Shown here: piece by piece, positions 1-32,999 of the stretch | Position numbering within the stretch: position 1 is the stretch's first letter | How the letters are laid out: the number at the start of each line of letters is the position of its first letter | NCBI GenBank assembly: GCA_025362495.1 | Contig: JANYGI010000188.1 | Coordinates: forward strand, 1 to 32,999 | DNA: 32,999 nt | Reading direction: 5' to 3' | DNA from: Byssovorax sp. | GTDB taxonomy: Bacteria > Myxococcota_A > Polyangia > Polyangiales > Polyangiaceae | Notes under the pieces: generated by a model | Database searches by the model: none | What the model saw: the letters and a program-made list of their open reading frames with translations, nothing else | Told to the model about the DNA's origin: nothing | Translations under genes and position numbers: made by a program

Positions 1-117
1 GAAGAGCGTTCGTCGGGCATGACGTGTGGGGTTCATCGCGGTCGACCGAGGTCGACTGCGTGCCCCGAATCCCTGTTGCCAGGGAGGGCCCACGTCACTT
101 CCGTACGTACGTATACA

Positions 118-137
118 ATCCAGTTTTCAAGGACCGA
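118..137 (-). promoter_or_regulatory. boxA-like element of a probable rRNA leader
   Basis: Read on the minus strand, this stretch contains CCTTGAAAACTGGA, close to the TTCTTTGAAAACT-type boxA/antitermination element found in rRNA leaders and spacers of many bacteria. A promoter-like sequence lies about 100 bases upstream at 239-267. No 16S or 23S sequence is seen before the left edge, so the rRNA genes themselves would lie outside the window. Known: such elements assemble antitermination complexes on rRNA. Inferred: this is the leader of an rRNA operon transcribed leftwards. It could instead be an unrelated match. Confidence 0.4.
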
Positions 138-238
138 GCCGGATTGCGGAAAGACTTGAAGTCTCGTCGCTTTCCGTGTTCTCTTCGAAGCGTCGGACCT
201 GCCAGACTTCGGCAAGCCCCGTCTCGTCGAGGGCGGCA

Positions 239-267
239 ACCTTAGGTTGCCGCCTTCGTTTCGTCAA
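239..267 (-). promoter_or_regulatory. Putative rRNA-type promoter with a dyad over the -10
   Basis: On the minus strand TTGACG (267-262) is separated by 17 bases from TAAGGT (244-239), with a G/C-rich stretch after the -10 and an A-run (AAAAAAA) just upstream of the -35 that could act as an UP element. These are features of strong rRNA promoters. The -10 lies in the centre of a perfect dyad, GGCGGCAAC-N5-GTTGCCGCC (232-254), which could be an operator or a hairpin. Promoter function is inferred from sequence only. Confidence 0.45.
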
Positions 268-320
268 CCGATTTTTTTCGGCTGCTCGCTTTTCTTCGGA
301 AGCCTCACGGCTGCCTGAAG

Positions 321-336
321 GTGCTCGGGTGAGCAC
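321..336. other. Short hairpin in the 1-512 non-coding region
   Basis: GTGCTC and GAGCAC form a perfect 6-bp stem around a GGGT loop. No T-run follows on either strand. Apart from this, the dyad at 232-254, the promoter-like and boxA-like elements and a GTACGTACGTA run near 103-115, I see nothing gene-like in the first 512 bases. Confidence 0.3.
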
Positions 337-512
337 TCGCGATTCCCTACGGCTGCGTTCCGACCCGGTTGGGTCTGGTTCGCCTCGAAGGGAGGCGGAT
401 ATTACTCACGGCCCCCGGCAGATCAACAGGAAAAATCATCCTGGCTGTCGTTTGCTCCGAGATTGGCGAATACTGGGAGGTGCACCGTCCAAGCGACGGC
501 AAGGAGACGGTC

Positions 513-935
513 ATGCTGGTTTCGTTGACGAAGTTCGGGGTCGCGGGTGCGCTCGCGGCCGGTCTTTGGTTCGGCGTGCCGGCGGCGGCGGAGGCCAACG
601 TGGTGGATGGCGGTGTCGCTCCGGCGGCGCCCGCTCAGGGCGGTGAGTGCGGAAAGCCGGGACAGCCCCCCTGCCCGCTCCAGGACTGGATGAGAAAGAA
701 CGTCGCGTCCGCGCTGGCTTCCAACGACGCGGCGGCGCTATCGGTCGCGCTGGAGAAGGCGGCGAAGCTGACGCCGGATCCGGCGTGGGCCTCGTGGTCC
801 AGCGCGGCGAACGCGGGGGCAGCGGCGGCGAAGAAGGGCGACATCGCCGGCGCGCGCGGCGCCTGCAAGACCTGTCACGAGACCTGGCGAGCGACGTACC
901 GCGAGCAGTTCCGGATGCGGCCCGTTCCGCGGTAA
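513..935 (+). CDS. Small periplasmic c-type cytochrome, cytochrome c'/c556-like
   Basis: Predicted 140-residue secreted haem protein. Residues 1-28 form a signal peptide (hydrophobic core 8-23, cleavage after AEA). The haem-binding motif CKTCH lies at residues 118-122, close to the C-terminus and followed by ETWRATYREQF. That position matches the cytochrome c' / c556 class, in which haem is bound on the last helix of a four-helix bundle; the helix-rich Ala region at 60-115 agrees. Two extra cysteines (C46, C54) could form a disulfide. The ATG at 513 is chosen because AAGGAG (501-506) sits six bases upstream; an in-frame ATG at 369 lacks this and would put 48 residues before the signal peptide. 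The role is electron transfer or ligand binding; the partner is unknown. It converges on the Roadblock operon. Confidence 0.75.
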   Translation: MLVSLTKFGVAGALAAGLWFGVPAAAEANVVDGGVAPAAPAQGGECGKPGQPPCPLQDWMRKNVASALASNDAAALSVALEKAAKLTPDPAWASWSSAANAGAAAAKKGDIAGARGACKTCHETWRATYREQFRMRPVPR

Positions 936-941
936 AACGAG

Positions 942-959
942 GCGCTCGGGGGGGAGCGC
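942..959. terminator. Bidirectional terminator between convergent genes
   Basis: GCGCTC and GAGCGC pair around a loop of six Gs, in the 30-base gap between the cytochrome stop (935) and the Roadblock gene stop (966). On the minus strand the stem is followed by CTCGTTTT, a reasonable U-rich tail, so it best serves the minus-strand operon. Confidence 0.5.
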
Positions 960-965
960 GATCGT

Positions 966-1640
966 TCAGTCGACGCGTTCGTCGGCGAACCACCGGCCCA
1001 TGCGCTCGCGGACGAGCATCATCTCGGCGCCGCTGGGGAGGCGGATGCGGAAGCCTTTTTCGCGAGGGGCGAGGCCACGAACGGTGCCCATGACGTCGAC
1101 GTGGTGCCAGCCGCCGGCGACGCGCATCTTCGAGGGGCGCGTGCGATCGCGCCGCTCGGCCTCGACGGCGACGCCGTACCAGCACGACTCGGGGCTCGGG
1201 CCCGTCCAGCCAGCCTCGATCGAGAGGCGCGCTTGCACCTCGACCAGGGCGCGCTCCGAGACGGCGAAGGCCGCGTGGCGGTGGAGGACGATCAGCACGG
1301 CGTAGCTCGTGTCGACGCGGCGGACGACGTAGCCGCGGCCGCGCGCGCGCAGGGTGATCTGGCGGATTGCGCCCATCGACGGCGTCTCGGCCGTCTCGGC
1401 GAGGACGATCTGCCAGTGCGCCGCGGCGATCTTCAGATCGAACGTGTCGAGGCCGCCGGCGTAGTCGACCGTCTCGCCCTCGAAATCGACGAGGGCGACG
1501 GCGATCGCGCCCGGGGTCGCGGCGAGGAGGCGCTCGAGGATCTCGGTGAAGGTCGAGGTCGACTGATCGCGCGGGGGCGAGGCGCGGCGCGCGCGAGCTG
1601 ACGGCGGCGGCGCGATCGGCTGGCGCGAGGGCGCGCTCAT
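966..1640 (-). CDS. Roadblock/LC7 domain protein
   Basis: 224-residue cytoplasmic protein. After a Pro/Ser/Arg-rich N-terminus (1-25), residues about 28-125 resemble a Roadblock/LC7 (MglB-like) fold: an opening helix (FTEILERLLAATPG), a beta-strand (AIAVALVDFEG) and a second domain half with ITLRARGRGYVVRRV. The C-terminal 80 residues (WYGVAVEAERRDR onward, with short beta-rich segments) are not recognised and might be a small barrel. Known: Roadblock proteins often act as GTPase regulators in bacteria, for example MglB for MglA in Myxococcus. No Ras-like GTPase is encoded in this window, so the partner is unknown. Its ATG overlaps the stop of the upstream lipoprotein gene as ATGA, indicating translational coupling; it is last in a three-gene operon. 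Confidence 0.65.
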   Translation of the reverse strand: MSAPSRQPIAPPPSARARRASPPRDQSTSTFTEILERLLAATPGAIAVALVDFEGETVDYAGGLDTFDLKIAAAHWQIVLAETAETPSMGAIRQITLRARGRGYVVRRVDTSYAVLIVLHRHAAFAVSERALVEVQARLSIEAGWTGPSPESCWYGVAVEAERRDRTRPSKMRVAGGWHHVDVMGTVRGLAPREKGFRIRLPSGAEMMLVRERMGRWFADERVD

Positions 1641-2197
1641 CGCTCGACGTGGACCAGCGCGAGGAGAGCGTCGACGTCGCCGGAGCGCTCGGTCCGAGCT
1701 TGATTTTGCGAGAGGAGCTGCGCGACGACGGCGTGGGCGCGGGCGTTCCAGATGTCGTCTTCGAGGAGCTCGGGCGCTACGATTGACCGCGGGACGTTGG
1801 CGCGCTGCTCGCGCTGCTCGGCGGCGTCGGTGAGCTCGGTCGGGGTGATCGGGACCTTCTCGACGTCGGCGCGGATCGCGTGCAACAGGCGGCGCGCGAG
1901 GACGCTGCGCACGTCGGCCGCGACGTCGAGGCCGCGGGCGGCGGCGCCGTCGGCGAAGAGCGCGTCGCGCACGGCGAGATCGCGCGCGGCCTGGACGTCG
2001 ACGTGCTGGAGGGCGGCAATGCGGCCGACCGAGTCGCCGTGAATCGCGGCGGCGCCGACGCGGGCGACGATGCCTTCGGGCAGCGGGCCGACCGCGGCCT
2101 TCGGGCCGACGTCGGGCGGCGCGTCGCCCGGCGAGCCGCACGCGCCGAGCGCGAGCGCCGCGGTGACGAGGATCGCTGCGGCGCGCGGGCGGATCAT
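1637..2197 (-). CDS. Lipoprotein with a SurA-N-like helical region
   Basis: 186-residue predicted lipoprotein. The signal peptide ends in a lipobox LGAC with the lipidated Cys at residue 20. From about residue 45, the pattern VARVGAAAIHGDSV followed by Ala-rich helices (ARDLAVRDALFADGAAARGL) resembles the N-terminal chaperone domain of SurA/PrsA-type peptidyl-prolyl isomerases. There is no room for a parvulin catalytic domain, so at most it would be a holdase-like or structural relative. It starts inside the stop of the upstream small membrane gene (ATGA) and its own stop overlaps the Roadblock start, so the three are probably made together. The SurA resemblance is a pattern judgement, not a search result. 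Confidence 0.55.
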   Translation of the reverse strand: MIRPRAAAILVTAALALGACGSPGDAPPDVGPKAAVGPLPEGIVARVGAAAIHGDSVGRIAALQHVDVQAARDLAVRDALFADGAAARGLDVAADVRSVLARRLLHAIRADVEKVPITPTELTDAAEQREQRANVPRSIVAPELLEDDIWNARAHAVVAQLLSQNQARTERSGDVDALLALVHVER

Positions 2198-2376
2198 GCG
2201 GCGCTCCCCCGCGGGCGGAGCAGCTCGGTCGAGGCGCGGAGGGCGAACCCTCCGACGACGAGGAGGTAGATCGCTTCGAAGTCTTGCCGGTTGCCGAGGG
2301 CGCGTAGACCGAAGCCGAAGGCCACGGTCGCAGCGAGAAAGAGCACGATTGCCAGGACGTCGAGGACGCGCGTCAC
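2194..2376 (-). CDS. Small two-span membrane protein
   Basis: 60 residues with two predicted transmembrane helices (about 4-24 and 34-50) joined by a short charged loop (RALGNRQD) and a basic C-terminus, so probably a hairpin in the inner membrane. It starts with GTG. No Shine-Dalgarno is visible, but TAAGCT lies six bases before the GTG (2388-2383), consistent with a leaderless transcript. It is the first gene of the operon with the lipoprotein and Roadblock genes, overlapping the lipoprotein start by four bases. Family not recognised. Confidence 0.55.
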   Translation of the reverse strand: MTRVLDVLAIVLFLAATVAFGFGLRALGNRQDFEAIYLLVVGGFALRASTELLRPRGSAA

Positions 2377-2382
2377 CGGCGG

Positions 2383-2388
2383 AGCTTA
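2383..2388 (-). promoter_or_regulatory. Putative -10 element six bases before a GTG start
   Basis: TAAGCT read on the minus strand is followed by six bases and the GTG of the small membrane protein. Transcription starting at the usual distance would give an almost leaderless mRNA. No clear -35 is seen. Confidence 0.3.
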
Positions 2389-2435
2389 TCGCACCGGGCG
2401 GCGCGAGGGATCCGGGATCGGATCCGGGGCGCTGG

Positions 2436-2491
2436 CCAGTTCCGCCCGTCAGAAGTTTGATCATCTTTCGAGGCTCGCCGGGCGGAGCTGG
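2436..2491. repeat. Long-stem inverted repeat
   Basis: Positions 2436-2448 and 2479-2491 form a 13-bp stem with one possible G-U pair, closing a 30-base loop. It is the first of three inverted repeats in the 2377-2622 non-coding region. It could be a structured RNA or a mobile palindromic element; no ORF explains it. Confidence 0.5.
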
Positions 2492-2516
2492 TGCGGCCGC
2501 GAAGCGGGCGTGGGGT

Positions 2517-2533
2517 TTGGGGCGTAGCCCCAA
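2517..2533. repeat. TTGGGGC-GTA-GCCCCAA palindrome
   Basis: A perfect 7-bp inverted repeat with a GTA loop, followed on the plus strand by CGAAAAA. From memory, palindromes of this kind recur in intergenic DNA of GC-rich myxobacteria; only one copy is present here. Confidence 0.5.
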
Positions 2534-2579
2534 CGAAAAAGGCTAGTTGCGCGCCTGCGCAGCCGCCCGCGCAGCGGGG

Positions 2580-2613
2580 CCAGAAGTCTGGCCAACCCTG
2601 GCCAAACTTCTGG
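2580..2613 (-). terminator. Strong hairpin after the membrane protein gene
   Basis: 2580-2594 and 2599-2613 pair over 15 positions with a single mismatch (C against T at one site) around an ACCC loop. It lies ten bases past the stop of the minus-strand gene ending at 2623, the position of a terminator for the pepA-ttcA transcript, although no U-tract follows. Confidence 0.45.
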
Positions 2614-2622
2614 AGCGCGGAA

Positions 2623-3426
2623 CTAGCGGAGGATCGTCACGACGGCGCCGGCGATCGCGAACGTGACCAGGAAGAGCAGCGCGCGGATCACCGGGGCGGT
2701 CAGGCGACGACCCGCGGGGTTGCGCGATTTACCGCGGGCCGTGGCCACGGTGCTCGCGGCCGTGACGACGGCGACCGAGCAGGCCAGCGCCAGCGCCTGG
2801 GCGACGAGGGCGCGATCGGGATCGCGGACGCGAAACGCCGAGACGAGGTAGCCGAGGCTGGCGAGCACGCCGAGCGCCGCGATCGGCTGAGCCGCCGGCG
2901 CGAGGGCGGAGCGCGCTTGCAGCGAGGGCGCGTCGGGATCGGCCGGCACGATGCGGGCGCGCGGGCCCCAGCGCTCGCTCCAGGCGAGGGCGAACACGCC
3001 CCAGGCCACCGCGCCGAACGCGCCGCGGACCGGATCGAGACGCAGCGGATGAACGGCGCCCGGGTTGGCGAGCCACGTGAGCGTGGCGAGCCCGAGGAAC
3101 GCCGAGATGCCGAGGTGGCGCGCGAGCTGCGGGCGCCTCGCGAGGAGCAGGGCGCCGCCGAGGCCCGCGCCCAGCGCGAGCACCGCGAGGAGGCCGGCGA
3201 GGATCGGGGCGCCGCGGCCGAAGCCGACCGGCGCGACGGTGATCGCCCAGGCGATCATCGACGCGACGAGGATCGGAGCGGCGCGCCCCTGGCTCAGCTC
3301 TTTCGGGAGCAGCCCGGCGGGGCTGCCCAGCGTGGCCTCGACGGCGCTGCTCGCGGTCTGATCGTGGAGCTCGATCGGAGCCTCATCGCCAGCGTCCACC
3401 CCGCGCGCGGCCTGTCGCTCGGCCAT
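2623..3426 (-). CDS. Multi-span membrane protein, function unknown
   Basis: 267 residues. After a polar N-terminus (1-48) there are about seven hydrophobic segments, roughly at 50-68, 73-95, 104-121, 133-148, 183-198, 208-226 and 247-266. The loop near 150-175 (ERWGPRARIVPADPD) is hydrophilic. No catalytic or transport motif is recognised. The ATG is six bases after the ttcA stop, so it is probably the last gene of pepA-ttcA. The co-location with tRNA thiolation and peptide turnover gives no firm hint of function. Confidence 0.55.
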   Translation of the reverse strand: MAERQAARGVDAGDEAPIELHDQTASSAVEATLGSPAGLLPKELSQGRAAPILVASMIAWAITVAPVGFGRGAPILAGLLAVLALGAGLGGALLLARRPQLARHLGISAFLGLATLTWLANPGAVHPLRLDPVRGAFGAVAWGVFALAWSERWGPRARIVPADPDAPSLQARSALAPAAQPIAALGVLASLGYLVSAFRVRDPDRALVAQALALACSVAVVTAASTVATARGKSRNPAGRRLTAPVIRALLFLVTFAIAGAVVTILR

Positions 3427-3432
3427 GGCGCG

Positions 3433-4302
3433 CTACGCCATCCCGCGCAGCAGGCGCTCGACCGGGATCGTGTCGCCCGCGTCTGCCGCGAAAGAGCCCG
3501 AGCCCTCGTGCTCGACCGCGACCTCGAGCCCGAGCTTCTTCCACAGGCCTTTGTCGAACAGGTGGCTCGGCCGCACGTTGCCGAGCGCGGCGAGCATATT
3601 CTGGCGCGTGCCGGGGAACTTCACGTCCATCTCGGCGAGGAGGCGCGTCATCGCCTTGCGCTGCATGTTCTCCTGCGAGCCGCAGAGATCGCACGGCAGG
3701 ATGGGGAATTTACGCTCTTCGGAGAAGGCCACGAGGTCGTCCTCGGCGCAGTAGATCAGCGGGCGGATCACCACGTTGTCGCCGGCGTCGGAGATCAGCT
3801 TCGGCGGCATGGCCTTGAGCGAACCGCCGAAGACGAGGTTCAGCATCAGCGTGGCGAGGGCGTCGTCGCGGTGGTGGCCGAGGGCGATCTTGCTGCACTC
3901 CATCTCGCGCGCGAGGCGGTAAAGGATGCCGCGGCGGAGGCGCGAGCAGAGCGAGCAGTACGTTTTGCCTTCGGGGATCTTGTCGGTGATGATCGAGTAC
4001 GTGTCCTCGGCGACCATGCGAAACGCGTGGCCGTTCTGCGCCATGTACTCGGTGAGCACGTGGCCGGGGTAGCCCGGGTGGCCTTGATCGATGTTGACGG
4101 CGATGATCTCGAAGCGGATCGGGGCGCGCTTCTGCAGATCGAGGAGCAGCTCGTGGAGGGCGTAGCTGTCCTTGCCGCCGGAGACGGCGCACATGATCCG
4201 ATCGCCCTCCTGGATCATCTCGAAGTCGGCGATGGCGCGGGCCATCGACTTCGCGAGCTTGCGGCGAAGGGGCGAGGCGGACAGGGATGCTGCGACGGAC
4301 AT
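3433..4302 (-). CDS. ttcA: tRNA 2-thiocytidine(32) synthetase TtcA
   Basis: 289 residues, normal length for the family. The N-type ATP pyrophosphatase PP-loop SGGKDS is at 41-46. The paired cysteines C116/C119 (CSLC) match those needed for the [4Fe-4S] cluster and persulfide sulfur, and a second CDLC pair is at C204/C207, followed by GSQENMQR. LGHHRDD at 141-147 is also typical of TtcA. Known reaction: ATP-dependent thiolation of cytidine 32 in a subset of tRNAs, in the cytoplasm. It lies 18 bases after pepA and six bases before the membrane protein gene. Confidence 0.93.
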   Translation of the reverse strand: MSVAASLSASPLRRKLAKSMARAIADFEMIQEGDRIMCAVSGGKDSYALHELLLDLQKRAPIRFEIIAVNIDQGHPGYPGHVLTEYMAQNGHAFRMVAEDTYSIITDKIPEGKTYCSLCSRLRRGILYRLAREMECSKIALGHHRDDALATLMLNLVFGGSLKAMPPKLISDAGDNVVIRPLIYCAEDDLVAFSEERKFPILPCDLCGSQENMQRKAMTRLLAEMDVKFPGTRQNMLAALGNVRPSHLFDKGLWKKLGLEVAVEHEGSGSFAADAGDTIPVERLLRGMA

Positions 4303-4320
4303 GGAACCGGAGCCTGGCGG

Positions 4321-5808
4321 CTACGCCGTCGCGAGGTCGTCGATGACGCGGAGGAACGTGAGGACGCCCTGCCCCGTGCCGCCCTTGGAATAGAGGCCGT
4401 ACGCCTTGTTGGCCATGGAAGGGCCGGCGATGTCGACGTGGATCCAGGCCGTGTCGCCGACGAACTCGCGGAGGAAAAGCGCCGCGCTGATCGCCCCGCC
4501 CCAGCGGTCGGCGACGTGCTTGATGTCGGCCCAGTCGCTCTTCAAGCCGTCGCGCAGATCTTCCACCATCGGGAGCTGCCACATCGCTTCGCCGGCCGTC
4601 TTCGCGGCCTTGCGGAAGCGCTCCGCGGCCTCGTCGCGGTTGGTGAAGTAGCCCGAGACCGTGGGGCCGAGGGCCACGACGCAGGCGCCCGTGAGCGTCG
4701 CGTTGTCGATCATCAGATCGGGCTTGAGCTCGCGGCCGTAGGCCAGCACGTCGGCGAGGACGAGGCGCCCCTCGGCGTCGGTGTTGATGATCTCCACCGT
4801 CTTGCCGTCGTAGGAGCCGAAGATGTCGCCGGGGCGATACGCGTCGCCGTCGGGCATGTTCTCGGCGCTGCCGATGATGCCGTGGACCTCGACGTCGGGC
4901 TTCACCGCGGCGACCGCGGCCATCAGCGCGACGACGTTGGCCGCGCCGCCCATGTCGCCCTTCATCTCTTCCATCCCCGGAGCGGGCTTGATGCAGATGC
5001 CGCCGGTGTCGAACGTGAGGCCCTTGCCGACGAAGACGATCTTCTTCGTCTTCGCGTTCGCGCCCTTGGGCTTGTAGATCATGTGGATCATCCGCGGGTC
5101 GCGGCGGCTGCCGCGGCCGACGGCGATGATCAGCTTCATGCCCTTCTTCTCGAGGGCGGGGCGATCGAGCACCGTGACCTGGAGGCCGCGCGATTTGCAC
5201 ATCGCGACCGCGGCGTCGGCGAGCTTCTCCGGGTAGAGCTCGTTGGGCGGCTCGTTGATCAGATCGCGCGCGATGCACACGGCCTCGCCGACCTGCTGGC
5301 CGAGCGCCGCCGCGTCCTTCGCGGCCTTCGTGAGCGCGCCCGCGACGAGGAGCGTGACCTTGTCGAGCTGCACCTTCGGGAGACGATCGCCCGTGAGGTA
5401 TTTCGTGAAGCGATACGATCCGAGGACGACGCCTTCGGCCGCGGCGCGCTCGCTCCCGACGACGTCCCCGGGGATCGCGACGCCGAGCGACGCGGCCTTC
5501 GCGCCGATCGCGAAGCGGCCCGCGCGGGCAGCGAAGAGGCGGACCTCGATCGCGCCGAGGGGCTCCTTGCCGAGGCCGAAGAGGATCAGCCGCGCCGGCT
5601 TCACGTCGTCGTTGCAGGGGATCTCGACCGACTGGTCCTTCTTGCCGGTGAAGTCTTCGCGCTTGAGGATCCGCGCCACCGCCGGGCCCAGCCGCGTCGT
5701 CAGCTCGCCGAGGATGCCATCTTTCGCGCTGGCACCTTCAGGGATGCCGAGGACGAGGACGTCGACAGCGACGCTGAGGGGCTCGGTGGACGAAAGGGAG
5801 AGCTTCAT
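4321..5808 (-). CDS. pepA: Leucyl aminopeptidase PepA (family M17)
   Basis: 495 residues. The C-terminal catalytic half has the metal-site stretches KGLTFDTGG and MKGDMGG and the family signature NTDAEGRL at 342-349; the N-terminal macro-like domain occupies about 1-160. Known: a two-metal, hexameric cytosolic aminopeptidase removing N-terminal residues; some homologues also bind DNA. The ATG at 5808 is preferred because homologues begin near the strand KLSLSS; an in-frame start at 5889 would add 27 residues without family features. A possible promoter lies at 5855-5885 (GTGACG, 17 bases, TTAGAT on the minus strand), which overlaps that longer form. First gene of the pepA-ttcA-membrane protein cluster. 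Confidence 0.92.
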   Translation of the reverse strand: MKLSLSSTEPLSVAVDVLVLGIPEGASAKDGILGELTTRLGPAVARILKREDFTGKKDQSVEIPCNDDVKPARLILFGLGKEPLGAIEVRLFAARAGRFAIGAKAASLGVAIPGDVVGSERAAAEGVVLGSYRFTKYLTGDRLPKVQLDKVTLLVAGALTKAAKDAAALGQQVGEAVCIARDLINEPPNELYPEKLADAAVAMCKSRGLQVTVLDRPALEKKGMKLIIAVGRGSRRDPRMIHMIYKPKGANAKTKKIVFVGKGLTFDTGGICIKPAPGMEEMKGDMGGAANVVALMAAVAAVKPDVEVHGIIGSAENMPDGDAYRPGDIFGSYDGKTVEIINTDAEGRLVLADVLAYGRELKPDLMIDNATLTGACVVALGPTVSGYFTNRDEAAERFRKAAKTAGEAMWQLPMVEDLRDGLKSDWADIKHVADRWGGAISAALFLREFVGDTAWIHVDIAGPSMANKAYGLYSKGGTGQGVLTFLRVIDDLATA

Positions 5809-5854
5809 CGGTATGCTGGGTTCCGGGGAGGTGGCGCGAGGCAGCGGGCGCGCA

Positions 5855-5883
5855 TCTAACCACGAAGTGACCACATCGTCACG
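5855..5883 (-). promoter_or_regulatory. Possible pepA promoter
   Basis: On the minus strand GTGACG is followed by 17 bases and TTAGAT, about 45 bases before the pepA start. The match to a vegetative consensus is partial. Its position inside a longer possible pepA ORF supports the shorter start. Confidence 0.3.
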
Positions 5884-5932
5884 CGCCAAGGGGTCGCGCG
5901 GGCGGCCCTCCGGAGCGTGACGACGAGGGGTG

Positions 5933-6859
5933 TCAAGAGGCCGACTTGTAAGCGTCCATCACGTCGGCGAGCAGCTTCAAGGCATCGGGCCGCGCGCGCT
6001 GGAACGCGTTGCGTCCCATGATCGCTCCGAACGATCCACCGGCCGCCATCTCCTTCACTTCTGCAAGGAGCTCCGGCGTCCCCTTCGCTTCACCGCCGGA
6101 GAAGATCACGACTCGCTTGCCGTTGAACGTCGCCTGGATGATGTGGCGGATCCGATCCGTCATGGTCGCGATCGGGATCTGGAACTTGTCGAAGACCTTC
6201 TTCGCTTCGTCCTGCTCCACGTGCGCCGTCGGCGGCTTGACCTTGATGATGTGCGCGCCGAGCTGCGCCGCGATCGTCGCGGCGTAGGTGCAGACGTCGA
6301 TCCCCGTCTCGCCCGCCTTGGAGAGGCCGGCGCCGCGCGGGTAGCTCCACACCACGGTGATCAGGCCCTTGCGCTTGGCCTCGATGATCAGGTCGCGGAG
6401 GTCCTGGTACATCTGGTTGCGCTGCCCGGAGCCCGGGTAGATCGTGTAGCCGATGCCGATGCAGCCGAGCCGGAGCGCGTCCTCGACCGACGAGGTCAGC
6501 GCGGAGCAGGGCTGATCGATCTTCGCGAGCGAGTCGCTGTTGTTGACCTTGAGGATCAGCGGCACCTGCCCCGCGAACTTCGCGGCGCCCATCTCGAGCG
6601 AGCCGAGCGGCGCGGCGTACGCGTTGCAGCCGGAGTCGATGGCGAGCTGGAAGTGGTAGTCGGGATCGTAGGCCGCCGGGTTCGAGGCGAACGATCGATC
6701 GGGCCCGTGCTCGAAGCCTTGATCGACCGGGAGAATGACGATCTTGCCGGTGCCCGCCAGCGTGCCGTGGTTGAGCAGCCGAGCGAGGTTCGTCAGCGTC
6801 CCCGGGTTATCGGAGGCGTACCAGGAGAGTATCTGCTTCACGCGATCGGTCACAGCCAT
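5933..6859 (-). CDS. Class I fructose-bisphosphate aldolase (DhnA/FbaB family)
   Basis: 308-residue cytosolic TIM-barrel enzyme. Family features include ILPVDQGFEHGP near residue 45, VVWSYPRG in the middle, and HIIKVKPP, whose lysines K206/K208 include the likely Schiff-base residue; the phosphate-binding end IFSGGEAKG and GRNAFQR are also present. Known reaction: reversible cleavage of fructose 1,6-bisphosphate to dihydroxyacetone phosphate and glyceraldehyde 3-phosphate without a metal. The ATG at 6859 is chosen because GGAG lies six bases upstream; a second ATG at 6871 overlaps that site. It is head to head with fructose-1,6-bisphosphatase, so the 186-base gap could coordinate opposing steps at the same metabolite. 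Confidence 0.9.
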   Translation of the reverse strand: MAVTDRVKQILSWYASDNPGTLTNLARLLNHGTLAGTGKIVILPVDQGFEHGPDRSFASNPAAYDPDYHFQLAIDSGCNAYAAPLGSLEMGAAKFAGQVPLILKVNNSDSLAKIDQPCSALTSSVEDALRLGCIGIGYTIYPGSGQRNQMYQDLRDLIIEAKRKGLITVVWSYPRGAGLSKAGETGIDVCTYAATIAAQLGAHIIKVKPPTAHVEQDEAKKVFDKFQIPIATMTDRIRHIIQATFNGKRVVIFSGGEAKGTPELLAEVKEMAAGGSFGAIMGRNAFQRARPDALKLLADVMDAYKSAS

Positions 6860-7045
6860 GGGTCGCTCCATCCAGTAAAGGGGCTCGAGGTTCGGCCACG
6901 CTGATAGCGCGGGTCGGCGCCGGACCCAAGCCCGGCATTTCCTGAACCGGCCAGCCGACCGCTCCGTCGCCGGAAGAGGCTGGGCTTGTGGCCGCGACGC
7001 GCCTCGGGCACACCGCCGGGACACGCCGACGAACCGAGGGAGATC

Positions 7046-8101
<1,056 letters not shown>

Positions 8102-8131
8102 CCGGAAGGCTGAAATCGTCGGGGCGGCGAT

Positions 8132-8360
8132 GGATGCCGCGACTTCGGATCACAGAATGCTCCCGGCAACGCTGCAGGGAGCGTTTTGCATTTGCAGGAT
8201 GCCGGCGGCGGCGATGCATGGAGCGTCCCGGGATCCGCGGACGCTCCGTGCGTCGCTGCCGCGCGGATTTTCGGATGCCGGAACGGCCGCGGCTGCCGTG
8301 CCTCCGGCGTTCTGCGGTTCGAAGATTCTCCCGCACGGCGAGCGGGAGCATTTTGTACTG
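8132..8360 (+). repeat. Three-unit imperfect repeat, each with a hairpin
   Basis: Three successive units begin with GGATGCCG at 8132, 8197 and 8273. Each contains an inverted repeat: 8156-8164/8177-8185 (nine pairs, one wobble or mismatch), 8220-8228/8239-8247 (nine perfect pairs), and 8328-8334/8342-8348 (seven perfect pairs). Units 1 and 3 end with GGGAGC followed by TTTTG and similar T-rich sequence. The first hairpin probably terminates fbp. The array fills most of the 8102-8507 gap and no coding frame is credible. Confidence 0.5.
8156..8193 (+). terminator. fbp: Probable fbp terminator
   Basis: Stem AATGCTCCC/GGGAGCGTT with a 12-base loop, followed by TTGCATTTG, 55 bases after the fbp stop. 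It is also the first unit of the hairpin repeat. Confidence 0.5.
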
Positions 8361-8413
8361 CGCGAGGCCGCCGGGGCGCCGATCAGCTTGAAATGCCAAG
8401 AAAACACCGGAAA

Positions 8414-8470
8414 TTTAACAGGGAGGCGAGGAGATCGGGAGGTGAGAGGAAGATCGGGAAGGAGTTTCCC
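8414..8470 (-). terminator. C-rich, G-poor tract after queE (possible Rho site)
   Basis: The plus strand is a nearly unbroken purine tract, so the minus-strand transcript downstream of queE would be rich in C and U and poor in G, the composition favoured by Rho. AGATCGGGA occurs twice in it. Function is inferred from composition only. Confidence 0.3.
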
Positions 8471-8507
8471 TCTGTGAATTCTCCGACTCTTCAACCTGTT
8501 CGGTGCT

Positions 8508-9161
8508 CTAGACGCCCTGGGCCTCGGAGCCCCAGATGATCTTGTGGAGCTGGACCTGGACGCGCACCGGCAGCGCGTCTTCCAGCACCCAGTCGACGAG
8601 ATCCTTCGGCGCGAGCTTCCCCCACACGCACGACGCCAGCAGCGACGGGACGACGGCAGGGAGGCTGCGCTCGCGGATCACGGCGCGCATCCACTCGTAG
8701 TCGGCGCGCCCCGCGAGGACGAACTTGATCTCGTCGCGGGGCGTGAGGTGCTCGAGGTTCGTCCAGCGGTTGCGGTGCGACTCGCCCGAGCCCGGCGCCT
8801 TGAGGTCCATGATCTTGTGCACGCGCGGATCGACGGCGGAGACATCGGCCTCGCCGCTCGTCTCGATCAGCACGGTGCGGCCCGCGTCGCAGAGCTCGGT
8901 CATCAGCGGGATCGATCCCGGCTGCAGCAGCGGCTCGCCGCCGGTGAGCTCGACGAGCGGCGTCGCGAGCGCGAGCGCGTCGGCGAGCACCTGCTCGCGG
9001 CGCATGCGCTTGCCGCCGTAGAAGGCCGCCGCGGTGTCGCACCAGGCGCAGCGGAGGTTGCAGCCGGTGAGGCGAACGAACGCGCACGGTAGCCCGGCGA
9101 ACGTCGATTCGCCCTGTACGCTCTTGTAGATCTCGTGGACGACGAGGGTGTCTTGCTTCAC
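8508..9161 (-). CDS. queE: 7-carboxy-7-deazaguanine synthase QueE
   Basis: 217-residue radical SAM enzyme. The cluster cysteines are C34, C38 and C41 in CNLRCAWCDT, preceded by the family opening EIYKSVQGES; ELTGGEPLLQ is the SAM-binding GGE motif. Known reaction: ring contraction of 6-carboxytetrahydropterin to 7-carboxy-7-deazaguanine in the queuosine pathway. The start is the GTG at 9161, which overlaps the birA stop as GTGA and places the QGES motif at the usual distance from the N-terminus; an in-frame TTG at 9203 would extend it by 14 residues. No queC, queD or queF is in the window. Confidence 0.9.
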   Translation of the reverse strand: MKQDTLVVHEIYKSVQGESTFAGLPCAFVRLTGCNLRCAWCDTAAAFYGGKRMRREQVLADALALATPLVELTGGEPLLQPGSIPLMTELCDAGRTVLIETSGEADVSAVDPRVHKIMDLKAPGSGESHRNRWTNLEHLTPRDEIKFVLAGRADYEWMRAVIRERSLPAVVPSLLASCVWGKLAPKDLVDWVLEDALPVRVQVQLHKIIWGSEAQGV

Positions 9162-9994
9162 GGAGGGGGCGGGAGCTTGCCGCGCGATGCGCCCGCGGCG
9201 CAAGCCGAGTCAGCGGGGATCACCTCGCCCGAGACGATCGCCGTGGTGACGCCGAGCGCGTCGCGCACGAGGAGCCGCCCCTCGACGTCGATGCCGATCG
9301 CGGTGCCGCGCACCCCCGCGACCTCGACCGTCTGCCCGAGGAGGGCGTCGCGTCGCGCGAAGGCCGAGGCGAAGCCCGCGAGGCGCTGGTGCTCGAAGCG
9401 CCGCGTCGCCACGCCAATCGCCAGGATGAGCTCGGCCGCCAGCGCCGAACGATCGCGATCGCGATCGTCGACGCCGAGGAGCGCGAGCGAGGTGGCGCGC
9501 GCCGCGAGCTCGGGCGGGAACTCCGTCGCGTGCACGTTGACGCCGAGGCCGACGATCAGGCTCGAGACGTCGGCTCCACGGAGCTGCCCCTCGACGAGCA
9601 CGCCGGCCAGCTTGCGCCCGCCCGCGAGCACGTCGTTGGGCCACTTCACCGCGACCGCGGCCCGCGAGCCGACGCGCGCCGCGAGCACGTCGGCGACCGA
9701 GACGCCGATGGCGAGGGTGATCGAGGCGATGCTCGCCGCGGGTACCCGCGGGCGAACGACGACGGAGAGATAGAGGTTCTCGCTCGCGGGCGAGTGCCAG
9801 GTGTGACCGCCGCGCCCTCGCCCGGCCGTCTGCATTTCGGCGAGGAACGCGGCGCCATCGGGCGCGCCCGTCGACGCGGCGAGCTTCGCGTCATCGTTGG
9901 TGGACAGCGTCGACGGGGCGACCACGATCGGCCGCGCCGGGCCGCCCGACGCGGCGATCGCCCTCGCGATCGCGGCCGCGTCGAGATCCCTCAC
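9158..9994 (-). CDS. birA: Biotin--[acetyl-CoA-carboxylase] ligase
   Basis: 278 residues. The biotin/ATP-binding loop GRGRGG is at 58-63 and KWPNDV at 117-122; VGLGVNV follows near 150, and the C-terminal small SH3-like domain (RGTAIGIDVEGRLLV) is present. Known reaction: ATP-dependent biotinylation of the biotin carboxyl carrier protein. There is no N-terminal DNA-binding domain, so unlike E. coli BirA it should not act as a repressor. The GTG at 9994 overlaps the nadC stop (GTGA) and its stop overlaps the queE start. Confidence 0.9.
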   Translation of the reverse strand: MRDLDAAAIARAIAASGGPARPIVVAPSTLSTNDDAKLAASTGAPDGAAFLAEMQTAGRGRGGHTWHSPASENLYLSVVVRPRVPAASIASITLAIGVSVADVLAARVGSRAAVAVKWPNDVLAGGRKLAGVLVEGQLRGADVSSLIVGLGVNVHATEFPPELAARATSLALLGVDDRDRDRSALAAELILAIGVATRRFEHQRLAGFASAFARRDALLGQTVEVAGVRGTAIGIDVEGRLLVRDALGVTTAIVSGEVIPADSACAAGASRGKLPPPP

Positions 9995-10839
9995 AGGGCG
10001 AGATCCAGCGCGATGTCGGCGGCCGGCGCCGAGTGGGTGAGCGCGCCGACGCTGATCAGATCGACCCCCGCGGCCGCGAGCTCGGCGATGCGCGGCAGGG
10101 TGATCCCGCCCGAGACCTCGATCAGCGCGTACGGGGCCGCGGCGCGCACGCGAGCCACGGCCGCGTGCACGTCGGCGAGCGAGAAGTTGTCGAGCATGAT
10201 GATGTCGGCGCGCGCGGCGATCGCCTGCTCGAGCTCGGCCAGCGAGGCGACCTCGACCTCGATCTTCGAGGTGTGCGGCGCGCGCGCCCGCGCTCGCTCG
10301 ATCGCCTTCGCGATGCCGCCGGCCGCGATCAGGTGGTTGTCCTTGATCAGCACCGCGCTGCCGAGATCGTTGCGGTGGTTCGACGCGCCGCCGACGCGCA
10401 CCGCGTAGCGCTCGAGCGCGCGCAGCCCCGGCGTCGTCTTGCGAGTGTCGGTGATCCGCGTGCGGGAGCCGGCGGGCAGCGCGCCGACGTAGCGGCGCGC
10501 CGTCGTCGCGACGCCGCTCATCCGCTGCGTGAGGTTCAGCGCCGTGCGCTCGCCGGAGAGCAGCACGCGCGCCTTGCCGCGAACGCGCCAGATCACGGCG
10601 TCGGTCTCGACGGCCTGCCCGTCGGCGATCAGCTCCTCGAAGCGGACCGTGGCGTCGAGCCGCTCGAATACGCGGCGAAACACGGCCGATCCGCACACCA
10701 CGAGCGGCTTGCGCGCGACCGCCTGGCCGACGGCCTCGGCCGCGTCGTCGATGCAGGACTCGGTGGTGAGATCACCGCCGTGCAGATCTTCTTCGAGGAC
10801 ACGATCGATGAGGGCGTCGAGGAGAGGGGGAGCCAGCAT
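9991..10839 (-). CDS. nadC: Nicotinate-nucleotide pyrophosphorylase (carboxylating) NadC
   Basis: 282 residues, usual length. Family hallmarks: EEDLHGGDLT near 16, LNLTQRMSG, TRKTTPGLR, GGASNHRNDL, IKDNHL, and the C-terminal SGGI and ISVGALTHS phosphate-binding stretch. Known reaction: quinolinate plus PRPP to nicotinate mononucleotide, CO2 and pyrophosphate in de novo NAD synthesis. It heads the nadC-birA-queE overlapping operon. TTGCTAGGGT lies seven bases before its ATG, in the 48-base gap after fabH, so it may have its own promoter as well as read-through from fabH. Confidence 0.94.
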   Translation of the reverse strand: MLAPPLLDALIDRVLEEDLHGGDLTTESCIDDAAEAVGQAVARKPLVVCGSAVFRRVFERLDATVRFEELIADGQAVETDAVIWRVRGKARVLLSGERTALNLTQRMSGVATTARRYVGALPAGSRTRITDTRKTTPGLRALERYAVRVGGASNHRNDLGSAVLIKDNHLIAAGGIAKAIERARARAPHTSKIEVEVASLAELEQAIAARADIIMLDNFSLADVHAAVARVRAAAPYALIEVSGGITLPRIAELAAAGVDLISVGALTHSAPAADIALDLAL

Positions 10840-10846
10840 GGCGCGT

Positions 10847-10856
10847 ACCCTAGCAA
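10847..10856 (-). promoter_or_regulatory. nadC: Putative extended -10 of nadC
   Basis: On the minus strand TTGCTAGGGT (TG-N-TANNNT) ends seven bases before the nadC ATG. No Shine-Dalgarno precedes the ATG, so a leaderless transcript is plausible. A very similar element, TTGCTACGGT, precedes the methyltransferase gene at 26695. Confidence 0.4.
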
Positions 10857-10887
10857 GGCCGGCCCGCCCGCGTCGACGCCTGCGTGG

Positions 10888-11889
10888 CTAGAACCGGAGG
10901 ACGGCGCCGCCCCACGTGTATCCGCTGCCGAACGCGGCCAGCAGGATGTTCTTCCCGGCGCCGAGCTTGCCCTCGGCGAAGGCCTCGCTCAGGCCGATCG
11001 GGATCGTCGCGGCGGTGGTGTTGCCGTACTTCTCGATGTTGTGAACGACGCGATCGGCCGGCAAACCCAGCTTTTTCGCGACGAGCTCGTTGATGCGCAT
11101 GTTGGCCTGGTGGGGCACGAAGAGGTCGACGTCGGCGACGGTGAGCTCGGCCGATTTGAGCACCTCGAGCGCGACGGCGGGCATCTTCTCGGTGGCCCAG
11201 CGGAAGACCTGCTTGCCGTTCATCTGCGGGAAGTGATCGCCGCGATCGAGCATCTCGTGGGTGATGCGGTGGGGCGAGTGCATCGACCCCGGGGCCGGCA
11301 GCCAGAGATCCTTCGCGCCCGATCCGTCAGCGTGGAGCGCGATCGAGAGCAGGCCGCGATCGTCCGAGGGGCTCGCGCCGACGAGGGCCGCGCCCGCGCC
11401 GTCGCCGAAGAGCACCGCCACGTCGCGGCCGCGCTCGTTGAGCTCGATCCCGGTGGAGTGAACCTCGGCCCCGACGACGAGGATGTTCTTGTACGTACCC
11501 GCGCGCACGAAGGCGTCGGCGACGCTGAGCGAGTAGAGGAAGCCCGAGCACTGGTTGCGCACGTCGAGCGCCGGCACGCCGGGGAGCCCGAGCTTGTCGC
11601 CGAGGAAGCACCCCGAGCCGGGGAAATTCACGTCGGGGCTCAGCGTCGCGAAGAGGATCATGTCGACGTCGGAGACGTTCCTGCCCGCGCGCTCGATCGC
11701 CATCTTCGCGGCGGGCACGGCGAGATCGCTCGCGCCGATGCCGTCGTGCTCGATGAACCGCCGCTCCTTGATCCCGGTGCGCTGCTGGATCCACTCGTCG
11801 GTGGTCGGCATCAGCTTCGCCAGATCGTCGTTGGTAACCACCTTGGTGGGAACGTAGTGCCCCACGCCCAGAATCGCTGATCGCGCCAT
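10888..11889 (-). CDS. fabH: 3-oxoacyl-ACP synthase III (FabH)
   Basis: 333 residues with the complete catalytic triad: C114 in NQCSGF, H260 in PHQANMR and N290 in KYGNTTAA. GDGAGAALV and the C-terminal GSGYTWGGAVLRF are typical. Known reaction: condensation of acetyl-CoA (or another primer) with malonyl-ACP to start fatty acid synthesis; homologues also act in secondary metabolism. No other fab or polyketide gene is nearby, so housekeeping use is likely but not proven. GAGGA precedes the ATG. It is followed after 48 bases by nadC. Confidence 0.92.
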   Translation of the reverse strand: MARSAILGVGHYVPTKVVTNDDLAKLMPTTDEWIQQRTGIKERRFIEHDGIGASDLAVPAAKMAIERAGRNVSDVDMILFATLSPDVNFPGSGCFLGDKLGLPGVPALDVRNQCSGFLYSLSVADAFVRAGTYKNILVVGAEVHSTGIELNERGRDVAVLFGDGAGAALVGASPSDDRGLLSIALHADGSGAKDLWLPAPGSMHSPHRITHEMLDRGDHFPQMNGKQVFRWATEKMPAVALEVLKSAELTVADVDLFVPHQANMRINELVAKKLGLPADRVVHNIEKYGNTTAATIPIGLSEAFAEGKLGAGKNILLAAFGSGYTWGGAVLRF

Positions 11890-12230
11890 GCGTCCTCGCT
11901 ACTCCGAGGCCACAGCGCGAGAAAGGGAAGATCGACCGACACGACGCGTCAGCTTGCAGAACACGCGCAGCTTCGCAGCGGTGCCACGTGAGCTACGCAC
12001 CGGGACGGACGGCGCCGCCTCCCTTTTCGAGTTGACGCCGTGAAATTCGGACGGCCCGGGCCGATTGGTCGAAGGAATGCGCTAGAACCCCGGCGCCGCG
12101 CGGACTTCGGGCCGCCGCTCGGCCGCGATGACGAGACCGTGCCCGGGTGTGCGCACCTTTTCGAGTGTCGCTCGTCCATAGCCCTGTGAGACTCTCCCAG
12201 GACCTCCCCCGCCCCCCACGGAAATTGTCG
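11890..12230. other. Divergent intergenic region, no gene seen
   Basis: 341 bases separate fabH (-) and the kinase gene (+). A TTGACG occurs near 12033 without a well-placed -10, and GGCCCGGGCC is a local palindrome near 12050. No RNA gene or convincing promoter is recognised. Confidence 0.35.
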
Positions 12231-14198
12231 ATGCGCCCCCAGGTCGGACAAGTCATCAACAACAAGTACCGCCTGAATCGCCTCATCGGCGACGGCGGCA
12301 TGGGCTCGGTTTACGAGGCCCGCCACGAGATGCTGGGCACGCTCGTGGCGCTCAAATTCCTGCACCCCGAGCTCACGCGTCGCACCGGCCTCGTCCAGCG
12401 CTTCCTCCAGGAGGCCAAGGTCTCCGCGCAGATCCAGAGCCCGCACGTCGTCCGCGTCATGGACGTCGATCAGACACCCGACGGCCAGGCGTTCATCGTC
12501 CTCGAGTACCTCGAGGGTCGCACCCTCCAGACGCTGTACGAGGATCTCTACAAGGCCGGCCAGCGGCTCTCGTACGCCGACGCGCTCGAGTACTCGATGC
12601 AGATGATCGAGGGGGTCGAGGCCGCGCACAAGACGGGCATCGTCCACCGCGATCTCAAGCCCGACAACGTGATGATCACCACGGGGCCCAAGGGCGCGCC
12701 GCTGCTCAAGCTCCTCGATTTCGGCATCGCCAAGCTCAAGGTCACCGGCGAGATGGAGAAGGGGCTCACGCGGCCCGGCGTGATCATGGGTACGCCCGAG
12801 TACATGGCGCCCGAGCAGGCGTACTCGGCCGACGCGGTCGACTCGCGCGCCGACATCTTCTCGCTCGGCGTGATGATGTTCGAGATGCTCGCCGGACGCC
12901 GCCCCGTGGGTGGAGACGATCCGCAGCAGATCGCCGCCGCGTACCTCGCCGGGCAGATCGCGCGGCTCGAAGACCTCGCGCCCGGGATCGCGCCCGAGCT
13001 CGCCGCCGCGGTCCACAAGGCGATGGCGGCGCTCGCGAAGAACCGCTTCAACTCCGTGAGCGAGCTGCGTGACGCGATCGAGCCGTTCGCCCTCGCGGTG
13101 CGCCCCGTTCAGCCGAGTCGGGTCAGCCTGAGCGCCACGCCCACGCCGGGGCCGGCCTCGCCGAGGATGGCGCCCAGCCCCGCGACGAACCTCCCCGAGG
13201 AAGCTCCGCGCGCCGTCCCGAAGACGCTGCCGCCGGAAGACGAAGCGCCTGCGGCCGCACACCACCGCGGGCCGACGCCCCTCGGCGGGTTCGCGGCGCT
13301 GAACGCGCTGGGTCCCGTCAACATGGCCGCGACGGTCACCACCCCGCCGCTCGCGGCGAACGGGTTCGGCTCGACCGACTTCGCGATGCCGCTCACCCCG
13401 CTCGCGCCCGCTGCGATCGACGTCTCTCCGCGCCCCGGTGGCACGCACGTCGGCAACGGTGGCGGCTACGGCGGCGGAAGCGCCACGGCGGTGGGGACCC
13501 CGGGGTACGGCGCCGAGTTCGCCGGCACGGCCCCGATGGACTCACCGTACGGCGGGAAGCCGGGCATGAACGGCAATGCGGCCCGGACCGTGAGCGTGCT
13601 CCCGCCCGAGCCTCGACGCGCCGCGGGCCGCGGGCCCTCGCTCGTCCTCGTGCTGCTGCTCGCCATCGGCGTCGCCGGCGCCGTCGTCGGCGGCGTCTAC
13701 GCAGCGAACCAGTACGCCAAGGTCGAGGATCACAACGACGCGCCGATCCAGATCCCGCCCACCTCGACGGTGCGATCCGACCCGCCGCCGACCACGGGGA
13801 CGACCGCACCGATCGCGACGGCGCCCGTCACGACGCACCCGCCGGTCGTGGGGCCGCCGCACACGACGACGCCCACGACCCCGACGACGCCGAAGCCGGG
13901 CACCACGACCACGCCGACGACGCTGCCCACGGTGCCGACCGCGCTGATCATCCCGTCGGCCTTCCCCAACTTCCCGAATCCGTTCGGCCTCCCGAACCCG
14001 TTTCAACCCCCGGGCACGTCCACGACGCCGGCGCCGCAACAGCAGACGCCGCCGAGCACCCCGACCACGCCGCCGACGACACCTGCGCCGACGACGACCG
14101 GGCGCCCCAAGATCTTCTTCCCGCCGAAATCGGGCATGAACGAAGCGCCGCGGCCCCACCACCACCCCATCACGATCCTGCCGCGGCGCCGCGGCTGA
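12231..14198 (+). CDS. Membrane-anchored Ser/Thr protein kinase, PknB type
   Basis: 655 residues. Kinase domain about 13-285: glycine loop IGDGGMGSVYEA (19-30), catalytic K42, HRDLKPDN from 139, DFG from 163, and GTPEYMAPEQ from 187, so all catalytic residues are present. A Pro/Ala/Gly-rich linker runs to about 460, a single transmembrane helix lies near 468-490, and the rest is a Thr/Pro-rich extracytoplasmic tail ending in HHHPITILPRRRG. There is no PASTA domain. Known: these kinases autophosphorylate and transduce cues; the input here is unknown. The ATG at 12231 directly precedes the kinase fold; an upstream ATG at 12147 would add 28 residues. A gene for another Pro-rich membrane protein follows after 64 bases. 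Confidence 0.9.
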   Translation: MRPQVGQVINNKYRLNRLIGDGGMGSVYEARHEMLGTLVALKFLHPELTRRTGLVQRFLQEAKVSAQIQSPHVVRVMDVDQTPDGQAFIVLEYLEGRTLQTLYEDLYKAGQRLSYADALEYSMQMIEGVEAAHKTGIVHRDLKPDNVMITTGPKGAPLLKLLDFGIAKLKVTGEMEKGLTRPGVIMGTPEYMAPEQAYSADAVDSRADIFSLGVMMFEMLAGRRPVGGDDPQQIAAAYLAGQIARLEDLAPGIAPELAAAVHKAMAALAKNRFNSVSELRDAIEPFALAVRPVQPSRVSLSATPTPGPASPRMAPSPATNLPEEAPRAVPKTLPPEDEAPAAAHHRGPTPLGGFAALNALGPVNMAATVTTPPLAANGFGSTDFAMPLTPLAPAAIDVSPRPGGTHVGNGGGYGGGSATAVGTPGYGAEFAGTAPMDSPYGGKPGMNGNAARTVSVLPPEPRRAAGRGPSLVLVLLLAIGVAGAVVGGVYAANQYAKVEDHNDAPIQIPPTSTVRSDPPPTTGTTAPIATAPVTTHPPVVGPPHTTTPTTPTTPKPGTTTTPTTLPTVPTALIIPSAFPNFPNPFGLPNPFQPPGTSTTPAPQQQTPPSTPTTPPTTPAPTTTGRPKIFFPPKSGMNEAPRPHHHPITILPRRRG

Positions 14199-14248
14199 TC
14201 CGATCGCGATCACGGCGAGATCTGATCGTGGCGCCGCCCAAGGCGCGC

Positions 14249-14254
14249 TAGCAT
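14249..14254 (+). promoter_or_regulatory. Putative -10 before the Pro-rich protein gene
   Basis: TAGCAT lies eight bases before the ATG at 14263, which has no Shine-Dalgarno. This resembles the leaderless arrangement at several other genes in the window. Confidence 0.25.
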
Positions 14255-14262
14255 CGGCCACG

Positions 14263-15066
14263 ATGAGCAACCAGCAAGGGGACAGGCCTCCCTCTGCCGC
14301 GCCCGCGGGCGCCTTTGGCCCCGGTCACACCATCCTTGGCGAGCCGGCCTTCGTGGAGGAGCCCGCGCCCGCGGCGTACCCGCCCCAGGCGCCGCCCGCA
14401 GGCGCGATGGTCCCCGCGACGATCGTCGACGCCGGCGCGTTCGTCCCGGCGCCGCAGTACCCCCCTTCCCCCTACGGCGGCGGGACTGCGCCGGCCGCGG
14501 GGTACGGCATGCCCGGGGCCATCCCGCCGACGGTCGGTTACGCCGGGCCCGCTCCGAATCCATACGGCGGCCCGCCTCCTCCGGCGTATCCCGTGGCGCC
14601 GCCCCGCGCTGCGCCCCGCGCCGCCGGCGGGCCACCGCTGCTCGTCATCGGCCTCGTGGCGTTCGCCATGATCGGTGGGCTCACCACGTTCCTCGCGCTC
14701 CGCGGCCGCGGCAGCAGCGACGACAGCGACAAGCCGATACCGACGATGGAGGTGCCGCCGGCCGCGACCGTGCCCTCCGATCCTGGCCCGAGCGCGGCGA
14801 CCGGCGGCGATCCGGCCGAGCCGCCGCCGCCCGAGCCCGCAGCGACGACGCTGGCGCCCGTCCCGACGCACGTCGCGCCCAAGCCCAAGCCCACGGCCAC
14901 CGCGCCGAAGCCGACGGCGACGAGCCCGACGCCCAAGCCCACCGCGACGACTCCGCCTCCTCCGCCTCCTCCGCCCCCTCCGCCGACCTCGACCTCGACC
15001 TCCAACCCCCCCTCGAAGGGCGGGCCGGTCCTCATTCCGCGCCATCCGATCCCCAGGACGCGTTAG
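14263..15066 (+). CDS. Pro-rich single-pass membrane protein
   Basis: 267 residues of strongly biased composition: a Pro/Ala/Gly/Tyr-rich N-terminal region (1-125, with repeated PYGG, PAYP and APP motifs), one transmembrane helix (about 126-146, LLVIGLVAFAMIGGLTTFLAL), then an acidic stretch and a Pro/Thr-rich tail with KPKPTAT-type repeats, a run of eleven prolines and a TSTSTS stretch. No domain is recognised. The architecture mirrors the C-terminal half of the neighbouring kinase (Pro-rich, transmembrane, Thr/Pro-rich), so a substrate or partner role is possible but unproven. Confidence 0.6.
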   Translation: MSNQQGDRPPSAAPAGAFGPGHTILGEPAFVEEPAPAAYPPQAPPAGAMVPATIVDAGAFVPAPQYPPSPYGGGTAPAAGYGMPGAIPPTVGYAGPAPNPYGGPPPPAYPVAPPRAAPRAAGGPPLLVIGLVAFAMIGGLTTFLALRGRGSSDDSDKPIPTMEVPPAATVPSDPGPSAATGGDPAEPPPPEPAATTLAPVPTHVAPKPKPTATAPKPTATSPTPKPTATTPPPPPPPPPPPTSTSTSNPPSKGGPVLIPRHPIPRTR

Positions 15067-15137
15067 GCGCCGACAGGCACGCTCGCCGCCTGGCGACACG
15101 GCCTGTCGATGCGACCGGCAATCGACGTCATCGGCCC

Positions 15138-15143
15138 TTGACA
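15138..15143 (+). promoter_or_regulatory. Consensus -35 (TTGACA) upstream of the TM2-like gene
   Basis: A perfect TTGACA lies 30 bases before the ATG at 15174. No clear -10 is found at 16-18 bases; CTCTACGCC just before the ATG is the nearest AT-containing stretch. The promoter is therefore tentative. Confidence 0.25.
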
Positions 15144-15173
15144 CCCGGGCGTCGGTGACCACGCTCTACGCCC

Positions 15174-15392
15174 ATGAGCAAGCCTGGAACCGCGGCGGTC
15201 CTGTCGTTCTTCATCCCCGGCGTGGGGCAGATCTACAACGGTGCCTTCCTGCGCGGCATCTTCTGGCTGATTCTCACCCCGGGGCTGTGGCTCGGCACGG
15301 CCGGCTGGTTCGGCTGGATCTGCCACCTCGTGGCCGCGTACACGGCGTATTCCTACGCGATGAAGCGCGAGACGATCGTGACCGAAGTCTGA
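15174..15392 (+). CDS. TM2-like small membrane protein
   Basis: 72 residues with two hydrophobic helices. The opening GTAAVLSFFIPGVGQIYNGAF followed by LRGIFWLI resembles TM2-type mini-proteins, which carry an N-terminal helix, a Gly-containing turn with an aromatic Y/F-x-G step, and a second helix. The second helix (about 34-60) is Trp/Gly-rich; the C-terminus (MKRETIVTEV) is polar. Function in bacteria is not established. A strong terminator follows directly, so it ends its transcript. Confidence 0.6.
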   Translation: MSKPGTAAVLSFFIPGVGQIYNGAFLRGIFWLILTPGLWLGTAGWFGWICHLVAAYTAYSYAMKRETIVTEV

Positions 15393-15415
15393 AAGAAACG
15401 GTTTCGCCGCGGCGA

Positions 15416-15449
15416 AGAGGGTACGGGACGACGATCCCGTGCCCTCTTT
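15416..15449 (+). terminator. Rho-independent terminator after the TM2-like gene
   Basis: A 13-bp stem (15416-15428 with 15435-15447, one G-U pair) around a six-base loop CGACGA, with TT and GCATT following, 24 bases past the stop codon. It is among the clearest terminators in the window. Confidence 0.7.
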
Positions 15450-15569
15450 GCATTCCATCCTCGGCGCGCGGAAGCTCCCCGGATCTCGGGCCTTCAGCTC
15501 GGACGTACAAAGTCCGCTCGGGCCGCCGGGGGCCTCCCGTCCGCGCGGCCGCGGTGGTACTTCATCTCC

Positions 15570-16079
15570 ATGAAATCAGCCACGGATCGCGAGTTGACCA
15601 CCTCCGCGGGCGAGGCGCCTCCAGCCCTCACACCGACCACGATCGCCGCCGTGAAAGACTTCACGGCGCGCAAGAGCCTCGAGCAAGCGTATGTCTTCAC
15701 GCGCGGGCTCACCGAGGCGCTCCACAACGCTCCTCGAGAGGGTGAGTCGAAGGGCCTCGCCCAGGCGCTCACCAGCGCTGGAATCAGCCTCGCCGACGCC
15801 GAGCAGATCGCCGCCGAGGGCCTGGCCCTCATCGCCGTCATGGCCGAGCGGGATCGCCGCGCCGAGGCCTTTCATGCGGCCGTTCGCGACGCGGGCGACG
15901 GCGAGCGGGCGCTCTACGACCGGCTCTCGAGCTTCGCCCGGCTGCTGCGGATGAAGCTTGGGCCGACCTCACCCTCGCTGGCGAGCTTCGGAGTCCCCGT
16001 CGCCGACAGCGCCGCCCCGACCCGGGCTCGCCACCGCTCGACGCGGCCTGACTCGCTCGACAGCGCTCCTCCCAAGTAA
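15570..16079 (+). CDS. Hypothetical protein, helix-rich
   Basis: 169 residues, no signal peptide or membrane segment. Residues about 20-135 look alpha-helical (ALTPTTIAAVKDFTARKSLEQAY; ALTSAGISLADAEQIAAEGLAL), with a disordered basic/Ser-rich tail from about 140. Not recognised. It stands alone, after a terminator and 254 bases before the large membrane protein gene. No good Shine-Dalgarno is seen before the ATG. Confidence 0.5.
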   Translation: MKSATDRELTTSAGEAPPALTPTTIAAVKDFTARKSLEQAYVFTRGLTEALHNAPREGESKGLAQALTSAGISLADAEQIAAEGLALIAVMAERDRRAEAFHAAVRDAGDGERALYDRLSSFARLLRMKLGPTSPSLASFGVPVADSAAPTRARHRSTRPDSLDSAPPK

Positions 16080-16147
16080 GAGCGCCTCACAAAACCTCCC
16101 GTCGCCGGCCTGCAGAGCCGCGGCGCTCGCCTGCGTTACTCGGATTC

Positions 16148-16165
16148 GGCGTGCATTCGCACGCC
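16148..16165 (+). terminator. Hairpin in the 16080-16333 gap
   Basis: GGCGTGC and GCACGCC pair perfectly around an ATTC loop, about 70 bases after the preceding stop, followed by TTCAT. A weak T-tail makes it only a possible terminator. The remainder of the gap shows no gene. Confidence 0.3.
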
Positions 16166-16333
16166 TTCATCCTCGCGCCTTGGCGAGCTTGCGTCTCTTT
16201 GGCCGGCTCGGTCCGGTTTCGTTCGGCGCTCTGACCTCGGCGAGACTCGATATCGCGGTTTCGTGGCAGGGCCGAGCGCCCGGAGCCGCGATGGAGTCGA
16301 TACGGCTCGACGGGAGCGCGCCCCCGCGGTTTC

Positions 16334-19300
16334 ATGCGCGCCGTGGACCTCCCCTCCGTCGAAGAAAGGTTCGCCCGCGCCCCGGCCGCGCCGATCGTGG
16401 TCGATCCCCGCCTGCTTCGCCGGATCATCAAGCGCCACCGCGCCGTCCCTGGCATCGGGCTCGAGGTCCCGCACGCGCGCTGCTACGCGATCCGCCGCGA
16501 CGCGCTGCTCGGGATCGTCTCGGCGGCCGCGCTCGGTCGCGACGGGGCGAGCCTGCCCGACGAGGTCATCCTCCTCCCCCGCCCCACCGACGCCGAGCTC
16601 CGCTCCACGCCGGTCGAGGAGCTCTTGACCGACCTCTGGCGCGCGGCGTTTCACGCGGCGATTCACCTGGAAATCGAGCGTCGCAGCGCCGCGGGCGCGC
16701 TGACGCCGGCGCGGATCCGGGAGCGGATCCACCGCATCGGCGAGACCGAGTTCGACGAGGTGCGCCTGGTGCTCCGGCACGACGAGAGCCTGCTTCCGCC
16801 GTACGACGATCGCGAGACGTTCACCGAGTTCGCCGCGCTCTATCTCGAGCTCCAGAGCTTCGATCCCGCGCTGCTCGATCGGCTCTTTCCCACGCTCCGC
16901 GATCGCTCGCGGGTCGATCGCGCCATTGACGTGGATCCGGCGCCGCTGCTCGCGCGCACCCGGCCGCTCGGCGCGCCCGAGGCCCCGGCGCGCATCTCGT
17001 CGGTGCCGCCGTCGTCGCGGCGACGCGCGTCGATCGTCCACGAGCCCGCGCGCCCCCGCGCCCCGTCGCCCGAGGCGATGGCGCGCTATTTTGCCCGGGC
17101 CGACGTCGCGCGACGCAAGGGGAACGACGTCCGCGCGGCGCTGCTCGCGCTCTGCGCCCACGCGGTCGCTCCCGCTGGAAAAGAGGGCGACGCGCTCGCC
17201 GCCGCCCGCGCCGACATCGAGTCGCTCGCCCTCCGCCTCGATCACGCGCTGCGGCCCGAGCGCGTCGTCACCGAGGCCGAGCGCGCCGCGGTGCTCTCGA
17301 CCTGGACTCCGCTGCTCCTCGCGCTGGCCCGCGCCGGGTTTCGCCGCACGCTCCGACACACCGTATCTGCGCGGCTGCTCCTCGATCTCCAGAACGCGGC
17401 CGTCGCGCGCGAGCGCCCGCAGAGCGCCGTCGATCTCGTCGAGTTCGCCCTCTCCCTCGGCAAGAGGCCAATCGTGCGCCCCCTCCCCGCCGCCATCGAC
17501 GTGCGTATTGCGGGGTACCTGCACCACGCGCTCAAGAAGGTTCGCTTCGTGGCCCTCGACACGGCCTCTCGCCGCGTCCTCGCCGACTTGCTCCATCACA
17601 CGGTCGAGCGGGCCGAGGACAGCGTGCGTGTCGCCCTCCGGCCGCGGCTGATCGAGGCCCTCGACGCCGTCGGCCTCACGCCGAACGACGCCCCCGAGCG
17701 CCTCGCCCGCGCCAAGCTCGTCGACGAGCTCCTCGATCAGGCCGTGCACCATGGCTTCCTCGGGATTGGCCACCTCCGCGACGCCATCTCGCGCAACCAG
17801 CTCAAGCTGGAGAGCCTCTCCGGTCCAAAACAGCTGCTCTTCGGCGACTCGCTGCTCAAGGCCGATCGACGGCTCTCCATCTCGCTCGACGGGGTCTACC
17901 GGCGCGCCGAGATCTACTTGCGCACCCTCCAGCGCTTGAGCTCCGTCGCCTTCGGCACCGCGCCCGGGCGGTTCCTGACACTGTATCTCCTGCTCCCGGT
18001 CGGCGGCGCGTTCGTGATCCTCGAAGGGTTATCGCACCTCGTGAGCCTGATCCTCGGGCTGTTCGGGCTGCACCACCTCGTCCTTCTCAACAACGCCTCT
18101 CTCGCGATCGTCAGCGTGGCGCTCTTCGGGTTGATCCACAGCGCCGGGGCCCGCGCGGTCGTCCTGCGAGCCCTCTCGGGGATCCGTTGGGTGCTCGCGA
18201 GCGTCTTCGTCCGCTTCCCGCGCTTCGTCCTCCATCTCTCCCTCGTTCAGACCGTGATTCACAGCCGGCTCGCGCGCGTCGTGAGTCGATATCTGGTCAA
18301 GCCCGCGGTGATCACGGCGGTCTTCTGGCTCCTGGTCATCCGGCTCATCCCTCGTCCCGCCGGCTTCGGGGTCGCGGCGGCCCTCTTCGTCGCGCTGGAG
18401 ATCGGGTTGATCTCGCCTGCGGGAGTGCTGTTCGAAGAGATTGTCGTCGACTGGTTCGCCCGGCGACTCCGCGCGATCAGCCACAGTGTTCTCCCGGGGC
18501 TCTTCCGGCTCGTCGCCTCGACGTTCCGGTATCTGACCGATCTCGTGGAGCGGGCAGTCTACACCGTGGACGAGTGGCTCCGGTTTCGCCAGGGGCAGAG
18601 CGTCGTCGCGCTCGCGGCCAAGGCCGTCCTCGGGCTCGTCTGGTTCTTCATCGCCTATGTCATCCGGTTCTCCGTCAATCTGCTGATCGAGCCGCAGATC
18701 AACCCGATCAAGCACTTTCCCGTCGTCACCGTCTCGCACAAGATCGTCTTCTCCTTCGCTCGCACCATCCTCCCCGCGCTGCGATCGGTGCTGACTCCAC
18801 TCGTCGGCCCGAGCCTGGCTCACACCATCGCCAGCCCGCCCACTTTGTTCGTGATCCCGGGCGTGTTCGGGTTCCTGGTGTGGGAGCTCAAGGAGAACTG
18901 GAAGCTCTACCGCGAGAACCGCGCCACCCATCTTCAACCGGCGACGATTGGCCACCACGGCGAGACGATGAGCGCCCTGATGAAGCCCGGGTTCCACTCC
19001 GGCACGCTGCCCAAGCTCTACCAGAAGCTCCGGCGCTCGGCGCGGAGCAGCGATGGCAGCTTCGCCCGGCACGACGAGGCGCTCCACGAGGTCGAGGAGG
19101 CCGTGCGGCATTTCGGGGCGCGCGAATTCGCGGCGATCATCAACGGATCGAGCCGCTTTCGCGCCGGCTACGTGCGCGTCGACGGCGTCGAGCTCGGGTC
19201 CAACCGCATCACCCTCGTCGTGCGCTGTCGGGCCCACGACGAGGCCGCCGCGCCGGCGAAGGCCGCGTCGCTGCCGTGCCGCATCGCCTTCGAGGAGCAG

Positions 19301-19816
19301 TCGGGGCTGCTCCTCGCCAGCGTCCCCGAGGCGGGGTGGCTCGATGATCTGGAGGATGAAGATCGGGTGATCGTGGAGAACGCGCTGGTCGGCCTCTACC
19401 ACTTTGCCGGGGTCGACGTGGCGCGCGAGCAGCTCGAGGCCGCCCTCCGCGGAGGCGCGGAGTCGGCGCCGCCGTACGACATCGGCAGCGGCGGACTCGT
19501 GGTCTGGCCGGCCGAATCGGCCGCCGTGGCGCCCGGCGATCCGCCGCGCTCCGAGCGCGAGTACGGGACCGAGATCTGCTATGATTTCCGGGGGACGACG
19601 ACGCTGACCCCGATCGTCAAGGGGGAGCCGCCGGCCGCGCCCCCGCCCACCCTCGACGCCGCGGCGCTCTTCTATTCGAAGCAGCCAGTGGCCTGGACCG
19701 CGTGGGTGGCCGCCTGGAACGCGGCCTCCGCCGCGCAGGGCACGATACCGCGCCTGCTCGGCGGAGCCTCGATCCTACCCCGCAAGGCCGCGCGAGAGGC
19801 TCACAGCGCGGCGTAG
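16334..19816 (+). CDS. Very large multi-span membrane protein, unknown family
   Basis: 1160 residues in three parts. Residues 1-535 are soluble, Arg- and Leu-rich; near the start is FHAAIHLEIE with H107, H111 and E115, an HxxxHxxxE pattern, followed about 50 residues later by a conserved-looking EFAALYLEL. Residues about 540-855 hold some seven hydrophobic segments (for example LTLYLLLPVGGAFVILEGL and PTLFVIPGVFGFLVWEL). Residues 856-1160 are again soluble. I recognise no catalytic domain; a metal site at the His/Glu cluster is conceivable only. No Shine-Dalgarno precedes the ATG at 16334, and a GTG nine bases later is an alternative. Its last 16 bases overlap the convergent gene ending at 19801. 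Confidence 0.65.
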   Translation: MRAVDLPSVEERFARAPAAPIVVDPRLLRRIIKRHRAVPGIGLEVPHARCYAIRRDALLGIVSAAALGRDGASLPDEVILLPRPTDAELRSTPVEELLTDLWRAAFHAAIHLEIERRSAAGALTPARIRERIHRIGETEFDEVRLVLRHDESLLPPYDDRETFTEFAALYLELQSFDPALLDRLFPTLRDRSRVDRAIDVDPAPLLARTRPLGAPEAPARISSVPPSSRRRASIVHEPARPRAPSPEAMARYFARADVARRKGNDVRAALLALCAHAVAPAGKEGDALAAARADIESLALRLDHALRPERVVTEAERAAVLSTWTPLLLALARAGFRRTLRHTVSARLLLDLQNAAVARERPQSAVDLVEFALSLGKRPIVRPLPAAIDVRIAGYLHHALKKVRFVALDTASRRVLADLLHHTVERAEDSVRVALRPRLIEALDAVGLTPNDAPERLARAKLVDELLDQAVHHGFLGIGHLRDAISRNQLKLESLSGPKQLLFGDSLLKADRRLSISLDGVYRRAEIYLRTLQRLSSVAFGTAPGRFLTLYLLLPVGGAFVILEGLSHLVSLILGLFGLHHLVLLNNASLAIVSVALFGLIHSAGARAVVLRALSGIRWVLASVFVRFPRFVLHLSLVQTVIHSRLARVVSRYLVKPAVITAVFWLLVIRLIPRPAGFGVAAALFVALEIGLISPAGVLFEEIVVDWFARRLRAISHSVLPGLFRLVASTFRYLTDLVERAVYTVDEWLRFRQGQSVVALAAKAVLGLVWFFIAYVIRFSVNLLIEPQINPIKHFPVVTVSHKIVFSFARTILPALRSVLTPLVGPSLAHTIASPPTLFVIPGVFGFLVWELKENWKLYRENRATHLQPATIGHHGETMSALMKPGFHSGTLPKLYQKLRRSARSSDGSFARHDEALHEVEEAVRHFGAREFAAIINGSSRFRAGYVRVDGVELGSNRITLVVRCRAHDEAAAPAKAASLPCRIAFEEQSGLLLASVPEAGWLDDLEDEDRVIVENALVGLYHFAGVDVAREQLEAALRGGAESAPPYDIGSGGLVVWPAESAAVAPGDPPRSEREYGTEICYDFRGTTTLTPIVKGEPPAAPPPTLDAAALFYSKQPVAWTAWVAAWNAASAAQGTIPRLLGGASILPRKAAREAHSAA

Positions 19817-20394
19817 ATCGTCGAGAACGAGGCCGCCTCGCCGCGCAGGAGCAGGTTGAGGCGGGGGTTCGGCGACTTCAGCGTGTGGAGCCGCGCCTTG
19901 CGCACGTCGAGCATCGCGAACACCGCTCCTGGCACGGTGGTCCCGAGCGAGCTCGTCATCAGGTTCAGCACCACCGAGACGCGCTTCGAGGCGAGGGGCT
20001 CGCCCCGGAAGTACATCTTGATCAGGTGAGGCGTGCCGTCGATGTTGAGGCCGAGCTCCGGGTTGACGTTGATCTCGACGCCGCCGACGGCGTAGGTGCC
20101 GACCGGGGGCGCGAACCAGGTGATCCGGCCCGAGCTCAGGAACTTGCGATATCCCTCGATGATCGAGGGGTAAATGCGGCGACGGCGCTCGTCGGTCTGG
20201 GCGTGGAGGAAGGGATCGAGCACCTTGTCCGAGGCGCCCTTCTTGTGCATGTCGACGATGGCCTCGCGGACCTGCTTGTAGAAATCGGTGAACGCCTCGT
20301 CCTTGTTCTCCTTGAAATCGCGGACGCCGGTGAGCTTGGGCGCGCCGGCCTTGAGGACGAAGTCGACGAAATAGGTGAGGGAGATACGGTCCAT
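19801..20394 (-). CDS. Hypothetical cytoplasmic protein
   Basis: 197 residues. The ATG at 20394 has AGGAGG five bases upstream, which decides the start against a longer in-frame ORF beginning at 20508. The first half is helical and charged (DFKENKDEAFTDFYKQVREAIVDMHKKG); the second half reads as beta-rich (GTYAVGGVEINVNPELGLNIDGTPHLIKMYFRG), reminiscent of a small antiparallel sheet domain. No signal peptide or membrane segment. Family not recognised. Its 3' end overlaps the end of the large membrane protein gene by 16 bases. Confidence 0.6.
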   Translation of the reverse strand: MDRISLTYFVDFVLKAGAPKLTGVRDFKENKDEAFTDFYKQVREAIVDMHKKGASDKVLDPFLHAQTDERRRRIYPSIIEGYRKFLSSGRITWFAPPVGTYAVGGVEINVNPELGLNIDGTPHLIKMYFRGEPLASKRVSVVLNLMTSSLGTTVPGAVFAMLDVRKARLHTLKSPNPRLNLLLRGEAASFSTIYAAL

Positions 20395-20557
20395 GGAGCC
20401 TCCTGCGAACGGGGTGAGAGTCGTTGTCTTCAGTCCCGATAAGATAACACAGACAGGCACTCTCTGCGCTCGCCAAATACGGTTTGACGGACGGACAATG
20501 TCCGCCATCGGCCCCCTCGGGGATCGTGGATCGCGGGGCGCCGCGGCGCACCCCGAG

Positions 20558-20576
20558 GCGGACGATCTACGTCCGC
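20558..20576 (-). terminator. Hairpin downstream of the esterase gene
   Basis: GCGGACG and CGTCCGC pair perfectly around ATCTA, about 50 bases past the stop at 20627. No U-tract follows, so terminator function is uncertain. The rest of 20395-20626 shows no gene. Confidence 0.35.
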
Positions 20577-20626
20577 GCTCGGGCGATTGAGCTGGCCGAC
20601 GGGTGCGATCCGGGGATCGCCCGGGA

Positions 20627-21877
20627 TCAGGGGGCGACGTTCGAGGTCTGGCCGGCGAGGAGCTCTTTCACCCAGGAAGTCAGCGGTTTGTTGCCGACCT
20701 GGGTGGTGTAGAAGCCGGGCCCGATCAGGTAGGTGTGGGTGATGCTGTTGACGAAGTAGGTGCCCCAGTGGCCCGACGACGCGAGGTGGTTGTCGCGGAG
20801 GTCGTCGAGGCCGGCCTCGAACTGGGCGCCGGTGAGGGGCATCGGGGTCCCGCAGGTGTCGTGGCCGAAGCCGAAGAAGGTGGAGATCACCGCGTCGTGG
20901 GTGGAGGAGATGAGCCCCATCCGGCTGTCGGGCCAGCGCGACGAGAGGTAAGCGGCGTAGTTGACGATCCCTCCGCCGTCGGCCTCGGTGCAGCCGGAGC
21001 AGGTGGGCGGGAGCGTCTTGTCGATGTCCCAGAGCCCGCGCCACTGCTTCTGGAGGCAGGGTGCGAGGTAGGGATCGGCCATGGGAGGGCCAGAGTCGTC
21101 GAGGAGCACCACGGGCGTGGGGCAGAAGGCCGAAGCGACCCTGTCGTAGTTGAAGGCCGCGCCGAAGCCGCCCGCGCTGACCCCGGTGAGCATCACCTGG
21201 GAGGCCTGGTGGAAGGTGGGTATCAGGCGCTTCAGGTAGAGGTTGATGTTCTCGTAGCCGACGAAATCCTGGGCGCTCGGCCCGCCGGGGACCATCTGGT
21301 TCGAGACGCTGCCCACGTGGACGTCGCCCGTGCAATAAGGCACGTAGACGGCGTTCCAGTCGCCGACCGGGTTCTCCGGGGGGAGCGGGTCGAAGATGCC
21401 GAGCTTGCCGACGGTGCCGGCCCAGGCGCCAAAGGCCTTGTCGTCGAAGGCGCCGAGGCTGATGGCGCAGGTCGAGCCGTTGAAACAGGCGCCGCCGCCC
21501 TCGAGGTAGATATAGACCTTGTCCGAAGCCGGGTTGAGGCGGACGCCGAAGCCCGTCGCGGAGCCGTCACGGCACTTCGCCCCGGGGACGTCGATCCAGG
21601 TCCATTGCTCGGGCTGAGCGATGAGCTTGTCGCCGTCGTACGGGCCCGCGGGAGGGCAGACCGGGGCGCTGCCGCCCGCGCCGCCCACCCCGACCATCCC
21701 CGCGCCGGTGGTCGCCGCGGGGCCGCCCGTGACCGTCGAAGAGGCGTTGGCGCCGGTGAGCATTCCGCCGGAGCCGCCAGCCCCCGACGACGCTTGCCCG
21801 GGCGCGTCGGCGCCGCCGCAACCGCCGACCGCGACGAGCGTGAACGCGCCGAGCGAAAGACAGAGTGCGGCTTTCAT
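20627..21877 (-). CDS. Pectinacetylesterase/Notum-family lipoprotein
   Basis: 416 residues. The signal peptide ends in VGGC with the lipidated Cys at 20, then a Gly/Ser/Ala-rich linker to about 75. The alpha/beta-hydrolase domain carries family motifs: YLEGGGACFN (oxyanion region), GVSAGGFGA with nucleophile S234, and later D328 (THDAVIS) and H381 (THTYL), which fit the Ser-Asp-His triad by position. About ten cysteines probably form disulfides. Known: relatives remove acetyl groups from pectin in plants or palmitoleate from Wnt in animals; bacterial substrates are mostly unknown. Inferred: a surface or periplasmic carboxylesterase. A promoter-like TTGAGC-N17-TACTGT ends seven bases before the ATG. 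Confidence 0.82.
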   Translation of the reverse strand: MKAALCLSLGAFTLVAVGGCGGADAPGQASSGAGGSGGMLTGANASSTVTGGPAATTGAGMVGVGGAGGSAPVCPPAGPYDGDKLIAQPEQWTWIDVPGAKCRDGSATGFGVRLNPASDKVYIYLEGGGACFNGSTCAISLGAFDDKAFGAWAGTVGKLGIFDPLPPENPVGDWNAVYVPYCTGDVHVGSVSNQMVPGGPSAQDFVGYENINLYLKRLIPTFHQASQVMLTGVSAGGFGAAFNYDRVASAFCPTPVVLLDDSGPPMADPYLAPCLQKQWRGLWDIDKTLPPTCSGCTEADGGGIVNYAAYLSSRWPDSRMGLISSTHDAVISTFFGFGHDTCGTPMPLTGAQFEAGLDDLRDNHLASSGHWGTYFVNSITHTYLIGPGFYTTQVGNKPLTSWVKELLAGQTSNVAP

Positions 21878-21884
21878 GCGGCGC

Positions 21885-21913
21885 ACAGTACGGGAGAACG
21901 GGGCGACGCTCAA
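21885..21913 (-). promoter_or_regulatory. Putative promoter giving a leaderless esterase mRNA
   Basis: On the minus strand TTGAGC (21913-21908), a 17-base spacer and TACTGT (21890-21885) are followed by seven bases and the ATG. The spacing is canonical and no Shine-Dalgarno is present, so transcription could start at or next to the A of the ATG. Confidence 0.4.
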
Positions 21914-22156
21914 TCGGGCTCGGCGTTTCCGCGCTGGGCGGCGAGCGTGCGGCGGCGAGCGGCGGTGTCCTCGGTGCCATGGACTCGGGTGTTCGCCCCC
22001 GAACATCTGCGCAAGAGGCCGCGCAGGACGGCTCCCGGGCGGGAGGTCACGTGATCGGTGATGCCGAGTACCGGAGAGCGTCTCCAGCGTTCGAGTCCAG
22101 CAGATCGGGTGAGTGCGCGGCTCGGCGCGGAGCCGTGCGACCGGTGAAGCGCGCGC
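21914..22156. other. Intergenic region, small hairpins only
   Basis: Between the antiporter stop (22157) and the esterase promoter. It contains CTGCGC/GCGCAG (22017-22036) and GTTCG/CGAAC (22001-22014) inverted repeats, which could help end the antiporter transcript. No gene or RNA is recognised. Confidence 0.3.
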
Positions 22157-23599
22157 TCACGTGGGCTTCTCCTCGGCGGGCAAAGCCTCGGTGTGCGGGT
22201 GCGGGTGCGGGTGCGCGCGGGCGTGCGCGGCTTCGACCATCTCGTGCGCCGCTTCGAGCGTGGAGATCGACGGGCGGGGCGCGTGCGACGTCTCGCCGCT
22301 GCGATCGAGGGCGAGCTTGAAGAGCACCGGGCCGACCATCTCGTTGACGGCGACGGTGGCGATCGCCAGGGCGCGGAAGCCCGGGCCGAAGCTCGGGAAG
22401 GCGCGGGCGACGACGCTCGAGATGCCGAGGGCGAGGCCGGCCTGCGAGATGAGGCCCGACCACCCCCAGCGGCGCATGACGGGCGGATCGTCCGCGAGGC
22501 GCGAGGCGAGGCGCCCGATGCCCCAGGTCACGACCGCGCGCGATCCGCAGAGGATCAGCGCCACCGGCCACAGCGCCTGCAGGAGCGGGACGTCGAGATC
22601 CGCGCCCGCGGTGGCGAAGAAGACGACGTACACGACGCTCCCCATCTCGCCGATGGCCTTGAGGAAGCGCGGGCCTTGCTTCGAGAGGTTCTGCACGACG
22701 AAGCCGGCCACCATGAAGGTGAGCAGCGCGTCGAAGCGGAGGTAGCCGAGCATCTCGCTCAGGCCGAAGCCGAGGGCGAGGAAGACCAGGATGAGCTGCT
22801 TGCCCACCAGGCGAATGTACGCGGCGAGGACGAGGCCGAGCGTCGTGCCGAGGGCCACGCTGCCGAGCACCTCGTGGCCGAGCGTCTCCAGATCACGGAG
22901 CGAGAAGGTGGAGCTCGGCTCGATCAGCGGACGGGAGATCATCAGCGCGGCGGCCATGAGGACGACGACGACGAGGTCCGACGTCATCACGAAGGTGAGC
23001 GTGCTCGAGGCGACCGGGCCGGTGGCGCGCGTCTGCGCGAGGATGCCCAGCGTGGCCGAGGGGCTGCGGGTCATCGCCAGGACGCCCCAGAGGAGGCCGA
23101 CGCCGATCATGGCGCTGGTGCTGAGCGCGCCGAGGAAGGGGATCATCGGCTTGCAGGCGATGAAGACGCCCGTCATCACCACGGGCACGATCAGGCTCTG
23201 CAGGAGGGTCGCCCAGGCGAGGCTCCGGAAGCTCTTGCGGAGGCCGTCGATCTTGAGCTCGGCGCCGCCTTCCATCGCGATGAGGGCCAGGGCGAGGCCG
23301 TTCACCGTCGTCAGCTGCGAGACGGTGTGGTGGTTCATCAGCCGCAGCACGTACGGGCCGGCGACGATCCCCGCGAGGAGGTAGCCGGTGAGGTGCGGGA
23401 GGCCGATGATGTCGACGAGCTCGCTCGCGAGCGTGCCCGTGAGCAGGAGGAAGCCGACGGCGCCGATGGTGCCCGCCTGGCTCTCGAGCTCGGGCACGAG
23501 GCGCGTCGCGGCGAACAGGAGGCCGAAGAGCGCGAGGAGGACCAGGGCCTGGACGAGGCGCGTCGAGGCGGCCTTGGGGGCAGAGGGGCCGCCGCTCAC
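22157..23599 (-). CDS. Cation:proton antiporter, CPA2 family
   Basis: 480 residues with about 12 predicted membrane helices. ELVDIIGLPHLTGYLLAGIVAGP near 60-82 and GPVASSTLTFVMTSD (194-208) are typical of the CPA2 (KefB/GerN/NapA-like) fold, with D208 in the helix that normally carries ion-binding acid residues. No Trk-N/RCK domain is attached; the C-terminal cytoplasmic tail instead ends in a His-rich segment (HARAHPHPHPH), possibly metal- or pH-responsive. Known: Na+ or K+ exchange for protons. The GTG start at 23599 overlaps the stop of the upstream antiporter gene (GTGA). It is third and last in the mscS-like operon. Confidence 0.82.
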   Translation of the reverse strand: MSGGPSAPKAASTRLVQALVLLALFGLLFAATRLVPELESQAGTIGAVGFLLLTGTLASELVDIIGLPHLTGYLLAGIVAGPYVLRLMNHHTVSQLTTVNGLALALIAMEGGAELKIDGLRKSFRSLAWATLLQSLIVPVVMTGVFIACKPMIPFLGALSTSAMIGVGLLWGVLAMTRSPSATLGILAQTRATGPVASSTLTFVMTSDLVVVVLMAAALMISRPLIEPSSTFSLRDLETLGHEVLGSVALGTTLGLVLAAYIRLVGKQLILVFLALGFGLSEMLGYLRFDALLTFMVAGFVVQNLSKQGPRFLKAIGEMGSVVYVVFFATAGADLDVPLLQALWPVALILCGSRAVVTWGIGRLASRLADDPPVMRRWGWSGLISQAGLALGISSVVARAFPSFGPGFRALAIATVAVNEMVGPVLFKLALDRSGETSHAPRPSISTLEAAHEMVEAAHARAHPHPHPHTEALPAEEKPT

Positions 23600-24882
23600 G
23601 TGACCGCTCCTTCGTCATCGCTGACGGTGGGCAACGGCGTTGACGTCGAGGTCGTCGCGGGGACGATCGGAGACGCCGCGACCTCGGGCGGCGGATCGTC
23701 GCGGGTCTCGCCGGCGCGAGAGAGCGCGCTGCGGAGCGCCGCGGGGCCGACCAGCTCGCCGAAGAGGGTGATCGCCGCCGCGCACGCCAGGACGAGGCCG
23801 CCGACCGGCCCCGGGAAACGCAGCGCGAACGCCAGGCCGATGCTCATCGCCAGCGCGCCGGCCGACAGCAGGCCGAGGCCGAGGCGCGGGCCAGCGCGGC
23901 GCGCCGCCGGGGCCACGCCGAGGATGCCGAGGCCGATGACGCCCTTCGTCAGCGTGCGCGCGCCGATGGCGACGGCGACGAGGTACGGCAGGTACTTCGC
24001 GAGGCTGAAGTCGGTGAAGGCGCCCGCGAGGAGGAGCGCCGGCAGCATCACGGGGTGCTCGGTGGGCGAGAGGATCCGTCGCAGCTCGCGGCGGTGCGGC
24101 GAGAGCGCGGACAGCGTGACGCCCATGACGAAGAGCGCGCTGATCGACGAGAGGCCGAGGCGCTCGGTGGTGCCGACGGCGAGGAGCGACATGCCGAGGA
24201 GCACGCCCCACGTCTCGGCGAGGCGGAAGGTCTTGCCGAGCAGGAGCGCCGCCATCGCGCCGAGCAGCAGGCCGAGGCCGACGGTGATCCCGAGCCAGCC
24301 CAGCGTGTGGAGGTGAAACGCGACGGCCGGCGGTTGCAGCGCGAACAGCAGCGCGACCGCGAGGATCGGGATGAGATCGTCGCTCTCGGCGATCTCGTTC
24401 ACGAGGTCGGACACCGGGCCCTCGGCGTGGTGGCGTGAGGCCACCCAGCGCACCGCGTAGCGCGTCGTCTCGGCGCCGGCCGCGCCGATGCCGCCGGCCG
24501 CGAGGAGGCGATCCGTCGGCGCGAGCGGCGAGCGAAAGCGGAGGAAGAGCCACGCCGCCGCGAAGACGGCGGCGCCGCTCAGCAGCGAGACGAACAGGCC
24601 GCCGACGAGGCGCGTGGTCCGCACGCGGCGATCGCCCGTCATGCCGAACGTGACGCCGATGACGAACATCAACCAGCCGAGCGCGACGTGAGCGAAAGGC
24701 TCGAACGTGGTGAGCGTGGCGCGATCGAAGAGGCCGAGCAGGCTCGGCCCGAGGATGAAGCCGAGGACGACGTACTCGGCGCCGGACGGCAGGCCCATGC
24801 CGCGGATGGCGCGGCCGCCGACCAGCAAGCTCCCGATGTACGAGAGCAGCAAGAGCCCCATGAGCAGCCAGATGGCGTTCAA
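23596..24882 (-). CDS. Second CPA-type cation:proton antiporter
   Basis: 428 residues with about 12 hydrophobic segments. AEYVVLGFILGPSLLG (36-50) matches the first conserved CPA2 segment, and D168/D169 in AESDDLIPIL form the paired aspartates typical of electrogenic CPA2 exchangers. GAETTRYAVRW (137-146) precedes them. The C-terminus is a short acidic/Pro-Thr-rich tail. The TTG at 24882 is chosen because it overlaps the stop of the channel gene (TTGA) and has GGGAG eight bases upstream; an ATG at 24861 is the alternative. The protein differs clearly from the next antiporter, so the pair are paralogues at best, not a recent duplication. Confidence 0.78.
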   Translation of the reverse strand: MNAIWLLMGLLLLSYIGSLLVGGRAIRGMGLPSGAEYVVLGFILGPSLLGLFDRATLTTFEPFAHVALGWLMFVIGVTFGMTGDRRVRTTRLVGGLFVSLLSGAAVFAAAWLFLRFRSPLAPTDRLLAAGGIGAAGAETTRYAVRWVASRHHAEGPVSDLVNEIAESDDLIPILAVALLFALQPPAVAFHLHTLGWLGITVGLGLLLGAMAALLLGKTFRLAETWGVLLGMSLLAVGTTERLGLSSISALFVMGVTLSALSPHRRELRRILSPTEHPVMLPALLLAGAFTDFSLAKYLPYLVAVAIGARTLTKGVIGLGILGVAPAARRAGPRLGLGLLSAGALAMSIGLAFALRFPGPVGGLVLACAAAITLFGELVGPAALRSALSRAGETRDDPPPEVAASPIVPATTSTSTPLPTVSDDEGAVT

Positions 24883-26525
24883 CGCGAGGCTCCCGACGCG
24901 GCGCTGCCGCGACGTCCGAGGGCGATGCTCTTCTCGCGCAGCGCCGAGGAGATCGCCAGCCAGAGGCGGCTCTCGGCGCCGACGACCGAGGCGTGAATGA
25001 GCACGCGGAAGCGCGCCGCGTCGGCGTCGATCCCCGCGAGATCGACGCGGTTGCGCGTGCCCACCATCTTCGCGGCACGCTCGAGCGCCTCGGCGGCGAC
25101 GGCGAGATCGGCGTCGGGGGCGACGAGGACCTCGACCACGATCGGCGGCGACGCGCCGAGCGAGCTCGTCGGGTACCAGAGCCCGTGGAGGTGCGGCACG
25201 TAGACCGCCGAGCCGTTCTCGTCTTCGAGCACGACCTCGAGCAGCGTGATCGCCCGGACGCGGCCGTGGCGCCCGCCGATCGCCGTGTGCTCGTTCACGC
25301 GTAGCCGGCGCCCGTACATCACGGTGATCCCCACGGCGGCGTTGCAGAGGAGCGGCGTGCTCGCGAGGGCGAGCGCCACGAGGGCGATGACGCCCGCGCG
25401 CGAGATGGCGCCGTCGTCGGTGCCGGTGATCAGCGGGGCGGCGACCACGAGCGTGACGACGACCATGCCGAAGCGGACGAGGAGCCCCGTGGCCACCGCG
25501 AGGTCGCGCGGGAGCAACCCGAGCGTGGTCTCGCCGCGGGCGACGCTGCCGAAGAAAAGGCGAACGAAGCGCAGCGCGACGCCGACGATCATCGCGGTGA
25601 TCACCGCGATCACCACCAGCGGGAGCGCGACGGCGACGCGGCCCATCAGCGCCGAGAGCGGCGTGAGGACGAAGCCGGTGAGGCGCTCGGTGTAGCTGTG
25701 CGTCGCTTCGAAGAGCGAGAGCGTGATGATGATCCACGCGTAGATCACGCCGATCTGCGTGATGATCCGCGCCGCGCTCAGCGCGACGGAGGCGCTGCCC
25801 CGGACCGCGGCCGGCTGCACGACCTCGATCGCGCGGACGCGCAGCGCCGGGAAGCGCTCGGGGTGCTCCGTCATCCAGACGCGGGCCTTCTCGGCGAGCT
25901 CCCCGACCTTGCGGAGCAGGAGGAACGCGACGAGCCCGGCGAACACCACCAGCGAGAACGAGAACACCGTGCGCGCCACGGCGCTGCGCTGGCGCTCGGC
26001 GCGGAGGGCCTCGCGCGTCTTCGCGGCGACGGCGGCGGCGTGCACGGCGAGCGACGCGTCGCCGGCCGCGGCGACGTCCTCGGCGCCGAGCTGGATCACC
26101 GGCGTCGTGCCGACGTAGACCACGGCGATGTCGCCCTCTTCGGCGACGCGGACCTCGAGATCTTCGGCGTCGTCGAGGACATGTTCGAGGACCTGGCTCG
26201 CGGCCGAGGCGCGCTGCTCGGCGGTGCGCCCCGCGCGCGGCGCCAGCACCACGAAGGCGCGCCGATCGTGGATGCGCACGGCGGCGCCCGCCGCGTCGGC
26301 CTTCGCCGCGCCGTCGGCGGCGGCCGGGCTCGCGTGACCGGCCGGAGCGCCGCTCATCGCAGGCGCCGCGCTCAGCACCGGCGCCGCGCTCATCGCGGGC
26401 GCCACGCTCACCGCGGGCGCCGCGCTCGCGGACGGCGCCGGTTGAGCCCACAGCAACGACGGCGCCAGCACGAGCGACATCGTCGCGATCGCAAGCGCCA
26501 CAACGACCCTGATCCGCGCCTGCAT
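24879..26525 (-). CDS. MscS-like mechanosensitive ion channel with long periplasmic N-terminus
   Basis: 548 residues. A signal peptide (1-27) is followed by a low-complexity segment of about four six-residue repeats of the type APAMSA (36-59) and a soluble region (about 85-150). Hydrophobic segments near 183-200, 245-265, 285-310 and 338-400 lead into the MscS core: pore helix around 385-400 and the beta domain with YGRRLRVNEHTAIGGRHGRVRAI, then a C-terminal alpha/beta domain. Known: MscS channels release solutes on osmotic downshock. Inferred: the extended periplasmic part senses or gates. First gene of an overlapping operon with two antiporters. Confidence 0.78.
   Translation of the reverse strand: MQARIRVVVALAIATMSLVLAPSLLWAQPAPSASAAPAVSVAPAMSAAPVLSAAPAMSGAPAGHASPAAADGAAKADAAGAAVRIHDRRAFVVLAPRAGRTAEQRASAASQVLEHVLDDAEDLEVRVAEEGDIAVVYVGTTPVIQLGAEDVAAAGDASLAVHAAAVAAKTREALRAERQRSAVARTVFSFSLVVFAGLVAFLLLRKVGELAEKARVWMTEHPERFPALRVRAIEVVQPAAVRGSASVALSAARIITQIGVIYAWIIITLSLFEATHSYTERLTGFVLTPLSALMGRVAVALPLVVIAVITAMIVGVALRFVRLFFGSVARGETTLGLLPRDLAVATGLLVRFGMVVVTLVVAAPLITGTDDGAISRAGVIALVALALASTPLLCNAAVGITVMYGRRLRVNEHTAIGGRHGRVRAITLLEVVLEDENGSAVYVPHLHGLWYPTSSLGASPPIVVEVLVAPDADLAVAAEALERAAKMVGTRNRVDLAGIDADAARFRVLIHASVVGAESRLWLAISSALREKSIALGRRGSAASGASR
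26349..26420 (-). repeat. 18-bp tandem repeat inside the channel gene
   Basis: Four in-frame copies of an 18-base unit encode APAVSV, APAMSA, APVLSA and APAMSG (residues 36-59) just after the signal peptide. Such repeats can change copy number and vary the length of the exported linker. Confidence 0.6.
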
Positions 26526-26676
26526 CCAACCTTGCTAAAAGGTCCCCCGGGGCGTGGCAACAGAAACTGTGACGTTATCATGCCCGGATTTCTCGCGTGG
26601 AGTTGAACTCGGCGCTTTCGTCGCGCTGCCCGCGTGATCCGCGCCTCGCGACGGGCGACCGCGCGCGCCGCGCTTT

Positions 26677-26685
26677 TGCTACGGT
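26677..26685 (+). promoter_or_regulatory. Putative extended -10 of the methyltransferase gene
   Basis: TG-C-TACGGT ends nine bases before the ATG at 26695, with no Shine-Dalgarno. It nearly repeats the TGCTAGGGT before nadC. Confidence 0.35.
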
Positions 26686-26694
26686 CCGCCGCGC

Positions 26695-27471
26695 ATGTCG
26701 CCGAAGGCCTCGATCCACGACCCGCTCCTCGGCCCGCTCACCGATGATCGCCTGACGCGGGACTATCGGGTGTTTCAGCGCGCCAAGGGGCATCGGTTCT
26801 CCTCGGACGACGTGGCCACGGCGTACGTCGCCTGGCACGCGGCGAGCGGCAGCCGGCGGGTGATCGACCTCGGCTGTGGGCTCGGCTCGGTGCTCCTCCA
26901 CCTCGCGTGGAAGCTGCCCGACGCGACGCTCGTCGGCGTCGAGGCTCAGGCGATCTCGTTCGCGCTGCTCCGCCGCAACGTCGACCGCAATCAGCTCGCC
27001 TCGCGCGTCACGATTCACCACGGCGATCTGCGGGATGCGACGACGCTCGCGGCCGCCGGCGCGGCCTTCGATCTCGTCACGGGGACGCCGCCGTATTTTC
27101 CCCCGGACACCGCCGTCGACGCCATGGACGAGCAGCGCGCCTACGCGCGCATCGAGTACCGCGGTGGCGTCGAGGACTACCTCGCTGCCGGGGGAAAGCT
27201 CCTCGCTGCGGACGGCGTTATGGTGCTCTGCGGCGACGCGCGCGCCGGCGATCGCGTCGACCGCGGGGCCGCCGCGGCGGGGCTTTCGATCGCCGCGCGC
27301 CGCGACGTGATCCCCCACGCGGGCCGGCCGGCGCTGTTCGCGATCTGGACCCTCGCGCGCCACGTCGTCGCCCGCGCGGACACGACGTTGACGATCCGCG
27401 ACGCCGACGGCAAGCGCACCGACGAGGCCCTGGCGCTGAGCGAGTTCTCGGGGTTCGTGACCTCGCGCTGA
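26695..27471 (+). CDS. SAM-dependent methyltransferase, TrmN6/small-MTase type
   Basis: 258 residues. The SAM-binding motif I VIDLGCGLGSV is at 56-66, an acidic residue ends the second strand (GVEAQ, 81-85), and GTPPYFPP at 130-137 takes the place of the NPPY catalytic motif, with T for N. FQRAKGHRFSSDDV at 27-40 resembles the start of TrmN6, which methylates A37 in tRNA1(Val), and of the wider RsmC/HemK-like small methyltransferase group. The N-to-T change is unusual for an N6-adenine enzyme and may alter the substrate. The gene diverges from the channel operon. Confidence 0.72.
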   Translation: MSPKASIHDPLLGPLTDDRLTRDYRVFQRAKGHRFSSDDVATAYVAWHAASGSRRVIDLGCGLGSVLLHLAWKLPDATLVGVEAQAISFALLRRNVDRNQLASRVTIHHGDLRDATTLAAAGAAFDLVTGTPPYFPPDTAVDAMDEQRAYARIEYRGGVEDYLAAGGKLLAADGVMVLCGDARAGDRVDRGAAAAGLSIAARRDVIPHAGRPALFAIWTLARHVVARADTTLTIRDADGKRTDEALALSEFSGFVTSR

Positions 27472-27577
27472 GCTGGTCGATGGGGGTAGGCCCTCGCGCG
27501 TTGCAAAGCGATGATCGGGAGGGCGAGGGCGAGATCGCCGCGGGGAAGCTCTGATCCACGACGCCCGGGGTGCGGGA

Positions 27578-28144
27578 GTGTCGCGGTGGCCGCCGACCGA
27601 CCCGATCGCGACGGCACAATTTCCCGAGGCTTCGCCCCATCCGGCCCTCGCGGCCCTCGCGCCGGTGCTCGTGGACTTGATTGCCAGGGCCGACGCCGCG
27701 ATCGCCCAGCACCTCGCCGCCGATCAAGCCCTCAAAGACTTCGACATGCTCGGCGGGAAGAAGACCCTGATCGACGGGTACAACGTCCTCCGGCAAACGG
27801 CCTACGGCCAGCTCGCGGCGATCCCTCACGCGCACCCCAACGCGATGCTGCCGGCCAATTTCGCCGACCGCTTTTTCCGCCACGAGGGGCGCAGAGGCGT
27901 CGCCGCCCTGCGAAATCCCAGGGATGTTCAGGCCAAGCTCGACGGCCACAAGAAGAAGATGGACGCGGCGCAGAAGCACCTCGACACCCTCGCTGCTGCT
28001 GCCGCGCAGAAGGCCGCCGACAGGAAGAGCGCGCTGGAGGCCGCCGCCGCGGTGGAGCAAGGGAAGAAGGACAAGAAGGCTGCCGACGACAAGCTCAAGG
28101 AGCTGGAGAAGGCGGCCAAGGCCGCGAAGCAAAAGAGCAAGTGA
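27578..28144 (+). CDS. Hypothetical Ala/Lys-rich coiled-coil protein
   Basis: 188 residues, using a GTG start; the true start could be slightly further downstream because no well-placed Shine-Dalgarno exists. Residues 20-105 are predicted helical with LIDGYNVLRQTAYGQLAAI and PANFADRFFRHEGRRG; residues 115-188 form a long Ala/Lys-rich coiled coil (KKKMDAAQKHLDTLAAAAAQ). The combination of a compact N-terminal helix bundle and a charged coiled coil is familiar from unnamed myxobacterial proteins. No function assigned. A strong terminator follows. Confidence 0.55.
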   Translation: MSRWPPTDPIATAQFPEASPHPALAALAPVLVDLIARADAAIAQHLAADQALKDFDMLGGKKTLIDGYNVLRQTAYGQLAAIPHAHPNAMLPANFADRFFRHEGRRGVAALRNPRDVQAKLDGHKKKMDAAQKHLDTLAAAAAQKAADRKSALEAAAAVEQGKKDKKAADDKLKELEKAAKAAKQKSK

Positions 28145-28171
28145 GCGCAGACGCGCGGACGCCGTGAACGG

Positions 28172-28210
28172 GAGCGCGATCGTGGACCACCCTCGATCGC
28201 GCTCTTTGCT
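28172..28210 (+). terminator. Rho-independent terminator
   Basis: A perfect 11-bp stem, GAGCGCGATCG (28172-28182) with CGATCGCGCTC (28194-28204), followed by TTTGCTT, 27 bases past the coiled-coil gene. It separates this gene from the sigma-factor cluster. Confidence 0.75.
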
Positions 28211-28315
28211 TCGAATCAGTCCTCCCTCACCCATTCAGCTCGAAGTTATTCCGCGTCGGACGCTGCGCCGATGCGCCCGACCCTTCGCGCGAATCGCGGT
28301 GATCGCGGCGCCCCG

Positions 28316-28324
28316 TGATATCCT
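28316..28324 (+). promoter_or_regulatory. Extended -10 element of the sigma-factor cluster
   Basis: TGATATCCT (TG-N-TATCCT) lies ten bases before the ATG at 28335. The -35 region is poor. A start at the usual distance would leave a leader of only three or four bases. Confidence 0.4.
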
Positions 28325-28334
28325 CGATCGCGTC

Positions 28335-28381
28335 ATGCACTCCGCGCGATTCCTGCCTTTGGCGCTGGTGCTCTCCTTTTC
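28335..28381 (+). other. Frame-shifted signal-peptide start of the downstream gene
   Basis: ATG at 28335 opens a frame encoding MHSARFLPLALVLSF, the first two-thirds of a signal peptide. The remainder, FLPSLAQAAG with an AQA cleavage site, is read in the frame of the downstream ORF, which has no ATG or GTG of its own. The switch falls at TTTT (28377-28380): a single extra base there, or a -1 slip, joins the two into one perfect signal peptide. Confidence 0.6.
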
Positions 28382-29296
28382 TTGCCGAGCCTCGCCCAGG
28401 CGGCAGGCAACCGGGACGACGAAGCCCGCCTGGAGTACCTGCGCGGGCCCGGCGCGGAGAGCTGCCCCGGTGACGAAGCGCTCCGCGATGGAGTCGCGGC
28501 GCAGATGGGTGGCGCCGATCCCTTCACGGCTCACGGCTGCTCGAAGCGCGTCGTCGTCACGATCAGCCGCTCTCCGCGCAGCTTTGAAGGGGAGTTCGCC
28601 CTCTACGACGCCGACGGCGCGCTCGTGGGTCGCCGTCCGATGGGTGCCTCGACGTGCGCCGGCCTCGTGCAAGACCTGGCGACCTCATTGAGCCTCGCGC
28701 TCCGTCCTTTTTTGCTCCCCACCGCGCCGGCGGCGCCGCCGCGTTCACCACCGTTTGCGCTGGATCGGCCACCGCCGGTCCCGCCCACCGCGCCGCCTTC
28801 CTCGACGCGGCCCGATATTCGGATTGGCCTTGGCGCGTCAATGGGCTTCGGGCTGTCGCCCGCGATCGTCAGCCCCGGATTCGGTGGCTTCGTCGGCGTG
28901 CGCTGGGCGTGGTTCTTCCTGTCGCTCGAAGGACGCGGCGATCTCCCCGCCTCTACCAACGGGCCGAGCGGTGCCCACCTTCGAACGTCGCTCGCCGTGG
29001 GCACGTTCGCGCCGTGCCTCCACCGGCGATGGCTCCTCGGCTGCGGTTTGCTCACCGTTGGAGCGCTCCACGGCGCGGGCGTCAACGTGCATCCCGACGG
29101 GCAGACGGGGCCTTACCTGGCGGCCGGGCTCCGCGCCGGTGTCGAGGCGCCGTTCTCCGATCACTTCTCTGGCCAGATCACCGCGGACGGCTTGATCACC
29201 GCGCTTCGCCCACGAATGCTCGTCGGAGCAACCGAGGAATGGGTCGCCCCGGTTGCGTCGGGGTCGATCGGTATCCGGCTCGTCGCATCTTCCTGA
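28382..29296 (+). CDS. Secreted, beta-barrel-like protein of a myxobacterial family
   Basis: 304 residues as read from a TTG. The first residues complete a signal peptide that begins at 28335 in another frame. Residues about 15-105 (GAESCPGDEALRDGVAAQMGGADPF, then CSKRVVV and a Gly-rich turn, ending CAGLVQDLATSLSLAL) match an N-terminal pattern that I recall as common in myxobacterial envelope proteins: CP-D-x-LR-x-V, a DPF step, a conserved second Cys. A Pro-rich linker (108-140) leads to about 160 residues of alternating polar and hydrophobic strands (IRIGLGASMGFGLSP; FFLSLEGRGDLPAS), consistent with an outer-membrane barrel. It lies 53 bases upstream of the sigma-factor gene, so the two are probably co-transcribed. 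Confidence 0.6.
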   Translation: MPSLAQAAGNRDDEARLEYLRGPGAESCPGDEALRDGVAAQMGGADPFTAHGCSKRVVVTISRSPRSFEGEFALYDADGALVGRRPMGASTCAGLVQDLATSLSLALRPFLLPTAPAAPPRSPPFALDRPPPVPPTAPPSSTRPDIRIGLGASMGFGLSPAIVSPGFGGFVGVRWAWFFLSLEGRGDLPASTNGPSGAHLRTSLAVGTFAPCLHRRWLLGCGLLTVGALHGAGVNVHPDGQTGPYLAAGLRAGVEAPFSDHFSGQITADGLITALRPRMLVGATEEWVAPVASGSIGIRLVASS

Positions 29297-29349
29297 TCCC
29301 GGGGGACGATTTCCAGATGATGCAGCCGGGCTCGCGGGAAGTACGGCGC

Positions 29350-30663
29350 ATGAGCTCTCCTGATCCGCCGGCTCCCGCGAGCGTGCGGCCCGCGCCGCCG
29401 TCGATGGAGATGGTTTACCGCGAGACCTTCAAACCGACGTGGAGCCTGCTCGGCCACCTCGGGATCCGCAGGCGCGAGGACCGCGAAGACGTCGCCCAGA
29501 ACATCTACCTGGTCATCGCCGGCAAGCTCGACACCTACGATCCCACCCTGCGGCTGCAAGCCTGGGTGAACGGGTACGCGGTGAACATCGCCCGTCGGTA
29601 CCAGCAGCTCGCGCGCAATCACCGGGAGCAGCTCCTCGGCGACGAGGCAGGAGAGCTCATGGATGTCGACGGCTCGAACCCGGAGCAGCACGCGATTGAC
29701 GAGGATCGCCGCACGATCCTCGACCGCTTGATCGACGCGCTCGAAGAAGACCGCCGCCTCGTGCTGGTGATGAAGGAGCTTCAGCACCTCGACATGCTCG
29801 ACATCGCGCGCGCGCTGAACATCCCGCTCGCGACCGGGTGGACGCGGCTCCGCCTGGCCCGCGCGGATCTCGAGGCTGCGATCAAGCGCCTCGGCGCTCG
29901 CGAGCGCGACGCGCTGGGCTTCGCGGGGATGGCCATCGTCCCCGTGACGGCGAGCGATCTCGATCGACTGTTTGGTGACGCGCGCCAGGCACCGATCCCC
30001 ATCGCGTCGGACGGCGGGACCGCGGCGCGGATCTGGGGCCGACTTCAAGAGCAGCGCCCCAGCGTGACGATGCGCGGCTCGCTCCCGCTGGTGCCGCCGC
30101 TCGCGGCTTCCGCGACCCATGGCGCGCGCACGCTGGCGATCGTCTTCGCGACCGGCGCGGGTCTCGGCGCGGCGGCTCTCTTCGCGCTACTTCCACTCCC
30201 AGGACCCGCGCCGGTCACGCCTGCGCCGAGCGCTCGCGCCGAGGTTGCGATGGTCACGCCCTCGACGACGGCGAGCGCCGCGAGCAGCGACGACGCGCGG
30301 GCCGTGGGCAGCGCGGCGATGCCTCCGTCGATGGCCGCCGCACCCGTGCCCTCTAGCGCGCGGACCGATGCCGACGACGGTGAAGGCCGAGGCGCGACCG
30401 AGGGCGCGCTCATCCAGCGCGCGAGCGCAGCGCTCGCCGCGGGTAGGGCCAGCGAGGCGATCAAGCTCGCGCAGAGCCACGCGAAGAAGTACCCGCGCGG
30501 CGGGATGGGACAGGAGCGCGACGTCGTCTTGATTCAAGCGTTCGTGCTCGCCGGGCAACGGGCGAGAGCGATCGATCTCGCCGACCACTTCCGGCGCGCG
30601 TCGCCCACGAGCCCACTTCTTCCCACCATCGACGCGGCGCTCGGCGCGAAGCCGAGCCCCTGA
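29350..30663 (+). CDS. ECF-type sigma factor fused to a membrane anchor and TPR-like tail
   Basis: 437 residues. Sigma region 2 lies about 22-97 (EDREDVAQNIYLVIAGKL; WVNGYAVNIARRYQQLARNHR) and region 4 about 122-182 (LDRLIDALEEDRRLVLVMKE, then DIARALNIPLATGWTRLRLARADLEAAI, a helix-turn-helix). A linker follows to a single transmembrane helix at about 259-283, a Pro/Ser/Ala-rich stretch to 355, and two or more TPR-like helical pairs at 360-437 (ALIQRASAALAAGRASEAIKLAQ; VLIQAFVLAGQRARAIDLADHF). If the helix spans the membrane with the sigma part inside, the TPR-like tail is outside. GGGAAG lies eight bases before the ATG at 29350; an ATG at 29317 is an alternative. Confidence 0.8.
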   Translation: MSSPDPPAPASVRPAPPSMEMVYRETFKPTWSLLGHLGIRRREDREDVAQNIYLVIAGKLDTYDPTLRLQAWVNGYAVNIARRYQQLARNHREQLLGDEAGELMDVDGSNPEQHAIDEDRRTILDRLIDALEEDRRLVLVMKELQHLDMLDIARALNIPLATGWTRLRLARADLEAAIKRLGARERDALGFAGMAIVPVTASDLDRLFGDARQAPIPIASDGGTAARIWGRLQEQRPSVTMRGSLPLVPPLAASATHGARTLAIVFATGAGLGAAALFALLPLPGPAPVTPAPSARAEVAMVTPSTTASAASSDDARAVGSAAMPPSMAAAPVPSSARTDADDGEGRGATEGALIQRASAALAAGRASEAIKLAQSHAKKYPRGGMGQERDVVLIQAFVLAGQRARAIDLADHFRRASPTSPLLPTIDAALGAKPSP

Positions 30664-30734
30664 GCACGTCTCGAAGAAAATCGGGTGTCACGTCGATTCC
30701 CGGATGATTCCGCGGCGCTCATCGGAAGGCATTT

Positions 30735-30751
30735 CGAGGGACGAACCCTCG
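30735..30751 (+). other. Short hairpin next to a Shine-Dalgarno
   Basis: CGAGGG and CCCTCG pair around ACGAA in the gap after the sigma gene, and the stem ends one base into GGAGG (30751-30755) of the next gene. It could weakly end the sigma transcript or limit translation of the next ORF. Confidence 0.3.
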
Positions 30752-30764
30752 GAGGACTCGAATC

Positions 30765-31244
30765 GTGCACATCGCCGTCGCCGTCGCCGCCGTCGCGCTC
30801 GCGCAGTTGATCGCGCTGGTGCTCTGGATCAAGCCACGCAAGCTCCAGGCGCTGTGGCCCACCAGAAAGCGCTCGCCCGCGCCGGAGCTGCCCTCGTCGC
30901 TCGCTCCGCTCCTGGAAGAGATCGCCCAGCTTCGTCGCGAGATCCGCGATGGGCGCCTCGCGCGCGCGGCGGGGCTCGCCGCGGAGCGCTTCGCCGGCCA
31001 CCGGGCGATGCGGATCGCCGCGGAGTCGTCGCGGCCGCCGCTGCTCGCGGTCGTCACCGACGGCGATCGCAGCGCCATCGAGATCCCGCTGCCGCTCGTC
31101 CACCGGGTGACCACGGAGCTGGACGACGGCGAGATCACCGAGGCCGAGCAAACGCGGGTCCGGGCGCCGCCGAGTGGCCGCCCCGTGCTCTCGATCGTCG
31201 GAGCACCAGCAGCGCCCGGCGCTGTCTCGGGATCCTCGTGCTGA
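30765..31244 (+). CDS. Small single-pass membrane protein
   Basis: 159 residues starting with GTG, with GGAGG nine bases upstream. One N-terminal transmembrane helix (3-22), a basic juxtamembrane stretch (KPRKLQALWPTRKR), a helical segment (LAPLLEEIAQLRREIRDGRL, possible coiled coil) and a beta-rich region (PPLLAVVTDGDRSAIEIPLPLV). The topology suggests a cytoplasmic body held at the inner membrane. It lies 100 bases after the sigma-factor gene on the same strand. Family not recognised. Confidence 0.55.
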   Translation: MHIAVAVAAVALAQLIALVLWIKPRKLQALWPTRKRSPAPELPSSLAPLLEEIAQLRREIRDGRLARAAGLAAERFAGHRAMRIAAESSRPPLLAVVTDGDRSAIEIPLPLVHRVTTELDDGEITEAEQTRVRAPPSGRPVLSIVGAPAAPGAVSGSSC

Positions 31245-31325
31245 CTTGAAGCCGTCCAGTTCGGTCGTGCGGCCTTCGCCGCCGCTCATCGCAGATCGAC
31301 TCGCGCTCTTGACGGGCAGCATCGC

Positions 31326-31490
31326 ATGAGCAATCACGCGCCCATGGACGTCATCGCCGAGCGAACGCTGGAGTTCCTGGAATCCGGCACCACGCAGCCG
31401 CAGCCGATCCGGGTTGATCTGGGAAGGCCCGTGAGAGTCGACCTCGGAGATCCGGGACAGGCTACGATGAGAGAGCCCGTCGTACTGTGA
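31326..31490 (+). CDS. N-terminal half of a split small protein
   Basis: 54-residue ORF (MSNHAPMDVIAERTLEFLESG opening). The IAERTLEF start followed by short strands (PIRVDLGRP, VRVDLGDPG, a visible local duplication) resembles the first half of small uncharacterised proteins whose second half contains a C-x-Y-x-I stretch and DSLQAL. That second half is found in the next ORF, which overlaps this stop as GTGA in a different frame. Either two coupled genes or one gene broken by a one- or two-base change. No Shine-Dalgarno. I connect this pattern with the DUF6968 type from memory only. Confidence 0.45.
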   Translation: MSNHAPMDVIAERTLEFLESGTTQPQPIRVDLGRPVRVDLGDPGQATMREPVVL

Positions 31491-31753
31491 TCCCGGGCGA
31501 GCCGGAGCCGGAGGGGAGCTGCTGGGGCGCGCCATATGGCATCTATGGCCCAGGGGCCGCCGTCCCGGAGAAGTGGTCGTACGGAGAGGACTCCTTGCAA
31601 GCGCTGATGATGGCGATTCGCATCCTCCCGACCTTTCTGGAGGCCATGTTCCTGCGTCGTGGCGTGTTGACGTGCGATGGAGGGCATTGGGACCTGGGGC
31701 TTGGCAAGGTGATCTTGCCGCCGCCGGACGTGGTCGGGCCACCCGCGCCGTAG
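31487..31753 (+). CDS. C-terminal half of the split small protein
   Basis: 88 residues from a GTG that overlaps the preceding stop by four bases (GTGA). Contains SCWGAPYGIYGPG and YGEDSLQALMMAIRILPTFLEAM, a helical segment that would complete the fold begun by the upstream 54-residue ORF, then a Pro-rich C-terminus. Neither half looks complete alone. If GTGA coupling works, a two-chain version could still be made; if the frame change is recent, this is a pseudogene. Confidence 0.45.
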   Translation: MIPGEPEPEGSCWGAPYGIYGPGAAVPEKWSYGEDSLQALMMAIRILPTFLEAMFLRRGVLTCDGGHWDLGLGKVILPPPDVVGPPAP

Positions 31754-31759
31754 CCGCGA

Positions 31760-32091
31760 GGGACTCGGCCCGATCACCGTCATGCCCCTCAGAGCTCGAT
31801 CAAGCGCCGTGAGGTGGACGAGGTCGAGGGCGGCGAGGTTGCTTTCTCGGTCGAGGAGCCGCTGCACGACATCGGCGTGCCCCATCATAGCCGCCATGCC
31901 CAGCACCGTCATGCCGTCAATCCCGCCCATGTAGTCGGGGTCTGCGCCCGCTTTCAGGAAGAGCTCGACCAGCTCGACGTTGCCCTGCTCCGACGCCTTC
32001 TCGAGGGGCGCATTCCCCTCGCCGACCAGGTGCCACTCGCCAGGCTCGCGAGCGTCGCCAGCTGCCGGGTTGCAAGGTCGCTACGCGTCAT
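31760..32091 (-). pseudogene. Ankyrin-repeat gene remnant
   Basis: On the minus strand, an ankyrin-like reading is clear: EKASEQGNVELVELFLKAGADPDY, then MTVLGMAAMMGHADVVQRLLDRES and LTALDRALRG, two to three repeats with the usual G-x-LL spacing. An ATG at 32091 opens in another frame (MTRSDLATRQL), and the repeat frame meets TAG just inside that start, so the N-terminus and body are out of phase. After LDRALRG the frame runs without ankyrin character into DNA antisense to the neighbouring ORF. It looks like a decayed or truncated gene; a sequencing error cannot be excluded. Confidence 0.5.
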
Positions 32092-32233
32092 CCGCAGTCG
32101 CCAGTCGCGCCGACAGCTTCCGGCCTCTGCCGGCATGAAAGCCCTGCCAACCCGGACGCCGCCGCCGTCCGATCCGCTCGATCGTTTCAGCTGGCCCGCC
32201 TCTCGCAAACGCTGTCGACGAGAGGACACGTCC

Positions 32234-32614
32234 ATGCAGGTTCGACACGTACTCCTTGGGAGCTTGTCTCTTGGGGTTCTCGCAACCCTCATTCCGGCCT
32301 GCGTTGGCGCGGTGGATGGCCACGATCCGAGCCCGGAGGAGAATATGAATACGCAGGAAGGATTGCGCGACGGTCCGATCGAGCCGGCGAAGCGCATCAT
32401 CTGTAGCGGCGGCGCGGAAGCCTGCGTGAAGCAGTGCCACTATGCCAGTATCGCGTGCTTCACGCGCGTCGAGCATCCGAGCAAGCCAGACGTCGGGATC
32501 GGTGATCTGTACGCGTGTCGAACGGCCACGCCGCGATCGTGCGACTACAGATTCGCGAACGGCGAGACGTGCGTGTTTTTCAAACACCCCAACACGGTGC
32601 TCTGCGTCCCGTGA
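32234..32614 (+). CDS. Cys-rich secreted lipoprotein
   Basis: 126 residues. The signal peptide has hydrophobic core 6-20 and a lipobox-like IPAC with Cys 23. The mature part contains eight further cysteines (IICSGG, EACVKQC, IAC, YAC, RSC, ETC, VLC), an even number suggesting four disulfides in a compact extracytoplasmic domain. AGAGGA lies seven bases before the ATG. Small Cys-rich lipoproteins of this kind are frequent and unnamed in myxobacteria. It ends five bases before the convergent gene stop at 32620. Confidence 0.65.
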   Translation: MQVRHVLLGSLSLGVLATLIPACVGAVDGHDPSPEENMNTQEGLRDGPIEPAKRIICSGGAEACVKQCHYASIACFTRVEHPSKPDVGIGDLYACRTATPRSCDYRFANGETCVFFKHPNTVLCVP

Positions 32615-32619
32615 CGGAG

Positions 32620-32943
32620 CTAGGTCGCGCGCTGGTCGTCCCCGGCTTCACCGAGGAAAACGGGCACGTGCTCCGCGGCGAGCGCGCGCGCTTCGGGTGA
32701 CGGTGCATCGTCCGTCAGCATATCCCGCAGCCGGCGCACGCGGTCGACATCCACCTGGGTCCACGTCGCGCCCGTGACGCCCGGCCCGAGGAGATCGGCC
32801 AGTCCATCGGCCGCGCGGGCGAGCACCTCGGGATCGACGAGCTCACCGCGCGCGATGGCGGCGATCGCGATCTCGCCAGCGTAGATCCGATCGACAGCCG
32901 CGTGAATGCGGTCGCCGGCCCCGTCACTCTCGTCACTGTCCAT
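32620..32943 (-). CDS. Small hypothetical protein
   Basis: 107 residues, acidic, helix-rich (RIHAAVDRIYAGEIAIAAIARGEL; DPEVLARAADGLADLL), with no signal peptide or membrane segment. Not recognised. No Shine-Dalgarno is seen, but TACCGT ends six bases before the ATG, consistent with a leaderless mRNA. It converges on the Cys-rich lipoprotein gene with a five-base gap. Confidence 0.5.
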   Translation of the reverse strand: MDSDESDGAGDRIHAAVDRIYAGEIAIAAIARGELVDPEVLARAADGLADLLGPGVTGATWTQVDVDRVRRLRDMLTDDAPSPEARALAAEHVPVFLGEAGDDQRAT

Positions 32944-32949
32944 GGCTCG

Positions 32950-32955
32950 ACGGTA
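32950..32955 (-). promoter_or_regulatory. Putative -10 before the 32943 start
   Basis: TACCGT on the minus strand is followed by six bases and the ATG, again without a Shine-Dalgarno. No clear -35 is visible before the window ends. Confidence 0.25.
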
Positions 32956-32999
32956 GCGTCGCGCGGCCAGAGATACCAGCGATCGAGCGGACGCGGCAA

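Follow-up and report, generated by a model that had tools for sequence, protein, structure and literature searches.

The window, by which we mean the whole stretch of 32,999 nucleotides analyzed, derives from Byssovorax sp., a soil myxobacterium, and carries on its forward strand an outer-membrane protein gene followed by a gene encoding a sigma factor fused to a putative membrane segment and a TPR tail. The open reading frame of the fused protein (P0001; 29317..30663, stop codon at 30661-30663) is uninterrupted throughout and encodes 448 amino acids when read from ATG 29317, or 437 amino acids from ATG 29350. Sigma region 2 (P0001 residues 30-105; 29404..29631) and sigma region 4 with its helix-turn-helix (122-195; 29680..29901) are followed directly by a hydrophobic stretch containing a proline, recognized as a sequence pattern (29929..29949), then by a pre-membrane helix (30022..30051), a hydrophobic segment representing a putative single transmembrane helix (273-294; 30133..30198), an Ala/Pro-rich disordered linker (30199..30378; pLDDT about 40-45 over most of its length) and a BamD-like TPR domain, presumed to be periplasmic (355-443; 30379..30645). 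About 75 residues separate sigma region 4 from the hydrophobic segment.

Region 4 was identified by Pfam (Sigma70_r4_2, residues 134-185, E 9.6e-9) and is seen in the AlphaFold model. Region 2 was absent from the Pfam matches of P0001, but is supported by the TIGR02937 match over regions 2-4 (51-185; 42.4 bits, slightly below the cut-off of 42.9) and by the model, in which residues 26-105 superpose on region 2 of E. coli sigmaE (4lup, Z 11.5); sigmaE is also the solved structure nearest to P0001 by sequence (6e-8). With regions 2 and 4 and little between them, P0001 is an ECF sigma-70 factor, region 2 being assigned by model and TIGR02937 and region 4 by Pfam. At the other end of the chain, the model shows helices over residues 355-443 (pLDDT 96-98 over 361-440), for which BamD is the best solved match (Z 12.8, 1.7 Å over 81 residues, on a scale where helical repeats alone can reach about Z 13). 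The model was built on alignment A6, alignments A3 and A5 having been set aside with the membrane and linker parts of separately encoded tails misaligned. The first-pass annotation had placed both sigma regions, a hydrophobic stretch and a TPR tail, and with them sensor-type and sigma parts, in one chain, which is borne out by the domain order of the single open reading frame and by the Pfam, TIGR02937 and AlphaFold evidence.

The upstream outer-membrane protein is encoded in a frame open over 28319..29296 (+), which ends at TGA 29294-29296 and matches the profile of its barrel family at 4e-100. The spacing of 53 bases originally given between the two genes holds if the sigma factor starts at ATG 29350, but shrinks to 20 bases if the in-frame ATG 29317 is used. 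A signal-peptide-like N-terminus is encoded in the frame of ATG 28335 (28335..28381, +), which stops after 118 codons, whereas the barrel body lies in another frame, whose first usual start codon (TTG 28382) is already beyond the signal peptide. Because the signal-peptide-like start and the barrel body occupy different frames, an apparent one-base frameshift near 28377-28381 severs the former from the mature protein, apparently either as an assembly error or as a real mutation. Thus, a secreted, beta-barrel-like protein starting at 28335, as proposed in the first-pass annotation, is retained with respect to the predicted eight-strand barrel, but not as a single open reading frame from that position.

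Beyond the frameshift, the gene encodes an N-terminal, presumably periplasmic domain of beta-alpha-beta-beta-beta-alpha order (28424..28714, +), a proline-rich linker (28715..28813, +; pLDDT 52-76 over most of it) and an eight-strand outer-membrane beta-barrel of the OmpA/OprF/OmpW type (28814..29293, +), both domains being delimited by alignment, AlphaFold and structure match. The AlphaFold model, with a mean pLDDT of 91.3 (53 alignment rows), reproduces these three parts. Its residues 137-304 superpose on OmpA with Z 18.0 (3.1 Å over 158 residues), the barrel part matches OmpA, NspA, OprF and OmpW at Z 16-18, and the predicted fold is that of an OmpA-type eight-strand up-and-down barrel. While alike in barrel fold, the window-family protein differs from OmpA, OprF and OmpW barrels by its additional TolB-N-like N-terminal domain and by four conserved cysteines, of which C28 and C92, in the N-terminal domain, are invariant in the 53 barrel-family rows and C212 and C221, in the barrel, nearly so. 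The N-terminal domain resembles that of TolB (Z 8.8-8.9, 2.5-2.6 Å over 95 residues) and about equally PqiC (Z 9.2) and a ribosome hibernation factor (Z 8.9); likenesses in this model at Z of about 9 show a common fold and no function. The window barrel protein has no Pfam or NCBIfam match, and one of the 53 family members matches Pfam OMP_b-brl. Among 282 genomes sampled throughout the phylum, 52 contain the family (E 1e-10; up to eight candidates scored per genome).

We analyzed the arrangement of these genes in 60 regions from the window genome and its relatives, plus 80 named loci representing the best 80 of 121 relatives obtained from a sigma-alignment scan of genome contigs. The window proteins and the first 60 regions supplied profiles of the sigma domain, TPR tail and barrel protein, against which all open frames of at least 60 codons were scored. 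The commonest layout in the relatives examined is barrel, sigma factor and a separate membrane-segment-plus-TPR (TM+TPR) gene, all in the same orientation. With every distinct sigma domain counted a single time and start codons inferred, we obtained 90 such split pairs of sigma and TM+TPR genes. A barrel gene lies directly upstream in 78 of them, two are cut by contig ends and ten have none within 1 kb. In 76 split pairs the TM+TPR start codon and the sigma stop form an overlap of exactly 4 bases (64 ATGA, 12 GTGA), and 13 of the others overlap or abut within 30-40 bases; the single exception, L149, appears to be a fused gene interrupted by an in-frame stop, which makes its label as split false. 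As the sigma loci were mostly chosen by likeness to the window sigma factor, these counts describe the window sigma family only.

Starting from the barrel side, the better barrel matches gave 41 barrel genes in 40 regions (L072-L111, some widened to include a known sigma match, for example L074, L080, L083, L109 and L111). A sigma gene is found directly downstream in 27 cases, directly upstream in four, within 1-4 kb in five and not at all in four, one barrel gene being at a contig end. Several paralogues occur per genome. We propose that the ancestral arrangement consisted of three genes, encoding an outer-membrane barrel, a sigma factor and a single-pass inner-membrane TPR protein. That the window chain joins what are separate, mostly overlapping neighbor genes in most relatives examined, a point beyond the first-pass annotation, is stronger evidence than topology that the tail belongs with the sigma factor.

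The position of the barrel gene at the head of the cassette also fits a reading in which the barrel protein is not a sensor, but a regulated surface product whose expression depends on sigma activity. ECF systems usually form autoregulated operons, which together with the upstream barrel gene in 78 of 90 split cassettes gives this reading some weight. A separate N-terminal domain with an invariant cysteine pair exceeds, however, what a plain product needs, and the roles of sensor and product are compatible; as a replacement for the sensor role, we regard it as unlikely, albeit the most serious of the alternatives considered here. A shared promoter motif, for which a search upstream of 28335 had been suggested, was not found among 108 barrel genes. 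With starts set at ATG 28335 for the window and for most genes at the first ATG in the vicinity of the domain start (failing that, GTG and then TTG), neither ECF-type pairs nor 4-mer dyads of any kind were commoner in front of these genes than in shuffles. Some single 6-mers occurred in excess (CACCAC, 16 versus 3.7 expected; GATAGC, 12 versus 2.4), as the best of thousands and without correction, and only a single sequence has them paired at the distance expected of a promoter. A GTGATA-like box was also seen near some barrel-gene starts and may be an ordinary -10 element.

Compared to these relatives, the window protein is a fusion of the second and third cassette genes, which are separate in most relatives examined. 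Altogether, 25 sigma proteins carry a membrane or tail part in the same chain. Of these, 16 lie outside the named loci, nine of the 16 in the window genome (the window protein included), and nine are in named loci, seven in Sorangium cellulosum and two (L174 and L190) outside the latter species. L054 and L061 (5050-5946) were added to this set by hand on the basis of a TM-like stretch, having no TPR match; L061 runs off its contig, and L056 is without a start at a contig end. A search of 183 genomes from the order yielded at least 23 matches spanning both parts with no internal stop (from model position 10 or lower to 400 or higher of 444; up to nine candidates scored per genome). They come from at least nine genomes, which among the matches listed were the window genome, all six genomes of genus code g19, G061 and G144. 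Eight further near-full matches were excluded for containing a stop; four of them, all from the window genome, have it at the natural end of the gene. A match in G169 (g19) has the same coordinates as locus L112 of S. cellulosum So0157-2. The closest relatives of the window sigma factor are fused Sorangium proteins (43% identity), and fused copies are present on the complete chromosomes of S. cellulosum So0157-2, So ce26 and So ceGT47, which rules out a chance or artefactual fusion for the main group. No match was obtained in a plasmid collection at 1e-10, and among the neighbors of the Sorangium locus L112 the only Pfam match was one sigma region 2.

Linkage to the barrel gene is looser for the fused genes: it lies directly upstream in 8 of 25, none is found within 1 kb in 15, and two are cut by contig ends. 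In L080, L083, L112-L115 and L126, a barrel gene is located on the same strand 1.9-4.3 kb upstream, measured from the barrel end to the sigma domain; these are fused loci of the window's own branch. The expectation that barrel and sigma genes are neighbors in related genomes is borne out for most of the split pairs and for 27 of 41 barrel genes, but only for a minority of the fused genes.

We also asked how often the fusion arose, using a tree of 88 rows from which L170_11308, both L149 rows, L069, L071, L061_426 and identical copies were left out and in which the split rows were thinned to every second one plus L158. A single origin of all 25 fused rows against 63 others was rejected (p-AU 3.6e-5). 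When L174 and L190 were omitted, a single origin was not rejected (23 fused versus 46 split rows, p-AU 0.73, with long branches in play). In this test the free tree fell 13.9 log units short of the constrained one; the free search had thus missed a better tree, which weakens the rejection obtained with all 25 rows. These sequence comparisons are compatible with one origin for 23 of the 25 fused proteins, L174 and L190 appearing separate, and the L174 fusion, whose near relative L158 is split, may be a frameshift artefact. With the separate sigma and tail genes mostly sharing a 4-base overlap and read in different frames, gain or loss of one base could suffice to fuse them.

Next to sigma region 4, the fused proteins share a feature that bears on how the sigma domains might be held. 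The hydrophobic stretch with a proline is present in 20 of 25 fused proteins versus none of 123 other sigma frames, according to a pattern set after inspecting the sequences, and its proline is nearly invariant in the 16 rows of alignment A7. The non-fused frames are hardly a control for this stretch, as most end too early (median 8 residues past sigma region 4, with only five reaching 25 residues). When the profile of the N-terminal segment of split tails was run on the pre-membrane regions of the 25 fused proteins, 12 reached 5 bits and 13 did not, compared to 12 of 1250 shuffles at that level; the window region, which includes the pre-membrane helix, is a weak match at 7.1 bits, with 4 of 1250 shuffles above it. 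Pfam searches of the window protein, five split tails and two fused relatives revealed no known anti-sigma domain of the zinc finger, FecR or RskA/RseA type in the tails. The post-sigma4 stretch could be a built-in latch, in which case a tethered sigma factor might operate with no proteolysis at all, either through conformational switching of regions 2 and 4 by the TPR or pre-membrane part or by being active only near the membrane. IutY, a studied fusion of like design, is however freed by Prc and RseP (PMC9249621), and we judge operation in the tethered state to be improbable.

A soluble tail would require that the hydrophobic segment does not cross the membrane, the TPR part then being a cytoplasmic extension as in ECF42. 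The segment originally placed at residues 259-283, counted from ATG 29350, corresponds to P0001 273-294; it is hydrophobic and its position is kept in relatives, but AlphaFold models it with no helix (pLDDT about 38-47, with 9 of 74 alignment rows covering the region), which speaks for a soluble tail. Among 2000 shuffles of the segment, 38 reached its hydrophobic maximum (Kyte-Doolittle 2.12); this figure together with the same position in relatives indicates that it is not due to chance. At the corresponding position, 21 of the 22 fused tails and 99 of the 101 split ones have values of at least 1.3, and the median distance from the TM-like segment to the TPR is 96 residues in 22 fused versus 97 in 101 split proteins, some of which are duplicates. 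On a membrane-insertion scale applied with no position weights, the window segment is favorable (-0.24) and is the sole fused tail at or below zero (1 of 23, versus 1 of 460 shuffles), compared to 10 of 92 split tails (7 of 1840 shuffles), so that 22 of 23 fused and 82 of 92 split tails score above zero. The stretch is Gly/Ala-rich and marginal in most relatives, again as a soluble tail would predict. Against this stand its conserved placement in nearly all fused and split tails and the long Pro/Ala linker with a BamD-like TPR, which suit the periplasm, leading us to consider a soluble tail quite improbable, slightly more so than tethered operation. Least probable of all is a decaying locus in which the frameshift between the signal-peptide-like start and the mature barrel has ended signalling by the pair, as the frameshift may be an assembly error, the remaining barrel frame is open with a full-length family match and the sigma-tail frame is open as well.

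Taken together, the domain order, the fusion of genes that are separate elsewhere, the gene linkage and the predicted barrel fold, all directly computed, lead us to a model that we consider probable, in which an ECF sigma factor and its own membrane-anchored, anti-sigma-like regulator form one chain that responds to an outer-membrane partner, proteolysis being the probable means of release. The anti-sigma role of the tail is what we infer from the 4-base gene overlap, the fusion and the hydrophobic segment; the topology, masking, TPR-barrel contact, proteolytic release and target genes are likewise inferred. The sigma domains would be cytoplasmic, tethered and masked at the inner membrane, with the TPR domain on its long disordered linker in contact with the barrel protein's periplasmic N-terminal domain. 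Following a change at the outer membrane, the periplasmic part would become exposed to trimming and subsequently to an RseP-type protease, whose cleavage would free the sigma domains for transcription, a scheme drawn by analogy with IutY. Genes of the RseP and Prc families are present in the window genome above curated cut-offs, but say little, as most control genomes match too (14 of 14 for RseP, 11 of 14 for Prc).

More tentatively, and with less confidence than we place in the fused regulator itself, we suggest that Myxococcota may possess a TonB-independent form of surface signalling, with several paralogues per genome, in which the periplasmic domain of a barrel would act on the TPR domain of a single-pass ECF regulator, the window and Sorangium sigma factors themselves having become transmembrane receptors with a new post-sigma4 hydrophobic latch. 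Myxobacteria hold many ECF sigma factors, and to our knowledge most of them have no known signal or regulator. The first and third cassette genes, as yet uncharacterized, would supply many of these sigma factors with a candidate sensor and a candidate regulator at once, and the natural fusions offer a simple handle, being single chains whose cleavage can be traced by blot. If true, surface signalling via an outer-membrane barrel need not involve a TonB receptor or a FecR domain.

In the literature searched, accessed in part and lying outside the main ECF classification, we found no description of a cassette that combines an OmpA-type barrel with a sigma factor and a TM+TPR protein, nor of its fused form. 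The ECF classification of Casas-Pastor 2021 reportedly uses numbered groups, and one for the window sigma family may exist. Sigma factors with a membrane extension as such are already known, including IutY and ECF48/52/53 (PMC8999054). In the descriptions at hand, ECF42 shares a TPR domain after sigma region 4, but its extension consists of about 200 TPR-rich residues with no TM segment named, whereas the window protein has a TM-like segment and a 60-residue linker in between. ECF48, ECF52 and ECF53 of Actinobacteria (e.g. SCO4117) likewise extend C-terminally into a TM part that is expected to serve as an anti-sigma factor (PMC8999054); they contain a zinc finger between sigma region 4 and the TM segment, which Pfam does not detect in the window protein, and the available portion of that source mentions no outer-membrane partner, in contrast to the barrel neighbor described here. 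FecI-FecR-FecA is alike in combining a barrel bearing an N-terminal periplasmic domain, a sigma factor and a single-pass regulator, a functional comparison only, as Pfam detects neither FecR nor a TonB receptor in the window set.

The closest parallel is IutY of Pseudomonas putida (ECF243), a sigma/anti-sigma fusion working with the outer-membrane receptor IutA (PMC8999054, PMC9249621, PMC5411451), and its existence removes any claim that sensing by a one-chain sigma factor is without precedent. IutY is trimmed by Prc and cut by RseP once its receptor binds ligand (PMC9249621, PMC5411451). The two proteins are alike in the order of an N-terminal ECF sigma factor, a TM segment (putative in the window protein) and a C-terminal periplasmic domain (presumed in the window protein), and in an outer-membrane barrel as partner (a candidate one for the window protein). 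They differ in the tail, which is FecR-like in IutY and a TPR in the window protein (no FecR found by Pfam with E allowed up to 1); in the partner, a TonB-dependent receptor as opposed to a small predicted eight-strand barrel of about 160 residues encoded beside the window gene; and in distribution, IutY occurring in Pseudomonas putida and the window family in Myxococcota, with several paralogues per genome.

The diverged second sigma genes located beside the fused genes, which encode a sigma factor, putative membrane segment and TPR tail in one chain, all belong to one common branch. In Sorangium and in the genome coded G018, such a gene directly adjoins the fused gene, as observed at positions 4875-5639 of locus L112, 3372-5732 of L114, 4801-5622 of L115 and 7975-8670 of L083, while in L113 and L080 it is instead found downstream of the fused gene.

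In S. cellulosum So0008-312 an in-frame stop breaks a fused-type gene (L149, 5374-7311), which is open in the sister locus L126. The G018 fused genes in L086, L090 and L108 hold a long insert in sigma region 2 and have the barrel gene downstream, not upstream. Two closely similar fused-gene paralogues (L060 and L062) lie on separate contigs of the window's genome.

As for the barrel protein gene of the window, an apparent one-base frameshift within 28335-28382, either a real mutation or an assembly error, separates a signal-peptide-like start from the gene body. A GTGATA-like box at 28315-28320, possibly an ordinary -10 element, has similar counterparts 5' of several barrel genes, shortly before some start codons. 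Elsewhere in the window, the protein encoded at 24879-26525 (minus strand) shows a weak, sub-threshold match (E 0.0014) to the beta-domain of mechanosensitive channels.

Finally, the sigma domains of L187 and L188 are identical, although their binned genomes, both with Chersky in their names, are labelled Proteobacteria and Thermoleophilia; these taxon labels therefore look unsafe.
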